Positions 1 to 64,000 of a stretch of DNA of 64,000 nucleotides are shown here, piece by piece. Position numbers and translations under genes: made by a program. Position 1 is the stretch's first letter, and every line of letters starts with the position of its first letter. Source of the stretch: Streptomyces canus (lineage in GTDB: Bacteria; Actinomycetota; Actinomycetes; Streptomycetales; Streptomycetaceae); contig NZ_JAUSWW010000001.1 in the NCBI RefSeq assembly GCF_030815415.1, forward strand, positions 7,998,001 through 8,062,000, written 5' to 3'. A model generated the notes under the pieces. The model was not told the origin of the DNA and searched no databases. It was given only the letters and a program-made list of their open reading frames with translations.

Positions 1-2
1 CC

Positions 3-1784
3 GAGGCCGTCGTCACCGTCCACGACAAGAGCTTCCCGTACGCCGGCAAGCCCGCCGACCCGCAGGGCGCGGCCCTGCCCGACGCCGGCTCGGTGACCAC
101 CGAGCCGCTGGTCTACGACCCGACGGGCACCGGCGCGGGGCAGAGCGCCACCGCGGCCTCCACCGCAGCGACCGCGACCGCTCTCAGCTCGGCCAAGCGC
201 GGTATGTCCAACGCCCTTGTCGTCAGCGGCAAGCACACCGCCAGCGGCCATCCGGTCGCCGTGTTCGGCCCGCAGACCGGCTACTTCGCACCCCAGCTGC
301 TCATGCTCCAGGAGATCCAGGGCCCGGGCCTCAGCGCCCGCGGTGCCTCCTTCGCGGGCCTGAGCATGTACGTCGAACTCGGCCGCGGCCAGGACTACGC
401 GTGGAGCGCCACGACCTCCGGCCAGGACATCATCGACACCTACGCCGTCGAGCTGTGCCAGGACGACTACCACTACCTGTACCACGGCACCTGTACGGCG
501 ATGGAGAAGATCGAGCGGAAGAACTCCTGGGCCCCGACCACCGCCGACGACACCGCCGCGGGCTCCTACACGATGCGGGTCTGGCGCACGAAATACGGGC
601 CCGTCGAGTACCGGGCGACGGTCGGCGGCAAGAAGGTCGCCTACACCACCCTGCGCTCGTCGTTCATGCGGGAGGCCGACTCGATCATCGGCTTCCAGAT
701 GCTGAACGACCCGGACTACGTGAAGAGCCCGGAGACCTTCCAGAGCGCGGTGCAGCACATCAACTACACCTTCAACTGGTTCTACGCCGACTCCACGCAC
801 ACCGCGTACTACAACAGCGGCGACAACCCGGTGCGCGCCACCGGCGTCGACGCCGACTTCCCGGTGTGGGCGCGGTCGGCGTACGAGTGGCAGGGCTGGA
901 ACCCGACGACGAACGCGGCCGCCTACACGCCCGCCTCGGCCCACCCCAACTCCATCGACCAGGACTACTACATCTCCTGGAACAACAAACAGGCCGCCGA
1001 CTACTCGACCGCCGCCTGGGGCGACGGGTCCGTGCACCGCGGCAACCTGCTCGAGGACCGGGTGAAGAAGCTGGTCGCCGCGGGTGGCGTGACCCGGGCC
1101 GCGCTGGTGAAGGCGATGGCCGACGCGGCCCTGGCCGACCTGCGCGCGCAGGACGTGCTGCCGGACCTGCTGAAGGTGATCAACAGCAGTACGGTCACCG
1201 ACTCCACGGCCGCCGCCGCGGTGAGCAAGCTCCAGACCTGGCTCACGGCGGGCGGCAAGCGCACGGAGACATCGGCGGGTTCGAAGGCGTACGCCGACGC
1301 CGACGCGATCCGCATCCTCGACGCGTGGTGGCCGCTGCTGGTGAAGGCCGAGTTCGAACCCGGCCTCGGCACCGGCCTGTACACGGCCATGATCGCCAAC
1401 CTGCCCGTCGACGAGGCCCCGTCCGCTGCGCACGGCCCGACCGGCGCGCACGCGGGCAGCTCCTTCCAGTACGGCTGGTGGTCCTACGTCGACAAGGACA
1501 TCCGCGCGGTGCTCGGTGAGACGGTGAAGGGTCCGTTGGAGCGGAAGTACTGCGGCGGCGGCAGCCTGAGCGGCTGCCGGGACATCCTCATCAGCAGCCT
1601 GAAGACGGCGGCCGGCAAGACCGCCGCCCAGGTCTACCCCGGCGACGATCTGTGCGCGGCGGGCAACCAGTGGTGCGCCGACTCGATCGTCCAGCGCACC
1701 CTGGGCGGCATCAAGCACTACAACATCAGCTGGCAGAACCGGCCGACCTACCAGCAGGTCGTGGAGTTCACCTCACACCGGTGA
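3..1784 (+). CDS. Penicillin acylase family protein, C-terminal part (cut by left edge)
   Basis: The frame is open from the left edge, so this is the 3' part of a longer gene; 593 residues are visible. Penicillin acylases are Ntn hydrolases made as precursors that cut themselves so that the beta chain begins with the nucleophilic Ser. That junction is visible: MSNALVVSGKHTASGHPVAV, with the Ser codon at 207-209, followed by a large beta chain ending near the stop. The family cleaves amides such as beta-lactam side chains or acyl-homoserine lactones; which one cannot be told here. The signal peptide and alpha chain lie outside the window. It faces the next gene tail to tail with 18 bases between. 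Family assignment is firm, substrate unknown. Confidence 0.88.
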   Translation, partial: EAVVTVHDKSFPYAGKPADPQGAALPDAGSVTTEPLVYDPTGTGAGQSATAASTAATATALSSAKRGMSNALVVSGKHTASGHPVAVFGPQTGYFAPQLLMLQEIQGPGLSARGASFAGLSMYVELGRGQDYAWSATTSGQDIIDTYAVELCQDDYHYLYHGTCTAMEKIERKNSWAPTTADDTAAGSYTMRVWRTKYGPVEYRATVGGKKVAYTTLRSSFMREADSIIGFQMLNDPDYVKSPETFQSAVQHINYTFNWFYADSTHTAYYNSGDNPVRATGVDADFPVWARSAYEWQGWNPTTNAAAYTPASAHPNSIDQDYYISWNNKQAADYSTAAWGDGSVHRGNLLEDRVKKLVAAGGVTRAALVKAMADAALADLRAQDVLPDLLKVINSSTVTDSTAAAAVSKLQTWLTAGGKRTETSAGSKAYADADAIRILDAWWPLLVKAEFEPGLGTGLYTAMIANLPVDEAPSAAHGPTGAHAGSSFQYGWWSYVDKDIRAVLGETVKGPLERKYCGGGSLSGCRDILISSLKTAAGKTAAQVYPGDDLCAAGNQWCADSIVQRTLGGIKHYNISWQNRPTYQQVVEFTSHR

Positions 1785-1793
1785 CCTGACAGC

Positions 1794-1824
1794 GGCGGCG
1801 GGTCAGCGGACGCGGCCCGCCGCC
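1794..1824. terminator. Hairpin between convergent genes
   Basis: Nine-base arms GGCGGCGGG and CCCGCCGCC separated by 13 bases, at the meeting point of the acylase gene and the leftward hydrolase gene. It overlaps the last codons of the hydrolase. Plausible bidirectional terminator without a T tract, as is common in streptomycetes. Confidence 0.4.
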
Positions 1825-3119
1825 AGCACCACCCGCGCCAGCTCCCGGTGCACGATGTCGCTGTGCGCCCCGGCCGGCGCCCCGCCGCGCCTGACCACCT
1901 CGGACGCGTCGATGTTGACGCACCCCGAGGCGGGCAGCGTCGCCCGCAGAGCGTCGGCGAGCTTCCACACACGCGTGCCCGGCACCGCCTGCACCCCGTC
2001 GAAGCCCATCGCGCCCCACTTGGCGCCCAGCATCCGCCCGACGTCCGCCCCGGCGGCCCCCTGCGCGTCCCCGGCCATCCGTGAGGCCAGCGGATACATC
2101 GTGCTCAGCGCGGAGTCGTGGCGGGAGAAACAGCACACCAGGGGACCGTCGATCCGGTTCTGCTGACCCTGCAGCACGCCTCCCGCGCGTGTGTCGTGCG
2201 GCAGCCGGGACGCGAACGCGTAGTGGGAGAAGGCCCCTTGGAGCAGCGTCACGGACTTCACCGTGCGCACCCCCTCGGGCAGCCCGCGCAGCGCGAACGA
2301 CACCAGACGCCCGCCGAAGCTGTGCCCGACCAGATGGATCCGCACCTCGGGCGCCTTCGCGGCGAGCTGCCCGATCACCCGTCCGAGACCGCGCTCGCCG
2401 ACCGTTCCCGCGCGCCGCTTCATGGCGTAGTACGTCGCCTGCCGCAGCAGTTCGTGGGCGCCGTCCCAGGGATTGGGGATCGCGAACCCGGCCGCCCCGT
2501 CCGTCGATTCGAGGTGCGCCAGCGCCCGCGCGAAGTCCTCGCAGACCGCTGTCACGGGCGCGGAGAACATGTCCGGCTCGCTCTGCGGCACCCCCTCCGC
2601 CAGGGTGTCCGCCCCGAACAGCGCCTGCGGTCCCGGCGGCACCAGCTCGACCAGCATCCGCACCAGCCGGCCGAACTCCTCCAACTCGGCCTCCTCGCGC
2701 GGCTGCTGGTCCAGCAGCCGCGTGATCTGCTCGACAATGGTCGCCCGGCCGGGGAACGTCTCCAGGAGGGCGTGCCGGGTGTCCTTGTCGAGCACCGGAC
2801 GCCGGGCGGACTCGGCCGCCACGGATCGCGGGAAGTCCGGGATCGGCTCGTCGCAGAACCGCATCGACGGCCACACCACCCCCACGAACCCGAGGCGGGC
2901 GGTCGGGGCGAGCGCCGGGACCGGCTCGAAGAAGCGGCTGTAGAGCCGGGTCGCGCCGGAGCGGTCGCTGTTCCAGCCGTGCGCGAAGACGATCAGATCC
3001 CGGACCTTTCGCTCCGCCACACCGGCGATGAGCCGATCCCGCCGTCTGCCGTCCGGATCGCCGTCCGCGTCGAAGGTCAGCTCCCAGTACGGACTCACAC
3101 TCATCGCCGGATCCGCCAT
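1803..3119 (-). CDS. Alpha/beta hydrolase fold protein
   Basis: A 438-residue protein with an N-terminal beta strand region containing VFAHGWNSDRSGA (oxyanion-type HG) and a nucleophile elbow VGHSFGG near residue 267, both typical of alpha/beta hydrolases. No signal peptide or membrane segment is obvious, so it is probably cytoplasmic. The central region is long and acidic and may form a lid. The reaction is unknown; serine esterase or lipase-like activity is the default guess. The start at ATG 3119 gives MADPAMSVSPYWELTF; an internal ATG (MSVSPYW) is a possible alternative. Confidence 0.75.
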   Translation of the reverse strand: MADPAMSVSPYWELTFDADGDPDGRRRDRLIAGVAERKVRDLIVFAHGWNSDRSGATRLYSRFFEPVPALAPTARLGFVGVVWPSMRFCDEPIPDFPRSVAAESARRPVLDKDTRHALLETFPGRATIVEQITRLLDQQPREEAELEEFGRLVRMLVELVPPGPQALFGADTLAEGVPQSEPDMFSAPVTAVCEDFARALAHLESTDGAAGFAIPNPWDGAHELLRQATYYAMKRRAGTVGERGLGRVIGQLAAKAPEVRIHLVGHSFGGRLVSFALRGLPEGVRTVKSVTLLQGAFSHYAFASRLPHDTRAGGVLQGQQNRIDGPLVCCFSRHDSALSTMYPLASRMAGDAQGAAGADVGRMLGAKWGAMGFDGVQAVPGTRVWKLADALRATLPASGCVNIDASEVVRRGGAPAGAHSDIVHRELARVVLAAGRVR

Positions 3120-3148
3120 GACAGGCCCCCTTGTCCCCCGAAGTGGTG

Positions 3149-3164
3149 CGATGCGGTCGCATCG
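3149..3164. promoter_or_regulatory. Palindrome upstream of the alpha/beta hydrolase gene
   Basis: CGATGCG-GT-CGCATCG, seven-base arms about 30 bases upstream of the hydrolase start, in the 96-base gap between two leftward genes. The position fits an operator or a small hairpin; no regulator can be named. Confidence 0.3.
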
Positions 3165-3215
3165 TCCTGCTACGGGGCGAAGTTGGCCATACTCAACGGC
3201 TCAACCATCGGGGGA

Positions 3216-4457
3216 TCATCTGTACAGGAGGTACTCCCTGCGGGTCGCCCGGAACGCCGCCAGCTCCTCCTGCCAGCCCGCCACGACCTCGTCGGGGCAG
3301 GCCCCCGCGTCGATCGCGGTACGCACCTGGGTGGAGCCCGTCAGCTTGTCGATCCAGTTGTCGGACCGCCACGCGAAGCCGCTCCACACCCGTTTCGCGG
3401 TCACCAGCAGGGCGATTCCGGTGCGCACGGGGTCGTAGGCCGCCCGGTCGTGCACATGGATCTGCACGCCGCCGATGGTCCTGCCCTGGAACTTGGAGAA
3501 CGTCGGCGCGAAGTACGCCTCCCTGAAGTGCACGCCCGGCAAAGCGAGTTCGCCCGCGGCCGCGGCCCAGCGTCCGTCGACGCCCTCCGCGCCGAGCAGT
3601 TCGAAGGGCCGGGTGGTGCCGCGTCCCTCCGACAGGTTCGTGCCCTCGAAGAGACACGTCCCCGAGTACACCAACGCGGTGTCCGGGGTGGGCATGTTGG
3701 GGCTCGGCGGCACCCAGGGCAGCCCGGACGTGTCGTGGAACTCCGACCGCTTCCACCCGGTCATGAGGACGGTCTCCAGGGCCACCGGCGCGGTGAGGAA
3801 CTCCCCGTTGAACAGCCGCGCCAGCTCCGCGACGGTCATGCCGTGCGCCTGGGAGATGGGCTGTCGCCCCACGAAGGTGGCGAACTCCTTGTGCAGGACG
3901 GGGCCTTGGGCCGCGCGCCCGGTCACCGGGTTCGGCCGGTCCAGCACCACGAACCGCTTGCCCGCCAGCTGGGCGGCCTCCATGCAGTCGTACAGCGTCC
4001 AGATGTACGTGTAGAAGCGCGCGCCCACGTCCTGGATGTCGAAGACGACGGTGTCGACGCCGGAGGCGGTGAAGATGTCGGCCAGCGGCCGGCCGCTCTT
4101 GAGGTACGTGTCGTAGACGGGCAGTCCGGTCGCCGGGTCGTTGTAGCGGCCCTCGGATCCTCCGGCCTGCGCGGTGCCCCGGAAGCCGTGCTCGGGGCCG
4201 AACACGGCGATCAGGTTCACCCGCTCGTCGGCGTGCATGACGTCGACGATGTGGCGGGCGTCCCGGGTGATGCCGGTGGGGTTGGTGACGATGCCGACGC
4301 GCTCGCCGCGCAGGTCGGCGTAGCCGGTTGAGGCGAGGTTCTCGAAGCCGGTTCGTAGGCGGCGTGCGGCTGCCGAGGCCGGGGGAGCGGAGGAGAGTGC
4401 GGTTGCTGCCGTTGTCGCTGCGAGGAGTGCTCGTCTGGATAGGCGCATGAGGGGCAC
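3216..4457 (-). CDS. DUF1343 protein, NamZ-type exo-beta-N-acetylmuramidase
   Basis: 413 residues. The N-terminus has a twin-arginine-like signal (SRRALLAATTAATALSSAPP, AXA-type cleavage around residue 30), so export is likely. The rest matches the DUF1343 family: VGIVTNPTGITRDARHIVDV, VFGPEHGFRG, VFDIQDVGARFYTYI and VVLDRPNPVTG. The characterised Bacillus member, NamZ, releases N-acetylmuramic acid from the non-reducing end of peptidoglycan fragments, so a role in wall turnover or scavenging is inferred. The true start may be the second Met (MRLSRRALL, base 4448). It stands alone, with a leftward hydrolase downstream. Confidence 0.85.
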   Translation of the reverse strand: MPLMRLSRRALLAATTAATALSSAPPASAAARRLRTGFENLASTGYADLRGERVGIVTNPTGITRDARHIVDVMHADERVNLIAVFGPEHGFRGTAQAGGSEGRYNDPATGLPVYDTYLKSGRPLADIFTASGVDTVVFDIQDVGARFYTYIWTLYDCMEAAQLAGKRFVVLDRPNPVTGRAAQGPVLHKEFATFVGRQPISQAHGMTVAELARLFNGEFLTAPVALETVLMTGWKRSEFHDTSGLPWVPPSPNMPTPDTALVYSGTCLFEGTNLSEGRGTTRPFELLGAEGVDGRWAAAAGELALPGVHFREAYFAPTFSKFQGRTIGGVQIHVHDRAAYDPVRTGIALLVTAKRVWSGFAWRSDNWIDKLTGSTQVRTAIDAGACPDEVVAGWQEELAAFRATRREYLLYR

Positions 4458-4497
4458 GGTATTGCTCCCGCGGGTTGTGTGAAAGGTGGCGATGCTC

Positions 4498-4555
4498 CGT
4501 GGCTTGTCGCGCCCCGCGGCGGAGCCGCAAAGGGATGCAGCCCCGCGCCCCCGAC
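4498..4555. repeat. Degenerate copy of a Streptomyces intergenic repeat
   Basis: Begins CGTGGCTTGTCGCGC and runs into CCCCGCGCCCCC. The first 15 bases recur exactly at 34780-34794, and a relative lies on the other strand at 43541-43585. It resembles the non-coding 'GTCGCGCAGTTCCCCGCGCCCC' sequence frequently seen between Streptomyces genes. Confidence 0.5.
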
Positions 4556-4581
4556 GGCATCCACTGGCCCTTTCCTTCTTA

Positions 4582-4602
4582 CATACCGACTGGTTAGTCT
4601 GG
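4582..4602. promoter_or_regulatory. Candidate TetR operator, SDR/acyl-CoA ligase operon
   Basis: CATACCGACTGGTTAGTCTGG, an imperfect inverted repeat 34 bases before the SDR start. Its ATACCGACTGGT half resembles the much better palindrome at 10877-10894 ahead of the acyl-CoA dehydrogenase operon. ACCGAC-type palindromes are common TetR sites, and a TetR gene is third in this operon, so autoregulation is inferred. Confidence 0.5.
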
Positions 4603-4635
4603 CCGTCTCTGCAGAGCCGCAGTCGAAGGAGACCG

Positions 4636-5409
4636 ATGGTGGAAGCCGTTCAGGGTGCTGGTGTCGTCGTCACGGGGGCCGGAGGGGGTATCGGGGCCGC
4701 CCTCGCCCGGCGGTTCGCCGCCGAGGGGGCCCGCGTCGTCGTGAATGACCTGGACGGTGCCCGCGCCGAGGCCGTTGCCCAGGAGATCGGCGGTGTCGCT
4801 GTGCCCGGCGATGCCTCCGCCGTCGTCGGCGAGGCCCGCGCCGCACTCGGCGGCACCGTCGACGTGTACTGCGCCAACGCCGGCGTCGCCTTCGGCGGGC
4901 CCGACGTGGACGACCTCGGCGACGCCAAGGCCTGGGAGCTCTCCTGGGACGTCAACGTCATGGCACACGTGCGTGCCGCTCACGAACTGCTGCCGGACTG
5001 GCTGGAGCGGGGCAGCGGGCGGTTCGTGTCCACCGTGTCCGCCGCCGGGCTGCTCACCATGATCGGGGCGGCGCCCTACAGCGTCACCAAGCACGGGGCG
5101 TACGCCTTCGCCGAGTACCTGTCGCTGACCTACCGCCACCGGGGGATCAAGGTCCACGCCATCTGTCCGCAGGGCGTGCGCACGGACATGCTCTCGGCCA
5201 CCGGCAGCGCGGGCGACCTGGTCCTCAAGCCGACGGCCGTGGAGCCCGAGGACGTCGCGGAGGCTCTCTTCAAGGGCATCGCCGAGGACCGGTTCCTGAT
5301 CCTGCCGCACCCCGAGGTCGCCGAGTACTACCGGGTCCGCGCCGCCGACCCCGACCGCTGGCTGGGCAACATGAACCACCTCCAGCAGAAGTGGGAGGAC
5401 GCCCGGTGA
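4636..5409 (+). CDS. Short-chain dehydrogenase/reductase
   Basis: 257 residues with the classical SDR layout: nucleotide-binding VVTGAGGGIGAALA near residue 12, NAG motif (CANAGVAFGG), and catalytic YSVTKHGAY (Tyr-x3-Lys). NAD(P)-dependent oxidation or reduction of a hydroxy/keto group is expected in the cytoplasm. The start at ATG 4636 is chosen because GAAGGAGA lies just upstream; an open frame further upstream has no SDR residues. It is the first gene of a three-gene operon with an acyl-CoA ligase (GTGA overlap) and a TetR regulator. The enzyme mix resembles LvaD/LvaE of levulinate catabolism, but SDRs are too diverse for that to be proof. Confidence 0.85.
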   Translation: MVEAVQGAGVVVTGAGGGIGAALARRFAAEGARVVVNDLDGARAEAVAQEIGGVAVPGDASAVVGEARAALGGTVDVYCANAGVAFGGPDVDDLGDAKAWELSWDVNVMAHVRAAHELLPDWLERGSGRFVSTVSAAGLLTMIGAAPYSVTKHGAYAFAEYLSLTYRHRGIKVHAICPQGVRTDMLSATGSAGDLVLKPTAVEPEDVAEALFKGIAEDRFLILPHPEVAEYYRVRAADPDRWLGNMNHLQQKWEDAR

Positions 5410-7073
5410 CCGAGTCCCGGTACGCCGCCAAGCCCTGGGTCGCCCTGCTCAACGAGGCCCAGCGCGCTCCCATAGCGCCCGACGACTCCCTCGTGCACGC
5501 CCTGCGCAGGGTCGTCGCCGAGGCCCCGGACCGCACGTTCCTCGCCTACTTCGACGGCCGCCTCACCTACCGCGAGATCGACGAGCTCAGCGACTCCGTC
5601 GCAGGGCACCTCGCCGCGCGCGGTCTGGAGCGCGGCGACCGGGTGGCGATCCTGCTCCAGAACTCCCCGCACTTCGTCATCGCCCTGCTGGGCGCGTGGA
5701 AGGCGGGCGCGACCGTCGTGCCCGTCAACCCCATGTACAAGTCGGGGGAGGTCACCCACGTCCTGCGGGACGGCGAGGTGGCCGCGCTGATCTGCTCCGA
5801 CCGGGCCTGGGAGTCGTATCTGCGCGAGACGGCGGCGGACTCGCCGGTGCGGATCGTGCTGACCGGCTGCGAGCTGGACTTCCAGACCCGCGACGACGCG
5901 CGCGTGCTGGCCTTCGAGCGGCTGCCGCAGGCCGCCGACGCCGACGACCTGGCCGCCGTGGCCCGCGCGGGCCACCGGGCGCCCGAGGGCCGTGACCCGG
6001 ACCCGTCCGGCATCGCGCTCATCAGCTACACCTCGGGCACCAGCGGCGCCCCCAAGGGCGCCACGAACACGCACGGCAACATCATGTGCAACGCCGAGCG
6101 GCAGCGCACGGGCCTGGCCCTTCCGGACGCGCCCGTGTACTACGCGCTCGCGCCGCTGTTCCACATCACCGGGATGGTGTGCCAGCTCGGTGCCTGTCTC
6201 AACAGCGCGGGCACGCTGGTGCTGACGTACCGCTTCGAGGCGGGGGTCGTGCTGGAGGCGTTCGCCGAGCACCGGCCGCACTACACGGTCGGCCCGTCGA
6301 CGGCCTTCATGGCGCTCGCCGCCCACCCGGACGTCACCCGCGAGCACTTCTCCTCCTTCGTCAACATCTCCTCCGGCGGTGCCCCGCTGCCGCCCGCCCT
6401 GGTGGAGAAGTTCCGGGCGGGCTTCGGGCCGTACATCCGCAACGGCTACGGGCTCACCGAGTGCACCGCGCCCTGCGCCTCCGTGCCGCCCCAGCTGGAG
6501 GCGCCCGTCGATCCGGTGTCCGGGACGCTGGCCGTGGGCCTGCCGGGGCCCCAGACGGTCGTACGGATCGTCGACGACAAGGGCGCCGAGGTGCCCTTCG
6601 GCGAGCAGGGCGAGATCCTCGTGCGCGGCCCGCAGGTCGTGCCCGGCTACTGGCGGCGCCCCGAGGCCACCGCCGAGACGTTCCCGGACGGCGAGCTGCG
6701 CACCGGCGACATCGGCTTCATGGACGCGCAGGGCTGGCTCTACGTCGTCGACCGCAAGAAGGACATGATCAACGCGTCCGGCTTCAAGGTGTGGCCGCGC
6801 GAGGTCGAGGACGTGCTGTACACCCACCCGGCGGTGCGCGAGGCGGCCGTCGTCGGCGTGCCCGACGGGTATCGCGGGGAGACCGTCAAGGCGTACATCA
6901 GCCTGCGTCCGGGCGCCGACACGGACCCGGATGAACTCGCGGTGTACTGCAAGGAGAGACTGGCCGCCTATAAATACCCGAGGCAGGTGGAGATCCTGCC
7001 CGACCTGCCGAAGACGGCGAGTGGGAAGATCCTCCGGCGGGAACTGCGTTCCCGCAGGCAGAACGAGCAGTAG
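5406..7073 (+). CDS. Acyl-CoA synthetase (AMP-forming, class I adenylate-forming enzyme)
   Basis: 555 residues. Shows the adenylation motifs in order: ISYTSGTSGAPKGA (about 205), NGYGLTEC (about 350), ELRTGDIGFMD and DRKKDMINASGFKVWPREVE (about 440-465), and the C-terminal PKTASGKILRREL whose Lys is the usual catalytic lysine. It should activate a carboxylic acid to the acyl-CoA via acyl-AMP; chain length is not evident. The GTG start at 5406 overlaps the SDR stop by four bases, with GGGAGGA ahead, so the two are translationally coupled. Expected to feed acyl-CoA to the dehydrogenase encoded at 8585-9799. Confidence 0.9.
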   Translation: MTESRYAAKPWVALLNEAQRAPIAPDDSLVHALRRVVAEAPDRTFLAYFDGRLTYREIDELSDSVAGHLAARGLERGDRVAILLQNSPHFVIALLGAWKAGATVVPVNPMYKSGEVTHVLRDGEVAALICSDRAWESYLRETAADSPVRIVLTGCELDFQTRDDARVLAFERLPQAADADDLAAVARAGHRAPEGRDPDPSGIALISYTSGTSGAPKGATNTHGNIMCNAERQRTGLALPDAPVYYALAPLFHITGMVCQLGACLNSAGTLVLTYRFEAGVVLEAFAEHRPHYTVGPSTAFMALAAHPDVTREHFSSFVNISSGGAPLPPALVEKFRAGFGPYIRNGYGLTECTAPCASVPPQLEAPVDPVSGTLAVGLPGPQTVVRIVDDKGAEVPFGEQGEILVRGPQVVPGYWRRPEATAETFPDGELRTGDIGFMDAQGWLYVVDRKKDMINASGFKVWPREVEDVLYTHPAVREAAVVGVPDGYRGETVKAYISLRPGADTDPDELAVYCKERLAAYKYPRQVEILPDLPKTASGKILRRELRSRRQNEQ

Positions 7074-7099
7074 CGAACGGAAAAGCAGGAGGCGGCACA

Positions 7100-7693
7100 G
7101 TGCCAAGGACGACCGACGGAGACGGTACGCCCGTCCCGCAGCGGCTGCTGGCCGCCGCCACCCGGCTCTTCGCCGAGCAGGGCTACGACCGCACCTCCGT
7201 GCAGGAGATCGTCGAGGCGGCAGGCGTCACCAAGGGGGCGCTCTACCACTACTTCGGCTCGAAGGACGACCTCCTGCACGAGGTGTACGCGCGCGTGCTG
7301 CGCGTCCAGCAGGAGCGCCTCGACGCCTTCGCGAGCTCCGACGAGCCGATCGAGAAGCGGCTGCGCGGTGCCGCCGCGGACGTCGTCGTCACGACGATCG
7401 AGAACCTCGACGACGCGATGATCTTCTTCCGCTCCATGCACCATCTGAGCCCGGAGAAGAACAAGCAGGTGCGCGCCGAGCGTCGGCGTTACCACGAGCG
7501 GTTCCGCGCGCTCGTCGAGGAGGGCCAGGAGGCGGGCGTCTTCTCCAAGGCGACCCCGGCCGACCTGGTGGTGGACTATCACTTCGGTTCGGTCCACCAC
7601 CTGTCGACCTGGTACCGCCCCGACGGCACGATGAGCTCACAGGAGGTCGCCGACCATCTGGCCGACCTGCTGCTGAGAGCCCTGCGCCCCTGA
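7100..7693 (+). CDS. TetR/AcrR family transcriptional regulator
   Basis: 197 residues. N-terminal helix-turn-helix is clear (LLAAATRLFAEQGYDRTSVQ, then AGVTKGALYHYFGSKDDLL). The all-helical C-terminal part would bind an acyl-CoA-like ligand in relatives; no ligand can be read from sequence. GTG start preceded by AGGAGG at 7087. It lies 26 bases after the acyl-CoA ligase and is most likely the repressor of this operon and of the leftward kinase/acyl-CoA dehydrogenase operon, since related palindromes precede both (4582-4602 and 10877-10894). Confidence 0.88.
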   Translation: MPRTTDGDGTPVPQRLLAAATRLFAEQGYDRTSVQEIVEAAGVTKGALYHYFGSKDDLLHEVYARVLRVQQERLDAFASSDEPIEKRLRGAAADVVVTTIENLDDAMIFFRSMHHLSPEKNKQVRAERRRYHERFRALVEEGQEAGVFSKATPADLVVDYHFGSVHHLSTWYRPDGTMSSQEVADHLADLLLRALRP

Positions 7694-8394
7694 CGCCGCG
7701 CCAGGCCTCCTGGGCGGGGCCCAGCCCGGTCTCCCGGGCCCAGGCCGCCGCCCTCGGCGCGACCGGCGACGCCCAGCTTCGCCAGGACCGCCGACATGTG
7801 GTTGCTGACCGTCTTGGGGGACAGCCCGAGCCGGTTGGCCACCACCCCGTTGGGCTGTCCGTCGGCGGTCAGTGTCAGCACGTCCCGTTCCCGCGGGGTG
7901 AGCGCCGGGCACGGATCGGGCTGCGGCAGCGGCCGCCCGAGCTGCCCGAGGACCCGCCGGGCCACCCCGGGCCCGAAGATCGCCTCGCCGGCGGCCACGG
8001 CCCGGATGGCCCGCACGATCTCGTCCTGCCCGGCGCCCTTGAGCACATAGCCCCGGGCACCGGCCCGCATCGCCGCGAACACCGAGCCGTCCTCCTCGAC
8101 CATGGTGAGCATCAGCACCGCCACCGCCGGGGCGACCCGGCCGATCTCCCGCGTCGCCTCGATGCCGTTCTGGTCGGGCATCCGGATGTCCATCACCATC
8201 CCGTGCGGCCGCAGCGTCACCGCGGCCCGTACGGCCTCCCGCCCACCGGCAGCCACCCCGACGACCCGGACCGGGGGAGTGCCGTCCCGCACCGACTCCA
8301 GCAGCGCGGCGAGACCCGTACGGACCACGGGGTGATCGTCGGCCGGCACGACCCGCAGCGCATCGGCGTCCTGTCTCTCCGTCGGCTCCGCCAT
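7579..8394 (-). CDS. NarL/FixJ-type response regulator with frameshifted C-terminus
   Basis: The receiver domain is intact: ADDHP acidic pair, phospho-acceptor Asp in VMDIRMPDQNG, LMLTM, and Lys in YVLKGAG. A LuxR-type HTH follows (LTPRERDVL, NRLGLSPKTVSNHMSAVLAKL). After LGVAGRAE the frame turns into non-family sequence. Removing one G in the GAGGGCGG stretch near 7755 restores the expected RAEAAAWARETGLG ending. As it stands the frame runs 115 bases into the 3' end of the tetR gene. No sensor kinase gene is next to it. Start ATG 8394 (MAEPTERQ) or 8415. It may be a decaying or recently damaged gene, or the shift may be a sequencing error. Confidence 0.65.
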   Translation of the reverse strand: MAEPTERQDADALRVVPADDHPVVRTGLAALLESVRDGTPPVRVVGVAAGGREAVRAAVTLRPHGMVMDIRMPDQNGIEATREIGRVAPAVAVLMLTMVEEDGSVFAAMRAGARGYVLKGAGQDEIVRAIRAVAAGEAIFGPGVARRVLGQLGRPLPQPDPCPALTPRERDVLTLTADGQPNGVVANRLGLSPKTVSNHMSAVLAKLGVAGRAEGGGLGPGDRAGPRPGGLARRQGRRALSSRSARWSATSCELIVPSGRYQVDRWWTEPK

Positions 8395-8395
8395 C

Positions 8396-8511
8396 ACGCT
8401 CTCCCTGGAGACCACCGGCGCCTACAAGTTCAAGGTCGAGGGCTGTGACGACGGCACCTTCGGACTGACCTGCCGCCAGGGCTGGACGCTCACCGCGCCC
8501 AGCCACCGATG
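8396..8511 (+). pseudogene. C-terminal remnant of an unidentified protein
   Basis: An open frame without any usable start encodes about 38 residues ending TCRQGWTLTAPSHR and a TGA. The earlier part, LETTGAYKFKVEGCDDG, looks like real secreted-protein beta-strand sequence with two Cys, not like a shadow of the opposite strand. Its 5' part is missing because the response regulator gene starts at the same place on the other strand. Family unknown. Confidence 0.35.
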
Positions 8512-8584
8512 ACCGACCACCTCGGGGGACGAGGGCCGGTACGGGCGTGGGGGACCCCTGTACCGGCCCTCGGCATGACCGGGT

Positions 8585-9799
<1,215 letters not shown>

Positions 9800-9805
9800 G
9801 GCGGG

Positions 9806-10837
9806 TCAGCCTTCCTGGAGGGTGGTCAGGCCGTGCGAGATGAAGACGGGGACGAGGTCGCCGATGCGGTCGAAGCCGTCGCCGACCGTCTGGCCCAGGG
9901 TGTAGCGGTAGTGGATGCCCTCGAGGATCACGGCGAGCTTGAACCAGGCGAACGCCGTGTACCAGGACACCTGGGAGACATCGCGCCCCGACCGGGCCGC
10001 GTACCGCTCGATCAACTCGGCCGGCTCCGGGTGCCCGGGGGCCGTGGCGGTGGTGGAGACGGGGGAGTCGGGCATGTCGAGCGGCATGCTGTACATGACC
10101 AGCAGACCGAGGTCGGTCAGCGGGTCACCGAGGGTCGACATCTCCCAGTCGAGGATCGCCTTGATGCTGTCGTCCTCACCGATCAGCACGTTGTCGAGCC
10201 GGTAGTCGCCGTGGATCACGGTCGCCTCGGGGGACGTCGGCAGCTGCCGGCCGAGCGCCGCGTGCAGCTCGTCGATGCCGGCCAGCTCACGGTTGCGGGA
10301 GGCGTCCAGCTGCTTGCCCCAACGCCGCAGCTGACGGTCCAGGAAGCCCTCGGGGCGTCCGAAGTCCGCGAGACCCACCTCGGCGGGGTCCACCGCGTGC
10401 AGTTCGACGAGCGTGTCCACCAGGGACAGCACCGCGCCCCGGGTGCGCTCCGGGCCGAGCGGGACCAGCTGGTCGGCGGTGCGGTACGGAGTGCCCTCGA
10501 CGAACTCCATGACGTAGAACGGTGCCCCGAGCACCGCTGCGTCCTCTTCGGACTCGCACAGCAGCACGGGCCGCGGCACCGGAACGTTCGTCGGATGCAG
10601 CGCGCTGATCACCCGGTGCTCGCGCTTCATGTCGTGCGCGGTGGCCAGGACATGACCGAGCGGAGGCCGTCGTACGACCCACTTCGACGTGCCGTCGGAG
10701 ACCGCGTAGGTGAGGTTCGACCGTCCGCCCTCGATCAGCCGGCCGGTCAGGGGGCCGTGGACCAGTCCGGGCCGCACGCGGTCGAGCAGGCCGCGCAGCC
10801 GGTCGAGGTCGAGTCCGGGCGGATGGTCGGGGCTCAT
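9806..10837 (-). CDS. APH-like phosphotransferase (ACAD10/11 N-domain type)
   Basis: 343 residues of the aminoglycoside phosphotransferase/choline kinase fold. Visible: glycine-rich GRLIEGGRSNLTY, the catalytic loop VIHGDYRLDN (about 207) and the metal-binding AILDWEMSTLGDPLTDLG (about 225). In this subfamily the substrate is thought to be a hydroxyacyl-CoA rather than an antibiotic. First gene of a two-gene leftward operon; ATG start at 10837. An 18-base TetR-type palindrome lies 40 bases upstream, matching the operator of the acyl-CoA ligase operon. Confidence 0.85.
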   Translation of the reverse strand: MSPDHPPGLDLDRLRGLLDRVRPGLVHGPLTGRLIEGGRSNLTYAVSDGTSKWVVRRPPLGHVLATAHDMKREHRVISALHPTNVPVPRPVLLCESEEDAAVLGAPFYVMEFVEGTPYRTADQLVPLGPERTRGAVLSLVDTLVELHAVDPAEVGLADFGRPEGFLDRQLRRWGKQLDASRNRELAGIDELHAALGRQLPTSPEATVIHGDYRLDNVLIGEDDSIKAILDWEMSTLGDPLTDLGLLVMYSMPLDMPDSPVSTTATAPGHPEPAELIERYAARSGRDVSQVSWYTAFAWFKLAVILEGIHYRYTLGQTVGDGFDRIGDLVPVFISHGLTTLQEG

Positions 10838-10876
10838 GCATCGCTCCTACGGCAGACGAACGGTTCCCGACTCATG

Positions 10877-10894
10877 ATGCCGACCGGTCGGTAT
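10877..10894. promoter_or_regulatory. TetR-type operator upstream of kinase/ACAD operon
   Basis: ATGCCGACCGGTCGGTAT, a palindrome with 8 of 9 base pairs matching and a perfect 12-base core, 40 bases upstream of the APH-like kinase start. It shares the ACCGAC(T/C)GGT core with 4582-4602. Probably bound by the TetR encoded at 7100-7693. Confidence 0.65.
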
Positions 10895-10931
10895 GCCGTC
10901 CAGTGTGTAGGGCGAACGTGATCTGAGCCAC

Positions 10932-10950
10932 CCTAGGGCGTCACCCTAGG
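10932..10950. promoter_or_regulatory. Seven-base inverted repeat between divergent units
   Basis: CCTAGGG-CGTCA-CCCTAGG, immediately next to the terminator of the His-rich gene and upstream of the kinase/ACAD promoter. Could be a second operator or the end of a terminator structure. Confidence 0.3.
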
Positions 10951-10988
10951 CCGACAGCTCCCCGCAGGGTGCGTCGGGGAGCTGTCGG
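10951..10988 (-). terminator. Rho-independent-type hairpin after the His-rich gene
   Basis: Perfect 13-base arms CCGACAGCTCCCC and GGGGAGCTGTCGG with a 12-base loop, 50 bases beyond the stop of the leftward His-rich gene. Confidence 0.7.
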
Positions 10989-11038
10989 GGATGCTTCCCG
11001 GTCGGGCGATGTCAGGTCGCGGACCGGTCAGTGCCGGG

Positions 11039-11335
11039 TCAGTGGTCGTCCCAGTGGCCCTCGTGGCGGGCGTGCCGGTGACCGTCGTGCACATAGTCGA
11101 CGTGGTCGCCGTGCAGCACGCTCTCGTGGCCGCAGTCGTCCCCGTGCGTGTGCTCGTGACCGTCATGGGTGACATGCCCGCCCGGCTCGCACTCGTCCCA
11201 GTGGCCGCTGTGCTCGCGGTGCAGATGGCCGCCGTGCGCGTAGTCGACGTGGTCCCCGTGCGGCACCTCGGTGTGCCCGCAGTCGGGGCCGTGGGCGTGC
11301 GAGTGGGAGGCGTGTTCCTGGTGGAGGGTGGTCAT
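11039..11335 (-). CDS. Histidine-rich repeat protein, probable metal binder
   Basis: 98 residues, about a quarter of them His, with four Cys. Built from two copies of a roughly 30-residue unit: CGHTEVPHGDHVDYAHGGHL and CGHESVLHGDHVDYVHDGHR, each ending in a GHWD stretch, joined by a DGHEHTHGDD linker. No signal peptide or membrane segment. Zn, Ni or Cu binding or storage is inferred from composition only. The start MTTLHQEH (ATG 11335, GAAGGTGAG upstream) is preferred over an upstream in-frame Met because the extra residues lack the composition. Divergent from the oxidoreductase gene. Confidence 0.7.
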   Translation of the reverse strand: MTTLHQEHASHSHAHGPDCGHTEVPHGDHVDYAHGGHLHREHSGHWDECEPGGHVTHDGHEHTHGDDCGHESVLHGDHVDYVHDGHRHARHEGHWDDH

Positions 11336-11447
11336 GCTGCTCACCTTCGGAGATGTTGCCGATGCCGTCGGAAAGGCTGCCACGCGAACGCCGCATATCC
11401 GGGCATCCCGCTTGCGTGGCGTCCGAGTACCCCGGAGGGTCGGTGCC

Positions 11448-12410
11448 ATGAAAGGCATCAGCTACTCACGCTACGGCGGACCCGAGGTCCTCGCATACGG
11501 GGAGGTGCGCGACCCCAAGGTCGGGGTCGACGCGGTGCTGGTCAAGGTCCGGGCGGCGGCGGTCAACCCGGTCGACTGGCACGCCCGCGAGGGGCACCTC
11601 GACCCGATTCTCGACCCCGTCTTCCCGGTGGTCCCCGGCTGGGACGTCTCCGGGGTCGTGGTCGGACTCGGCGTGTCCGTCACGGAGTTCGCGGTCGGCG
11701 ACGAGGTCATCGGATACGTCCGTGAGGACTTCCTCTCCCGGGGCACCTTCGCCGAGTACGTGGCCGCCCCCGTCCGCACCCTCGCCCGCAAGCCCCGCAA
11801 CCTCTCCTTCGAGGAGGCGGCCGGCCTGCCGCTGGTGGGGCTCACCGCCTACCAGGTGCTGGTGAAGGCGCTCCAGGTCAAGCGCGGCGAGACGGTCCTG
11901 GTGCACGCGGCGGCGGGGGGTGTGGGCTCCGTCGCCGTACAGCTGGCCCGCCACTTCGGTGCCCGGGTCATCGGTACGGCGAGCCAGGGCAACCACGACT
12001 TCGTCCGCGGCCTCGGCGGCGAGCCCGTCGAGTACGGCGAGGGCCTGGCCGAGCGGGTGCGCGGGCTGGCCCCCGAGGGCGTGGACGCGGCGTTCGACAC
12101 GATCGGCGGCGAGACCCTGACGGTCTCGGCGAACCTGCTGGCACCCGAGGGCCGCCTGGTGTCCATCGCGGACGGGGAGGTCGTCGGCTACGGCGGCCGC
12201 TACTACTGGGTGCGCCCGGACGCCGAGGACCTGCGGCGCCTGTCCGAACTCGCGGATCAGGGCGTGGTGTCGGTGCATGTGTCGCGGACGTTCCCGCTGG
12301 AGCGGGCGGCGGAGGCGCAGCGGCTGAATCAGGAGGGGCGGACCCGCGGGAAGATCGTGGTGACGGTGGACTGGGAGACCGAGGGGGAGGGTGAGGGCGA
12401 GAGAGGCTAG
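11448..12410 (+). CDS. Quinone oxidoreductase-like / zinc-type MDR alcohol dehydrogenase family protein
   Basis: 320 residues of the medium-chain dehydrogenase/reductase superfamily, zeta-crystallin branch. GroES-like N-half (VRAAAVNPVDWHAREG, PGWDVSGVV, VGDEVIGYV), Rossmann half with VLVHAAAGGVGSVAVQLARH, C-terminal ENR-like GKIVVTVD. No structural zinc Cys cluster, so NADPH-dependent quinone or enone reduction is likelier than alcohol oxidation. ATG 11448 with GGAGGG at 11434. The last residues are a repetitive EGEGEGERG tail. Confidence 0.85.
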   Translation: MKGISYSRYGGPEVLAYGEVRDPKVGVDAVLVKVRAAAVNPVDWHAREGHLDPILDPVFPVVPGWDVSGVVVGLGVSVTEFAVGDEVIGYVREDFLSRGTFAEYVAAPVRTLARKPRNLSFEEAAGLPLVGLTAYQVLVKALQVKRGETVLVHAAAGGVGSVAVQLARHFGARVIGTASQGNHDFVRGLGGEPVEYGEGLAERVRGLAPEGVDAAFDTIGGETLTVSANLLAPEGRLVSIADGEVVGYGGRYYWVRPDAEDLRRLSELADQGVVSVHVSRTFPLERAAEAQRLNQEGRTRGKIVVTVDWETEGEGEGERG

Positions 12411-12416
12411 CGGGAG

Positions 12417-12740
12417 CTAGAACACCAGGGCGGCCCCGCACGCGGCCATCGCCACGGTGCACAGGACCGCCGCCGTGGCGTGCCGCGGGGCGATCGCGGA
12501 GGGGGCGTCGGCGGCGGCGAGGGCGCGGATACGGCGGTGCGCGAGCAGCAGGAAGCCCAGCCAGAGCATGCAGGCCAGGGCGCAGGCGACGACGCCGGAG
12601 GCGGACGGGCCGCCGTGCAGCGCGGTCTTGACGGCGAGTACGGCGCAGACGGTGCCGGAGAGGGTCGTACGGCGCCAGGCGAGCCGGGTGCGCTCGGGCT
12701 GGAGTCCGGGGTCCCGTTCCTCGGCGGCCGGGGTGCTCAC
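12417..12740 (-). CDS. DUF202 membrane protein (second of a pair)
   Basis: 107 residues; N-terminal LQPERTRLAWRRT is the DUF202 signature, followed by three predicted membrane helices (about 28-45, 53-70, 85-105). The GTG start overlaps the upstream DUF202 stop in GTGA, so the pair is translationally coupled and the two proteins probably work as a heteromeric membrane complex. Function unknown. Confidence 0.78.
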   Translation of the reverse strand: MSTPAAEERDPGLQPERTRLAWRRTTLSGTVCAVLAVKTALHGGPSASGVVACALACMLWLGFLLLAHRRIRALAAADAPSAIAPRHATAAVLCTVAMAACGAALVF

Positions 12741-13129
12741 CCCTCCCACCCGACGAGCACGACGAAGACCATCGCGACGGCGACGACCGCCACGACGACG
12801 CTCAGCGCCGCCGGGAACCGCGACACGGGCAGATCCTCACCCCGCCGCATCGCCCGTTCGCACCGCATCCAGTGATTGACCGCGCGCAACGAGCACAGCA
12901 CCCCGGCCCCGAGCAGCGCGAGCGCCAGCCCGACCCGCCAGCCCCAGCGCAGATCCGGCAGGAACTGGTCCACCGCGAACCCGCCGCCGATGAGCGCGAG
13001 CGCGGTCCGCAGCCAGGCCAGAAACGTGCGCTCATTGGCGAGCGAGAACCGGTAGTCGGGCGTCCTGCCGTCCTCCCGGATCGCCTCGGGCGCGAACCAG
13101 AGCCGGACGTTCCGTGCAAAATCGATCAC
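12737..13129 (-). CDS. DUF202 (YidH-like) membrane protein
   Basis: 130 residues; FSLANERTFLAWLRTALALI is the DUF202 hallmark, then three hydrophobic helices (about 35-55, 63-83, 105-125). The GTG start (IDFARNVRLWF) is chosen since a longer upstream frame is a shadow of the Nudix gene. The N-terminal WFAPEAIREDGRTPDYRF segment is typical of the YidH type. Unknown role in the cytoplasmic membrane; coupled to the following DUF202 gene. Confidence 0.82.
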   Translation of the reverse strand: MIDFARNVRLWFAPEAIREDGRTPDYRFSLANERTFLAWLRTALALIGGGFAVDQFLPDLRWGWRVGLALALLGAGVLCSLRAVNHWMRCERAMRRGEDLPVSRFPAALSVVVAVVAVAMVFVVLVGWEG

Positions 13130-13161
13130 GCCCTGGACCCTACCGGGCCGTCCGGCCCCGA

Positions 13162-13677
13162 TCAGCCGCCCGCTCGGAAGGCCCGCAGCCGCTCGTACGC
13201 GTCCAGGCCGTCCGGTACCCACTCCCACTGCGACAGCCGCCGCTCCACCTCCTCCTCCGGCAGGAAGTCGTGCCAGGCGACCTCCTCGGCCTGGGGATTC
13301 ACCGGCAGATCGCAGCGCACCTCGTACACCGCCGACCACCAGGTCTGCCCGGCGCCGTCGTCGTACAGGAACTTGAAGAGGAACTCGGGGGAGGGGAGCC
13401 CGGAGACGCCCAGCTCCTCCTCCGCCTCCCGCAGCGCCGCCTCGTCGTAGGTCTCGCCCGCGCCGACCACTCCGCCGACCCACATGTCGTACAGGGAGGG
13501 GAAGACCAGCTTGGTCGGGGTGCGGCGGTGCACGAAGAGACGGCCGGCGGCGTCCCGGACCTGGATGAAGGCGCAACGGTGACGCAGGCCCCGGGCGTAC
13601 GCCGCACCGCGGGGGGACTGCCCGACGACCTGGTCGTTCTCGTCGACGATGTCGAGGATCTCGTCAGCGGAGCTCAT
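13162..13677 (-). CDS. Nudix hydrolase (IDI-like/YfcD-type)
   Basis: 171 residues. The Nudix box is complete: GGVVGAGETYDEAALREAEE followed by ELGV (Gx5Ex7REUxEExGU). The N-terminal EILDIVDENDQVVGQ and HRCAFIQVRDAAGRLFVHRR are typical of the isopentenyl-diphosphate isomerase-like Nudix branch, which hydrolyses nucleoside-diphosphate-linked compounds. Start ATG 13677 (MSSADEIL). Separated by 32 bases from the DUF202 pair, possibly co-transcribed. Confidence 0.85.
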   Translation of the reverse strand: MSSADEILDIVDENDQVVGQSPRGAAYARGLRHRCAFIQVRDAAGRLFVHRRTPTKLVFPSLYDMWVGGVVGAGETYDEAALREAEEELGVSGLPSPEFLFKFLYDDGAGQTWWSAVYEVRCDLPVNPQAEEVAWHDFLPEEEVERRLSQWEWVPDGLDAYERLRAFRAGG

Positions 13678-13729
13678 GGGTCCATCCAAGCAGGGTGTCC
13701 CCACGTGGCCGGCCCGCGCCCCAGAAAGG

Positions 13730-14626
13730 TCAGTTCGGCTGCAGGTCCCGCGCCCGCACCGGTCGCTCCGCCGTGCCGCACGGCATCGCCGGATGCAGCC
13801 CCAGCAGCACGATCCCGGTCACGACCGCGGCCAGCCCCGCCGCCTCCCACGCGAGCGCCCCCGTGTCGGTGCGCAGCCGGTCGCCCAGGAAGCCCACGCC
13901 GCAGATGATCCCGGCGAGGGGCTGGGCGGCGGTGAGGGCGGGGAGCGACATCCGCAGGGAGGCCGTCTCGAAGGCGCTCTGGACCAGCACCAGGCCGGTC
14001 ACGCCGAGCGCCAGCACCGCGTACGGCTGCCAGCCGGTGAGGACGTGCACGAGGCCGCCCTCGGAGAACCGCTCGCCGCTCACCCGCGTCAGCGCGTCCT
14101 GGACGCCGTACAGCAGCCCGGCCGCCACCGCGAGCAGCGCCGGTCCCGCGACCAGCCGGGACCGCTTCGCGTACGTCGTCAGCAGCAGCGCGAGACCGAT
14201 CATCGCGCCGATGATCAGCCAGTGCCGGAACGGGGCCGTGACCGCCGTACCGCCGCGCGGTTCGCCCGCCACGATGAACGCCGTCACGCCGCCGGCGAGG
14301 AGCAGCAGGCCCGCCCAGCCCTGGCGGCCCAGCGACTGCTTGGTCTGACGGCGCGAGAGGGCCATCGCGAACAGCAGGTTCGTCGCCAGCAGCGGCTCCA
14401 CCAGGGAGATCTCGCCCTGGCCCAGGGCGATGGCGCCGAGGACCATACCGGCCACCATCAGGGCGATACCGCCGAGCCAGCGAGGGATCTTGACGAGGTC
14501 CAGGAGCAGCCGGGGCGAGAGGAAGTCGTTCAGGGGTGCCCGCTGAGCCGCGTTCTGCTGGAGGACGAAACCGAAGCCCAGGCAGCAGGCGGCGCTCACG
14601 GCGAGAACCAGAACAAGAACCGACAC
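13730..14626 (-). CDS. DMT superfamily (EamA/NIPA-like) membrane transporter
   Basis: 298 residues with about nine to ten hydrophobic helices and short loops, organised as two repeated halves (QGEISLVEPLLATNLLFAMA and LRMSLPALTAAQPLAGIICG occupy equivalent positions). This is the drug/metabolite or Mg-transporter NIPA-like fold; the substrate is unknown. A GTG start at 14626 is preferred to the TTG at 14644 because GAGG lies eight bases before it. Leftward, single gene. Confidence 0.75.
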   Translation of the reverse strand: MSVLVLVLAVSAACCLGFGFVLQQNAAQRAPLNDFLSPRLLLDLVKIPRWLGGIALMVAGMVLGAIALGQGEISLVEPLLATNLLFAMALSRRQTKQSLGRQGWAGLLLLAGGVTAFIVAGEPRGGTAVTAPFRHWLIIGAMIGLALLLTTYAKRSRLVAGPALLAVAAGLLYGVQDALTRVSGERFSEGGLVHVLTGWQPYAVLALGVTGLVLVQSAFETASLRMSLPALTAAQPLAGIICGVGFLGDRLRTDTGALAWEAAGLAAVVTGIVLLGLHPAMPCGTAERPVRARDLQPN

Positions 14627-14983
14627 GCTGCGTACCTCGATCAATGGGCCGGGCTACGGGGACGGGTCAGGGGCCGACTTTAGCGCCCCAGGGCCCGGCT
14701 TGCTCCCCGGAGTACCCGGAACCGGGCAGTTGACTCGGTCACCCCGTACGACCTTCTCGCCATGGTGCGGGGGCGGGGCCCAGGACGCCATGGCGTACGC
14801 CACACAGAGGCCCGGCGGCCTGCCGATCATGATCACAACTGCCTCTCCCGTCACGACAGTTGAACCGTGTCACACCCGTCCCAGCCTTGACGAGAAGCCT
14901 TGGCTGCGGGTTTGCTGTCCGTGACCATCTGCCCACGCAACGAACTACGACGTCGAGCAACGTCGCGTGAGGAAGTCTCCGCG
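14627..14983. other. Intergenic region between divergent genes
   Basis: About 357 bases between the leftward DMT transporter and the rightward TPR-like gene. It has lower GC than the flanks at 14830-14960 and should hold both promoters. A small palindrome GATCATGATC occurs near 14827. No gene, RNA or named regulatory site is recognised. Confidence 0.4.
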
Positions 14984-15934
14984 GTGTCTCCACCCCCACC
15001 CCCACTGGGCCGCAGCCGAAGACGGGCGGCCCAGGCCTTCGAGGCCGCCCTCGACGACGCCGAACTCATCTCCGCCCGCGCCGCGTTGGCCCAGGGCCGC
15101 TGGCAGGCCGCCCGCTCCCTGATCGCCCAGTCCGGCGACGAGTGGGATCTGCGCGGCCACCGGGTGACCGTCCTCGCCCTGGAGCCGTACAGCGCCGCCT
15201 GGACCCGCGACTGGCTGCTCGCCGAACCCGAGTCCGCCGACGCCTCCGTCCTGCTCGCCCTCGCCCAGGTCCAGCGCTCCCTGCGCGGCAAGGAGAAGCC
15301 GGACCGCGCCCGCGAGGCCTGCCGGACCGCCGCCGAGCGCGCCCCCGCCGACCCCACCCCCTGGCTGGGCCTGCTCATGCTGGAGCGGGGCACGGCCGGT
15401 GCCGGAGGCGCCGTGCGGATCTTCGAGGAGGTCCGCCGCCGCTACGCCGACCACCACCACGCCCACCATCTGATGGTCGCCCGGCTCGCCGAGCACCGCG
15501 CCGACGCAGGCCCGGACCCGCTGCACGAGGTCTACGACTTCGCCAACTGGGCCGCCGAACAGGCCCCCGCCGACTCCCCGCTCGCGATCCTCCCGGTCAT
15601 CGCCCACGCCGAGCGCTACCGCGTCCTCGCCGGCGCCGGCCACGAGCCCCCCGACCCGGCCGCCTCCGGCCACTGGGTCGGCCGCCGGGCCCGCCAGGTG
15701 ATGAAGGCCGCCTTCGACTGGTGGCTGGAGTGGGAGCACGAGGGGCACCCCCGCCGCCTCGTCGACCTCAACTTCCTCGCCCACGCCAAGGTCTGCGAGG
15801 GCCGGGGCGCCGAGGCCGCCGCCCTGTTCCACCGCATCGGCGAGCACCCCACCCCCGCCCCCTGGGCGTACCCCGACCGCGACCCCGCCTCAGCCTTCCG
15901 TGCCGCACGCGACAGCGCGCTCGGCACGGTGTGA
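14984..15934 (+). CDS. TPR-like helical protein of unknown function
   Basis: 316 residues from GTG 14984 (TGAGGAAG ten bases ahead), soluble, rich in Ala/Arg/Glu helices. Segments such as ISARAALAQGRWQAARSLIA, ASVLLALAQVQRSLRG and AREACRTAAERAPADPTPWL have the spacing of tetratricopeptide repeats, so a protein-binding scaffold is plausible. No catalytic motif or signal peptide. It precedes an APC permease by 34 bases and is likely co-transcribed with it; the functional link is unknown. Confidence 0.6.
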   Translation: MSPPPPPLGRSRRRAAQAFEAALDDAELISARAALAQGRWQAARSLIAQSGDEWDLRGHRVTVLALEPYSAAWTRDWLLAEPESADASVLLALAQVQRSLRGKEKPDRAREACRTAAERAPADPTPWLGLLMLERGTAGAGGAVRIFEEVRRRYADHHHAHHLMVARLAEHRADAGPDPLHEVYDFANWAAEQAPADSPLAILPVIAHAERYRVLAGAGHEPPDPAASGHWVGRRARQVMKAAFDWWLEWEHEGHPRRLVDLNFLAHAKVCEGRGAEAAALFHRIGEHPTPAPWAYPDRDPASAFRAARDSALGTV

Positions 15935-15968
15935 CGCCCTCCCCTCCCCGAAAAGGACGGTCTCCCCC

Positions 15969-17498
15969 GTGACAACGGACAGCTCGAGTACGAAAAGAAC
16001 CGACGGCATCAGCACCTTCAAGGGCCAGGAGCGGGCCCTGCGCGCCGACCGCCTGGGCACCGGGGGCCTGCTGCTCTCCGTGCTCGCGGCGACCGCGCCC
16101 CTCATGGTGGTCGCGGGTGTCATGCCCACCACATTCGCGGTGATGGGCATCGTCGGACAGCCCCTCCTCTTCGTCCTCCTCGGCGTGATCCTCGTCCTGT
16201 TCGGCATCGGCTACGCCGAGATGAGCCGGCACGTCCACAACGCCGGCGCCTTCTACGCGTACATCTCCCGCGGCCTCGGCGGCACGGCCGGCGCGAGCGC
16301 GGCCCTGGTCGCCCTGGTCGCCTACAACGCCCTCCAGGTCGGCATCTACGGCATCTTCGGCTTCGAGGTCTCCGGCCTCTTCGCCACCTACGCCGACCTG
16401 GAGATCGCCTGGTGGATACCGGCCCTGGTGGCCGCGCTCGCCGTCGGCGCGCTGGGCTGGCTGAAGATCGACGTCAACGCGAAGGTGCTCGGCGTCCTGC
16501 TGGTCATCGAGGTGGTCCTGGTCGTCATCTTCGACATCGCCGCCGTCGCCGACCCCGGCAAGGAGGGCCTGTCCCTGCACGCCTTCAACCCGGACACCCT
16601 CACCGGCGCGGGCGTCGGCACCGCCCTGTGCTTCTGCATCGCCGCCTTCCTCGGCTTCGAGCAGGCACCCGTCTACGCCGAGGAGACCAGCCGCCCGCAC
16701 GTCCTGGTGCCCCGCGTGATGTTCCTGGCCGTCGGCGGGGTCGCCGTCTTCCTCGCGGTCAGCAGCTGGGCCCTCACCGTCGCCACCGGACCCTCCGCGA
16801 TCGTCGGCGAGTCGCAGAAGCAGAGCGCCGGACTGCTGTTCAACCTCACCGAGTCCCGCCTCGGCGGCACCTTCACCGACGTCCTGCACATCCTGTTCGT
16901 GACCGGCATGTTCGCCGCCATGCTCAGCTTCCACAACGTCGTCGCCCGCTACGCCTTCGCCATGGGCCGCGAGGGCCTGCTCCCCGCCGCGTTCGGCCGC
17001 ACCACCGACACCAGCGGTGCCCCCGGGACCGGGTCGCTGCTCCAGACGGCCGTCTCGGTGGTGATCGTCGCCGCCTTCGCGTTCGCCGACGACAAGCCGA
17101 CCGGCGACCCCACCGAACCCGTCCTGCACCTGTTCACCTGGGGCGGCAACATCGGCGCCCTCGGGGTGATCCTGCTGATGGCGGCGGCCTCCTTCTCGGT
17201 CGTCGTCTTCTTCGTCCGCCGCGGCGCCGCAGGCACCCAGGCCTGGCGCCTGGCCACCTCCGCGGTCGCCGGCATCGCCCTGCTCGTCATCGCCAGCTAC
17301 ACCGTCAAGGACTTCGACGTCCTGGTCGGCGCCGGACCGGACTCGTCCCTGAGCTGGCTCCTGCCCGGCATCATCGGCCTCGCCCTGATCGTCGGCCTGG
17401 CCCAGGGACTGTTCCTGCGCGCCCGCTCGCCCGAGGCCCACGCCCGCATCGGTCTGGGCAACGAGGCGTTCCAGCTGGACAAGGCGGCCTCTTCGTAA
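15969..17498 (+). CDS. APC family amino-acid permease
   Basis: 509 residues with about twelve hydrophobic helices. The first helix region LGTGGLLLSVLAATAPLMVV and GYAEMSRHVHNAGAFYAYIS match the APC (amino acid-polyamine-organocation) fold; CFCIAAFLGFEQAPVYAEET is the helix-6 signature and VPRVMFLAVGGVAVFLAVSS helix 7. Proton-coupled uptake of an amino acid or amine is expected; substrate not evident. GTG start at 15969, with AAAAGGA upstream. A strong hairpin follows the stop. Confidence 0.85.
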   Translation: MTTDSSSTKRTDGISTFKGQERALRADRLGTGGLLLSVLAATAPLMVVAGVMPTTFAVMGIVGQPLLFVLLGVILVLFGIGYAEMSRHVHNAGAFYAYISRGLGGTAGASAALVALVAYNALQVGIYGIFGFEVSGLFATYADLEIAWWIPALVAALAVGALGWLKIDVNAKVLGVLLVIEVVLVVIFDIAAVADPGKEGLSLHAFNPDTLTGAGVGTALCFCIAAFLGFEQAPVYAEETSRPHVLVPRVMFLAVGGVAVFLAVSSWALTVATGPSAIVGESQKQSAGLLFNLTESRLGGTFTDVLHILFVTGMFAAMLSFHNVVARYAFAMGREGLLPAAFGRTTDTSGAPGTGSLLQTAVSVVIVAAFAFADDKPTGDPTEPVLHLFTWGGNIGALGVILLMAAASFSVVVFFVRRGAAGTQAWRLATSAVAGIALLVIASYTVKDFDVLVGAGPDSSLSWLLPGIIGLALIVGLAQGLFLRARSPEAHARIGLGNEAFQLDKAASS

Positions 17499-17524
17499 GA
17501 AGTGCTTACGGAAGTCTGACGGGC

Positions 17525-17557
17525 ACCCGCGAACCCTGGTCCACCAGGGCCGCGGGT
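17525..17557 (+). terminator. Hairpin terminator after the APC permease
   Basis: Nested arms ACCCGC...GCGGGT and CCCTGG-TCCA-CCAGGG, 27 bases after the permease stop and just ahead of the molybdopterin oxidoreductase start. Confidence 0.6.
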
Positions 17558-17571
17558 GTTCGAATGGGTAG

Positions 17572-18297
17572 GTGAACTCCGGACAACCCGAGGAACAGGG
17601 CAGGCCCATCGGCCGCCGTGTCCTTCTCGGCACCCTCGGCCTGGGCGCCCTCGGCGTGGTCGCCGCGCCCACCCTGCAACGCGGCCTGGAGTCCTTCCTC
17701 GGCAGCGCGGCAGACAAGGACCCCACCGGCCTCACGGGCCTGCTCCCCAACGGCGGCGGCTTCCGCTACTACTCGGTCACCTCCTCCGTCCCCCACAAGA
17801 ACGCCTCGACCTACCGCCTCAAGATCGACGGCCTCGTCGACCGCCCGGCCACCTACACCCTCTCCGACCTGCGGGCGATGCCCCAGACCCGGATGGTCAA
17901 GGACGTCCAGTGCGTCACCGGCTGGCGGGTCCCGGGCACCCCCTTCGAGGGCGTACGCCTCTCCCGGCTGCTCGACGCCGCCGGGGTACGGGCCAAGGCC
18001 ACCGCGATCCGCTTCAGCTGCTTCGACGGCACCTACACCGAGAGCCTCACCCTCGACCAGGCCCGCCGCGCGGACGTCCTGGTCGCGCTGCGCATGCAGG
18101 ACAAGGACCTCGGCCACAGCCACGGCGGCCCGGTCCGCCTCTATGTCGCACCGATGTACTTCTACAAGTCCGCCAAGTGGCTCTCCGGCATCACCGTCAC
18201 CGAGGACGTGGAGCCCGGCTACTGGGAGGAGCGCGGCTACGACGTCGACGCCTGGGTCGGCAAGTCGAACGGACGGGACGATGACCCTACGAGCTGA
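17572..18297 (+). CDS. Tat-exported molybdopterin-dependent oxidoreductase (sulfite oxidase/MsrP fold)
   Basis: 241 residues. A Tat-like signal (IGRRVLLGTLGLGALGVVAA) precedes an oxidoreductase molybdopterin-binding domain: LKIDGLVDRPATYTLSDLRA, the Mo-ligand Cys in KDVQCVTGWRVPG, and MYFYKSAKWLSGI. It probably acts outside the membrane with electrons from the cytochrome b encoded by the next gene, whose start overlaps its 3' end by 17 bases. The pair resembles MsrP/MsrQ, which repairs oxidised methionine, but the cytochrome here is a b561-type and not a clear MsrQ. GTG start. Confidence 0.82.
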   Translation: MNSGQPEEQGRPIGRRVLLGTLGLGALGVVAAPTLQRGLESFLGSAADKDPTGLTGLLPNGGGFRYYSVTSSVPHKNASTYRLKIDGLVDRPATYTLSDLRAMPQTRMVKDVQCVTGWRVPGTPFEGVRLSRLLDAAGVRAKATAIRFSCFDGTYTESLTLDQARRADVLVALRMQDKDLGHSHGGPVRLYVAPMYFYKSAKWLSGITVTEDVEPGYWEERGYDVDAWVGKSNGRDDDPTS

Positions 18298-18901
18298 AGC
18301 CCCGCCGGAGACGCGCGTACGCCGCTTCGGCCGTTCCCAGCGCTGGGTGCACCGCACGACCGCCGCCCTGATGGGCGTCTGCGTGCTCACCGCCGCCTGT
18401 CTCTACATTCCCCAGCTCGCCGAACTCGTCGGCCGCCGTGAGCTGGTCGTCCGCATCCACGAGTGGTCCGGCCTCGCCCTGCCGGTCCCCGTCCTGGCCG
18501 GCCTGGTCTCCCGCCACTTCCGCACCGACCTGCGCTTCCTGAACCGCTTCGGCCCGCACGACCGGGTCTGGCTGCGTGCCGCCCTGCGCCGCGACAAGCG
18601 GCCCTCGGCCCGTCCGGCGGGCAAGTTCAACGCCGGGCAGAAGATCTACGCCTCCTGGATCGGCGGCGCCACGCTGGTGATGCTCGGCACCGGTCTGCTG
18701 ATGTGGTTCACCCACCTCACCCCGATCCAATGGCGTACCAGCGCGACCTTCGTCCACGACTGGCTGGCCCTGACCGTCGGTATCGTCCTCGCCGGCCACA
18801 TCGGCATGGCGCTGGGGGACCCGGAGGCGCGGCGCGGCCTGCGGACGGGGACGGTGAGCCGGGGGTGGGCCGAGCGGGAACACTCCCTGTGGCGCCACTG
18901 A
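18281..18901 (+). CDS. Cytochrome b561-type membrane subunit, partner of the molybdoenzyme
   Basis: 206 residues with four hydrophobic helices. Four His suited to two haems are seen in helices: RWVHRTTAAL, VRIHEWSGLA, TFVHDWLALT and VLAGHIGMAL. ATG 18281 lies inside the end of the molybdoenzyme gene, a sign of translational coupling. Expected to pass quinol electrons across the membrane to the exported Mo enzyme. The longer upstream open frame is a shadow of the molybdoenzyme gene. Confidence 0.82.
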   Translation: MTLRAEAPPETRVRRFGRSQRWVHRTTAALMGVCVLTAACLYIPQLAELVGRRELVVRIHEWSGLALPVPVLAGLVSRHFRTDLRFLNRFGPHDRVWLRAALRRDKRPSARPAGKFNAGQKIYASWIGGATLVMLGTGLLMWFTHLTPIQWRTSATFVHDWLALTVGIVLAGHIGMALGDPEARRGLRTGTVSRGWAEREHSLWRH

Positions 18902-19927
18902 CGTGGTGGGCGTCGCCGGCTCGGACACCGTGGGCGCGGGCGCCACGACGGTGAACGCGTCCCGCGCCCGCACCTCGACACCCGCGAACCGGACGGCCAC
19001 GTCGACGGCCCTCGGCAGGCCCTCCACCACCGGCACCACCACGTTCAGCACCAGATGGTCACCCGCCTCGGAGGCGAGGACCGGCGGCCCGTCCAGCTCC
19101 CGGCCGTCGATGAACACCCGCCCGTCCCGCAGCAGTTCGGCATGGTCGAAGTACGTTCCGGCCAGCTCGATGCCGACGGTCTCCCCGGGCCGCGCCTGAC
19201 CGTCGCCGCCCGAATCGACCCTGGCGATCGCGTACGCGCACGCGGGCGTCCCACCGGACGTGGCCTTGAGCCGCACGGTGGCGACGGGATGCCGCCGGTG
19301 GAAGTCGAGCAGCCCGCCCAGCACGGCGTACCCGGCCCGCCCCTTGCAGGTGCCAGACCTGCCCGCGAGCGCGGCGAAGTCCCGCGACGCCGTCTCCCAG
19401 CTGCCGCCCTTGCCCTGCACGGCGAGACAGGCGGAGGCGAGCCCGCGCAGCAACCGCCACGCGTCGTCCGCCGGCTTCCCGGGGATGACATCGAGGGCGG
19501 CCCGGCACTCGGTGGGGGCGCGGAGCCCGTCGTAGACGCTGGACGGGTCCGGTACGCCGTCGGCGTTCGGTGAACCCGGACCCGGCGGCAGCCAGACGGG
19601 GATGTCGAGGGGGCTCTCGCTCGTGGAGGGAGAAGGCGAGGGAGCGGGGGCGGGGGTGGGCGAGGCGTCCGGGCTCCGCAGCGGCCCGGGAGTCGCGGTG
19701 GGACTGTTCAGATGCCCGTCGGGCCTGGGCCGCGCCGGGACGACGGGGGAGGGGGAGCCGGTACGCCCCGCCGGCGCACGGCCCGAGGGACCGGCCGTGA
19801 CGATCGTGCCCCCGCCGTCGCCTCTGTCCGGCGTGTCACTCCCGTCACCGGTGAAGGCCGCGGCAGCCACCGCCACCGTTCCGACGACGAGCAGCCCCGA
19901 GATACGCACCCCGAGGGAAACCGCCAT
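18287..19927 (-). CDS. Exported/anchored protein with Pro-Ser-Thr linker; 3' end read through antisense to cytochrome b
   Basis: N-terminal signal or anchor helix (ISGLLVVGTVAVAAAAF), a Pro/Ser/Thr-rich linker (about 30-115), then a folded domain of about 230 residues with four Cys (TECRAALDV, ASACLAVQG, GTCKGRAGY, TPACAYAIA) ending near APTVSEPATPTT opposite the cytochrome b stop codon. The frame has no stop there and continues 615 bases antisense through the whole cytochrome gene with shadow-like composition. The natural end is probably near 18902, giving about 342 residues. Family not recognised. Start ATG 19927, or GTG 19942 with AGGGG ahead. Confidence 0.55.
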   Translation of the reverse strand: MAVSLGVRISGLLVVGTVAVAAAAFTGDGSDTPDRGDGGGTIVTAGPSGRAPAGRTGSPSPVVPARPRPDGHLNSPTATPGPLRSPDASPTPAPAPSPSPSTSESPLDIPVWLPPGPGSPNADGVPDPSSVYDGLRAPTECRAALDVIPGKPADDAWRLLRGLASACLAVQGKGGSWETASRDFAALAGRSGTCKGRAGYAVLGGLLDFHRRHPVATVRLKATSGGTPACAYAIARVDSGGDGQARPGETVGIELAGTYFDHAELLRDGRVFIDGRELDGPPVLASEAGDHLVLNVVVPVVEGLPRAVDVAVRFAGVEVRARDAFTVVAPAPTVSEPATPTTSVAPQGVFPLGPPPAHRPRPQAAPRLRVPQRHADVAGEDDTDGQGQPVVDEGRAGTPLDRGEVGEPHQQTGAEHHQRGAADPGGVDLLPGVELARRTGRGPLVAAQGGTQPDPVVRAEAVQEAQVGAEVAGDQAGQDGDRQGEAGPLVDADDQLTAADEFGELGNVETGGGEHADAHQGGGRAVHPALGTAEAAYARLRRGFSS

Positions 19928-20061
19928 GACGCCCCCCGACACGGTCGCCCCTGGGATGCCGTTCCCAGGGGCCTTCCATCATCGGGCCGACCGCGCCGAC
20001 AGGGAAGCCGTATCAGGGCGAAGCCGAGTGCAGGATTGCAGGGCGCCGAGGAGCGACCGGG

Positions 20062-21090
20062 TCAGTCCGCGAAGTCCAGCAGCACCTTGCAGGACACGGT
20101 CCGGTCCGCGGCCAGCGCGAACGCCGACTCCGCTTCCCGGACCGGGACCACCGCGCTGACCAGCCCGTCGAACGACGGCTCGGCCGCGAGCAGTTCCAGC
20201 GCCGCGTCGAACTCCCCGTCGAAACGGAACGCCCCCCGCAGCTCGATCTCCCGGCTCACGACCAGATTCCCGGCGAACGGCGACTGCCCCGGCGGCAACA
20301 TCCCGAGCTGGACGACCACACCCCCGCGCCGCACCAGCCGCAGACAGGTGTCCAGCCCGGCCGCGACCCCGGACGCCTCGACGGCCACGTCCACCTCGGA
20401 CGGCCACCCGGCATCACCCGGATCGTCGGCCCGTACGACGGTGTCGGCGCCGGCGCTCTCCGCGTACCGCAGAGCCGCGGGCAGCAGGTCCGTCACCGTC
20501 ACCCGGGCCGCACCGGCCGCCTTCGCCGCCGCGACCACCAGACAGCCGATGGGCCCGGCCCCGGTGACGAGCACATGCTTGCCCGCGACCTCCCCGGCCC
20601 GCCGCACCGCGTGCAACGCGACGGACAGGGGCTCGGCGAGAGCCGCCCGGCGAAGGTCCAGCCCGTCCGGGAGCGGCCTCAACTGCTCCGCGGGCACCAC
20701 CACTTGGGCCGCGAACCCGCCCTGGACATGCGGAAAGCGGGCCGCGCTGCCGAGGTAGCGGGTGTCCCGGCAGACGTTGCGCCGACCGTCGGCGCACTCC
20801 GGGCACACCCCGCAGGGAGAGGCCGGGTGCACCGCAACAGCCGTACCGGAAAGGGGACCTGACGCTCCGGCACCGTACGAGAGAACCGTCCCGACCACCT
20901 CGTGCCCGAGCAGCATCGGCTCCCGCAGCCGGAAGTCCCCGACCCCGCCGTGCCGCCAGTAGTGCAGATCGGAGCCGCAGACCCCGCCGTAGCGGACCGC
21001 GACCAGGGCCTGCCCCGGACCGGGCGACGGCGACGCCAACTCCTCGACCCGCAGGTCGCCCTGACCATGGATCACACAACCGAGAGTCAT
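20062..21090 (-). CDS. idnD: L-idonate 5-dehydrogenase-like zinc alcohol dehydrogenase
   Basis: 342 residues, MDR family with catalytic Zn site (YGGVCGSDLHYWRHGG, GHEVVG) and the structural Zn Cys cluster (CGVCPECADGRRNVC). Rossmann motif VLVTGAGPIGCLVVAAAKAA. Sorbitol/idonate-type YWRHGGVGDF is characteristic. It would oxidise L-idonate to 5-keto-gluconate. Last gene of the leftward gntK-gntP-idnO-idnD operon; its ATG shares a base with the idnO stop (TGATG), so translation is coupled. The assignment rests on both sequence and context. Confidence 0.82.
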   Translation of the reverse strand: MTLGCVIHGQGDLRVEELASPSPGPGQALVAVRYGGVCGSDLHYWRHGGVGDFRLREPMLLGHEVVGTVLSYGAGASGPLSGTAVAVHPASPCGVCPECADGRRNVCRDTRYLGSAARFPHVQGGFAAQVVVPAEQLRPLPDGLDLRRAALAEPLSVALHAVRRAGEVAGKHVLVTGAGPIGCLVVAAAKAAGAARVTVTDLLPAALRYAESAGADTVVRADDPGDAGWPSEVDVAVEASGVAAGLDTCLRLVRRGGVVVQLGMLPPGQSPFAGNLVVSREIELRGAFRFDGEFDAALELLAAEPSFDGLVSAVVPVREAESAFALAADRTVSCKVLLDFAD

Positions 21091-21851
21091 CACAGCACGC
21101 TCGTCATTCCACCGTCGACGTACAGGATCTGCCCGCTGACGAAGTCCGCGGCGGGTGAGGCGAGGAAGAGCACCCCGCCCACCAGGTCCTGCGTACGGCC
21201 CCAGCGGCCGGCCGGGGTGCGGCGACGCACCCAGGAGCTGAACTCCTCGTCCTCGACGAGGGCTTGGGTCAGCTCGGTCTCGATGTAGCCGGGGCCGAGA
21301 CCGTTGACCTGGACGCCCTGCGGGCCCCAGTCGGCGCACATGCCCTTGGTGAGCATCTTCAGCGCGCCCTTGGTGGCCGCGTAGGGCGCGATGCCGGGGC
21401 GGGCCACCTCGCTCTGCAGCGAGCAGATGTTGACGATCTTGCCGTGACCGCGTGCCGTCATCCGCCGGGCCGCTTCCCGGCCGACCAGGAACGCGCTGGT
21501 CAGGTTGGTGTCCAGGATGCGGTGCCAGTCGGAGTCGGTGAACTCCAGGAGCGGGGCGCGCAGTTGCATGCCCGCGTTGTTGACCAGGATGTCGAGCGGG
21601 CCGACCCGTTCCTCCACGTCCGCGATCCCCGCGGCCACCGAGGCGCCGTCGGTCACGTCGAACACGGCCGTGTGGACGCGGTCGCCGGGCAGTTCGGCGG
21701 CGGCCTTGGTGAGCCGCTCGCCGTCCCGCCCGTTGAGGACGACCGTGCAGCCGGCCTCCGCGAGACCCCGGGCCAGGGCGAGTCCGATGCCCCGGCTGGA
21801 GCCCGTGACCAGGGCGGTCCGGCCGCTGATGTCGAACAGAGGGTGACTCAT
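21090..21851 (-). CDS. idnO: Gluconate 5-dehydrogenase-like SDR
   Basis: 253 residues, classical SDR: ALVTGSSRGIGLALARGL, NNAGMQLRAPL, ICSLQSEVARPGIAPYAATK (Ser and Tyr-x3-Lys), C-terminal FVSGQILYVDGGM. It would interconvert 5-ketogluconate and D-gluconate, linking idonate to the gluconate kinase pathway. It sits between the gluconate permease and idnD. Confidence 0.85.
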   Translation of the reverse strand: MSHPLFDISGRTALVTGSSRGIGLALARGLAEAGCTVVLNGRDGERLTKAAAELPGDRVHTAVFDVTDGASVAAGIADVEERVGPLDILVNNAGMQLRAPLLEFTDSDWHRILDTNLTSAFLVGREAARRMTARGHGKIVNICSLQSEVARPGIAPYAATKGALKMLTKGMCADWGPQGVQVNGLGPGYIETELTQALVEDEEFSSWVRRRTPAGRWGRTQDLVGGVLFLASPAADFVSGQILYVDGGMTSVL

Positions 21852-21870
21852 CGTCGTACTCCCCGAATCC

Positions 21871-23268
21871 CTAGATGATCAACGAGAGCAGCAGGACGAG
21901 ACCACCGGCGACCACGGAGATGATCGTCTCCATGACGGACCAGGTCTTGATGGTCTGGCCGACGGTCAGGCCGAAGTACTCCTTGACCAGCCAGAACCCG
22001 GCATCGTTGACATGGCTGAAGAAGAGCGAGCCGGCGCCGATGGCGAGGACCAGCAGGGCCGCGTGGGTCGTCGACATGTCGGCGGCCAGCGGAGCCACGA
22101 GCCCCGCGGCCGACACGGTCGCCACCGTCGCCGAACCCGTCGCGAGCCGGATGGCCACCGCGATCAGCCAGGCCAGCAGCAGCGCCGGGATCGACCAGTC
22201 CTCGGAGATGTCCAGGATCATGGCGCCCACGCCGGTGTCGATCAGCGTCTGCTTGAAGCCGCCGCCCGCGCCGACGATCAGGAGGATGCCGGCGATGGGC
22301 GCGAGGCCCTTCTCGACCAGCGGCGTGAGGCGCTCCTTGCCGAACCCGGCGGGCCGCAGCAGCGTGAAGATGCCGAGGAGTACGGAGGCGAGCAGGGCGA
22401 TCAGCGGCGAACCGATGACGTCGAATATCCGCTGCGTGGTGTTCTCGGGGTCGTCGATGACGATGTCGACGAGCGCCTTGGAGAGCATCAGGATGACCGG
22501 CAGCAGGATGGTGATCAGCGTGGCGCCGAAGCCGGGACGCTTCTCCAGGTCCTCGGACGGGCGCTGCGGGATCATCTTGTCCGGCGCCGGGACGTCCACC
22601 CAGCGGGCCGCGTACCGGGAGAACAGCGGACCGGCGATGATCACCGTCGGGATCGCGACGAGCACACCGAGCGCCAGCGTGACACCCAGGTCGGCCCCGA
22701 TCGCGTCGATCGCGACCAGCGGGCCGGGGTGCGGCGGGACCAGGCCGTGCATCACGGACAGACCCGCGAGGGCCGGGATGCCGATGCGCATCAGCGAGTA
22801 GTTGCCGCGCTTGGCGACCATCAGTACGACCGGGATCAGCAGCACGACGCCGACCTCGAAGAACAGCGGCAGACCGATCACGGAGGCGATGAGGACCATC
22901 GCCCACGGCATCGACCGGCCACCCGCCTTGGCGAGGATGGTGTCGACGATCTGGTCGGCGCCGCCGGAGTCGGCGAGCATCTTGCCGAGGATCGCGCCGA
23001 GCGCGATCAGCACGCCCACGCCGGCGACGGTGGTGCCGAGACCGCCGGTGAAGCTGGCGATGACCTTGTCGAGCGGCGCTCCGGCGAACGCGCCCAGCGC
23101 CAGCGACCCGATGGTCAGCGACAGGAACGCGTGGAGCTTGAACTTGGTGATGAGCAGGACGATGACGGCGATGCCCGCCAGGACTGCGATGCCCAGCTGA
23201 GCGTGACCGGCCGAGGTGATGGGCTCGACCGGGTCCGCTGCCAGCAACTCGACGCTGAGTCTGGTCAC
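21871..23268 (-). CDS. gntP: Gluconate:H+ symporter, GntP family
   Basis: 465 residues, about twelve to fourteen hydrophobic helices, with GntP-family landmarks: GVLIALGAILGKMLADSGGA, GLPLFFEVGVVLLIPVVLMV, HGLVPPHPGPLVAID and SHVNDAGFWLVKEYFGLTVG. Takes up D-gluconate (or idonate) with protons. GTG start preceded by AAGGGAA; 55 bases after gntK. Regulation by the divergent GntR is expected. Confidence 0.92.
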   Translation of the reverse strand: MTRLSVELLAADPVEPITSAGHAQLGIAVLAGIAVIVLLITKFKLHAFLSLTIGSLALGAFAGAPLDKVIASFTGGLGTTVAGVGVLIALGAILGKMLADSGGADQIVDTILAKAGGRSMPWAMVLIASVIGLPLFFEVGVVLLIPVVLMVAKRGNYSLMRIGIPALAGLSVMHGLVPPHPGPLVAIDAIGADLGVTLALGVLVAIPTVIIAGPLFSRYAARWVDVPAPDKMIPQRPSEDLEKRPGFGATLITILLPVILMLSKALVDIVIDDPENTTQRIFDVIGSPLIALLASVLLGIFTLLRPAGFGKERLTPLVEKGLAPIAGILLIVGAGGGFKQTLIDTGVGAMILDISEDWSIPALLLAWLIAVAIRLATGSATVATVSAAGLVAPLAADMSTTHAALLVLAIGAGSLFFSHVNDAGFWLVKEYFGLTVGQTIKTWSVMETIISVVAGGLVLLLSLII

Positions 23269-23323
23269 GGGGGTTCCCTTGCAGGTACGGGGATGATGGG
23301 GGAGGGGGTGCTTGCGCGGGGGG

Positions 23324-23830
23324 TTACGGGAGTTCGGTCAGCGCCTTCGCGGCCCGGCCGGTGATCTCCTCGGGGCTGCCGGTGACGTCCACCACGACTC
23401 CCGCCTCGTCCTCCTGGAGCGGCTGGAGGGTCGCGAACTGGGAGTCGAGCAGCGCGGTCGGCATGAAGTGCCCTTGCCGATGGGACATGCGGTCCTCGAT
23501 GAGGGCGCGATCGCCCGCGAGGTGCACGAAGACGAGCCCGGGAGCGGCGGCGCGCAGCCGGTCGCGGTACGAGCGCTTCAGCGCCGAGCAGCTGACCACC
23601 CCGCCGAGTCCCGCCCGGCCGTCCGCCCAGTCGCCGATGGCGTCCAGCCAGGGCCACCGGTCCTCGTCGGTGAGCGGGGTGCCGGCCGACATCTTGGCGA
23701 TGTTGGCCGGCGGGTGGAAGTCGTCGCCCTCGGCGTACGAGACGCCGAGACGGGCGGCGAGCAGCGGACCGATGGTGGTCTTGCCGGTGCCCGCGACGCC
23801 CATCACCACGACGACATGGGGGGTGTTCAT
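23324..23830 (-). CDS. gntK: Gluconokinase
   Basis: 168 residues, the usual GntK length. Walker A VMGVAGTGKTTIG, followed by YAEGDDFHPPANIAKMSAG and PLTDEDRWPWL, CSALKRSYRDRLR and SHRQGHFMPTALLDSQFATL, all diagnostic. Phosphorylates D-gluconate to 6-phosphogluconate for the pentose phosphate pathway. Start ATG 23830 (GAGG five bases upstream); an in-frame upstream Met would add MKTADSEAA. First gene of the leftward operon, divergent from gntR. Confidence 0.93.
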   Translation of the reverse strand: MNTPHVVVVMGVAGTGKTTIGPLLAARLGVSYAEGDDFHPPANIAKMSAGTPLTDEDRWPWLDAIGDWADGRAGLGGVVSCSALKRSYRDRLRAAAPGLVFVHLAGDRALIEDRMSHRQGHFMPTALLDSQFATLQPLQEDEAGVVVDVTGSPEEITGRAAKALTELP

Positions 23831-23940
23831 CGCTGCCTCACTGTCTGCTGTCTTCATCGACACGTGGACGCCCTCGGGCGTCGACGCAAACTGAAACCCA
23901 TTAGGTACGACAAATTCAAGAGCCTGTGATGAATAAGTCT

Positions 23941-23953
23941 GACTTTTTGAGTC
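23941..23953. promoter_or_regulatory. Inverted repeat in the gntR-gntK divergent promoter region
   Basis: GACT-TTTTG-AGTC lies 27 bases before the gntR start, in a 149-base AT-richer gap. It overlaps a possible -35 (TTGAGT, 23947) with TACGCT at 23968 as a possible -10, 15 bases apart. Good candidate GntR operator by position only. Confidence 0.3.
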
Positions 23954-23979
23954 CGTGACCTGCCGCGTACGCTGAGTGC

Positions 23980-24681
23980 ATGAGCACATCGGGCCGGGGG
24001 CTGCACGGCCAAGTACTGGAATCCCTCGGCCCCGCGATCACCGCGGGTGAGTACCCGCCGGGCAGCGTTCTGCGCACGGACGAACTGGCCCAGCAGTTCG
24101 ATGTGTCCCGCTCGGTTATGCGGGAGGCGGTCCGCGTCCTGGAGTCCATGCACCTGGTCGAGTCCCGCCGCCGCGTGGGCGTCACGGTCCGTCCGAAGGC
24201 GCAGTGGAACGTCTACGACCCACAGGTCATCCGCTGGCGCCTGGCCGGTGCCGACCGCCCCGGGCAGCTGCGGTCACTGACGGTCCTGCGCTCCGCGCTC
24301 GAACCGGTCGCGGCGGGCCTTGCGGCGAAGAACGCCACGGCGGAGCAGTGCGCCGAACTCACCGAGTGCGCGCTGGGCATGGTCGCCCACTCACGGGGCC
24401 ACCAGCTGGAGGGCTATCTGATCCACGACGTGGCCTTCCACCGCGTGATCCTCAACGCCTCCGGCAACGAGATGTTCGCCCGCCTCGGGGACGTCGTCGC
24501 CGAGGTCCTCGCCGGCCGCACCCATCACGAGGTCATGTTCGAGGACCCCGACCCGGCCGCCGTCACCCTGCACGTCCAGGTCGCCGAGGCCGTCCGCGCG
24601 GGCGACGCGGTCCGCGCGGAGACCCTGACCCGGGAGATCACGGTGGGGGCACTGCAGGAGCTGGACATCCTGGCGCCGTGA
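23980..24681 (+). CDS. gntR: GntR/FadR-family regulator of gluconate genes
   Basis: 233 residues. Winged-helix N-terminus (SLGPAITAGEYPPGSVLRTD, SRSVMREAVRVLESMHLVES) and an all-helical FCD ligand domain with metal-binding style His (DVAFHRVILNASGN, EAVRAGDA). Divergent from the gntK-gntP-idnO-idnD operon, which it presumably represses until gluconate or 6-phosphogluconate is present. The ATG is close to the predicted promoter, so the transcript may be leaderless or nearly so. Confidence 0.88.
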   Translation: MSTSGRGLHGQVLESLGPAITAGEYPPGSVLRTDELAQQFDVSRSVMREAVRVLESMHLVESRRRVGVTVRPKAQWNVYDPQVIRWRLAGADRPGQLRSLTVLRSALEPVAAGLAAKNATAEQCAELTECALGMVAHSRGHQLEGYLIHDVAFHRVILNASGNEMFARLGDVVAEVLAGRTHHEVMFEDPDPAAVTLHVQVAEAVRAGDAVRAETLTREITVGALQELDILAP

Positions 24682-24693
24682 GCCGTCGGCGGC

Positions 24694-25068
24694 TCAGTCC
24701 AGGAAGTCCCCGTCCACATACACCCAAGCCCCGTCCACCCGCTCGAACCGGCTCCGCTCATGCAGCGACCCGCCCCTGAACGACGCCCTGAACGTCACCG
24801 TCCCCACGGAATGGAACGCCGACCCGTCACCCGTGCCGAGGATCTCCAGACCGGTCCACCGCATGCCCGCGTCGAAGTCGAGGCTCGCGGGCCGGGTCCG
24901 CGGATGCCAGGTCCGCAGCAGATAGGCGGCGTCCTGCTGGACGAAGGCGCAGTATCGGGACCGCATGAGCGCCTCGGCGGTCGGCGCGGCGGCGGCGCCG
25001 GAGTGAAAGCGGCCGCAGCACTTGGCGTAGGGCTCGGGCAGGCCGCAGGGGCAGGAACGCGTGCTCAT
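24694..25068 (-). CDS. YchJ/UPF0225-like protein with SEC-C-type zinc motif
   Basis: 124 residues. N-terminal CPCGLPEPYAKCCG is the Zn-binding SEC-C-like motif; the rest (EALMRSRYCAFVQQDAAYLL, TWHPRTRP, VGTVTFRASF, HERSRFERVDGAWVYVDGD) is the NTF2-like YchJ domain. Function unknown. ATG 25068 is chosen for its spacing to GGAG; ATG 25077 is the alternative. It lies 20 bases after the M1 peptidase stop in the same direction, suggesting one transcript. Confidence 0.82.
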   Translation of the reverse strand: MSTRSCPCGLPEPYAKCCGRFHSGAAAAPTAEALMRSRYCAFVQQDAAYLLRTWHPRTRPASLDFDAGMRWTGLEILGTGDGSAFHSVGTVTFRASFRGGSLHERSRFERVDGAWVYVDGDFLD

Positions 25069-25087
25069 GGCCGTCATTCTCCCGGAA

Positions 25088-26518
25088 CTAGCCGGCCGCC
25101 CGTGTCGCCGGCACAGGCACCGGCGGCAGCGCCGTCCCGTACACCCAAGCCTGGAACACCTCGTCCAGTGGCTCGGCCGAGAAGCGCGAGGCGTGCGCGG
25201 TGAACGTCGTCGTGGTCACGGCCCCGCTCCGGTGCAGCCCCGCCCACCCCCGCAGCATGCGGAAGAAGGCCACGTCGCCCATCGCGCACCGCACCGCGTG
25301 CACGGTCAGCCCGCCCCGTTCGTAGAGCCGGTCGTCGAACATCGACTTGCGGCCCGGATCGGCCAGCTTCAGATCCTGCGGGAGCCCCGACAGCAACCGA
25401 TGCGCGGCGGCGGCGAGTTGCTGGGCCGTCCGCCCGCCCGACCGCTCCGACCACAGCCACTCGGCGTACTTCGCGAACCCCTCGTTCAGCCAGATGTGCC
25501 GCCAGTCCGCGATGGACACACTGTTGCCGAACCACTGGTGGGCCAGCTCGTGCGCGACCAGCCGCTCCGAACCCCGCCCCCCGTCCACATGGTTGGCGCC
25601 GAACAGCGACAACCCCTGTGCCTCGACGGGGACATCGAGCTCCTCCTCCGTCACCACGACCGCGTACTCGTCGAAGGGGTAGGGACCGAACAGCTCCTGG
25701 AACAGGTCCATCATCTGCGGCTGACGCGCGAAGTCCCTGGAGAACCGCGGGAGCAGATGCGACGGAATGTGCCCGTGCTGCGGCACCCCGCCCAGCCCCG
25801 GGTCGCCCAGCAGCACCGTCTGGTACTTGCCGATCGACAGCCCCACCAGATAGCTGGACGTCGGCGCCGACTGCTCGTACACCCAGGTCGTCGTGGAGGC
25901 CTTCGTGGTACGGGTCAGCAGCCGCCCGCCCGCCACCACCGAGTACGCCGACGGCGTCGTGATCGAGATCTGGTACGACGCCTTGTCCGCGGGCCGGTCG
26001 TTGCACGGGTACCAGGACGGCGCCCCGACCGGCTGGCTCGCCACCAGCGCCCCGTCCTCCAGCTCCTCCCAGCCCAGGCCGCCCCACGGGCTGTTCACCG
26101 GCTTGGGATTGCCCGCCCAGTGCACCTCGACCGTGAACGCGGCCCCGGGCCGGACCGGCTTCGCGGGCCGGATCCGCAGCTTGCCGCCGCGGTGCGTGTA
26201 CTGCGGCTGCCGGCCGTCCACCCGCACCCGGCCGACCTTGAAGTCGGCCAGGTTCAGGAAGAACTCGCCCAGCGGCGACCGTCCCGCTATGGCGTTGATC
26301 CGGGCCGTGCCCGACAGCCGGTTCGGGCCCGGGCGGTAGTCCAGCGCGAGTTCGTACCGGTGCACCCGGTACCGCGCGTCACCGTTCTCCGGGAAATACG
26401 GGTCCGCACCCGCCGCCTGCTGAACCGCCACCGCTGTGTCTGCTCCCTGTGCCATGCCGCCACTCCGCTCGGGTGCACCGCCCTCCCGTGCCGAGTGGCC
26501 GGCGTTCAGGGACGCCAT
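25088..26518 (-). CDS. M1 family metallopeptidase (aminopeptidase N-like)
   Basis: 476 residues, shorter than the 850-residue PepN but typical of the two-domain M1 type. N-terminal beta saddle, then the zinc site HELAHQWFGN with the third ligand in NEGFAKYAEW, and the substrate-binding loop GLSLFGANH in place of the usual GAMEN. No signal peptide is evident. ATG 26518 overlaps the end of the Pls-like NRPS gene by 13 bases, so synthesis is likely coupled. The coupling raises the possibility that it trims or degrades the NRPS product; that is inference only. Confidence 0.85.
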   Translation of the reverse strand: MASLNAGHSAREGGAPERSGGMAQGADTAVAVQQAAGADPYFPENGDARYRVHRYELALDYRPGPNRLSGTARINAIAGRSPLGEFFLNLADFKVGRVRVDGRQPQYTHRGGKLRIRPAKPVRPGAAFTVEVHWAGNPKPVNSPWGGLGWEELEDGALVASQPVGAPSWYPCNDRPADKASYQISITTPSAYSVVAGGRLLTRTTKASTTTWVYEQSAPTSSYLVGLSIGKYQTVLLGDPGLGGVPQHGHIPSHLLPRFSRDFARQPQMMDLFQELFGPYPFDEYAVVVTEEELDVPVEAQGLSLFGANHVDGGRGSERLVAHELAHQWFGNSVSIADWRHIWLNEGFAKYAEWLWSERSGGRTAQQLAAAAHRLLSGLPQDLKLADPGRKSMFDDRLYERGGLTVHAVRCAMGDVAFFRMLRGWAGLHRSGAVTTTTFTAHASRFSAEPLDEVFQAWVYGTALPPVPVPATRAAG

Positions 26519-29500
26519 GCCTCGATCGGGTTGCCGAGCCAACGGGTGTCGTCGGGGACGGACTCCGCTGCCATGACGAGCGACGCGGGACCCAAGGTCG
26601 TCCGGGCCCCGATCGTGCTGCCGGGCAGCACGATCCCGCCAGGACCCAGCGTCGCGCCCTCACGGAGGACCACAGTATCCGTCCGCAAGATCCGGTCGTG
26701 GAAGAGGTGCGTCTGGAGCACACAGCCCCGGTTCACCGTCGCCCCGTCCTCCAGGGTCACCAGATCCGTCTCCGGCAGCCAGTAGCTCTCCACCCAGACG
26801 CCCCTGCCGATGCGCGCACCGAGCCCCCGCAGCCACGCCGTCATCAGCGGCGTACCGGGCACGGAACCCGCCAGCCACGGCACCGCCACGACCTCGACGA
26901 ACGTGTCCGCGAGCTCATTGCGCCACACGAAGCCGCTCCACAGCGGATGCTCCCCACTGCGGTGCCGCCCCACGAGCAGCCACTTCGCGACCACGGACAC
27001 CAGCCCCGCCACGGCACCCGCCGCGAGCAGCACCAGGCCCGCCAGCGCCCACGCCCACACACCCAGCGCACACAGCGCCGCCACCGTCAGCACCCCGATC
27101 GCCGCCGAGCAGAACACCGGCACGATCCGGCACAGCTCGACCAGACCGCGCGCCCACAGCAGCCGCGCAGGCGGGTCGTACGTCCGGCTCTGGTCCCCGC
27201 CGGCGGCGGCCCGCGGCAGCTTCACCGGCGGCAGCCCCAGATACGAGCTGCCCTTCTTCGCCTTCTTCGGCGTCGCCGACAGCACCCCGACGAGCCCGCC
27301 GTCCGGCACGGACCGCCCCGGCGCGGTCATCCCCGAGTTCCCGAGGAAGGCCCGCCGCCCGATCTCCGCCCGCCCGATCCGCATCCAGCCGCCACCGAGC
27401 TCGTACGGCGCGGTCAGCGTGTCGTCGGCCAGGAACGCGCCCTCGCCGACCGTGGTCAGGCTCGGCAGGGCGAGCACGGTCGACACCTCGGCACCCCGCC
27501 CGATCCGCATCCCGAGCAGCCGCAGCCACACCGGCGTGACCAGCCCGGCGTACAGCGGGAAGAGGGTCTCGCGCGAGCGGTCCATCAGCTGCGTGACGGT
27601 CCACGCCTGCCACCCGATCCGGCTGTGGGTCGGATGCGTGCCCTCCCGCAGCCGCAGGCTGAGCAGTCGTACGGCGACCAGGATCAGCAGCGCGTACGCC
27701 AGCCCGAAGGCGAGCGTCGCCGGTACGAGCGCCGCGGCGGCGCCCGTCAGAGGCGCGTCCGGCGTGAAGACCGCGCGACCGACCAGGAACGCGACCACCC
27801 CGGCCAGCACCGGAAGCGCGGTGAGCGCGAAGCCCGTCACGCCGTACATCACCCGCCAGTACGTGCCCTTGCGCGGCCGCTCCTTGGGCCAGTTCCGCTT
27901 GGCCTTGCCCAGCTTGACCGCGGGCGCGCCCGCCCAGCGCTGACCGGTGGGGACCTGCCCGGTGACCGCCGAACCCGGCGCCACCTCGGCCCGCTTGCCG
28001 ACCCGCGCGCCCGGGAAGAGGATGCTGCGCGTCCCGACGACCGCGTGCGCGCCCACCCTGACCGGGCCGATCTCCAGCCGGTCGCCGTCCAGCCACCACC
28101 CGGACAGGTCCACCTCGGACTCGACGGCCGCACCCCGGCCCAGCTTGAGCATGCCGGTCACCGGCGGCAGCGAGTGCAGGTCGGCATCAGGGCCGATCTT
28201 GGCGCCCAGCGCCCGCGCGTACCGCTCCAGCCACGACCCGGTCAGCGAGGTCGCCCCGCTGAACTCCGCCAGCCGCTCGGCCGCCCACAGCCGCAGATGC
28301 ACACCGCCACCGCGTGCGTACCGTCCCGGCCGCACACCCCGCAGCAGCAGCCGCGCCCCGCCCGCGGCGATCGCGAGCCGGCCGGGCGGGCTGAACAGCA
28401 CCAGCGCCGCCGCCCCGACCAGCCACCAGGAGGCGGTCGGCAGCCACGCGTAGGACACCACGTTGCCCAGCGCGGCCAGGACCACGGTCCAGCGCAGCCC
28501 GAGCAGGGTGAACAGGGGGACCATGGCGAGGAGTTGGATCACCTGGGCGCGCACCGGGACCGGGGCGACGATCCGCGCGGCCCCGTCGTCCTGCGCCGAC
28601 TTCTCCAGGTGCCGCGCCAGCTTTCGCAGCACGGGCTGCTGGTAGATGTCGAGGACGGCCGCGCTCGGATAGCGGGTGCGCAGCCGGGTGGTGAGCTGGG
28701 CCGCGGCGAGACTGCTGCCGCCGATCGCGAAGAAGTCATCACGCGCACTCGACACGGGGATGCCGAGCACCTCGCTCCACTGCTCGGCGAGCCACGCCTC
28801 GGTGCCGTAGAGCTGCTCGGCGGGACCACTGGTCCCGAGGTTCTCCAGCGGCCACGGCAGGGCGGCACGGTCCACCTTGCCCGACGTCCGGGTCGGCAGC
28901 TCGTCGACCGGCGCCAGCAACGGCACCAGGGCCGCGGGCAGTTCGGCCCGCAGCTTCTCGACGGCCGTCGCCTGGTCCCAGCCGTCCTGCGTGACGACGT
29001 AGCCGACGAGGAGTTGGTTGCCGCTGCGGGCGGTGCGCACGGCGGCGGCCGCTCCCGCGACTCCCGGCAACGCCTGGAGAGCGGCGTCGACCTCGCCGAG
29101 CTCGATACGACGCCCACCGAGCTTGATCTGCTCGTCGGCCCGCCCGAGGAAGACCAGCCCCTCCGGCTCCGCCTTGACGAGGTCACCGCTGCGGTACGCC
29201 CGTTCCCAGCCCAGCGACTCCAGCGGCGCGTACTTCTCCGCGTCCTTCTCGGCGTCCAGGTACCGGGCGAGCCCGACGCCGCCGATCACCAACTGCCCAG
29301 TGGCGCCCATCGGTACCGGCGCCCCGGCCTCGTCGACGACGGCCAGCTCCCAGCCGTCCAGCGGCAGCCCGATCCGGATCGGCTCCTCGCCGCTCATCAG
29401 CGAGGCACAGGCCACGACGGTCGCCTCGGTCGGCCCGTACGTGTTCCAGACCTCGCGCCCCTCGGTCACCAGCCGCTGCACCAGCTCGGGCGGGCAGGCC

Positions 29501-30357
29501 TCACCGCCGAAGATGAGCAGCCGCACGTCGTTGAGGGTCTCCGGCTCCCAGAGCGCCGCGAGCGTCGGCACCGTCGACACGACGGTGATCTCCTGCTCCA
29601 CCAGCCAGGGCCCGAGATCGGCGCCGCTCCTGACCTGCGCACGCGGCACCGGCACCAGACAGGCCCCGTACCGCCACGCCAGCCACATCTCCTCGCAGGA
29701 CGCGTCGAAGGCGACCGACAGTCCCGCCATGACCCTGTCAGCCGGACCGATGGGGTCGTCCGTGAGGAAGAGCGCGGCCTCGGCGTCCACGAACGCGGCG
29801 GCACTGCGGTGGCTCACGGCGACGCCCTTGGGCTTCCCGGTCGATCCGGAGGTGAAGATGATCCACGCGTCGTGCTCGACGCCGGGACGCGCGGTGGCAA
29901 CCTCGCTGCGTCCCGTGACGGTCAGTTCGTGACCGGCCCCGACGACGGCCCGTACGCCCGCCTCCCCGAACACCAACTCGGCCCGCTCGTCCGGGTCCTC
30001 GGCATCCACCGGGACGTAGGCGGCACCGGCGGCGAGCACGGCGAGAATCGCGATGTAGAGGTCGTTGGTCCCGGACGGAACGCGGACGCCCACCCGGTCG
30101 CCGAGCCCGACCCCGGCGTCCGCGAGCCGGCGGCGCAGCCGCTCGACCTCCACGGCGAGCGCACGGTAGGTCAGACAGGTCGTACCGTCGTCCAGCGCGG
30201 GCTCGTCCGGGTAGGACCGCACGGATGCGTCGAAGACGTCGACGAGGGTGCGCGGAGAGGCCGCGGGGCCCCCGGAGAAACGTGCCGTATCGCCGAACCG
30301 CTCGCGGATCTCGTCCTCGAGCAGGCCGAGAGCACTGCTCTCGTGTGTGGCTGCCAT
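26506..30357 (-). CDS. Pls/PosA-type single-module NRPS (poly-amino-acid synthetase-like)
   Basis: 1283 residues. Adenylation domain about 20-520 (IIFTSGSTGKPKGVAVSHRS about 170, NTYGPTEATVVA, YRSGDLVKAEPEGLVFLGRA), carrier domain with the phosphopantetheine Ser in FFAIGGSSLAAAQL about 547, then membrane helices alternating with three soluble domains that carry left-handed beta-helix hexapeptide repeats (IGPDADLHSLPPVTG, IGRGAEVSTVLALPS, IGRGVWVESYWLPE). There is no condensation or thioesterase domain. This is the layout of epsilon-poly-L-lysine synthetase Pls, a membrane enzyme. Pocket residues read by eye as D-A-E-S-I-G-T-V-V-K resemble lysine codes. ATG 30357 with GAGGACC. The product may be a short or long homo-oligomer of a basic amino acid. 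Confidence 0.88.
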   Translation of the reverse strand: MAATHESSALGLLEDEIRERFGDTARFSGGPAASPRTLVDVFDASVRSYPDEPALDDGTTCLTYRALAVEVERLRRRLADAGVGLGDRVGVRVPSGTNDLYIAILAVLAAGAAYVPVDAEDPDERAELVFGEAGVRAVVGAGHELTVTGRSEVATARPGVEHDAWIIFTSGSTGKPKGVAVSHRSAAAFVDAEAALFLTDDPIGPADRVMAGLSVAFDASCEEMWLAWRYGACLVPVPRAQVRSGADLGPWLVEQEITVVSTVPTLAALWEPETLNDVRLLIFGGEACPPELVQRLVTEGREVWNTYGPTEATVVACASLMSGEEPIRIGLPLDGWELAVVDEAGAPVPMGATGQLVIGGVGLARYLDAEKDAEKYAPLESLGWERAYRSGDLVKAEPEGLVFLGRADEQIKLGGRRIELGEVDAALQALPGVAGAAAAVRTARSGNQLLVGYVVTQDGWDQATAVEKLRAELPAALVPLLAPVDELPTRTSGKVDRAALPWPLENLGTSGPAEQLYGTEAWLAEQWSEVLGIPVSSARDDFFAIGGSSLAAAQLTTRLRTRYPSAAVLDIYQQPVLRKLARHLEKSAQDDGAARIVAPVPVRAQVIQLLAMVPLFTLLGLRWTVVLAALGNVVSYAWLPTASWWLVGAAALVLFSPPGRLAIAAGGARLLLRGVRPGRYARGGGVHLRLWAAERLAEFSGATSLTGSWLERYARALGAKIGPDADLHSLPPVTGMLKLGRGAAVESEVDLSGWWLDGDRLEIGPVRVGAHAVVGTRSILFPGARVGKRAEVAPGSAVTGQVPTGQRWAGAPAVKLGKAKRNWPKERPRKGTYWRVMYGVTGFALTALPVLAGVVAFLVGRAVFTPDAPLTGAAAALVPATLAFGLAYALLILVAVRLLSLRLREGTHPTHSRIGWQAWTVTQLMDRSRETLFPLYAGLVTPVWLRLLGMRIGRGAEVSTVLALPSLTTVGEGAFLADDTLTAPYELGGGWMRIGRAEIGRRAFLGNSGMTAPGRSVPDGGLVGVLSATPKKAKKGSSYLGLPPVKLPRAAAGGDQSRTYDPPARLLWARGLVELCRIVPVFCSAAIGVLTVAALCALGVWAWALAGLVLLAAGAVAGLVSVVAKWLLVGRHRSGEHPLWSGFVWRNELADTFVEVVAVPWLAGSVPGTPLMTAWLRGLGARIGRGVWVESYWLPETDLVTLEDGATVNRGCVLQTHLFHDRILRTDTVVLREGATLGPGGIVLPGSTIGARTTLGPASLVMAAESVPDDTRWLGNPIEAWRP

Positions 30358-30763
30358 CGGTCCTCGCGTCTCGATCCCGGAAGCCCCGGGGCGCTGGCGG
30401 GCCCGCAGGTCTGCCTGGGGTTGTCCGGGTCCAGCTCCGTAACAAGCCGGAAATTTTAGTACGACGCTAGGTCCGTGCCCGGGGAACGGCCACCGCAGAG
30501 GGCCCGTCCGGGTGGGTACTTGATCGGGCCGCACTCAGTCTGACCTGCGGGTTCGCGCTTCGGACGAGACATGCCCCACATCGCCCAAGAGCTCCGAGAA
30601 CAGGCCGAGTTGGTGCTTTTGTTGCCTGGCGTACGCCTCGAATTCATTGGTTCGTAGGGTGCCGTTCACGCCGGCGATTGCGCGGGTGGTCCGCTGCGGG
30701 CTGCTCGGGATGTCGTGCCGCAGCCGGAAAAGCAAAAAACCCCTGATCAACAGGGGTTTTAGC
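30358..30763. other. Gene-poor stretch between NRPS gene and tRNA-Leu
   Basis: About 400 bases. It should contain the NRPS promoter near 30440-30475 (AT-richer AAATTTTAGTACGACG). From 30540 to 30740 GC is clearly lower than the surroundings and a short leftward frame (stop near 30535) encodes FEAYARQQKHQLGLFSELL. No family is recognised; it could be an integration scar or a gene remnant next to the tRNA. Confidence 0.35.
30736..30760 (-). terminator. Terminator of tRNA-Leu
   Basis: Perfect ten-base arms AAAACCCCTG and CAGGGGTTTT around a five-base loop, immediately after the tRNA 3' end and followed on the minus strand by a T-rich run. Textbook intrinsic terminator. Confidence 0.9.
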
Positions 30764-30851
30764 TGGTGTCCGAGGGGGGACTTGAACCCCCACGCCCGAT
30801 AAAGGGCACTAGCACCTCAAGCTAGCGCGTCTGCCATTCCGCCACCCGGAC
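30764..30851 (-). tRNA. tRNA-Leu (anticodon GAG)
   Basis: 88 nt including an encoded CCA. Acceptor stem GTCCGGG pairs with CTCGGAC (one G-T). Anticodon arm CTAGC-TTGAGGT-GCTAG gives anticodon GAG. The long variable arm (GCCCTTTATCGGGC) is the class II feature of leucine tRNAs, and the T arm GGGGG-TTCAAGT-CCCCC is intact. A terminator follows directly. Confidence 0.95.
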
Positions 30852-31038
30852 AAGGTGTCTGTCGCGCGGGGTTCCCCTCGCGGCGACAGAGGAAACATTA
30901 CCAGGCTTTCGAGGTGCCCCGATCACCCCCTCGTCCCGGCGTGAACGGCGTGTGACGGGCCGGGTCCGCTCTTGGGTGCGGCCGGTCGGAGGGGGAGGAT
31001 GAGGGGAACCACCAGCAGTGACAGCGGGAGGAACCACC

Positions 31039-32364
31039 GTGAGCGGGACGGACACGACCAGGCACGTCACCGGCGAGGACGAGGTCGTGGACCTCTGCCG
31101 TGAGCTGATCCAGATCGACACCAGCAACTACGGCGACCACTCGGGCCCGGGCGAGCGCAAGGCGGCCGAGTACGTCGCCGAGAAGCTCGCGGAGGTGGGC
31201 CTCGACCCGCAGATCTTCGAGTCGCACCAGGGACGCGCCTCCACGGTCGCCCGCATCGAGGGCGAGGACCCCTCCAAGCCGGCGCTGCTCATCCACGGGC
31301 ACACCGACGTCGTACCGGCCAACGCGGCGGACTGGACCCACCACCCCTTCTCCGGCGAGATCGTCGACGGATGCGTGTGGGGACGAGGTGCCGTCGACAT
31401 GAAGGACATGGACGCGATGACCCTCGCGGTCGTCCGCGACCGGCTGCGCAGCGGCCGCAAGCCCCCGCGTGACATCGTCCTCGCCTTCCTCGCCGACGAG
31501 GAGGCCGGCGGCACGTACGGCGCCCGGTACCTCGTCGACAAGCACCCCGATCTCTTCGAGGGCGTCACCGAGGCGATCGGCGAGGTCGGCGGGTTCTCCT
31601 TCACCGTCAACGAGAACCTGCGGCTCTACCTGGTCGAGACCGCCCAGAAGGGCATGCACTGGATGCGGCTCACCGTGGACGGCACGGCCGGACACGGGTC
31701 GATGACCAACAACGACAACGCGATCACGGAGCTGTGCGAGGCCGTCGGCCGGCTCGGGCGGCACACGTGGCCGGTGCGGGTCACCAAGACCGTGCGGTCC
31801 TTCCTCGACGAGCTCTCCGACGCGCTCGGCACCGAGCTCGACCCCGAGAACATGGACGAGACCCTCGCCAAGCTCGGCGGCATCGCCAAGATGGTCGGCG
31901 CCACGCTGCGGAACTCGGCGGCGCCCACCATGCTCGGCGCCGGCTACAAGGTCAACGTCATCCCCGGCCAGGCCACCGCCCACGTCGACGGGCGCTTCCT
32001 GCCCGGCTACGAGGAGGAGTTCCTCGCCGACCTCGACCGCATCCTCGGTCCGCGCGTGCGCCGCGAGGACGTGCACGGCGACAAGGCCCTGGAGACCGAC
32101 TTCGACGGCAGGCTCGTCGACGCCATGCAGGTCGCCCTGAGCGCCGAGGACCCGATCGCCCGCGCCGTGCCCTACATGCTCTCCGGCGGCACCGACGCCA
32201 AGTCCTTCGACGACCTCGGCATCCGTTGCTTCGGCTTCGCGCCGCTCCAGCTGCCGCCGGAGCTCGACTTCGCCGGGATGTTCCACGGCATCGACGAGCG
32301 TGTGCCCGTGGAGGGGCTCAAGTTCGGTGTGCGGGTGCTCGACCGGTTCATCGACGCGTCCTGA
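31039..32364 (+). CDS. M20/M25/M40 family metallopeptidase
   Basis: 441 residues. Metal ligands are visible: LLIHGHTDVVP (about 86), GRGAVDMKDMDAM (Asp bridging), AFLADEEAGG (catalytic Glu pair) and the C-terminal FAGMFHGIDERVP His. Dimerisation lid in the middle (VDGTAGHGSM). Cytosolic di-zinc carboxypeptidase or dipeptidase type; substrate unknown. GTG 31039 is chosen since GGGAGGA lies seven bases ahead; a GTG at 31018 is in frame but lacks a site. Confidence 0.88.
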   Translation: MSGTDTTRHVTGEDEVVDLCRELIQIDTSNYGDHSGPGERKAAEYVAEKLAEVGLDPQIFESHQGRASTVARIEGEDPSKPALLIHGHTDVVPANAADWTHHPFSGEIVDGCVWGRGAVDMKDMDAMTLAVVRDRLRSGRKPPRDIVLAFLADEEAGGTYGARYLVDKHPDLFEGVTEAIGEVGGFSFTVNENLRLYLVETAQKGMHWMRLTVDGTAGHGSMTNNDNAITELCEAVGRLGRHTWPVRVTKTVRSFLDELSDALGTELDPENMDETLAKLGGIAKMVGATLRNSAAPTMLGAGYKVNVIPGQATAHVDGRFLPGYEEEFLADLDRILGPRVRREDVHGDKALETDFDGRLVDAMQVALSAEDPIARAVPYMLSGGTDAKSFDDLGIRCFGFAPLQLPPELDFAGMFHGIDERVPVEGLKFGVRVLDRFIDAS

Positions 32365-32443
32365 CGGCGTAGGCCGAGAATTGACGTCACTATTCGACAG
32401 CCCGTGCGGAAACGAATGAGAAGGGTGAATGCACTCATAGGCT

Positions 32444-32471
32444 CGTAGCTTCATTACTCCGTCCTCGTTAC
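32444..32471 (+). promoter_or_regulatory. Candidate sigma-BldN promoter of chpH
   Basis: CGTAGC and CGTTAC separated by 16 bases, 56 bases before the chpH start. This resembles the sigma-BldN consensus as remembered (CGTAAC, 16-base gap, CGTTGA). Chaplin genes are known sigma-BldN targets, so the position and the spacing support it. Confidence 0.45.
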
Positions 32472-32526
32472 AGGTGATGCGATCGGCAAATAAACACGAG
32501 ATCGCTTTTGCCAACAAGGAGGAATA

Positions 32527-32760
32527 ATGATCAAGAAGGTCGTCGCCGCTGCGGCTGCCACTGGTGGCCTGGTTCTCGCGGGTGCGGGCCTGGCCGTCGC
32601 CGACGCGGGTGCCCAGGGTGCCGCGGTGCACTCCCCGGGTGTCCTGTCCGGCAACGTCGTTCAGGCGCCCGTCCACGTCCCGGTGAACGTGTGCGGCAAC
32701 ACGATCTCCGTGATCGGTCTGCTGAACCCCGCCTTCGGCAACACCTGCATCAACAAGTGA
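32527..32760 (+). CDS. chpH: Short chaplin ChpH
   Basis: 77 residues: Sec signal peptide (KKVVAAAAATGGLVLAGAGL, cleavage after AVA-D) and one chaplin domain, SPGVLSGNVVQAPVHVPVNV followed by CGNTISVIGLLNPAFGNTC with the conserved disulfide Cys pair. Short chaplins assemble into amyloid fibrils that lower surface tension and coat aerial hyphae. Strong site AAGGAGG before ATG. Followed by chpC, the arrangement also found in S. coelicolor. Confidence 0.95.
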   Translation: MIKKVVAAAAATGGLVLAGAGLAVADAGAQGAAVHSPGVLSGNVVQAPVHVPVNVCGNTISVIGLLNPAFGNTCINK

Positions 32761-32884
32761 CATCGATCCGCTGAGGGTCGTTTGACACCCGCCGGCCTCG
32801 GAGCGCGCGCCATGCGCCCCGGGGCCGACCGGTCTATTCACGAGGATTGCAGGTCGGAATCGAAAAGGCAGGGAGAATTCAGGA

Positions 32885-33697
32885 ATGCGACAGGTCACCC
32901 GCAAAGGCCTGATGACCGTGGCGGCCGCGACCGGCGTGATCGCCGCCGCGGGCGGTGCCGCCCACGCCGACTCGGCCGCGAACGGATCGAGCTCGAACTC
33001 GCCCGGCGTGCTGTCGGGCAACACGGTGCAGGCGCCGGTGCACGCGCCGGTGAACGTCTGCGGCAACACCGTCGACGTGGTCGGGGTGCTCAACCCGGCC
33101 ATGGGCAACAAGTGCGCCAACACCAGCGGATCGTCCGGCGGGTACGGCGACGACGGTGGGTACGGCGGTGGCTCCGGCGGCAGCGGTTCGTCGTCCGACG
33201 GTCACGCGAGCGGCTCGCCGGGCGTCGGCTCCGGCAACCACGTCGAGGCCCCGGTGGACGTCCCGGTGAACGTCTGCGGCAACAGCGTCGACATCATCGG
33301 GATCGGCAACCCCGCCACGGGCAACGACTGCGCGAACGACGGCTCCGGGGGCGGGCACCCCGGCACACCTCCGGGCGGTGGCCAGACGCCCCCCGGCGGC
33401 CCGGACCAGCCCGGCAACCCCGGGCAGCCGAACAACCCGGGCAACCCCGTGGAGCCGGGCACCCCCGGATCCCCGGGCACCCCCGGATCCCCGGGCACAC
33501 CGCCGTCCTCGGGCGGGGAGACGCCGGGCTCGCCGGGCGGCAACCACCCCGGTACGCAGACGGTCGCCCAGCCGCACGGTGAGGCCCAGCTCGCCCACAC
33601 GGGCAGCGACCTCCCGCTGGGGCTCACCCTGCCGGTCGGGGCGGGCGCGCTGCTGGCGGGCGCGGTGCTCTACCGCAAGGCACGGGCAGCCGCGTAG
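32885..33697 (+). CDS. chpC: Long chaplin ChpC with sortase anchor
   Basis: 270 residues: signal peptide, two chaplin domains (SPGVLSGNTVQAPVHAPVNV and SPGVGSGNHVEAPVDVPVNV, each with a Cys pair), a Gly/Pro/Ser-rich wall-spanning spacer (GTPGSPGTPGSPGTP repeats), sortase motif LAHTG, a hydrophobic helix and a basic tail. Class E sortases of Streptomyces use LAxTG, so the protein should be linked to peptidoglycan and nucleate short-chaplin fibrils. GGGAG precedes the ATG. Own promoter possible in the 124-base gap after chpH. Confidence 0.94.
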   Translation: MRQVTRKGLMTVAAATGVIAAAGGAAHADSAANGSSSNSPGVLSGNTVQAPVHAPVNVCGNTVDVVGVLNPAMGNKCANTSGSSGGYGDDGGYGGGSGGSGSSSDGHASGSPGVGSGNHVEAPVDVPVNVCGNSVDIIGIGNPATGNDCANDGSGGGHPGTPPGGGQTPPGGPDQPGNPGQPNNPGNPVEPGTPGSPGTPGSPGTPPSSGGETPGSPGGNHPGTQTVAQPHGEAQLAHTGSDLPLGLTLPVGAGALLAGAVLYRKARAAA

Positions 33698-33712
33698 CGG
33701 ACACGGCGCATG

Positions 33713-33748
33713 ACGGAGCGGGCCCCGCATCGGCGGGGCCCGCTCCGT
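33713..33748. terminator. Strong terminator after chpC
   Basis: Perfect sixteen-base arms (ACGGAGCGGGCCCCGC and its complement) with an ATCG loop followed by TTTT. It lies between convergent chpC and the DUF5703 gene. Confidence 0.9.
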
Positions 33749-33763
33749 TTTCGTCGCGTCATC

Positions 33764-33952
33764 TCACCAGGTGGCACGAACCTGGCGGATGATCCTGCGG
33801 CGCAGCCGCACCCTGCGGCTTCCGTCACGCAGCAGGCTCAGGCGGTCCAACTCCCAGTGTCCGTACTCGGCATGGTCCGTCAGCAGTCGGGTGGCGTCCT
33901 TGCGGGAGACCCCGCGCGGTACGTACACGTCGACAAATTCGTATTCCGGCAT
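33764..33952 (-). CDS. DUF5703 small protein
   Basis: 62 residues, soluble and basic: MPEYEFVDVYVPRGVSRKDA, then LLTDHAEYGHWELDRLSLL and an Arg-rich end RRVRLRRRIIRQVR. Matches the short actinobacterial DUF5703 family as remembered; function unknown. Divergent from the next gene, with only 47 bases between starts. Confidence 0.75.
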   Translation of the reverse strand: MPEYEFVDVYVPRGVSRKDATRLLTDHAEYGHWELDRLSLLRDGSRRVRLRRRIIRQVRATW

Positions 33953-33960
33953 CGCATCTA

Positions 33961-33990
33961 TTGTGCGGTCTGGGGCCCGGTACGGATAGC
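33961..33990 (+). promoter_or_regulatory. Promoter for a leaderless transcript
   Basis: TTGTGC (33961) and GATAGC (33985) with an 18-base gap; the expected transcription start falls on or next to the A of the ATG at 34000. No ribosome-binding site precedes that ATG, which fits a leaderless mRNA. Confidence 0.4.
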
Positions 33991-33999
33991 GTCTGCACT

Positions 34000-34704
34000 A
34001 TGTCTGATGCTGTGCAGCCCACCGCTGCCGAGGTACGTGCCGCCGCCGAGGCGGTCAAGACCGCGCTCGACCGCCACCTGGCCGCGGTCGAACGCCGGTC
34101 GGGGGAGGACGACCCGGCCGTGTACGAGGCGTTCAACGAGCTCGCCGCGGCCGCCGAGACGTACGACGAGCTGCTCTACGACCGCTACGACGAGGTCACC
34201 CCCTTCGAGATCCCCGGCACCGAGGACGCGCTTCCGCCGTACACCGGCCCCGAGGAGCCGCATGCGGTGAGCGTGCTGATCCGCCGTGACTACGCGGTGG
34301 CGGAGCCGCAGCGGCTGCTCGCGCAGGCGCAGCGGATCGAGGCGGCGGACTACGAGGACGGTGCGGAGACCTCCGGCACGGTGCACGGAGCGTTGGGCAT
34401 CCTGTTCGGAGAGTTCGAACCGGACGAGATCGCCTCCCGGCACAAGGAGTTCGGCCTGGAGGAGGGCGACTCCACGCTGTGGGTGACCGCGGCGGACGAG
34501 CAGGCGGATCCCGGTGAGTGGCTGGCGGGGCCGTTCGAGCAGATCGACGCGCAGCGGGTGGTGTGCCGGTTCGACGTCAGCGCGGTGTTCGACGACGAGA
34601 TCGATGACGGCGAGATCGATGACGCCATCGATGACGGCGAGGACGAGCTGGACGATCTCGACGCGGAGCTGGACGAGGACGAGGATCTGGAGCGCCACGC
34701 GTAA
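34000..34704 (+). CDS. Conserved acidic protein of unknown function
   Basis: 234 residues. Helical N-terminus (AAEVRAAAEAVKTALDRHLA), a mixed central domain (EPHAVSVLIRRDYAVAEP, VHGALGILFGEFEPDEIA), and a strongly acidic tail of about 35 residues made of EIDDGE/AIDDGE-type repeats, nearly all Asp/Glu. No signal peptide. It looks like the soluble actinobacterial proteins found near chaplin or M20 genes; no activity can be assigned. ATG 34000 lacks a ribosome-binding site. Confidence 0.7.
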   Translation: MSDAVQPTAAEVRAAAEAVKTALDRHLAAVERRSGEDDPAVYEAFNELAAAAETYDELLYDRYDEVTPFEIPGTEDALPPYTGPEEPHAVSVLIRRDYAVAEPQRLLAQAQRIEAADYEDGAETSGTVHGALGILFGEFEPDEIASRHKEFGLEEGDSTLWVTAADEQADPGEWLAGPFEQIDAQRVVCRFDVSAVFDDEIDDGEIDDAIDDGEDELDDLDAELDEDEDLERHA

Positions 34705-34779
34705 CGCTGCGCCGGGCTTGGGCGGCGGCGGGCGCGGAGGGATTCCGTGGCCGCCGCCGTCTCGCGTGTGCGGGTGCGT

Positions 34780-34815
34780 CGTGGCTTGTCGCGCAGTTCT
34801 CCGAGCCCCTTGGGT
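34780..34815. repeat. Streptomyces intergenic repeat, second copy
   Basis: CGTGGCTTGTCGCGC followed by AGTTCTCCGAGCCCC. Its first 15 bases are identical to 4498-4512. It lies between convergent genes. Confidence 0.5.
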
Positions 34816-34818
34816 GGG

Positions 34819-36996
34819 TCAGCTGGGCGTTGGTACCTGAGTGGCGAGCAGCACGGGCAGGCGGGTGGTGCGGGGCTTGGCCGGGATTTCCGCCACTGCC
34901 CTGGGGAGGGCCTGGTCCGCGCCCTGGACGACGGAGAGGTGGCGCTCGGCTCGGCTGAACGCTGTGTAGACCCATGGTCGGGTCAGGGCCTGGGTCGCGT
35001 CTCCCGGGAGGACCACGACGACCGCCGGCCAGCGGCCGCCGGCTGCCTGGTGGGCGGTGAGGGCCCAGCCGTGGCGTACGGAGTCCTCGACCCGCTCCTT
35101 CGGTACGACGACGGACTTGCCCGCACAGGTGAGGTGGAGTCCCTCCGCGTCGGCCTTCACCACGTGGCCCGACACAGTGCGGCCCGGCGTGGGGGAGTAG
35201 GCGATGCGATCGCCGGGGTCGAAGCCGCCGAAGCGGCCGGGACCGGGGTTGAGCCGCTCCTTGAGGGCCGCGTTGAGGGCGCGGGTGCCCGCCGCGCCGC
35301 CATGGCCCGGCGTGATCACCTGGGTCGCCTCGGGCGGAACACCGATCGCCCGCGGCACCGAGTCGGCGACCAGCTGCACGGTGCGGTGCACGGCCTCGCC
35401 CGCGTCCCGCGCCGGCACGATCACGACCTCCTTGCCGGGGGCCTCGACCTGGTTCAGCTCGCCGATGCCGATACCGGAGACCAGCTCGCCGAGCGGGCCG
35501 GGGTCCGGCCGCCGGGAGGCGATCTGGGGGCAGACGCGCGCGGCCAGCAGATCACCGAACACCCGCCCCGGCCCCGCCGACCACAGCACCGCCGGGTCCC
35601 CGGCCAGCACCAGCCGCGCCCCGTCCGGCAGCGACTCCGTCAGCAGCGCCGCGCTCTCCACGTCCAGCTGCGGCGCGTCGAGCACCACGAGGAGGTCGAG
35701 ATCGAGTGCGCCGTCGGCATCGCGGCCGGGGCCTTCGGTCCCGGAGAGGAGGCCGGTGACGGTGGTGGCGGTGTCGCCGGAGGCCAGGGCCGCGAAGCGG
35801 TCCCGTCCCAGCGGGCCGTGGGCTGTCGCCCAGGCACGCAGGCCGAGTTCACGGGCCGCGTGGAGCAGAGCCGCGGGTTCGGCCAGGGAAGCCTCGGCGC
35901 CGGTGTGGAGGACCAGGCCGTGGCCCGCGACCGCGCGGATCAGTTCGCCGGCGGAGCCCTGGGCCGAGTCGGCGGCGCGCTCCCAGTCCTCGGCGGAACC
36001 GTCCTGCTTCGGTACGGAGTTGATCAGCCGGGCCAGTCCGTCGGCGAGGCTCTCCTCCGCCATCGCGTACCGCTCGAGGCCGACCAGGACGCGGACCGGG
36101 CGCTCCTCGCCCTCCTCCGGTTCCGGGGCCCGCGGGTCGAGGGCGTCCTGGAAGACCAGCGCCTCGGCCTCCGTGAGGGTGCTCTGGACGGCCGCGTCGG
36201 CATCCGGCACCCCCTGCTTGCCCAACGCCGCCGTGAGCGTGGGAAGTTCGAGAGCCGTGTGCCCGGCCACGGCCGCCTGCTCCAGCAGCCAGACGGTCAC
36301 CGCCCGGCCCCGCCGCTCGTCGTCCGGGCCGCACTCCGTGCCGAGCAGTGCCCGCGCGAACCCGTCGGCCTGCTCGGGCCGCACCCCGGCGACCCGCAGC
36401 AACTGCCAGGGGTCCTCGCGCAGTCGGCCGGCCGCGCCCTCGCCGAGCGCGGCGACCTGCGGGACGAGAGCCTCGGGCGCACCGCCGTCGGCCAGGACCC
36501 GCCGGACGGACTCGACGGTCTGCGCCGCGGGAGCCGGGGGCGCGTCGGCCGTCACCGGCCGAGGGCGCTGTACCGGCTCCGGCGCGGACCGGCGCGGCGG
36601 CTCGGGCTCGGCGAAGACGGTCGCCGCGGGCTTGTCCCCGCTCTCGACGGCCCGCACGGCGGCCAGCAGATCGGCGGCCTTCCCGCTGAGCTTGGCCCCG
36701 GCCTCGACGGGCCCCTGCTTCTCGGCCTTGCGCCGGGCGATCCGCTCCCGCTCGAGCTTCTGCGCCGCGAGTTCGGCCGCGGCCTCGGACAGCTTCGCCG
36801 CGGCCTCGCCCTGCTCGCTGTCGGACGCCGAAGCCTCGCCGGCCGCCTCGTCCGAGTCGCCCTCGGCGACCGCGGGCGTCTCGGCCCCGTCGCCCGGGAC
36901 CGCCGCCCCCGCCTCGGCGTCGTCGGCGTCCGCGTCCTTTGCGGTGCCCGGCGATTGCGGCTCGGTCTCCTCCGTGGGCTCCGGCTCCGTGCTCAC
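34819..36996 (-). CDS. RecD2-like ATP-binding domain protein with degenerate Walker A
   Basis: 725 residues. N-terminal about 150 residues are acidic and disordered. Then helix-hairpin-helix-like segments, a RecD/UvrD-type core (LDLLVVLDAPQLDVESAALL as motif II, RLVLAGDPAVLWSAGPGRVF as motif III) and the C-terminal SH3-like plus motif VI part (ALTAHQAAGGRWPAVVVVLP, WVYTAFSRAERHLSVV). At the place of GPGTGKT the sequence reads LVLHTGAEASLAE, so ATP hydrolysis is doubtful. GTG start overlaps the AKR stop (GTGA). Possibly a DNA-binding relic or a scaffold. Confidence 0.78.
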   Translation of the reverse strand: MSTEPEPTEETEPQSPGTAKDADADDAEAGAAVPGDGAETPAVAEGDSDEAAGEASASDSEQGEAAAKLSEAAAELAAQKLERERIARRKAEKQGPVEAGAKLSGKAADLLAAVRAVESGDKPAATVFAEPEPPRRSAPEPVQRPRPVTADAPPAPAAQTVESVRRVLADGGAPEALVPQVAALGEGAAGRLREDPWQLLRVAGVRPEQADGFARALLGTECGPDDERRGRAVTVWLLEQAAVAGHTALELPTLTAALGKQGVPDADAAVQSTLTEAEALVFQDALDPRAPEPEEGEERPVRVLVGLERYAMAEESLADGLARLINSVPKQDGSAEDWERAADSAQGSAGELIRAVAGHGLVLHTGAEASLAEPAALLHAARELGLRAWATAHGPLGRDRFAALASGDTATTVTGLLSGTEGPGRDADGALDLDLLVVLDAPQLDVESAALLTESLPDGARLVLAGDPAVLWSAGPGRVFGDLLAARVCPQIASRRPDPGPLGELVSGIGIGELNQVEAPGKEVVIVPARDAGEAVHRTVQLVADSVPRAIGVPPEATQVITPGHGGAAGTRALNAALKERLNPGPGRFGGFDPGDRIAYSPTPGRTVSGHVVKADAEGLHLTCAGKSVVVPKERVEDSVRHGWALTAHQAAGGRWPAVVVVLPGDATQALTRPWVYTAFSRAERHLSVVQGADQALPRAVAEIPAKPRTTRLPVLLATQVPTPS

Positions 36997-37976
36997 AGCG
37001 TGCTCCAGTCGTGATCGGGATAGCGGTGCACGGGCGCCGACACATCGTCGAGCGCCCGGCAGATCTCGTCAGGAAGACTAAGGGCCTCCACTGACAATGC
37101 CGCCGTGAGCTGCTGCGCGTTGCGCGCGCCGACGATCGGCGCGGTCACGCCGGGCCGGTCGCGGACCCAGGCGAGGGCCACCTGGAGCGGGGTCACCGCG
37201 AGCCCGTCGGCGGCGGTCTGCACGGCGTCCACGATGTGCCGGGCCGTGTCGTCGAGGTACGGCGCGACGAAGGGGGCGAGGTGGTCCGAGGCGCCCCGCG
37301 AGTCGGCCGGCGTGGCGTTGCGGTACTTGCCCGTCAGCACCCCGCGGCCCAGCGGGGACGACGGGAGCAGTCCGATGCCCAGGTCCAGCGCGGCGGGCAG
37401 CACCTCGCGCTCGATGCCCCGCTGGAGCAGCGAGTACTCCAGCTGTGTCGCGGCCAGCCGGGTCCGGGTGCCCGGGGCGGCCAGCTGCCAGGTCGCGGCC
37501 TTGGCGAGCTGCCAGCCACAGAAGTTGGAGACCCCGGCGTACCGCGCGCGGCCGCTGCTGACCGCGAGGTCGAGCGCCTGGAGGGTCTCCTCCAGCGGGG
37601 TGTCCGGGTCGTAGGCGTGGACCTGCCACACGTCGACGTAGTCCGTGCCGAGCCGGGACAGCGAGGCGTCCAGCGCGGAGAGCAGATGGCCGCGCGAGCC
37701 GTCGAAGCGCCGGTCCGGGTCGGGCACGCTGCCCGCCTTGGTGGAGATGACCAGATCCCGGCGCGGGATCAGCCCTTCTATGAGGCGTCCGAGCAGATAC
37801 TCGGACTCCCCATCGCCGTACACGTCCGCGGTGTCGACGAGGCTCCCGCCCGCTTCCCAGAACGTCTTCAAGAGGTCCGCGGCGTCGTGCTCGTCGGTGT
37901 CCCTGCCCCACGTGAGGGTTCCGAGTCCGATGCGGGACACACGCAGGCCGGTGCGGCCGAGATGCCTCTGCTCCAT
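36993..37976 (-). CDS. Aldo/keto reductase
   Basis: 327 residues, TIM-barrel AKR: LGTLTWGRDTDEHDA, Asp-Tyr pair in LVDTADVYGDGESE, Lys in LVISTKAG, His in DVWQVHAYDPDTP, and cofactor loop PIVGARNAQQL. NADPH-dependent reduction of aldehydes or ketones. The start MEQRHLGRTGL (37976) is the family-like one; ATG 37988 is 12 bases upstream. Its stop overlaps the RecD-like gene start, coupling the two. Confidence 0.88.
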   Translation of the reverse strand: MEQRHLGRTGLRVSRIGLGTLTWGRDTDEHDAADLLKTFWEAGGSLVDTADVYGDGESEYLLGRLIEGLIPRRDLVISTKAGSVPDPDRRFDGSRGHLLSALDASLSRLGTDYVDVWQVHAYDPDTPLEETLQALDLAVSSGRARYAGVSNFCGWQLAKAATWQLAAPGTRTRLAATQLEYSLLQRGIEREVLPAALDLGIGLLPSSPLGRGVLTGKYRNATPADSRGASDHLAPFVAPYLDDTARHIVDAVQTAADGLAVTPLQVALAWVRDRPGVTAPIVGARNAQQLTAALSVEALSLPDEICRALDDVSAPVHRYPDHDWSTL

Positions 37977-38154
37977 GAACGCCGACATTACTGGCCGGAA
38001 CCAGCGGTGTGGGGGCCTGTGGACAACCAGTTTCCGTCAGCGACACGCGCGTTCATGTGGGCGGAAGAACACGACCGTCGGCTGCCCCGATCCGCACGCC
38101 CCGCGCTAAGGTCGGGAAACCAGGGACGTTACTGATGGGTAAGGGGAATCGGTC

Positions 38155-39210
38155 ATGCAGCTCGGCATCAACCTCGGCTACTGGGGCGCCGGAATGGACG
38201 CGGACAATCTCGCCGTCGCCCAGGAGGCCGACCGACTCGGGTACGCCGTGTGCTGGGCCGCCGAGGCCTACGGCTCCGACGCGGCCACCGTGCTCAGCTG
38301 GGTCGCGGCGCAGACCGAGCGCATCGACGTCGGCTCGGCCATCTTCCAGATCCCGGCCCGCCAGCCGGCGATGACCGCGATGACCGCCGCCACCCTCGAC
38401 TCGCTCTCCGGCGGCCGCTTCCGCCTCGGCCTCGGAGTCTCCGGACCGCAGGTCTCCGAAGGCTGGTACGGCGTCAAGTTCGACAAGCCGCTGGCACGCA
38501 CGCGTGAGTACGTCGAGATCGTCCGCAAGGCGATGACGCGCGAGCGTCTGTCGTTCGAAGGAGAGCACTGGACGCTGCCGCTGGCCGGCGGCCCCGGCAA
38601 GCCGCTCAAGCTGACCGTGCACCCGGAGCGCGAGCACATCCCGCTGTACATCGCCGCGATCGGACCCAAGAACCTGGAGCAGACCGGCGAGATCGCCGAC
38701 GGCGCGCTCCTCATCTTCCCGTCCGCCGAGCACCTCGAGGAGACGACGCTCAAGCACCTGCGCGCGGGACGCGCGAAGGCGGGCAAGACCCTCGACGGGT
38801 TCGACGTCCACCCGACGCTCCCGCTCGCCCTCGGCGAGGACAAGGACGTGGCCAGCCTCGCCGACACCTTCCGCCCCTACACCGCGCTGTACGTCGGCGG
38901 CATGGGAAGCGCCAAGCAGAACTTCTACAACCAGCTCGCCCAGCGCATGGGCTACGAGGCGGCGGCCGCCGAGGTCCAGGAGAAGTACCTGTCCGGCGAC
39001 AAGCAGGGCGCCGCGGCGGCCATCCCGCACGACCTGATCGACAAGACGGCGCTGCTCGGTTCCGTGGACCGCATCGCGGACCGGATGAAGGAGTACGCGG
39101 CGGCGGGCGTCACCACGCTGAGCCTCGCCCCCGCGGGCTTCACGCTCGACGAGCGGATCACCGCGCTGCGGGCCGGGTCCGAGGCCCTGGAGCGGGCCGG
39201 ACTCGCGTAA
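38155..39210 (+). CDS. LLM-class F420-dependent oxidoreductase
   Basis: 351 residues, luciferase-like TIM barrel: MQLGINLGYWGAGMDADNLA, WAAEAYGSDAATVLSWVAAQ, GSAIFQIPARQPAMTAMTAA, RFRLGLGVSGPQVSEGWYG, and IAAIGPKNLEQTGEIADGAL. These match the F420-binding mycobacterial-type LLM family rather than FMN luciferases. Substrate unknown. ATG with AAGGGG upstream. Single gene followed by a clear terminator. Confidence 0.87.
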   Translation: MQLGINLGYWGAGMDADNLAVAQEADRLGYAVCWAAEAYGSDAATVLSWVAAQTERIDVGSAIFQIPARQPAMTAMTAATLDSLSGGRFRLGLGVSGPQVSEGWYGVKFDKPLARTREYVEIVRKAMTRERLSFEGEHWTLPLAGGPGKPLKLTVHPEREHIPLYIAAIGPKNLEQTGEIADGALLIFPSAEHLEETTLKHLRAGRAKAGKTLDGFDVHPTLPLALGEDKDVASLADTFRPYTALYVGGMGSAKQNFYNQLAQRMGYEAAAAEVQEKYLSGDKQGAAAAIPHDLIDKTALLGSVDRIADRMKEYAAAGVTTLSLAPAGFTLDERITALRAGSEALERAGLA

Positions 39211-39229
39211 CACGCGCCGGAGGTTTCTG

Positions 39230-39270
39230 CGGCCGTGGTGGGGGCTCGGGGGTCTTCCCCGCCACGGCCG
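39230..39270 (+). terminator. Terminator after the LLM oxidoreductase
   Basis: Fourteen-base arms CGGCCGTGGTGGGG and CCCCGCCACGGCCG (one G-T pair) around a 13-base loop, 20 bases past the stop. Confidence 0.8.
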
Positions 39271-39435
39271 TCACGCGGAACAACGCGCCCGCGCCCGTGT
39301 GGTTACGCCCCTGTCGTGACGCGCGGGGTCCTCCTTTTGGCGGAGTTGTCCGACACAGCTGTTGCAGCACCCCTCGCGCCGCATTTGACTCGTTCTTTGC
39401 GGAATGCCGCGGAGTCCCGCAGAGAGGTGCCCACG

Positions 39436-40224
39436 ATGCTTTCGGCCAAGGGTCTGTTCCAGGAGATCATCGACAACGACGAGTCCTTCCGGCTGTTCTG
39501 CTCCATCGCGGCCGGCGGGGAGACGCAGGGCGGCTGGGAGAACGCCCGCATCGCCGCGCTCGTCCCGGACGGCGAGCGCGCCCTCGCCTCCAAGATCACC
39601 CGGCACGGCGCGGACGAGGACAAGCACGGGCGGATCTTCAACGCCCTGATGAAGAAGCGCGGCCTCGAGCCCGTCCCCGTACCGCCCGACACCGACTACA
39701 CCATGCTCCTGGAGCGCGGCGGCATCGGTCTCGCCCACGACAGGCTCAAGGCCGACCAGGCACTGACCGTGCAGGACATCGTGACCTACCTCGCCCACAG
39801 CCGCGTCACCGAGCAGCGCGCCTCCGAGCAGATGGAACTGCTGCGCAAGCACTTCGCCGACCATCCCGACCTCGGCCGCGCCGTGAAGATGATCTCCCAC
39901 GACGAGGACAACCACCTCGCCTACTGCCACGAGGAGTTGCTGCGCCTCGCCTCCGCGGGGCACGGCCGGGCCATCCAGCGCACGCTTCGGGAGTGCGCGC
40001 TCGCCGAGATCCGCGTCTACCGGGACGTCAGCCTCGCGGTCATGGCCCACATGGGCCGCATCCTGGGCTGGCCGACCGCGAAGTCCGCCGTCCTGGCCGC
40101 GGGCATCCATGCCCTGTACGCCTACGAACGCGCCGGGGGATGGCGCCGGATGGTCTCCCTGCGGATGCCGGAGCGGCGCGACGCCCTCGGCGGACCGGCG
40201 GCCGCGGCCCCCGAGTTCGCCTGA
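39436..40224 (+). CDS. Ferritin-like domain protein
   Basis: 262 residues, mostly helical. Candidate di-iron ligands: Glu/His in GADEDKHGRIF, Glu in RVTEQRASEQM and Glu/His in ISHDEDNHLAYCHEE. These suit the rubrerythrin/ferritin-like four-helix bundle. Role possibly iron-dependent oxidation or oxidative-stress handling. ATG 39436 with AGAGAGG nine bases ahead; the upstream open region has no protein-like character. Possible -35 TTGACT lies near 39386. Confidence 0.78.
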   Translation: MLSAKGLFQEIIDNDESFRLFCSIAAGGETQGGWENARIAALVPDGERALASKITRHGADEDKHGRIFNALMKKRGLEPVPVPPDTDYTMLLERGGIGLAHDRLKADQALTVQDIVTYLAHSRVTEQRASEQMELLRKHFADHPDLGRAVKMISHDEDNHLAYCHEELLRLASAGHGRAIQRTLRECALAEIRVYRDVSLAVMAHMGRILGWPTAKSAVLAAGIHALYAYERAGGWRRMVSLRMPERRDALGGPAAAAPEFA

Positions 40225-40233
40225 GCAGCGGCG

Positions 40234-41229
40234 CTACAGCCAGCCCCTGCTCTTGAACAGCCGGTACAGCAGCACCTCCAGGGCGGCCATGAGCGCGATC
40301 ACCGCCGGATACGCCCACACCCAGTGGAGCTCCGGCATGTGTTCGAAGTTCATGCCGTAGATCCCCGCGATCATCGTGGGGATCGCGGCCATGGCCGCCC
40401 ACGCGGAGATCTTCCGCATGTCGTCGTTCTGACGGACGCTCATCTGCGCGAGATGCGCGGAGAGGATGTCCGACACCAGCCGGTCCAGGCCCTCCACGGA
40501 CTCGTTCACGCGCGTGAGGTGGTCGTTGACGTCCCGGAAGAAGGGCCGCGCCTTCTCGTTGACGAACGGCACCCCCGAGCCGAACTGGCCGACGGCGGCC
40601 AGCCGGGTCAGCGGCAGCGCCAGCGGGCCCGTCGCCCGGCGGAACTCCAGGATCTGCCGCTTGAAGGTGTAGATCCGCGACGCCGTGTGGCGCGAACCGC
40701 CGCCGTCCGGCGAGAAGACCTCCGTCTCCAGCTCCTCCAGGTCGGTCTGGAGCTCCGTCGCGACGTCCAGGTAATGGTCGACGACGGCGTCCGAGACCGC
40801 GTACAGCACCGCCGTGGAGCCCTTGCCGAGCAGCTCCGGCTCCTGCTCCAGTCGCTGCCGAACCGCCTTGAGCGGCGAACCCTCGCCGTGCCGGACGGTC
40901 ACCACGAAGCCCTCGCCGAGGAAGATCATCACCTCGCCGGTGGAGACCCGGTCGCTCTCCGGCTCGTACACGACGGGCTTGAGGACGAGGAAGAGCGAGT
41001 CGTCGTAGACCTCCAGCTTGGGCCGCTGGTGGGCCTTCAGGGCGTCCTCGACCGCCAGCGGGTGCAGCCCGAACTCCTGGGTGACGAGGTCGAACTCCCG
41101 CTCCGAGGGCTCGTGCAGCCCGATCCAGACGAACCCGCCCGCGGCCCGCGCCTCGTCCAGGGCGTCGGACAGGTCCTCGGGGCCCTCGCTGCGGTGCCCG
41201 TCCCGGTAGATGGCACAGTCGACGATCAC
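40234..41229 (-). CDS. corA: CorA family Mg2+/Co2+ transporter
   Basis: 331 residues. Soluble N-terminal funnel (FVWIGLHEPSEREFDLVTQE, HPLAVEDALKAHQRPKLE, VVDHYLDVATELQTDLEELE), then two C-terminal membrane helices with the selectivity signature YGMNFEHMPEL between them (GMN about residue 293) and the basic tail LLYRLFKSRGWL. Homopentameric divalent cation channel in the cytoplasmic membrane. GTG 41229 is chosen because GGGAGA lies ahead; longer frames are shadows of the large upstream hairpin. Confidence 0.9.
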   Translation of the reverse strand: MIVDCAIYRDGHRSEGPEDLSDALDEARAAGGFVWIGLHEPSEREFDLVTQEFGLHPLAVEDALKAHQRPKLEVYDDSLFLVLKPVVYEPESDRVSTGEVMIFLGEGFVVTVRHGEGSPLKAVRQRLEQEPELLGKGSTAVLYAVSDAVVDHYLDVATELQTDLEELETEVFSPDGGGSRHTASRIYTFKRQILEFRRATGPLALPLTRLAAVGQFGSGVPFVNEKARPFFRDVNDHLTRVNESVEGLDRLVSDILSAHLAQMSVRQNDDMRKISAWAAMAAIPTMIAGIYGMNFEHMPELHWVWAYPAVIALMAALEVLLYRLFKSRGWL

Positions 41230-41283
41230 GCTGCGTATTCTCCCGTCGCTCGCAATCCGCCGCACGGTGACATTTTCGCCTCC

Positions 41284-41369
41284 GGGGCGCTCCAGCCGGT
41301 GTCGAGAGGTCGACCGTGCTCGACCCTTCGGGCCTCCGCGCGCTCGACCTCTCGACACCGGCGCGCCCC
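41284..41369. repeat. Large stem-loop between corA and the histidine phosphatase gene
   Basis: Perfect 18-base arms CCGGTGTCGAGAGGTCGA (41296-41313) and its complement (41344-41361) enclose a 30-base loop. Outside an internal bulge the stem continues with GGGGCGC (41284-41290) and GCGCCCC (41363-41369). It lies between divergent starts, where a terminator is not expected, so it is either a regulatory RNA structure in a 5' leader or a mobile palindromic element. Confidence 0.75.
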
Positions 41370-41402
41370 TTCGGCCGGGCGCGTGCGCCTACGCTGGGCC
41401 GC

Positions 41403-42089
41403 ATGCCCACGTTGATCCTCGTCCGCCACGGACGATCCACCGCCAACACCGAGGGACTGCTCGCCGGCTGGACGCCCGGGGTCGCCCTGGACGAACGCGG
41501 GGCCGCGCAGGCCGCCGCACTGCCCGGACGGCTCGCCGGTCTGCCGATCTCCGAGGTCGTCACCAGCCCGCTCCAGCGCTGCCAGGAAACGATTCGGCCG
41601 CTCCTCGACGCCCGTCCCGAGCTGAACCCGCACACCGACGAGCGGATCGGCGAGTGCCACTACGGCGACTGGTCCGGCCGCAAGCTCGCCGAGCTCATGG
41701 ACGAGCCGCTGATGCAGGTCGTCCAGTCCCACCCGTCGGCGGCCGCGTTCCCCGGCGGCGAGTCGATGCGGGCGATGCAGACCCGCGCCGCCGAGGCCGT
41801 ACGCGAGTGGAACGCGCGCGTGGAGCGCGACCACGGCGACGACGCCGTCTATCTCATGTGCTCGCACGGCGACATCATCAAGTCGCTCGTCGCGGACGCG
41901 CTCGGACTCCATCTCGACCTCTTCCAGCGGATCTCCGTAGAACCGTGTTCCATCACGGCGATCCGTTACACCCGTCTGCGGCCGTTTCTCGTGCGCCTCG
42001 GCGACACCGGAGATTTCGCCTCGCTCGCCCCGCGCGAGGAGCCTCCCGCCGGCGATGCCACGGTCGGTGGTGGTGCGGGCGCACCGTGA
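41403..42089 (+). CDS. Histidine phosphatase family protein (MSMEG_4193-type)
   Basis: 228 residues. Catalytic LVRHGRSTANTEG at the N-terminus, second His in VYLMCSHGDIIKS, Arg in TSPLQRCQETI and the acid Glu in GECHYGDWSGRKL. Phosphoglycerate-mutase-fold phosphatase; substrate unknown. In actinobacteria this family sits with DUF3090, an SCO1664-type protein and mshC, exactly as here, which suggests a link to mycothiol or cysteine ligation. ATG 41403; about 70 bases before DUF3090. Confidence 0.85.
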   Translation: MPTLILVRHGRSTANTEGLLAGWTPGVALDERGAAQAAALPGRLAGLPISEVVTSPLQRCQETIRPLLDARPELNPHTDERIGECHYGDWSGRKLAELMDEPLMQVVQSHPSAAAFPGGESMRAMQTRAAEAVREWNARVERDHGDDAVYLMCSHGDIIKSLVADALGLHLDLFQRISVEPCSITAIRYTRLRPFLVRLGDTGDFASLAPREEPPAGDATVGGGAGAP

Positions 42090-42156
42090 TCGTCGGGCGC
42101 AGTAGGGTGAAGCGGTCGAAGCAGCGCCGTACCCACGATTCCAATGGAGACAGGAC

Positions 42157-42747
42157 GTGTCCCGTCAGGTGTTCCTCTATGACCCACCGGAGCGTTTCGT
42201 GGCCGGCACGGTCGGACTGCCCGGGCGCCGTACGTTCTTCCTTCAGGCCTCCGCCGGCCCCCGGGTGACCAGCGTGGCCCTGGAGAAGACCCAGGTCGCC
42301 GCGCTCGCCGAGCGGATGGACGAGCTGCTGGACGAGGTCGTGCGCCGCAGCGGCGGCAGCGCCGCCGTCCCGGCCGTGGCACCCAGCGAGGTGTCCGACG
42401 CCGCCCCGCTGGACACCCCCGTCGAGGAGGAGTTCCGCGTCGGCACCATGGCGCTGGCCTGGGACGGCGAGGAGCAGCGCATGATCGTCGAGGCGCAGGC
42501 TCTGGTGGAGCTCGACGCCGACACCGAGGAGGACCTCGCCGAGGCAGAGGAGCGGCTCCTCCAGGACGAGGAGAACGGCCCCCCGATGCTGCGGGTCCGG
42601 CTCACCGGCGCGCAGGCGAGAGCCTTCGCCAAGCGCGCCCTGGACGTCGTCAACGCCGGGCGGCCGCCGTGCCCGCTGTGCAGTCTCCCGCTCGACCCGG
42701 AAGGACACGTATGTCCGCGCCAGAACGGATACCGCCGCGGAGCGTGA
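42157..42747 (+). CDS. DUF3090 protein
   Basis: 196 residues: FLYDPPERFVAGTVGLPGRR and TFFLQASAGPRVTSVALEK begin the DUF3090 domain, EEQRMIVEAQALVELDADTE the middle, and a C-terminal CPLCSLPLDPEGHVCPRQNG forms a zinc-ribbon-like set of Cys/His. Unknown function, conserved next to mshC. GTG start with GGAGACAGG ahead. It overlaps the next gene by 37 bases, indicating coupled translation. Confidence 0.85.
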   Translation: MSRQVFLYDPPERFVAGTVGLPGRRTFFLQASAGPRVTSVALEKTQVAALAERMDELLDEVVRRSGGSAAVPAVAPSEVSDAAPLDTPVEEEFRVGTMALAWDGEEQRMIVEAQALVELDADTEEDLAEAEERLLQDEENGPPMLRVRLTGAQARAFAKRALDVVNAGRPPCPLCSLPLDPEGHVCPRQNGYRRGA

Positions 42748-43520
42748 CCACGGCAGAGCTGCTCACCCGGGGTGAGCTGACGGTGCGCGGACAGATCCGC
42801 GAGGCCTCCAACGCGGTGCTGTACTGCGCCGTCTCGTACGAGGGGCAGGAAGTCGCGTGCGTCTACAAGCCCGTACGCGGTGAGCGCCCGCTGTGGGACT
42901 TCCCCGACGGCACCCTCGCCCAGCGCGAGGTCGCCGCGTACGAGGTCTGCGAGGCGACCGGCTGGGGGCTCGTACCGCCCACCGTGCTGCGCGACGGACC
43001 CTACGGCGAGGGCATGGTCCAGCTGTGGGTCGAGGCCGAGCCGGGCCCCGAGCTGCTGGCGCTCGTCGACACGGAGGAGCCCGGGCCGGGCTGGAAGGCG
43101 ATCGGGTTCGCCGAGGTCGGCGACGGGAAGACCGCGCTGCTGGTGCACGCCGACGACGAGCGGCTGCGCCGGCTGGCCGTGCTGGACGCCGTGATCAACA
43201 ACGCGGACCGCAAGGGCGGCCATCTGCTGCCGGCCGGGGACCGTCTCTACGGCATCGACCACGGCGTGACCTTCAACACCGAGAACAAACTGCGCACCCT
43301 GCTGTGGGGCTGGGCGGGCGAGCCGCTGCCGGGCGAGGCCGTCGACGTACTCAAAGGCCTCAGAGAAGCCCTGACGGGGGAGCTGGGCACCCGGCTGGCC
43401 GCACTGATCACCCCGGCCGAGCTCGACGCCACGCGCGCGCGTGTCGACGCCCTGCTGGCCACCGGGACGCACCCGGAGCCGAGCGGCGAGTGGCCGGCCA
43501 TTCCCTGGCCGCCGGTATAG
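42711..43520 (+). CDS. SCO1664 family protein, PI3/4-kinase-like fold
   Basis: 269 residues. Kinase-like features: Lys in VACVYKPVRGE, Glu in QREVAAYEVCEATGWGLVPP, catalytic-loop-like LDAVINNADRKGGHLL and metal-binding-like YGIDHGVTFN. These place it in the phosphatidylinositol 3/4-kinase-related bacterial group; whether it phosphorylates protein or a small molecule is unknown. ATG 42711 with AAGGACA upstream, inside the end of the DUF3090 gene. Upstream of mshC by 177 bases. Confidence 0.83.
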   Translation: MSAPERIPPRSVTTAELLTRGELTVRGQIREASNAVLYCAVSYEGQEVACVYKPVRGERPLWDFPDGTLAQREVAAYEVCEATGWGLVPPTVLRDGPYGEGMVQLWVEAEPGPELLALVDTEEPGPGWKAIGFAEVGDGKTALLVHADDERLRRLAVLDAVINNADRKGGHLLPAGDRLYGIDHGVTFNTENKLRTLLWGWAGEPLPGEAVDVLKGLREALTGELGTRLAALITPAELDATRARVDALLATGTHPEPSGEWPAIPWPPV

Positions 43521-43540
43521 GAGCAGAGCGGGTGGCATCG

Positions 43541-43585
43541 TGCCCCGTAGGGGTGCGGGGAATTGCGCGACCAGCCCCCACCGGC
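43541..43585 (-). repeat. Streptomyces intergenic repeat, third copy (minus orientation)
   Basis: On the minus strand it reads GTGGGGGCTGGTCGCGCAAT then TCCCCGCACCCCTACGGGGC. It is the best-preserved of three related intergenic copies and contains a small CCCCGTAGGGG hairpin that could terminate the upstream operon. Confidence 0.5.
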
Positions 43586-43685
43586 CGGCAGTTCTGTCAC
43601 GGTTACCCCTGCGGAGCGTTCCGCGCAAGACCGCCTTACCGGCCATCCGGCCCGGTCCGGTTCGTATACGGAGCATCCGTCCGGT

Positions 43686-43691
43686 TAGGCT
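43686..43691 (+). promoter_or_regulatory. -10 element of a leaderless mshC promoter
   Basis: TAGGCT ends seven bases before the mshC ATG, no ribosome-binding site is present, and the transcription start would fall at the ATG. This fits a leaderless mshC mRNA. Confidence 0.4.
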
Positions 43692-43697
43692 CATGAC

Positions 43698-44927
43698 ATG
43701 CATGCCTGGCCCGCTTCCGAGGTCCCCGCCCTGCCTGGTCAGGGCCGCGACCTGAGGATCCACGACACCGCGACCGGTGGCTTGGTCTCCCTTGCCCCCG
43801 GTCCTGTCGCCCGTCTCTACGTGTGCGGCATCACGCCGTACGACGCGACCCACATGGGACACGCGGCGACGTACAACGCGTTCGACCTCGTTCAGCGCGT
43901 GTGGCTCGACACCAAGCGGCAGGTTCACTACGTCCAGAACGTCACCGACATCGACGACCCGCTCCTGGAGCGCGCCGAGCGGGACAGCGTCGACTGGGCC
44001 GCCCTCGCCGAGAAGGAGACGACTCTCTTCCGCGAGGACATGACCGCCCTGCGGATGCTGCCGCCCCAGCACTACATCGGCGCGGTCGAGGCGATACCCG
44101 GGATCGTCCCGCTCGTCGAACGGCTGCGGGACGCGGGCGCCGCGTACGAACTCGAAGGGGACGTCTACTTCTCCGTCGAGTCCGACCCGAACTTCGGCAA
44201 GGTCTCGAACCTCGACGCCACCGCCATGCGGCTGCTGTCCGCCGAGCGCGGCGGCGACCCGGACCGTCCGGGCAAGAAGAACCCGCTCGACCCGATGCTG
44301 TGGCTGGCCGCCCGTGAGGGCGAGCCGAGCTGGGACGGCGGCTCGCTGGGCCGCGGTCGGCCCGGCTGGCACATCGAGTGCGTCGCCATCGCCCTCGACC
44401 ACCTGGGCATGGGCTTCGACGTCCAGGGCGGCGGCTCCGACCTCGCCTTCCCGCACCACGAGATGGGCGCCTCGCACGCCCAGGTGCTGACCGGCGAGTT
44501 CCCCATGGCCAAGGCGTACGTCCACGCCGGCATGGTCGCCCTGCACGGCGAGAAGATGTCCAAGTCCAAGGGCAACCTGGTCTTCGTCTCGAAGCTGCGC
44601 TACGACGGCGTCGACCCGGTCGCGATCCGGCTCGCCCTGCTGGCCCACCACTACCGGGCCGACTGGGAGTGGACCGACCAGGTGCTCGAGGACGCCGTCG
44701 CCCGGCTCGGACGGTGGCGTGCCGCCGTCTCCCGGCCCGACGGTCCGTCCGCCGACGCCCTCGTGGAGGAGATCCGCGAGGCCCTGGCGAACGACCTCGA
44801 CGCCCCCACCGCGCTGGCCGCCGTGGACCGCTGGGCGGCGCGGCAGCAGGAGCAGGGCGGCACGGACGAGGGCGCACCCGGCCTCGTGTCGCGGGCTGTG
44901 GACGCGCTGCTGGGCGTAGCGCTCTAG
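43698..44927 (+). CDS. mshC: Cysteine:GlcN-Ins ligase, mycothiol biosynthesis
   Basis: 409 residues, class I cysteinyl-tRNA-synthetase fold. The HIGH-type motif is [12 protein letters not shown], the Zn Cys is in [13 protein letters not shown], the second part shows [13 protein letters not shown] and the KMSKS motif [13 protein letters not shown] (about 285). It ligates cysteine to glucosaminyl-inositol, the third step of mycothiol synthesis. It lacks the anticodon-binding domain of CysS, which separates the two. The N-terminus [18 protein letters not shown] is typical for MshC. Last gene of the conserved cluster; a 44-base palindrome follows. Confidence 0.94.
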
Positions 44928-44939
44928 ACAGAACAGAGA

Positions 44940-44983
44940 CGAGGGCGCTTCCGCCACGTGGCCACGTGGCGGAAGCGCCCTCG
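44940..44983. terminator. 44-base perfect palindrome between convergent genes
   Basis: Two arms of 22 bases with no mismatch and no unpaired centre; the core is CCACGTGGCCACGTGG. It lies 13 bases after mshC and 26 before the stop of the convergent Gln-rich gene, so a bidirectional terminator is the simplest reading. Confidence 0.8.
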
Positions 44984-45008
44984 GTCATGTCAGACCGTCA
45001 GGCGCGGG

Positions 45009-45686
45009 TCAGAGCCGCTGGATCCTGACGCTGCGCAGCACGTTCGGGGACTGGGTGTCCCAGACGCCGATCACCTGGTGGCCGAAGGCGAAGGCCTCCT
45101 GGATCTGCTGCTGGATCTGCGGGATCGGGTTGTTGAGGACCCGGAACTGGTTGTTGATGCGCAGGAAGATCTGCCGTGGCTGGCCCTGGAGCGGCTGGAT
45201 GATGTCGATGAAGCCGTTGGCCACACCGGCCGCCAGAGGCTGCGCCTGGACCTGCTGAGCGACCTGCTGGACCACTTGCTGCACGATCTGCTGGAGATGC
45301 TGCTGCACCTGCTGCTCGATCTGCTGCGCCTGCTGGTCCTGCTGCTGGCTCTGCTGGTCCTGCTGCTGCCCCTGTTGGCTCTGCTGCTGACCGAGCTGCT
45401 GGAGCAGCTGCTGGAACGGCTGCTGCCGGCCGAGCTGCTGGAGCTGCTCCAGCGAGCCGCCCCCCATGCCGAACGGCTGCTGCTGGCCCTGTTGGGCGTA
45501 GCCCTGCTGACCTTGCTGGCCCTGCTGTCCTTGCTGGCCGAAGCCCTGCTGCCCGTACGGCTGTTGCTGCTGGCCGAAGCCCTGCTGGCCGAACGGCTGC
45601 TGCTGTTGCTGCTGGTACGGCGAAGTGCTCGGGAACTGCTGTCCCTGCTGTTGTCCCAGTTGGCTCATCTGCGGGGTGGTGCTCAT
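45009..45686 (-). CDS. Glutamine-rich low-complexity protein with a C-terminal module shared with the S8 peptidase
   Basis: 225 residues, 87 of them Gln by hand count. Residues 1-75 are Q/G/F/Y-rich repeats (FGQQGFGQQ, GQQGQQGQQGYAQQ), like prion-type condensate-forming segments. About 85-150 is an amphipathic helix made of hydrophobic-hydrophobic-Gln-Gln tetrads (HLQQIVQQVVQQVAQQV). The last 70 residues are ordered; RVLNNPIPQIQQQIQEAFAF-G-x4-GVW aligns with the tail of the neighbouring peptidase (NLNHPSPEIRQAVHAAFAGG...VW). No signal peptide. It is 42 bases downstream of the peptidase gene in the same direction. Family unknown to me. Confidence 0.8.
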   Translation of the reverse strand: MSTTPQMSQLGQQQGQQFPSTSPYQQQQQQPFGQQGFGQQQQPYGQQGFGQQGQQGQQGQQGYAQQGQQQPFGMGGGSLEQLQQLGRQQPFQQLLQQLGQQQSQQGQQQDQQSQQQDQQAQQIEQQVQQHLQQIVQQVVQQVAQQVQAQPLAAGVANGFIDIIQPLQGQPRQIFLRINNQFRVLNNPIPQIQQQIQEAFAFGHQVIGVWDTQSPNVLRSVRIQRL

Positions 45687-45728
45687 GCGGGTGCCACCTT
45701 CCCTGGTGATGGTGGGGATGTGTCGCCG

Positions 45729-47459
45729 TCAGCCAGTGACGACCAGACCGACGATCTCGTCGTCCGCGAACCACACGCGGACGTCGGGGCGTCCCCCCGC
45801 GAACGCGGCGTGCACCGCCTGGCGGATCTCGGGGGACGGGTGGTTCAGGTTCCGCCAGCCGCCGGCCACGAACAGCCGGAGCCTGGGCGGGAGTTCGCGC
45901 GGATACGGCAGCAGTTCGTCCCAGTACCGCTCGGCCTGGCCGGAGCCGACCGCGTGCGGCAGCAGATGGGTCACCGCCGCCTTGATGTCGGGCCGGTTGC
46001 CGATCCGCTGGGAGGCGGGCCGGCCCGGCGCGTCCTGCTGCGGGGCCCCGGTCGCCCGCAGCACCGCGCGGGCACGCTCCGGGGACATCGGAGCCTGGGC
46101 GGCCGCCCTGAGCATGCCCTGCAGCGCGGCCAGGGCGCCGACCACCATCGGAGAGGCCGAGGAGGTCCCGGAGAACGTGTCCGTGTACCAGGCGATCTCC
46201 TCGGGCCCGCCCTGCAGGTCGCCGGGCTTGTCCCAGAAGCCGCCGGTGGTCGTGACCTCGCGTCCCCAGCCCTGGGCGTCCACCCGGGCACCGTAGTTGG
46301 AGAACGCGAGCCGTGACCGGTCCGGTCCGTGGTCGCGGCCGTGTGTGCCGGGCGGCGGGGCGCCCGCGCCGACCAGGACGGCACCGGAGGACTGGTTGGA
46401 CGGGTTGAACGGGTTGCGCCACCACTCGGGGAACTCGTCGGGGCGGCGCTCGTAGACCGCGTCGTCGAGGGACTCGCCGCCGTTGCCGGCGGCCGCCACG
46501 ACGAGGACGCCCTTGGCGGTGGCGTGGCGGACGGCCGCGAAGTCGTCCGGCCACCACTCCAGGGCGATGTAGCCGCGCTGGTCGTCGCGTTCGGCGAACT
46601 CCGACCGCGGTCCGGGCCGGTGGAGTTCGACGAGGACGATGTCGCCGGGGCCGAGCCGGTCCGCCGCCGCGTGGATCGCGGCCGCGGTGCCGATGCCCTG
46701 GAAGGACGCGGCCGCGGTGGTCGCCTCCGGCACGATGCCGGTGACGCCGTGCTCGCCCTGGTCGCCGCCGATCACCCCGATCACGGCGGTGCCGTGGTTG
46801 CGCCAGGCGATGTCGGTCAGCGGGGTGCCGACCACGACACCGGCCAGCTTGGCGGCCAGGTCCTCATGGCCCAGCTGCCAGGAGCCCTCGACGTCGATCA
46901 CGGTCACGTCCTGACCGGTACCGCCGGGCCGCTGCCAGGCCCAGTGCGCGTCGATCCCCTCGGGCGCCGGCCGCAGATAGCCCTGCCGGCTGCTGAAGTC
47001 CGATGTGACCGGGGCGCCTTCCTTCAGCCGGCCGCTCTCCTCGCCGATCTGCTGGAGGGCGGCGGGTACGGCGCCCGGCTTCACGTACGCGGTGTCGACG
47101 CCCGGCAGCGCGGCGATCCGCGAGCGCAGTTCCTCGGCGCGGCTGCGGTCGCCGCGCACCCGGTAGAACAGCGCGAGGTCGGGCACGTTCTCGGAGCCCG
47201 AGACGGCCGACTGCTGCAACCTTTCCTCGCTTCCGAACAGCGGTTCAAGAGCGAGCTGTTCGTCGCTGAGGAACATGTTGAGGGCCGAGACGTCGGCGCC
47301 CGCCGCCGACCGGACGCCGTCGGCCTGGGCGCGCAGCCGGGCCTCGGGACGGGCGACGACGATCAGTTCCTGTTCGGCTCCTCGATAGGTGAATCCCGCT
47401 CCGTCGGGCCCCGGCCCGGACGTTCCTGGGCCCTGCTCCGGCTGTACCTGGTCGGTCAT
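45729..47459 (-). CDS. S8 (subtilisin-like) serine peptidase without signal peptide
   Basis: 576 residues. A 180-residue N-terminal domain (YRGAEQELIVVARPEARLRA) precedes the protease. Triad: Asp in VTVIDVEGSW (about 188), His in WRNHGTAVIGVIGG (about 222), Ser in FSGTSSASPMVVGAL (about 431). The C-terminal module NLNHPSPEIRQAVHAAFAGG matches the end of the Gln-rich neighbour. Absence of a signal peptide suggests cytoplasmic action or a contact-dependent system. ATG 47459 has GGGGAG ahead. The two genes form a leftward operon whose partner or substrate relationship is inferred from the shared tail. Confidence 0.87.
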   Translation of the reverse strand: MTDQVQPEQGPGTSGPGPDGAGFTYRGAEQELIVVARPEARLRAQADGVRSAAGADVSALNMFLSDEQLALEPLFGSEERLQQSAVSGSENVPDLALFYRVRGDRSRAEELRSRIAALPGVDTAYVKPGAVPAALQQIGEESGRLKEGAPVTSDFSSRQGYLRPAPEGIDAHWAWQRPGGTGQDVTVIDVEGSWQLGHEDLAAKLAGVVVGTPLTDIAWRNHGTAVIGVIGGDQGEHGVTGIVPEATTAAASFQGIGTAAAIHAAADRLGPGDIVLVELHRPGPRSEFAERDDQRGYIALEWWPDDFAAVRHATAKGVLVVAAAGNGGESLDDAVYERRPDEFPEWWRNPFNPSNQSSGAVLVGAGAPPPGTHGRDHGPDRSRLAFSNYGARVDAQGWGREVTTTGGFWDKPGDLQGGPEEIAWYTDTFSGTSSASPMVVGALAALQGMLRAAAQAPMSPERARAVLRATGAPQQDAPGRPASQRIGNRPDIKAAVTHLLPHAVGSGQAERYWDELLPYPRELPPRLRLFVAGGWRNLNHPSPEIRQAVHAAFAGGRPDVRVWFADDEIVGLVVTG

Positions 47460-47734
47460 CGGGTTCCGCTCCCCTCGGTCCTTGCGGGTGCCTGGTTGCG
47501 GGTGGTGAGCCTCCGTGGGACAACCAAGCACTCCGACGGCGCCTCGTCCAGCCCGTGTTCGCCAACTCGGTTTGGAAACAAGCTGAGTTGGGTACCGTGT
47601 GCAATCCGTCCTGAAACAGATGTCACGTGGCAATCCGGCCAAAGACTGCGGAGGCGACGGTCATGTGATGGGGTGAGAGCGCCTGTTGACCGTTCGGCCG
47701 ACCCATCCGTCGGCCCTTGGCAGAAGGACGCACA

Positions 47735-48691
47735 GTGGCACCCACAGATCGTTCCTTCGCACGTCGAAGACTCCTCACCACGACCGCGGCGCTGACGGGA
47801 GCAGCGCTGCTCGGCGGCACGGCCCACGCAGCCGAGAAGCCGAAGGGCGCCTGGCCCGACCGGTTCCCGCTGCCCGACGGCTTCCAGCCCGAGGGCATAG
47901 CCATCGGCACGAAACCCTTCGCGTACTTCGGTTCCCTCGCCGACGGCGACATCTACCGGGCGAGCCTCGCCACCGGCCGGGGCTCCGTGATCAGCAAGGG
48001 CCTCGGCGCGGGCCACCCGACCGTCGGCCTGAAGATCGACGGGCACGGCCGTCGGCTGTTCCTCGCCGGCGGCGACAGCGGCGAGATCCGCACGGTGCAC
48101 GTCCGCTCCGGCGAGATCGAGAAGGTGTACGCCACCGGGGGCACCTTCGTGAACGATGTGATCCTCACCCCGGGCGCCGCCTGGTTCACCGACTCGTTCA
48201 AACCGCAGCTCTACAGGCTGAGCCTCGGCAAGCACGGCGAGCCCCAGGGCGTCGAGACCGTCCCGCTGACCGGTGATTGGGTCCAGGGCGACGACTTCAC
48301 CGCCAACGGCATCGAGCGCACCCCCGACGGCCGCGCCCTGCTCGTGGTGAACGCCTTCGCCGACGGCGGCACCCTCGAACGGGTCGACCCGCGCACCGGA
48401 GTCGCCCGCGCCGTCGACCTCGGCGGCTCCAAGATCCCCAACGGGGACGGCCTGTTGCTGCTCGGTCGGACCCTCTACGTCGTCCAGCAGCGGCAGAACG
48501 CGATCGATGTGTTCCGGCTGAACGCCGCCGGCACGAAGGGCACGGCGATCGTCAGGATCACCGACTCCCGCTTCCGCATCCCGACGACCGTCGCGGCCTG
48601 GGGCGAGAAGCTGTATCTGCCCAACGCCCGCTTCGACGTGGAACCGACGCCCGACACCGATTACGACGTCGTGGCGGTACCGCAGGTGTGA
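47735..48691 (+). CDS. SMP-30/gluconolactonase-like exported beta-propeller protein
   Basis: 318 residues. Tat-like signal (FARRRLLTTTAALTGAALLG) then a beta-propeller: PLPDGFQPEGIAIGTKPFAY, FLAGGDSGEIRTV, VNDVILTPGAAWFTDSFKPQ, ANGIERTPDGRALLVVNAF and GDGLLLLGRTLYVVQQRQN. Blade spacing fits SMP-30/strictosidine-synthase-like lactonases; some relatives are labelled superoxide dismutase in databases without basis. GTG 47735 with AGAAGGA upstream. Divergent from the S8 peptidase. Confidence 0.75.
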   Translation: MAPTDRSFARRRLLTTTAALTGAALLGGTAHAAEKPKGAWPDRFPLPDGFQPEGIAIGTKPFAYFGSLADGDIYRASLATGRGSVISKGLGAGHPTVGLKIDGHGRRLFLAGGDSGEIRTVHVRSGEIEKVYATGGTFVNDVILTPGAAWFTDSFKPQLYRLSLGKHGEPQGVETVPLTGDWVQGDDFTANGIERTPDGRALLVVNAFADGGTLERVDPRTGVARAVDLGGSKIPNGDGLLLLGRTLYVVQQRQNAIDVFRLNAAGTKGTAIVRITDSRFRIPTTVAAWGEKLYLPNARFDVEPTPDTDYDVVAVPQV

Positions 48692-48727
48692 CCGTGAGGT
48701 GGGCGGTGCGAACCGCCCACCTCCGTC

Positions 48728-49714
48728 TCACTCCTCCGACGACTCCTCGTCGTCCGTGCCGCCGCCGCCCGGCTTCGGCGGCTTCGGCGGCCGCGGACGA
48801 CCACTGGGGTTGTCCCGCAGATACGTACCGTCGCCGCCCTCGGTCGCGTGCCCGCCCGGCGGGGTCGGGCCCCCGCCGTCCCGTCTGCGCAGATACCGCT
48901 CGAACTCGCGGGCGATCGCCTCGCCCGTCGCCTCCGGCAGCTCCGCGGTGTCCCGGGCCTCCTCCAACGTCTGCACGTACTCGGCGACCTCGGTGTCCTC
49001 GGCGGCCAGCTGGTCCACCCCCACCTGCCAGGCGCGCGCGTCCTCGGGCAGCTCGCCCAGCGGGATGCGTACGTCGATCAGGTCCTCGAGCCGGTTCAGC
49101 AGCGCCAGCGTCGCCTTCGGGTTCGGCGGCTGCGACACGTAGTGCGGTACGGCCGCCCAGAGGCTGACCGCCGGTACGCCCGCGTGCGTGCACGCTTCCT
49201 GGAGGACGCCGACGATGCCCGTGGGGCCCTCGTACTTGGTCTCCTCCAGGTCCATGCGCTGGGCCAGGTCCGGGTCGGACGTGGTCCCGCTGATCGGGAC
49301 CGGACGCGTGTGCGGGGTGTCGCCGAGCAGGGCGCCCAGGATCACGACCAGCTCCACTCCCAGCTCGTGGGCGAAGCCGAGGAGCTCGTTGCAGAACGAG
49401 CGCCAGCGCATGGATGGTTCGATACCTCGGACCAGTACGAGATCACGCGGCTTGTCGCCGCCGACGCGGACCACCGAGAGGCGGGTCGTCGGCCAGGTGA
49501 TCTTCCGTACGCCGCCGTCCAGCCACACCGTGGGGCGGTTCACCTGGAAGTCGTAGTAGTCCTCGGCGTCCAGCGCCGCGAACACCTCGCCCTTCCACTC
49601 CTTGTCCAGATGCGCGACCGCGGTGGAGGCGGCGTCGCCGGCATCGTTCCAGCCCTCGAACGCGGCCACCATGACCGGGTCGATCAGCTCGGGAACCCCC
49701 TCGAGCTCGATCAC
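48728..49714 (-). CDS. PAC2 family protein
   Basis: 328 residues: PVMVAAFEGWNDAGDAASTA, DYYDFQVNRPTVWLDGG, VLVRGIEPSMRWRSF, VVILGALLGDTPHTRP and GPTGIVGVLQEACTHAGVPA are PAC2 (proteasome assembly chaperone-like) hallmarks. The C-terminal 45 residues are a Gly/Pro-rich disordered tail. In actinobacteria PAC2 proteins lie near mshC; biochemical role unknown. GTG start with a strong GGAAGGAGG. Confidence 0.87.
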   Translation of the reverse strand: MIELEGVPELIDPVMVAAFEGWNDAGDAASTAVAHLDKEWKGEVFAALDAEDYYDFQVNRPTVWLDGGVRKITWPTTRLSVVRVGGDKPRDLVLVRGIEPSMRWRSFCNELLGFAHELGVELVVILGALLGDTPHTRPVPISGTTSDPDLAQRMDLEETKYEGPTGIVGVLQEACTHAGVPAVSLWAAVPHYVSQPPNPKATLALLNRLEDLIDVRIPLGELPEDARAWQVGVDQLAAEDTEVAEYVQTLEEARDTAELPEATGEAIAREFERYLRRRDGGGPTPPGGHATEGGDGTYLRDNPSGRPRPPKPPKPGGGGTDDEESSEE

Positions 49715-49944
49715 CCAGTGCCTCCTTCCGACGTGCCCTCACGTACGCCCCAACCTTACGGCGTCCAACGGGGGCGTCCGCAGCCCCCTTGCACGGGGGA
49801 GTGAACGCATCACTGCCCCATCAGCCACCCCGGGACACCCTCCATTCCTCGGAGCTGTGCCGGATCACCGTGCACGCCTGTCCCTACATGAGGTCGGTGA
49901 CCCGGGTAGACGTCGGATGACCCGGCGAGGCATGGAACGGCAGT

Positions 49945-50616
49945 TCAGAGCGAGGCCCGCAGCCACTGCTCCACGCTCGCGATGTGCACCGTCGCCCACG
50001 ACCGGGCCGCCTCCGCGTCGCGATCCCGTAGCGCGGCGAGGATCATGCGGTGCTCGTGCAGCGTGCGGCTGACCGCGTCCTCCTGTGTCAGGCCTCGCCA
50101 GATCCTCGCCCGGGTCGTGGGGCCCGACAGGCCGTCGAGGAGGGAGCACAGGACGGAGTTGCCGGAGCTCTGCACGATGCCGCGGTGGAAGTCGAGGTCG
50201 CAGGCGACCAGTTCCTCCACCGAGGGGGCGGAGCCCAGTTTGTCCAACTGGGCCGACAGGGCGTCCAGTTGCTGTTCGCTGATCCGCAGGGCCGCCATCG
50301 AGGTCGCGGCCGGCTCCAGGATGCGGCGGACGGCCAGGAACTCCAGGACCGTGTCGTCGCGGTGGAAGTCGACGACGAAACTCAGCGCCTCCAGGAGGAG
50401 TTGAGGGTCCAGGCTCGTCACATACGTGCCGTCGCCCTGTCGCACGTCCAGGATCCGGATCAGCGACAGGGCCCGCACGGCCTCCCGCAGCGAGTTGCGG
50501 GACAGTCCGAGCTCGGAGGCGAGCTCGCTCTCCTTGGGGAGCCGGTCGCCGGGGCGCAGGGCGCCCGAGACGATCATGCCCTTGATCTTCTCGATCGCCT
50601 CGTCGGTGACTGCCAT
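49945..50616 (-). CDS. GntR/FadR-family transcriptional regulator
   Basis: 223 residues. HTH: IVSGALRPGDRLPKESELAS and GLSRNSLREAVRALSLIRIL; then the FCD helical domain with metal/ligand residues (LAVRRILEPAATSMAA, DLDFHRGIVQSSGN, HRMILAALRDRD). A perfect 17-base palindrome lies 34 bases upstream of its start, indicating autoregulation. It is in the same direction as, and downstream of, the nucleoside uptake/deaminase operon, so it may control it. Confidence 0.87.
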   Translation of the reverse strand: MAVTDEAIEKIKGMIVSGALRPGDRLPKESELASELGLSRNSLREAVRALSLIRILDVRQGDGTYVTSLDPQLLLEALSFVVDFHRDDTVLEFLAVRRILEPAATSMAALRISEQQLDALSAQLDKLGSAPSVEELVACDLDFHRGIVQSSGNSVLCSLLDGLSGPTTRARIWRGLTQEDAVSRTLHEHRMILAALRDRDAEAARSWATVHIASVEQWLRASL

Positions 50617-50649
50617 GGCCGGCCTCCCAGTGGTTCCCGCATGCCCGTA

Positions 50650-50666
50650 AAGACATCCGATGTCTT
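50650..50666. promoter_or_regulatory. GntR-type operator
   Basis: AAGACATC-C-GATGTCTT, a perfect palindrome in the 98-base gap between the amidohydrolase stop and gntR start. The length and symmetry fit FadR-subfamily sites. Confidence 0.7.
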
Positions 50667-50714
50667 ACGCCATTATGGGGGCGGATCTGCCGTTCGGGGT
50701 GCCAAACGCCCCGC

Positions 50715-52010
50715 TCAGACAAGGGCTTCCAGGTCGGCGATCACCGTACGCTCGTCCAGCGTCGTCAGCACCCGTTCCCGCAGGAGCACCCGGCCGTCGA
50801 CGACGGTGTCCCGCACGTCCGCCGAGTGCGCCGCGTACGCCAGCGTCGACCACGGATCGTGCACGGGCCGCAGGTGTGGTGCGTCCAGGTCCAGCACGAC
50901 GAGGTCGGCCCGCTTCCCGGCCTCCAGCGAGCCCAGCCGCTCCCCGAGCCCCAGCGCCCGCGCACCCTCGATCGTCGCCATGCGTACGGCCTGCTCGGCG
51001 CCGACCGCCGTGGGGTCACCGCCCGCCTTGTGCACCAGCGCTGCCTGCCGCACCGCCCCCAGCACATCCAGCGTGTTGGAGCTGACGGCCCCGTCCGTAC
51101 CGAGCCCGACGGTCACCCCGGCGCTCAGCAGCCGCGGCACCGGCGCGATCCCGCAGCCCAGCTTTAGGTTGGACACCGGGCAGTGGGCGACCGACGTGCC
51201 GGTGCGGGCCAGCGCCGCGATCTCCGGTCCGGTGAGGTCCACGGCGTGCGCGAGCAGCACATCCGGGCCGAGCAGACCGAGCGAGTCGAGCAACTCCACC
51301 GGACGCTTGCCGTACTTGACCTCGACGGTGGCGACCTCGGTCGCGTTCTCCGAGGCGTGGATGTGCAGCAGCGCCCCGAACTCCCGGGCCAGCGCGAAGA
51401 TTTCGGTGAGCTGGTCCGGGCTCAGGGTGTACGTGGAGTGCGCGAAGAGGACCGGACGGGTACCGGGGCGGGCTGTGCCGCGGGCTTCCAGATCCCGGCG
51501 CGCCCAGTCCAGGCGGTCCTCGTAGGCGATGCCGTCGGGCGGGCCGGGCACGTCCATGAAGGTGGGCCCGGTGTGCAGCCGCCAGCCCGCCTCACGGGCC
51601 GCCTGCTCGGCCGCCTCGTGGAACCAGTACATGTCGAGCGCCGACGTCACCCCCGCCCGTACGCTCTCGGCGACCGCCAGCCGCACCGCCGCCGCCACGT
51701 TCTGCGGCGTCAGCAGCTCGGCCTCCCACTTCAGCACCCGCTCCAGGAAGCCCTGGAGGGTGACGTCGTCGGCGCGACCGCGCAGCAGGGTCATCGCGAG
51801 GTGGGTGTGGGTGTTGACCAGTCCCGGGAGGACGAGACAGCCCGCGGCGTCGATGGACTCGGTGGCCGGGAAGCGCGCACGCAGCTCGTCGGCGGGCCCC
51901 ACGGCGAGGATCTCGCCCTCGTGGACGGCAACAGCCCCGTCCCGTACGACAGTTCCCTCGTCGTCCACGGTCAGGACGTCACCGCCGTGGATCAGCAGGT
52001 CGATGCTCAT
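50715..52010 (-). CDS. Amidohydrolase, MTA/SAH deaminase-like (TrzN/MtaD group)
   Basis: 431 residues. Metal-dependent deaminase motifs: LPGLVNTHTHLAMTLLRGRA (HxH), LLHIHASENATEVAT, VLLAHAVDLTGPEIA and GLGTDGAVSSNTLDVLG (Asp). This branch deaminates S-adenosylhomocysteine, 5-methylthioadenosine or 8-oxoguanine. Its ATG overlaps the nucleoside phosphorylase stop (ATGA), making deamination and phosphorolysis neighbours, so conversion of methylthioadenosine to methylthioinosine is proposed. Last gene of the importer operon. Confidence 0.85.
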   Translation of the reverse strand: MSIDLLIHGGDVLTVDDEGTVVRDGAVAVHEGEILAVGPADELRARFPATESIDAAGCLVLPGLVNTHTHLAMTLLRGRADDVTLQGFLERVLKWEAELLTPQNVAAAVRLAVAESVRAGVTSALDMYWFHEAAEQAAREAGWRLHTGPTFMDVPGPPDGIAYEDRLDWARRDLEARGTARPGTRPVLFAHSTYTLSPDQLTEIFALAREFGALLHIHASENATEVATVEVKYGKRPVELLDSLGLLGPDVLLAHAVDLTGPEIAALARTGTSVAHCPVSNLKLGCGIAPVPRLLSAGVTVGLGTDGAVSSNTLDVLGAVRQAALVHKAGGDPTAVGAEQAVRMATIEGARALGLGERLGSLEAGKRADLVVLDLDAPHLRPVHDPWSTLAYAAHSADVRDTVVDGRVLLRERVLTTLDERTVIADLEALV

Positions 52011-52759
52011 GCCCGGTACTCCTCCGCCAGCAGCCGCAGCGCCTCCAGCGACACCACCGCGCCCCGCTCGACGCCCGCCGTGACGACATCGCGGTGCGGG
52101 TCGTAGGCGCTGGCGCCCTCCTCGTCCACCAGCTCGTCCGCGTTCGCCCCGTCGATGACGAGGACGCCGCCCGCGACCAGTCCGCGCAGCGACGCGGTGA
52201 CCAGCAGTGCGGAGAGCTCCATCTCGATGGCGGCGAGGCCGGCACCGTCGTAGGAGAAGAGCGGGAGGAGGCCGGGCTGGAAGGCCGCCCGGGTCCAGAC
52301 GATGCCGCGGTGGTGCGGGGCGTTCGCCTCGCGGGCCGCACGCTGGAGCGCGATGACCGCCTCGGGGGAGGAGACCGCGGGGTACTCGGGCGGGAGCAGC
52401 TGCTGGGTGACACCGTCGTCGCGGACGGCCGCCTCCGCGATGACGAGGTCGCCGTCGCCGATCCCGGGCTTCATCGCGCCCGCCGTGCCGAACCGCAGGA
52501 TGGTGCGGACCCCCGCGTCCGCGAGCTCCTGGAACAGCAGGATCGCGCCCGGACCGCCCACCCCGTGCGAGGCGACGACGACCGGCAGACCCTTCCAACT
52601 GCCGCTGAACGTACGGTATTCGCGGTGGTACGAGACCTCCTCGGCCCCGTCGAGCAGTGCGGCGACGGCCGCGGCGCGCGCCGGGTCGCCGACGACGACC
52701 GCGTGGGCCGGCAGGCCGGTGCGGGGTATGCGGGTGATGGGCAGCAGGTCCTGCGTCAT
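52007..52759 (-). CDS. Nucleoside phosphorylase (PNP/UDP family)
   Basis: 250 residues: AHAVVVGDPARAAAVAALL, PVVVASHGVGGPGAILLFQE, ILRFGTAGAMKPGIGDGDLV and IEMELSALLVTASLRGL are characteristic of the trimeric/hexameric nucleoside phosphorylase-I family. It would split a nucleoside with phosphate. Between a nucleoside importer and an MTA-deaminase-like enzyme, methylthioinosine phosphorolysis to methylthioribose-1-phosphate is a reasonable hypothesis; plain purine or uridine phosphorolysis is the alternative. ATGA overlap on both sides. Confidence 0.85.
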   Translation of the reverse strand: MTQDLLPITRIPRTGLPAHAVVVGDPARAAAVAALLDGAEEVSYHREYRTFSGSWKGLPVVVASHGVGGPGAILLFQELADAGVRTILRFGTAGAMKPGIGDGDLVIAEAAVRDDGVTQQLLPPEYPAVSSPEAVIALQRAAREANAPHHRGIVWTRAAFQPGLLPLFSYDGAGLAAIEMELSALLVTASLRGLVAGGVLVIDGANADELVDEEGASAYDPHRDVVTAGVERGAVVSLEALRLLAEEYRA

Positions 52760-53622
52760 GCGGCGGCTCCGGTGGACGGACGGGTACGGCGACGGCGCGC
52801 CGTGGTGAGGAAGAGGGCGCCGAGCGTGACGACGTACGGCGCGGCGTCGGTCGCCTGCTGCGGCAGACCGAGGCCCTGGAGTCGGAAGCCGGCTGCTTCG
52901 GCGAGGCCGAAGAGCAGCGCGGCGAGCAGCACCCCGAGGGGCAGGGCGCGGCCGAGCATCACGGCGACGACGGCGATCCAGCCGCGGCCCGCGGTCATGT
53001 TCTCGGTGAACAACGTGACGTTGCCGAGGGCGAGTTGGGCCCCGGCGAGACCGCACAGGACACCCGAGACCAGCACGGCCGCGTACTTGTACTTCGCCGG
53101 GCTCACCCCGAGGGTGGCCGCCGCGTCCGGTGCCTCGCCGACCCCGCGCAGGCGCAGCCCCCACACATGCCGGGACAGCATCACCGCGGCCACCGCGACC
53201 GCCGCCCACGACAGGTAGGCGAGCGGGCTGAGGCCGCCGACCAGGGGGAGGCCGAGGAGGGACGGGTCGTCGAAGGTGCCCTGCACGCCGAAGACCGTAC
53301 GGAGCAGGAAGCTCGTCAGGCCCACGGCCAGCAGGTTCATCGCGATACCGAGAACCACCGCGTCCCCGCGCAGAGTGACCGTCCCGACCGCGAGGATCAG
53401 CGAGTACGCCGCCGCGGCCAGCGCCGCCGCGAGGACGCCGAGCCAGGGGCTGCCGGTGAACCAGCTCGTGGCGACCGCGGTGAAGCAGCCCATCAGCATC
53501 ATGCCTTCGAGGCCGATGTTGAAGACGCCCGCCCGTTCGCAGACGGCTCCGCCGAGCGCGGCCAGCAGGATCGGCGTCAGCGCGCGCAGCGCCGACATGA
53601 GGAGGTCGGAGTCGAGGAACAT
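52756..53622 (-). CDS. BMP-type nucleoside ABC transporter permease 2
   Basis: 288 residues, eight to nine hydrophobic helices. Family pieces: LTPILLAALGGAVCERAGVF, NIGLEGMMLMGCFTAV, RGDAVVLGIAMNLLAVGLTS and GFRLQGLGLPQQATDAAPYV, typical of the YufQ/NupQ subunit. ATG 53622 shares a base with the preceding stop (TGATG). Part of importer with genes to 57235. Confidence 0.9.
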   Translation of the reverse strand: MFLDSDLLMSALRALTPILLAALGGAVCERAGVFNIGLEGMMLMGCFTAVATSWFTGSPWLGVLAAALAAAAYSLILAVGTVTLRGDAVVLGIAMNLLAVGLTSFLLRTVFGVQGTFDDPSLLGLPLVGGLSPLAYLSWAAVAVAAVMLSRHVWGLRLRGVGEAPDAAATLGVSPAKYKYAAVLVSGVLCGLAGAQLALGNVTLFTENMTAGRGWIAVVAVMLGRALPLGVLLAALLFGLAEAAGFRLQGLGLPQQATDAAPYVVTLGALFLTTARRRRTRPSTGAAA

Positions 53623-54674
53623 CACACGGCCTCCTTGGCCTTGACCTCGGCCTTGCGGCGCGGGAGACGCGGGAAGGTCAGCCGGGCCGCGAGGAACACG
53701 ATCACGATCGCCTGGAGCACCTGCGTCAGCTCACGCGGCACCTCGTTCGTCCGCTCCATCGCGAGACCGCCGACCGCGAGGACGGCGAAGAAGAACGACG
53801 CGATCACCGTACCGAGCGGGGCCGCCGTGGCCAGCAGGGCGGCGGTGAGGCCCGTCCAGGTGTAGCCGGGTGCGGTGAGCGAACCGTCGACGAAACGGTA
53901 GGGGAAGCTCAACACCCCGATGGCGCCCACGAGTCCGGCGATCGCTCCCGACACGGACATCAACTTCAGGGTCAGACCCCGGCGTTCGACACCCGCGTAC
54001 GCGGAGAAGCGCGCGTTGAGTCCGGTCATGCGTATCTCGTACCCGAAGGCGGTCCGCCGGTCCGTGAACCAGTACGCGGCCGCCGCGAGAACGACCAGCA
54101 CCAGACCGAGGGTGACCGTGGAGTCACCGAAGGAGGGCAGCGCCACGCCGTCGGGCATCGCCCGGGTCTGCGGCAGGCTGGAGCCGGGCTCCTTGAGCGG
54201 GTAGCGCGCCAGGTAGGAGGCGAGCGAGACCGCCGGGTAGCTCAGCAGCAGGCTGCTGACCAGGAGCGGGACGCCGAGGTGGTTCTCGCACAGGGCGGCC
54301 AGGGTGGCGTACGCGGCGCCCGCCGCCATGCCCGCGAGCAGCGTGAGGACGACGGTGAGGGGCGCCGGCAGCGGGGAGTACAGGCCGGTCACGGCCGCGG
54401 TGATGCCGCCGAGGACCATCTGGCCGTCGCCGCCGAGGTTGATGAGCCCGGCACGCAGCGGGATCGCCAGCGCGAGGGCCATGCCGAGCACGCTGGTGAG
54501 AGTGGTCAGCGTGGAGCCGATGCCGTCGGCGCCGAGCGAGCCGGTGAGGACCGCCTCGTACGCCGCTATCGGGTCGGCGCCGGTGCCGAGCAGGAAGAGC
54601 GCGCCGATGAGGACGCCGGCGAGCACGGAGAAGGTGATGGGGGAGCGCAGGGCTCCGGATATCCGGTTGGTCAT
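53622..54674 (-). CDS. BMP-type nucleoside ABC transporter permease 1
   Basis: 350 residues, about ten helices. TGADPIAAYEAVLTGSLG, IPLRAGLINLGGDGQMVLGG, AALCENHLGVPLLVSSLLLS and GYEIRMTGLNARFSAYAGVE are shared with YufP/NupP permeases; forms the other half of the channel. Starts one base after the ATPase gene stop. Confidence 0.9.
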   Translation of the reverse strand: MTNRISGALRSPITFSVLAGVLIGALFLLGTGADPIAAYEAVLTGSLGADGIGSTLTTLTSVLGMALALAIPLRAGLINLGGDGQMVLGGITAAVTGLYSPLPAPLTVVLTLLAGMAAGAAYATLAALCENHLGVPLLVSSLLLSYPAVSLASYLARYPLKEPGSSLPQTRAMPDGVALPSFGDSTVTLGLVLVVLAAAAYWFTDRRTAFGYEIRMTGLNARFSAYAGVERRGLTLKLMSVSGAIAGLVGAIGVLSFPYRFVDGSLTAPGYTWTGLTAALLATAAPLGTVIASFFFAVLAVGGLAMERTNEVPRELTQVLQAIVIVFLAARLTFPRLPRRKAEVKAKEAV

Positions 54675-54675
54675 G

Positions 54676-56205
54676 TCAGTCGACGGCCTCCACCGTGACC
54701 CGGGCGCCCGCCATCGCGAGGCCCAGCGTCCGTTCGTCCGCCTCGTCCTTGTCGTACGACGCCGTGATCCGGCCCTCGTACATCACCAGCACCCGGTCCG
54801 CCAGGCCCCGGATCTCGCTCAGTTCGGCCGAGACGAGGAGGACGGCGTGGCCGGCGTCGCGGTAGGCGACGATCTGGTCGTGGATGTTCTGGATGGCGCC
54901 GATGTCGACACCGCGAGTGGGCTGCTCGACGAGCAACAGCGGTGCGTCGTGGGCGAGTTCGCGGCCGATCAGCAGCTTCTGGAGGTTGCCGCCGGACAGC
55001 GCGGAGGCAGGGACCTCGGGGCTCGACGCCTTGACGCCGAACCGCTCGATCAGCCGCCGCGCGTGCGCCCGGACGGCTGTCGGCGGCAGCAGGCCGCGGG
55101 AGGACAGGGACGTACGGTGGTGGCCCATCGCGAGGTTGTCGGCGACGGACGCCGCGGGCGCCGTACCGATCGCGTGACGGTCCTCGGGGACGTACGCCAG
55201 ACCCTTGAGGCGGCGTTCGGTGGCGGAGGCGTGGGTGATGTCCTCGTTCTTGAGGGCCACCCGCCCGGCGGTGACCGGCCGCAGACCGGCCAGCGCCTCG
55301 ATCAGCTCGCTCTGGCCGTTGCCCGCGACGCCCGCGATGCCGACGATCTCGCCGGCCCGGACGGTGAGTCCGGCGCCGCGCACCCCGTCGGTGGCGAGAC
55401 CGGTCACCTCCAGTACGGCGTCACCGGGTGTGCCCCGGGCGTGGACGCGGTCGAGTTCGACCGCGCGGCCGGTCATGGCCGCCGCGATCTCTTCGGCGGA
55501 GGTCTCCGAGGTGACCAGACGGGCGACCACTCTGCCGTCCCGCAGGACGGTCACGTGGTCGCTGACCTCCAGCACCTCGCGGAGCTTGTGCGTGACGAGG
55601 ATCACCGTACGGCCCTGTGCGGCCAGCGACTTGAGCACCGCGAACAGGGCGTCCGCCTCGGCCGGTGTGAGCACCGCCGTCGGTTCGTCGAGGATCAGCG
55701 TGCGGGCCCCGCGGTGCACCAGCTTGAGGATCTCCACACGCTGGCGCAGACCCACGGGCAGATCACCGACGCGCGCGTCCGGGTCCACGGCGAGGCCGTG
55801 CTCCTCGGCGAGTTCACGTACCCGGCGGCGGGCCGCGGCGCGGTCCACCAGGCCGAAGCGGCGCGGCTCGGCGGCGTAGACGACGTTCTCGGCGACCGTC
55901 AGCGAGTCGAACAGCTTGAAGCTCTGGTGGACCATGCCGAGCCCGGCGGCCATCGCGTCACCCGGGCTGGCGAAGTGCGCGTCACGGCCGCCGACGCGGA
56001 CCGAGCCCGCGTCGGCGCGCTCCATGCCGTACAGGATCGACATCAGCGTGGACTTGCCCGCGCCGTTCTCGCCCATCAGGGCGTGGATCTCGCCGTGGCG
56101 GACGGTCAGATCGACGGAGTCGTTGGCGAGCGTGCCGGGGAACCGCTTGGTGATTCCCCTGAGCTCGACGGCCAGGCCCTCGGCGTCAGCTCGCGGCGGG
56201 GTCAT
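54676..56205 (-). CDS. BMP-type nucleoside ABC transporter ATP-binding protein
   Basis: 509 residues with two ABC domains. First: Walker A MGENGAGKSTLMSILYG, signature LPVGLRQRVEILKL, Walker B TLILDEPTAVLTPAE. Second: AGVAGNGQSELIEALAG (degenerate Walker A), signature ALSGGNLQKLLIG, LLLVEQPTRGVDIGA. This is the fused RbsA/YufO-type ATPase. Its start lies 20 bases inside the end of the binding-protein gene. Confidence 0.92.
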   Translation of the reverse strand: MTPPRADAEGLAVELRGITKRFPGTLANDSVDLTVRHGEIHALMGENGAGKSTLMSILYGMERADAGSVRVGGRDAHFASPGDAMAAGLGMVHQSFKLFDSLTVAENVVYAAEPRRFGLVDRAAARRRVRELAEEHGLAVDPDARVGDLPVGLRQRVEILKLVHRGARTLILDEPTAVLTPAEADALFAVLKSLAAQGRTVILVTHKLREVLEVSDHVTVLRDGRVVARLVTSETSAEEIAAAMTGRAVELDRVHARGTPGDAVLEVTGLATDGVRGAGLTVRAGEIVGIAGVAGNGQSELIEALAGLRPVTAGRVALKNEDITHASATERRLKGLAYVPEDRHAIGTAPAASVADNLAMGHHRTSLSSRGLLPPTAVRAHARRLIERFGVKASSPEVPASALSGGNLQKLLIGRELAHDAPLLLVEQPTRGVDIGAIQNIHDQIVAYRDAGHAVLLVSAELSEIRGLADRVLVMYEGRITASYDKDEADERTLGLAMAGARVTVEAVD

Positions 56206-57235
56206 CGACCTTCAGCTCTCCGGAGACGATCTGGTCGCGCAGTTCCTCGACCTTCGCCAGGACGTCCTTGTGGTCGGCGATCACGCACTTCGACGCGTCG
56301 ACGCCGTCCTCCAGGCCGGTCAGGCTGATGCCGCCCTCCTTGAGGCCGTAGGAGACGGTGCCCGTCCGACCGGCCAGGACCGACTCGATGCCCTTCTCCA
56401 CGGCGACGTCCGTGCGCTTGATCACGTTGTCGACGACCGTGCCCGGCGCCGAGAGGCACTGGTTGACGTCGACGCCGTACGCGTAGGCGCCCTTGGCCTT
56501 CGCGGCCTCGAAGACGCCGTAGTTGCCGGCCGCGGCGGCCGCCATGATCTGGTCGTAACCCTTGGAGAACAGGGTGTTCGCCTGCTCCTTGGCACGCGCC
56601 GAGTCGTCGAAGGGGGACTGGCCGCCGACGAAGCGGGTCGACGTCTCGGTCTTGGCGGCGACCTTCTTGGCGCCGGCCGCGAACGGGTCGCTGTAGCGGC
56701 GGAACTGGGGTGTGTCGAGGACGTCGACCGCGCCGACCTTGCCCGACTCGCTGAGCAGACCGGCCTCGGCGCCCGCGAGGTAGACGCCCTCGTGCTCGCG
56801 GAAGACCGCGCAGCTGACGTTCTTGAAGGTCTTGGCGGTGCAGGCGTCGATGATCAGGAACTGCTGCTTCGGGTTCTTCTGAGCCTGCTGCGCGACCAGG
56901 TCGGCGAACTCGAAGCCGACCAGCACGACGACGTCCGGCTTGGCGTCCACCGCGGCCTGGACGTTCTGCTGCTGGGAGGCGGTGTCCGTGGACTCGTAGA
57001 CCTTCTGCGAGCCGTCGTGCTGCTTCGCCGCGTCCTTGACGCCGCTGACGGCGAGTTTCAGGAACTCGTTCTGACCGACCGCGTCGGGCGTGACGAGGGT
57101 GAAGGTCTTGCCGCTGCCGCCGCTCGCGCTGTCGGAGGCGTCGCTCTTCGCGGCGGCGTTGCAGGCGGTGGCCGCGGTGACCATGAGGGCGGTGGCGGCG
57201 GCGAGCTGCAGGGAACGGTGGTGTCTACGGGACAT
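56186..57235 (-). CDS. BMP family nucleoside-binding lipoprotein
   Basis: 349 residues. Lipoprotein signal ending ALMVTAATAC (Cys 25), then a BMP domain: FTLVTPDAVGQNEFLKLAVS, KPDVVVLVGFEFADLVAQQA, FLIIDACTAKTFKNVSCAVF and GVYLAGAEAGLLSESGKVGA. BMP proteins bind purine nucleosides outside the membrane. The start MSRRHHRS (57235) is preferred; GTG 57268 would place a non-signal extension in front. A short Cys-ending ORF precedes it. Confidence 0.9.
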   Translation of the reverse strand: MSRRHHRSLQLAAATALMVTAATACNAAAKSDASDSASGGSGKTFTLVTPDAVGQNEFLKLAVSGVKDAAKQHDGSQKVYESTDTASQQQNVQAAVDAKPDVVVLVGFEFADLVAQQAQKNPKQQFLIIDACTAKTFKNVSCAVFREHEGVYLAGAEAGLLSESGKVGAVDVLDTPQFRRYSDPFAAGAKKVAAKTETSTRFVGGQSPFDDSARAKEQANTLFSKGYDQIMAAAAAGNYGVFEAAKAKGAYAYGVDVNQCLSAPGTVVDNVIKRTDVAVEKGIESVLAGRTGTVSYGLKEGGISLTGLEDGVDASKCVIADHKDVLAKVEELRDQIVSGELKVDDPAAS

Positions 57236-57316
57236 CGGGAGACCTTCCGGGTACGGCGAGGCACGCACGGGCGGGAGCGGCGATGAGGTGAGAGGGGACG
57301 CTGGAACGGGGACGGG

Positions 57317-57382
57317 TCAGCGTCGACAGCCGTCACCGGCACACCGGCCGAAGTCGAGGAAACGGCGCTTGGTCAGCAGCAC
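57317..57382 (-). CDS. Short leader ORF upstream of the BMP importer
   Basis: 21 codons, GTG start with an excellent AAGGAGG six bases ahead. The peptide starts MLLTKRRFLDFG and contains Cys 14 and Cys 19 in RCAGDGCR. Too short for gene callers. The form matches leader peptides that sense cysteine by ribosome stalling; the peptide at 60648-60716 shares the RCxGxxCR ending. Confidence 0.55.
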   Translation of the reverse strand: MLLTKRRFLDFGRCAGDGCRR

Positions 57383-57527
57383 AGGCTTCCTCCTTCGTCT
57401 CGGTCTGCGGACTGATTGGCGGACAGTAGCATCTGATTGCGGACACCTGCCCGACTGTCTCGAACTGTGGTGCTAGCAGGTCATGTACCGTGGCCGGACA
57501 CCACCGGAACAGCAGGAGTGTCCCGAA

Positions 57528-58559
57528 ATGCCCCAGGAATTGCGTGCCGTCGACTGGACCGGAGACGCCCTCGCGCTCATCGACCAGACGCTGCTCCCGC
57601 ACCGCAATGAGACGAGGGTTGTCCGCGATGTGGACACTCTGGTCGACGCGATCCAGCGGCTCGTGGTGCGCGGCGCGCCCGCGATCGGTGCGGCCGGCGG
57701 GTACGGCGTCGCGCTCGCGCTGGTGCAGGGCGAGCGCGAGGACTGGTCGGTGGACGAGGTGCGGGCCGCCGTCGCGCGCATCCGGGAGGCCCGGCCGACC
57801 GCCGTCAACCTGATGGTGTGCGTGGACCGCGTGATGACCCGCTTCGACGAGGGCCTCGACGCCGTGCTGGAGGAGGCCGTCGCCGTCCAGCGCGAGGACG
57901 TCGAGGCGAACCGGGCGATGGGCGCCCACGGCGCCGACTGGCTGCTCGAAAGGGTGGGCGTGGAGCGGCCGTTGCGCATCCTGACCCACTGCAACACGGG
58001 CGCGCTGGCGACGGCCGGGTGGGGCACGGCACTCGGCGTCATCCGCGAACTCCACGCGCGCGGACGCCTCGAGGTGGTCTACGCCGACGAGACGCGCCCC
58101 CTGCTCCAGGGATCCCGCCTCACCGCCTGGGAGTTGGTCCAGGAGGGCATCCCGCACTACGTCCAGGCGGACGGTGCCGCCGCCGGCACCATCCTGCGCG
58201 GCCAGGTCGACGCGGCGATCGTCGGCGCGGACCGGATCGCCGCCAACGGCGACACCGCGAACAAGGTCGGCACGGTGGGCGTGGCGCTCGCGTGCGCGGA
58301 CGCCGGGATCCCGTTCCTGGTGGCGGCGCCGACGACGACCGTGGACCTGTCGACCAAGTCCGGCGACGACATCCACATCGAACTGCGCGGCGAGGACGAG
58401 GTGTTGGAGTGGGGCGGGGTACGGACGGCGCCCGCCGAGTCGCGCGGCCACAACCCCGCCTTCGACGTGACGCCGGGGCGGCTGGTGACGGGACTGGTGA
58501 CGGAGCGGGGCGTGCTGGAGGTGGCGTCCGGCCAACTGCCCGGCGATCACCTGCAGTAG
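57528..58559 (+). CDS. mtnA: S-methyl-5-thioribose-1-phosphate isomerase
   Basis: 343 residues. Diagnostic VVRGAPAIGAAGGYGVALAL, RPTAVNLMVCVDRVM, ILTHCNTGALATAGWGTALG (active-site Cys), VYADETRPLLQGSRLTAWEL, AIVGADRIAANGDTANKVGT (catalytic Asp) and RGHNPAFDVTP. Isomerises methylthioribose-1-P to methylthioribulose-1-P in methionine salvage. ATG 57528 with AGGAG ahead; ATG 57483 is upstream in frame. It faces mtnB tail to tail with a terminator between. Confidence 0.93.
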   Translation: MPQELRAVDWTGDALALIDQTLLPHRNETRVVRDVDTLVDAIQRLVVRGAPAIGAAGGYGVALALVQGEREDWSVDEVRAAVARIREARPTAVNLMVCVDRVMTRFDEGLDAVLEEAVAVQREDVEANRAMGAHGADWLLERVGVERPLRILTHCNTGALATAGWGTALGVIRELHARGRLEVVYADETRPLLQGSRLTAWELVQEGIPHYVQADGAAAGTILRGQVDAAIVGADRIAANGDTANKVGTVGVALACADAGIPFLVAAPTTTVDLSTKSGDDIHIELRGEDEVLEWGGVRTAPAESRGHNPAFDVTPGRLVTGLVTERGVLEVASGQLPGDHLQ

Positions 58560-58571
58560 AACCCGCGGCAC

Positions 58572-58609
58572 GAAGAAGGGGACCCCCGAGCCCGGAGGTC
58601 CCCTTCTTC
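58572..58609. terminator. Bidirectional terminator between mtnA and mtnB
   Basis: Thirteen-base arms GAAGAAGGGGACC and GGTCCCCTTCTTC with a 12-base loop. Fits termination from both convergent operons. Confidence 0.85.
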
Positions 58610-58619
58610 CTGGCGCCGC

Positions 58620-59228
58620 TCAGCGCTGCGACAGCTCCAACTCCAGCAGCCACTCCACCACTTCGGTGTGGTGCCGTGCCTGACGGGGATCGGCGCCCCA
58701 CACGTACAGGCCGTGCCCCGCGACCACCACGGCCGGCATCCGCGGGTCGCGTGCCGCCTCCAGGCGGTCCCCGAGCACCTTCATGTCCTGGCTGTTGGCG
58801 ATGACCGGCAGCGTCACCTCGACGTCGTGCGCGGGCTGGCCGACGCCCTTGAGCATCTCCACGTCCTTGAAGACGATCCCGCCCGGCTCCCGCCGGCCCA
58901 TGGCCACGGAGGCGACCGTGTGGACGTGCACCACGGCCCCGGCCCCCGTCAGCGCGGCGACCCGCGCGTGCAGCTCGGCCTCCGCGGACGGCTTGCCGCC
59001 CCGCACCGCGGCGCCCTCGCCGTCCACCAACACCACGTCCGCAGGGGTCAGTTCACCCTTGTCGTGCCCGCTCGCGGTGACCGCGAGCCGCAGCGGCTCC
59101 CGGGTGAGCACGACGGACAGGTTGCCGGAGGTGCCCCGCATCCAGCCGAAGCCCGCGAAGCGCGCGGACTCGGCGGCGAGGACCGCCCCCGCCTCCTCCA
59201 GGTCCAGTTCGGTGATCTCGGCGGTCAT
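58620..59228 (-). CDS. mtnB: Methylthioribulose-1-phosphate dehydratase
   Basis: 202 residues, class II aldolase fold: GWMRGTSGNLSVVLTREPLR, VTASGHDKGELTPADVVLVD, SAEAELHARVA (Glu), VVHVHTVASV (Zn His pair) and GHGLYVWGADPRQARHHTEV. Dehydrates methylthioribulose-1-P to the diketo form. ATGA overlap with mtnC; last in the mtnD-mtnC-mtnB operon. Confidence 0.92.
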   Translation of the reverse strand: MTAEITELDLEEAGAVLAAESARFAGFGWMRGTSGNLSVVLTREPLRLAVTASGHDKGELTPADVVLVDGEGAAVRGGKPSAEAELHARVAALTGAGAVVHVHTVASVAMGRREPGGIVFKDVEMLKGVGQPAHDVEVTLPVIANSQDMKVLGDRLEAARDPRMPAVVVAGHGLYVWGADPRQARHHTEVVEWLLELELSQR

Positions 59229-59959
59229 ACGGTGCTCCCGGTGGTGCTGATGGTGATCTCGTCGAACGCCCCCGCCTCGGCGTGGCCGCCGACGCCCTGC
59301 TCGTAGTACGGCTCCCCGGGCCGCCGGATGCCCACCGCGTGCCAGCCGGCCGCGCGGGCCGCGTCCAGCTCGCCGGGGCGGTCGGAGAGGAAGAGGAGCC
59401 GCGAGGGCTCGACGCCGGCCGACTCCGCGATACGGCGGTACGACTCCGGCTCCTGCTTGGGTCCCGCGTTCTCGGTGTCGTGGAGACCGGAGACGAGCGA
59501 GGTGAGGTCGCCCTCCGGGCTGTTCGTGAACCACGCCCGCTGGGCGGCCACGGACCCGGACGAGTAGACGTACAGCCTCGTCCCCGCCGCGTGCCAGACA
59601 CGCAGCCGCGGTACGACGTCGTCGTAGAAGTGCGAGACGAGGTCGCCGCGTGCGAAGCCCTCGGACCAGATGATCCCCTGGAGGGTCTTCAGCGGCGTGG
59701 CCTTGCGGTCCTCGTCGAGCCAGGTGTTCAGGGCCTTCTCGACCGCGGCCGCGTCGGCCCGCGGATCGCCCAGCTCCTCGCGCACCTGCGCGACGGCCCG
59801 CGCCACGTCCGGATCGTCGGCCCGCTCGGTCAGCAGCGCGCCGAAACGCGCGCGCGAGTACGGGTACAGCACGTCGACGACGAAGCCCGTGGCGCTCGTG
59901 GTGCCCTCGATGTCGAGCACCACGGCGTCCACGTCGTACGTCAGGCCCCGCTGCGTCAC
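59225..59959 (-). CDS. mtnC: Acireductone synthase (enolase-phosphatase)
   Basis: 244 residues, HAD fold with the MtnC-specific first motif [36 protein letters not shown] as motif II, and [19 protein letters not shown] as motif IV. Enolises and dephosphorylates 2,3-diketo-5-methylthiopentyl-1-P. GTG start overlaps the mtnD stop (GTGA). Confidence 0.92.
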
Positions 59960-60555
59960 GCCGCGCCCTTGCCGGCCGCGTAACCCGCCGCGATCGTGTC
60001 GTAGTCCGGGAAGCGGGAGGCGATCGTCGAGCCGGTGAAGTTGCCGATCCAGCCGTCCTCCTCGTGGAAGAAGCGGATCGCCGTGAACGACGGGCTGGTG
60101 CCCATGTCGAACCAGTGAGTGGTGCCGCGCGGCACGCCCAGCAGGTCGCCCTTCTCGCAGAAGACCGCGTGGACCTCGCCGTTCACGTGCAGATAGAAGA
60201 TCCCGGAGCCGGAGACGAAGAAGCGGACCTCGTCATCGTCGTCGTGCGTGTGCTCCTGGAGGAACTTCGCGCGCGCGGCCGCGGCCTTCGCCGGGAACTC
60301 CGGGTCGTCGCTCGGGTGCAGGCCGAGGACGTCGACGGTGGTGAAGCCCTCCTCGGCGTTCAGCTTGTCGATCTCCGGGCCGTACGCGGCGAACACCGTG
60401 TCGCTGTCGGCGTCGAACGGGACGTCCTCACGCACGGGCCACTGCTCGTAGCGCACACCGAGCGGCGTGAGGGCCTCGGCGATCTCGGCGGGGTCCGAGG
60501 TACGGCGGACCAGCGTCTCGGGGCCGGACTCGGACCAGGTCGTCAGCAGGGTCAT
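59956..60555 (-). CDS. mtnD: Acireductone dioxygenase
   Basis: 199 residues, cupin. Metal ligands in [18 protein letters not shown] (two His and Glu) and His in [12 protein letters not shown]. Oxidises acireductone to the keto acid of methionine (Fe form) or to methylthiopropionate and CO (Ni form). First gene of the operon; a short Cys-ending ORF lies upstream. Confidence 0.93.
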
Positions 60556-60647
60556 GGGAACAACTCCAGGCGTCTGAAAGGGATGTCCGGATACCGAGAC
60601 AAGCACCGGACGGGCGTGGCAGGAAGAGGGCGGCGACGGACAGCCGG

Positions 60648-60716
60648 TCAGCCGCGACACGCGGCGCCGGGACAGCGGCGGGGCATGCGCAGCGCTGTCG
60701 GGCGTGGCGTCGTCAT
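60648..60716 (-). CDS. Short leader ORF upstream of mtnD
   Basis: 22 codons from ATG 60716, GAGG five bases ahead, stopping 92 bases before mtnD. Peptide starts [13 protein letters not shown] and ends with RCPGAACRG (Cys 15 and 20). Similar ending to the leader ORF at 57317-57382. Proposed cysteine-sensing leader of the methionine-salvage operon. Confidence 0.5.
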
Positions 60717-60832
60717 CAGGGCCTCACTGGTCCGGGGTGGGGTGCCGGTTCCGCGATGGTAACTCGACACGGCAGGTCAACCCGGTGTGACGAAGTTGTT
60801 GTCTCAAGCAGTGAGAAAGCGTGTTCAGTGCT

Positions 60833-60863
60833 TTGACGAATGGCCGGAATCGTTCCCATGATC
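60833..60863 (+). promoter_or_regulatory. Candidate promoter of leader ORF and RbsB-type importer
   Basis: TTGACG (60833-60838) and CATGAT (60858-60863) 19 bases apart; the transcription start would lie next to the leader ATG at 60869, in a locally AT-richer zone. Confidence 0.35.
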
Positions 60864-60868
60864 TGTGC

Positions 60869-60940
60869 ATGAAGACGCTGCTGCTCGTGCGGCGGCTGCA
60901 CGTGGATCTGCTCCGGACGGCCACGGCCAGCTGTCGCTGA
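60869..60940 (+). CDS. Leader peptide, Streptomyces 'HVDLLR' type
   Basis: 23 codons, begins MKTLLLVRRLHVDLL and ends ASCR before TGA. The R-R-L-H-V-D-L-L-R core and the terminal Cys-Arg are typical of short actinobacterial leader peptides placed before sulfur-metabolism and transporter genes. It lies 139 bases upstream of the substrate-binding protein gene. Ribosome stalling on the Cys codon would control read-through; this is inference. Confidence 0.7.
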   Translation: MKTLLLVRRLHVDLLRTATASCR

Positions 60941-61079
60941 CCCCACCCGGAGCCCCGTACGCCCTTGTCGCCGTGGGCCGTCGCCCCTGCTTGAGATGGC
61001 GCATTCCTTTCCCTCGCTCCGGGTCGCGAGTTCCCCTCCGCTTCACCCCCTTCGCACCACCCTGCACCTGGAGCCCCTC

Positions 61080-62177
61080 ATGCCCCGTGTCCGCCTCCCC
61101 CTTGCCGCGCTCTCGCTGGCCTCCGTCTCCGCGCTCCTGCTCGCCGGCTGCTCGCAGTCCACGGACGCCTCGAAGGGCACCGGCAGCACCGCCGCCTCCG
61201 CGTCGGCCGCCACCGGCAAGAAGCCCGCCCCCTTCAGCGACGGCGCGGTCAAGGTCGCCCTGGTCCGGCAGAGCGGCGCCGGCGACTACTTCGAGCAGTG
61301 GGGCAACGGAGCCAAGGCCCAGGCCAAGGCCCTCGGCATCGACCTGACCGTGTACGACGCGCAGGCCGACAACGCCAAGCAGGCCACCGATCTCTCCTCG
61401 GCGATCAACTCGGGCGCCAAGGCGATCATCATCGACCACGGCTTCCCGGCGACCATCCAGCCGGAGATCGACAAGGCCGTGAAGAAGGGCATCAAGGTCG
61501 TCGTCTACGACGTCGAGACGGCCACGAAGGGTGTCGTCTCGACCAAGCAGGACGACGCGAGCATGGCCCAGGCCGTCCTCGACGTGATGGCCAAGGAGGT
61601 CGGCAAGGACGCCAAGGTCGGCTACGTCAACGTCGCCGGCTACGCGGCCCTCGACAAGCGGAACACCGTCTGGACCAAGGAACTCGCCGCGCAGGGCTGG
61701 AAGCAGGAGTTCAAGGTCGGCAAGGTGACCGACTCCACGGCCACCGACAACGTTCCCCTCGTCTCCGCCGCGCTCACCCAGCACGCGGACGTGGCGGGCG
61801 TCTTCGCCCCCTACGACGAGCTGGCCAAGGGCACCGTCCTCGCCGTCCAGAACAAGAAGCTCCAGGACAAGGTGAAGGTCTTCGGCGCGGACGTCTCCAA
61901 CGCCGACATCCAGCAGATGACCGCCGCCGACAGCCCGTGGGTCGCCACCGCCGGCACCGACCCGTCCGCGGTGGGCGCCGCCGTCGTCCGTACCACCGCA
62001 CTGGAGCTGGCAGGCCAGCTGAACAAGACCTCCGTCGAGTTCCCGGCCGTCGCCATCACCCAGGACTTCCTGAACAAGAACAAGATCGAGAACATGGACC
62101 AGCTCCGCACGGCGCTGCCCGCGCTGAACCTGTCCCAGGTCTCGACCGCGGACTGGATCTCGAATGTCGCCCACTGA
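61080..62177 (+). CDS. RbsB-type ABC substrate-binding lipoprotein
   Basis: 365 residues. Lipobox LLLAGC (Cys 24), then a type I periplasmic-binding fold: VKVALVRQSGAGDYFEQWGN, AINSGAKAIIIDHGFPATIQ, KKGIKVVVYDVETATKGVVS and FAPYDELAKGTVLAVQNKKL. Sugar-like ligand expected. Its neighbourhood with mtn genes and the leader peptide makes a methylthioribose-like or other sulfur-containing ligand plausible. ATG 61080. Overlaps the ATPase gene by 14 bases. Confidence 0.87.
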   Translation: MPRVRLPLAALSLASVSALLLAGCSQSTDASKGTGSTAASASAATGKKPAPFSDGAVKVALVRQSGAGDYFEQWGNGAKAQAKALGIDLTVYDAQADNAKQATDLSSAINSGAKAIIIDHGFPATIQPEIDKAVKKGIKVVVYDVETATKGVVSTKQDDASMAQAVLDVMAKEVGKDAKVGYVNVAGYAALDKRNTVWTKELAAQGWKQEFKVGKVTDSTATDNVPLVSAALTQHADVAGVFAPYDELAKGTVLAVQNKKLQDKVKVFGADVSNADIQQMTAADSPWVATAGTDPSAVGAAVVRTTALELAGQLNKTSVEFPAVAITQDFLNKNKIENMDQLRTALPALNLSQVSTADWISNVAH

Positions 62178-63693
62178 GACGACCGAGACGCCCGCGGTCA
62201 GCCTCACCGACGTCAGCATGGCCTTCGGAGGCAAGACCGTCCTCGCCTCCGTCTCCCTGGACATCGCACCGGGCAGCGTGGTCGCGCTGCTCGGTGCGAA
62301 CGGCGCCGGCAAGTCCACCCTGATCAAGATCCTGTCCGGCGTGCACACCGACCACGGCGGCGAGGTGCGGGTCGCGGGCCGATCCGCGGCTCTCCAGTCG
62401 CCGCTGGCCGCACGCCAGCTGGGCATCCAGACCGTGCACCAGCGCATCAGCGAGGGCATCGTGCCCGGCCTCACGGTCGCCGAGAACCTGGTCTTCGAGG
62501 AGCTGGCGCAGAGCCGGGGCAATCCTTTCCTGAACGGGGGCAGGCTGCTCGCCCGCGCCCGCGAGATCCAGGCCGGCCTCGGCCTGGACTGGAGCGACAG
62601 CCTGCTCAAACGGGACGTCACCGAACTCGGCATCTCCGACCGCCAGTTGCTCATCCTCGCCCGCGCCCTGGCCACCCGCCCGCGCCTGCTCATCCTCGAC
62701 GAGCCGACCTCCGCCCTGTCCGCCGCCGAGGCGGAGCGCCTGTTCGCGCTGGTCGAGAAGATGCGCGACGACGGCATCGCGGTGCTCTACGTCTCCCACC
62801 GCCTCGGCGAGATCGACGCGCTGGCCGACCGTCTGGTCGTCCTGCGGGACGGACGTCTCACCGAGGACCAGACCAAGCCCTTCGACTGGGACGCGGCGCT
62901 GCGGGCGATGCTCGCCCAGGCCCAGGAGACGACCACGGCCCGCCCGGTCCGCGAGGGGACGTCCGGCGCGGCCGTGCTGTCCCTTCGGGGGGTACGGCTC
63001 TTCGCGGGCCGCGCCCCTCTCGACCTGGACATCCGCGCCGGCGAAGTCACCGGTGTCGTGGGCCTGTTGGGCGCGGGCAAGACCGAGCTGGCCCGCGGCC
63101 TGTTCGGCGCCGAACCCTTCGCGACCGGCTCCGTCGCGCTCGACGGCAAGGACTTCGCACCCCGGCGGCCCGCCGACGCGATCCGGGCCGGCATCCACCT
63201 GGTCCCCGAGGACCGGCACGCCGACGCCCTCGTGCCCGGCTGGTCGCTGGCGCAGAACATCTCGCTGCCGTTCCTGAAGTCCCTGTCCAGAGGGGGGCTC
63301 GTCCAGCGCGGGAAGGAGGACGCCCTCGGCCGCGCCACCATCGAGGCCCTCGGCGTCGTCGCCCGCGACGAGCACAGCACCGTGGAGGAGCTGTCCGGCG
63401 GCAACCAGCAGAAGGTCGTCGTCGGCCGCTGGCTGGCACACCCACCCCGTGTCCTCATCCTGGACGAGCCGTTCCGAGGCGTGGACATCGGCGCCCGGCG
63501 CGACATCGGCCGCCGCGCCCGCTCTCTTGCCGCCGAGGGTGCCGCCGTCCTCGTCCTGTCCGCCGACGTCGACGAGATCCTCGAGATCGCCGACCGGGTC
63601 GTCGTCCTCGCGTCCGGTGAGATCCACCTCGACGCATACGGCGAAGCCGCGGAACGCGACCGCGTGATCCAGACCATCGCCGTGTCCGTCTAG
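62164..63693 (+). CDS. RbsA-type ABC transporter ATP-binding protein
   Basis: 509 residues with two ABC domains. First: LLGANGAGKSTLIKILSGVH, signature-like ELGISDRQLLILARAL, Walker B LLILDEPTSALSAAE. Second: VVGLLGAGKTELARGLFGAE, ELSGGNQQKVVVGRWLAHPP, VLILDEPFRGVDIGARRDIG. Sugar-importer ATPase (CUT2 type). ATG 62164 lies inside the end of the binding-protein gene. Confidence 0.92.
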   Translation: MSPTETTETPAVSLTDVSMAFGGKTVLASVSLDIAPGSVVALLGANGAGKSTLIKILSGVHTDHGGEVRVAGRSAALQSPLAARQLGIQTVHQRISEGIVPGLTVAENLVFEELAQSRGNPFLNGGRLLARAREIQAGLGLDWSDSLLKRDVTELGISDRQLLILARALATRPRLLILDEPTSALSAAEAERLFALVEKMRDDGIAVLYVSHRLGEIDALADRLVVLRDGRLTEDQTKPFDWDAALRAMLAQAQETTTARPVREGTSGAAVLSLRGVRLFAGRAPLDLDIRAGEVTGVVGLLGAGKTELARGLFGAEPFATGSVALDGKDFAPRRPADAIRAGIHLVPEDRHADALVPGWSLAQNISLPFLKSLSRGGLVQRGKEDALGRATIEALGVVARDEHSTVEELSGGNQQKVVVGRWLAHPPRVLILDEPFRGVDIGARRDIGRRARSLAAEGAAVLVLSADVDEILEIADRVVVLASGEIHLDAYGEAAERDRVIQTIAVSV

Positions 63694-63733
63694 CCCCGGC
63701 TGACACCGGCCGCCGAAGGAAGCAGTCCCCCTC

Positions 63734-64000
63734 ATGACCACCCAGCAGAGCACCGAGGTCCCGGTGAAGGCGGCGATCCCGCCCGCCACCACCACCGCCG
63801 TGCGCGTCCAGAACGCCGTCATCAAGTACGGCTTCATCTTCGTGACGGTCGCGCTCTTCCTGTACTTCGCGCTGAGCGAGGGCTCCTTCCGCGAGTCGGC
63901 CACCCTCCTCGACACCCTGCGGTACGTCTCCGTCGCCGCCATCCTCGGCCTCGGCGTCACCCTCACCATGGCCGTCGGCGGAATGGACATGTCCGTCGGC
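63734..64000 (+). CDS. RbsC-type ABC permease, N-terminal part (cut by right edge)
   Basis: 89 codons visible from ATG 63734. Cytoplasmic N-terminus, then helices YGFIFVTVALFLYFALSEG and YVSVAAILGLGVTLTMAVGG with MDMSVG, the CUT2 permease signature. The rest is beyond the window. 40 bases after the ATPase gene. Confidence 0.85.
   Translation, partial: MTTQQSTEVPVKAAIPPATTTAVRVQNAVIKYGFIFVTVALFLYFALSEGSFRESATLLDTLRYVSVAAILGLGVTLTMAVGGMDMSVG

What the first reader, a model, noticed from the sequence alone, without database searches (positions are those of the whole stretch)
45009..47459. S8 peptidase and Gln-rich low-complexity protein share a C-terminal module
Direct observation: the peptidase tail NLNHPSPEIRQAVHAAFAGG...VW and the Gln-rich protein tail VLNNPIPQIQQQIQEAFAFG...VW align over 27 positions from LN to the residue after VW with 12 identities. 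The genes are 42 bases apart, same strand. The Gln-rich protein is about 39% Gln, with a prion-like Q/G/F/Y N-terminus and [hydrophobic-hydrophobic-Gln-Gln] helix tetrads. Neither protein has a signal peptide. Inference: the shared module is a homotypic docking domain, so the Gln-rich protein is a scaffold, condensate-forming adaptor, activator or substrate of the peptidase. I know of no described system like this.
Basis: partly seen in the sequence, partly recalled or inferred. Interest (0 to 1): 0.8.

Follow-up and report, generated by a model that had tools for sequence, protein, structure and literature searches.

The report
Protease and Gln-rich neighbour share a domain
In some soil Streptomyces a protease and the glutamine-rich protein encoded next to it end in the same small folded domain, which suggests that the two are built to assemble together; an archaeon has a close relative of the protease with the same arrangement but an unrelated domain.

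Summary
The domain is an OB-fold by prediction (pLDDT 92.9), has no significant Pfam match, and its strong matches lie only in this pair and only in Streptomyces among the genomes searched. 94 of 98 distinct peptidases keep the partner. The pair is an optional two-gene cassette between mshC and PAC2. A close relative of the peptidase in Haloferax has an unrelated C-terminal module, and the gene 62 bases downstream is a stand-alone copy of that module. An actinobacterium shows the same tail-plus-copy layout on a beta-propeller protein. Other relatives lack it (1 of 19 loci has it; 13 of the 19 have a tail at all). Best reading: a coupling domain that recruits the peptidase to a Gln-rich scaffold, working like effector-associated domains. 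Binding, condensation and output are untested; co-evolution of the copies is weak.

The parts
45729..47459 (-). S8 (subtilase) peptidase gene, 576 aa plus stop, first gene of the pair
   Evidence: Pfam PF00082 E 2.7e-12; H222, N326, S433 in 107 of 107 and D189 in 104 of 107 orthologous loci
47055..47375 (-). N-terminal domain of the peptidase (residues 29-135), no significant Pfam or PDB sequence match
   Evidence: Aligns in Haloferax, Nostoc and Mycetohabitans relatives; no match; modelled alpha/beta at block pLDDT 64-83 apart from a weak stretch at 83-89
45975..46982 (-). Subtilase catalytic domain (about residues 160-495); D189 at 46893-46895, H222 at 46794-46796, S433 at 46161-46163
   Evidence: bounds approximate
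45732..45956 (-). C-terminal module of the peptidase (residues 502-576), copy 1 of the shared domain
   Evidence: same order of strands and helix as the partner copy in the fused model, at modest confidence (block pLDDT 57-78, last block 40)
45009..45686 (-). Gln-rich partner gene, 225 aa plus stop, second gene of the pair
   Evidence: partner found next to 102 of 107 peptidase loci, 94 of 98 distinct
45252..45686 (-). Gln-rich, nearly uncharged N-terminal region of the partner (residues 1-145)
   Evidence: Median 42% Gln and 2.7% charged in 102 partners; start motif MSTTPQM..QQ.PST.P in most of 27 diverse partners, three begin MTTQMNP
45390..45452 (-). Conserved Gln-rich block of the partner (LEQLQQLGRQQPFQQLLQQLG, residues 79-99)
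   Evidence: Many invariant or nearly invariant columns in 27 diverse partners
45012..45251 (-). C-terminal module of the partner (residues 146-225), copy 2 of the shared domain, predicted OB-fold
   Evidence: AlphaFold2 pLDDT 92.9, pTM 0.81
44940..44983 (.). Perfect 22+22 base palindrome between the pair and convergent mshC, likely two-way terminator

Best explanation
The shared C-terminal domain is a coupling (co-assembly) domain. One copy sits on a subtilase without a visible export signal, the other on a Gln-rich, uncharged, prion-like protein encoded directly downstream. The two proteins associate through this OB-fold (with itself or in mixed oligomers); the Gln-rich region clusters the complexes, and clustering recruits, localises or switches on the peptidase. 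Shown here: homology of the two tails, conserved gene pairing, conserved catalytic residues, a compact folded domain by prediction, and the same layout with an unrelated domain in an archaeal relative. Inferred: the binding, the clustering, the control of the peptidase and its substrate.
For: Homologous tails. 94 of 98 distinct peptidases carry the partner directly downstream. Of 36 Streptomyces genomes (of 246) with a strong match, 32 have both copies, 4 the peptidase copy only, none the partner alone (one of the 4, G168, has its peptidase split over two contigs). Optional cassette: mshC and PAC2 are both found at 80 of 81 long peptidase loci and lie 110-732 bases apart in 7 of 8 genomes without the pair. 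Domain predicted with high confidence as an OB-fold; the highest matches are OB-fold B subunits of Shiga-type toxins (Z up to 7.4), which form homopentamers (established knowledge). Haloferax: same peptidase family (57.5% identity over residues 29-500), unrelated C-terminal module, stand-alone copy 62 bases downstream, 78% identical. Actinobacterium G472: the Haloferax-type module ends a beta-propeller protein and a stand-alone copy starts 9 bases after its stop. The partner keeps its Gln-richness (20-39%, median 31%, of 102) and a conserved Gln block.
Against: The two copies are only about 28% identical, and the partner copy changes fast (mean distance 0.46 against 0.13 for the peptidase copy). 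They fall on the two sides of one branch, so one old split. Correlation of their distances beyond species relatedness is weak (partial r 0.09, permutation p 0.02; partner copy against peptidase core 0.20). Four distinct peptidases (five loci) keep the module without a partner. Only 1 of 19 non-Streptomyces relatives examined shows a second copy nearby; 6 of the 19 have no tail to copy. Fold matches stay below Z 8, with best Foldseek E 0.016. The fused model gives no usable docking.
Confidence: 0.45

Rival explanations
1. Substrate docking: the partner is the peptidase's own substrate. The shared domain brings it to the enzyme, which cuts the Gln-rich part and so releases or dissolves it, perhaps after a signal.
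For: Adjacent downstream gene, fast-changing partner, conserved linear motifs at the N-terminus and centre of the partner, active-site residues kept in nearly all loci.
Against: In Haloferax and G472 the second copy is the bare module with nothing left to cut. Two peptidases without D189 (L109, L117) still have partners.
Confidence: 0.2
2. Ligand-binding ring: the domain is a B-subunit-like OB-fold that recognises a glycan or other ligand. Bare or Gln-tagged copies build a ring on which the peptidase rides, as in subtilase AB5 proteins but inside or released from the cell.
For: The 13 top rows of the structure comparison are Shiga-type B subunits (Z 6.4-7.4); enzyme gene then small-domain gene; other members of the S8 family end in CBM5/12, DUF346 or FG-GAP-like stretches (the last below its cut-off).
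Against: 9-15% identity, best Foldseek E 0.016, Z below 8, other OB-folds close behind (SilF, eIF5A, PriB, SSB). No signal peptide seen in either protein (by eye). Only five residues are invariant over both copies, so a shared ligand site is not evident.
Confidence: 0.15
3. Antagonist or titrator: the second copy competes with the peptidase's module for its target or for oligomer formation and so keeps the enzyme in check.
For: Bare copies in Haloferax and G472 look like dominant-negative versions; genomes with the peptidase alone are seen, genomes with the partner alone are not.
Against: Does not need the conserved Gln-rich region. Three of the four distinct partner-less peptidases keep the whole triad (only L035 lost D189), which an inhibitor role would make costly; the D189 loss in L035 fits this reading, though.
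Confidence: 0.12
4. Relic of a duplication: the domain was copied onto a neighbouring Gln-rich gene and the two proteins no longer interact.
For: Weak co-evolution and strong divergence.
Against: 94 of 98 distinct peptidases keep the partner; core residues of the fold remain in both copies; an unrelated domain shows the same layout with the same peptidase family.
Confidence: 0.08

Closest known systems
Effector-associated domain (EAD) coupling in bacterial conflict systems (Kaur et al. 2020, PMC7159879; passages, section read)
   Same: A small non-enzymatic domain is present once on an enzyme (often a peptidase) and again in a protein from the adjacent gene; proposed there to couple the two by homotypic contact.
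   Different: None of the described core components (VMAP, iSTAND, Ubl, GAP1) was seen among the immediate neighbours; the partner carries a Gln-rich region, not an enzyme or core component; no significant Pfam match for the domain; in Streptomyces the two copies are an old split, each alike across species.
NucA-peptidase systems with S8 domains (same paper, section read)
   Same: S8 and trypsin-like peptidases in compact operons; some relatives of this S8 family lie near trypsin-like peptidases or a DNA/RNA non-specific endonuclease on plasmids.
   Different: No nuclease or second peptidase was seen among the genes flanking the Streptomyces pair.
Subtilase AB5 complexes and OB-fold B subunits (PMC2943149, start of abstract seen; fold matches; gene order recalled)
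   Same: Subtilase gene followed by a gene with a small OB-fold domain; nearest solved folds are Shiga-type B subunits.
   Different: No signal peptides seen, no significant sequence relation, the domain is also fused to the enzyme itself, Gln-rich extension on the partner.
Death-fold and prion-like signalosome scaffolds (recalled, no call)
   Same: Enzyme recruited by a domain shared with a polymer-forming adaptor.
   Different: Different folds; polymer formation is not shown here.

Membership tests
Peptidase family S8 (subtilases) | Subtilase domain with Asp-His-Ser triad | tested here: met
   PF00082 E 2.7e-12; D 104, H 107, N 107, S 107 of 107 orthologous loci
Type VII mycosin (MycP) | NCBIfam TIGR03921 at its cut-off | tested here: not met
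   35.7 bits against a cut-off of 278.75; no signal peptide or membrane anchor seen by eye
Effector-associated domains (EADs) | Same small non-enzymatic domain on an effector or signalling enzyme and on a protein of the adjacent gene | tested here: met
Effector-associated domains (EADs) | One copy fused to a core component (VMAP, iSTAND, Ubl, GAP1) | tested here: not met
   Neighbours scanned are mshC, PAC2, a GntR regulator and genes of unknown function; the module has no other strong carrier in 246 genus genomes
Effector-associated domains (EADs) | Adjacent copies more alike than copies elsewhere | tested here: not met
   All 89 partner copies and all 94 peptidase copies fall on opposite sides of one branch, support 100/100. 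In Haloferax the feature is met (78% within the pair against 45-63% to copies of other genomes)
Effector-associated domains (EADs) | Match to a described EAD model | tested here: inconclusive
   No Pfam family better than E 0.027 for any of 45 rows; which Pfam models stand for EADs was not checked
AB5 B subunits | OB-fold of about 70 residues | tested here: inconclusive
   OB topology predicted; best Z 7.4, rmsd 2.2, 65 aligned; best Foldseek E 0.016
AB5 B subunits | Secreted, signal peptide | tested here: not met
   No signal peptide seen (by eye, no predictor)
AB5 B subunits | Homopentamer | not testable with these tools
   Needs a multimer prediction or an experiment
Prion-like proteins | Q/N-rich, uncharged low-complexity region | tested here: met
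   N part median 42% Gln, 2.7% charged in 102 partners
Prion-like proteins | Self-propagating or phase-separated assembly | not testable with these tools
   Experiment needed
Known anti-phage defence proteins | Match to a PADLOC model | tested here: not met
   0 families at E 0.1 for both window proteins and the Haloferax pair

The most novel reading that the evidence does not exclude
A cross-domain family of subtilases without export signals works by interchangeable C-terminal assembly modules, each matched by a second copy next door. In Streptomyces the second copy carries a Gln-rich, prion-like region, so that the pair forms a minimal bacterial signalosome: a self-assembling Gln-rich scaffold that gathers and switches on a protease through a B-subunit-like OB domain.
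Probability: 0.2. Interest if true: 0.85.

Novelty: new variant of a known kind. Interest (0 to 1): 0.6.

Why it matters
If the domain couples the two proteins, it gives a two-gene, genetically simple model for how a prion-like bacterial protein could control a protease, a question mostly studied in eukaryotic cell-death and immune signalling. It also adds a domain family without a Pfam match and suggests that one peptidase family can use unrelated coupling modules in bacteria and archaea, which predicts where to look for more pairs.

Tried and rejected
Other carriers of the module: weak hits outside the pair (loci L164-L167, E 0.003-0.009) cover 36-47 columns of 80 and are taken as chance. 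The 35-38% identical S8 genes match the catalytic core only; the one examined, L161, starts with what looks like a signal peptide and resembles a mycosin (label recalled). Relation of the Streptomyces and Haloferax modules: none seen (hhalign probability 0.1).

More tail-plus-copy cases: none in the 18 other S8 relatives examined with phmmer at E 0.05 (13 of the 16 plasmid records, the phage record and the five actinobacteria; the two Proteus and the Sodalis records were not examined). Six of the 19 have under 12 residues after the core, so nothing to copy. In L175 another S8 gene nearby matches the core, and in L187 two ORFs match the full-length protein weakly (E 0.001-0.002); neither matches a tail. 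The Haloferax module was found in 2 of 296 Actinomycetota genomes (G472 and G708), in no plasmid other than that of Haloferax, in no viral contig and in no other of 24 genomes of G472's class. G708 carries it without a detected copy. Viral-contig scans for the peptidase: none for the Haloferax query; two distant loci for A3 that were not studied.

Docking from one fused chain: AlphaFold2 on peptidase plus read-through plus partner gave mean pLDDT 47 and no usable interface; mainly the two modules, the N-domain and a helix before the partner module are modelled. Its fold comparison repeats the OB result for the partner copy. Viral fold library: nothing below E 0.001. Literature: searches showed no paper on this pair, judged from the listings, some of which are capped; only open-licence PMC papers are held.

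A slip mended: the first look for remnants of a lost partner printed only five lines per locus and could not bear the claim; one search repeats it in full.
Full report
WHAT IS THERE. The window lies in a 10.8 Mb genome of three contigs whose nearest named relatives are Streptomyces. On the minus strand an S8 peptidase of 576 aa (45729-47459) is followed after 42 bases by a 225-aa protein with 87 Gln (45009-45686). Downstream, a convergent gene (43698-44927; Pfam tRNA-synt_1e; the name mshC is recalled) is separated from the pair by a perfect 22+22 base palindrome. Upstream lie a divergent gene without a Pfam match and a PAC2-family gene.

IS IT MORE THAN CHANCE. Yes. The tails score 73 against a maximum of 49 in 5,000 shuffles. 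In each of 102 pairs none of 200 shuffles reached the true score, while the partner tail against the rest of its peptidase scores at most 40. Alignments of 90 distinct partner tails and 95 distinct peptidase tails match by hhalign at probability 98.1, E 9e-14, 67 columns. The common domain runs over about 75 residues; A, L, R, A and F are invariant over both sets in 54 rows, and G, P, P and G nearly so. Identity between the two copies averages 28%, range 19-38%.

HOW WIDESPREAD. One search kept the best 80 of 186 confirmed loci, so the sample leans to close relatives. Of the 118 loci then held, 107 gave a long peptidase match; dropped before the count were three short or partial ones (L036, L037, L038), the generic S8 locus L006, and seven further S8 loci of the window's own genome without a match. 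A Gln-rich same-strand ORF (over 15% Gln, at least 60 aa, starting within 1,000 bases) follows in 102 of 107; counting identical peptidases once, in 94 of 98. The four without it are L029 (= L118), L034, L035 and L115. For L029/L118, L034 and L115 the mshC gene ends 73-182 bases after the peptidase stop and neither six diverse partners nor the domain profile finds a remnant better than E 0.1; L035's larger locus (L169) gives only chance-level hits too. With a profile of the domain, 37 of 246 Streptomyces genomes match at E 0.01; one of these (G022) is a chance-level hit, leaving 36: 32 with both copies and 4 with the peptidase copy only, none with the partner only. In 200 genomes of the family and 396 of the phylum all strong matches are again in Streptomyces and in this pair. 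G022 also holds a short stretch that looks like a remnant of the peptidase.

A TWO-GENE CASSETTE. mshC and PAC2 are both found at 80 of 81 long peptidase loci (five of the 81 lack the partner; the exception is L169, which has neither). In 8 genomes without the pair (of 12 in which mshC was located) mshC and the aligned part of PAC2 lie 110, 120, 255, 257, 289, 324 and 732 bases apart in seven, and 3,411 in one that has a different gene there.

THE DOMAIN. Predicted alone with 54 rows (31 partner and 23 peptidase copies) it gives pLDDT 92.9 and pTM 0.81, order beta-beta-beta-beta-alpha-beta-beta, an OB-fold by its matches. The peptidase's own copy shows the same order of elements in the fused model, at modest confidence. 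The best solved relatives are Shiga-type B subunits (Foldseek probability 0.99-1.00 but best E 0.016, query TM 0.56-0.60, 9-15% identity; VIA Z 6.4-7.4 for the 13 top rows), followed by SilF, eIF5A, pertussis, PriB and cholera-type B subunits and SSB. Z below 8 may mean only a common arrangement, so I claim the fold, not kinship. No Pfam family is better than E 0.027 for any of 45 rows, and no PDB sequence better than E 0.58.

THE PARTNER. Gln is 20-39% (median 31%) in 102 partners; the region before the last 80 residues has a median of 42% Gln and 2.7% charged residues. Within it the start MSTTPQM..QQ.PST.P is kept in most of 27 diverse partners (three begin MTTQMNP), and a block around LQQLGQQQPFQQLLQQLG is conserved. 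A helix is modelled just before the domain.

THE PEPTIDASE FAMILY ELSEWHERE. The core (about residues 29-500, without the module) has relatives in 16 plasmid records and one phage record and, at E 1e-50, in five actinobacterial genomes other than Streptomyces among 396. The nearest are Haloferax mediterranei (57.5%), Nostoc commune (54.8%), Paenibacillus sp. 37 (53.4%) and Mycetohabitans (47.1%). Their C-terminal ends differ: nothing, an FG-GAP-like stretch below its cut-off, CBM5/12, DUF346 repeats and others. In Haloferax the peptidase ends in a module of about 82 residues with no Pfam match, and the next gene, 62 bases on, is that module alone, 78% identical. That module shows no relation to the Streptomyces one (probability 0.1). 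In an actinobacterium (G472) the same module ends a Sortilin/BNR propeller protein and a bare copy begins 9 bases after its stop, 65% identical. Thus the layout 'tail module plus second copy in the next gene' occurs with two unrelated modules on this peptidase family, and with one of these modules on a second kind of protein. It is not the rule in the family: of 19 relatives outside Streptomyces only Haloferax has it, though six of the 19 have no tail beyond the core. Some relatives lie near trypsin-like peptidases or a non-specific endonuclease, as in the peptidase-nuclease conflict systems of PMC7159879 (section read).

HOW IT MAY WORK. I favour coupling: the domain joins enzyme and Gln-rich scaffold, and clustering controls the enzyme. 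The logic is that of effector-associated domains (PMC7159879, section read). Membership in that class fails on two tested points (no described core component; copies not closest to each other), so I file it as something that works like an EAD pair, not as one.

AGAINST IT. The two sets of copies lie on opposite sides of one branch (few columns, root not known). Distances of the two copies correlate only weakly once species relatedness, taken from mshC, is removed (partial r 0.09, permutation p 0.02; partner copy against peptidase core 0.20; 76 loci). The partner copy differs about 3.5 times as much between species as the peptidase copy. Three of 107 peptidases lack D189: one without a partner (L035), two with (L109, L117). 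Four distinct peptidases do without the partner. Substrate, ligand-ring, antagonist and relic readings remain open and are scored as rivals.

VERDICT. A real domain-sharing gene pair, not described in the papers I could search, conserved in a minority of Streptomyces (36 of 246 genomes with a strong match), with a telling parallel in an archaeon. The mechanism is inferred.

Noticed in passing
L222:5026-8001 (minus; genome G472, an actinobacterium): Sortilin/BNR beta-propeller protein ending in the Haloferax-type module, with a bare copy of the module starting 9 bases after its stop.
   Followed up: partly
L109, L117 (peptidase residue 189): Catalytic Asp replaced by Val although His, Ser and the partner gene are kept; the neighbouring Glu (E191) is invariant in the alignments, so its role may be worth a look.
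   Followed up: no
L217:2147-5233 (minus): In one Streptomyces without the pair, the mshC-PAC2 interval holds an unrelated 1,028-aa ORF (it looks like a glycosyl hydrolase, label recalled); the interval may be a site where genes come and go.
   Followed up: no
L177:4776-6866 (Paenibacillus phage phiERICV): A phage record carries a distant member of the same S8 family with a long C-terminal extension, close to amidase genes; annotated as GlcNAc-binding protein A.
   Followed up: no
L195:2305-7493 (Serratia fonticola plasmid): S8 relative with a CBM5/12 tail lies downstream of a trypsin-like peptidase gene (an IS6 transposase between them) and upstream of a gene annotated as a cytolethal distending toxin B family protein.
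   Followed up: no
L198:5010-5450 (Rhizobium johnstonii plasmid): A gene holding only the N-terminal domain and the first part of the S8 family, downstream of a non-specific endonuclease gene (one small ORF between) and upstream of SIR2 and ATP-binding genes.
   Followed up: no
window 47717-48691, plus strand: Divergent 324-aa ORF upstream of the pair with what looks like a signal peptide (by eye) and no Pfam match; a relative is found at only 38 of 81 long peptidase loci.
   Followed up: no
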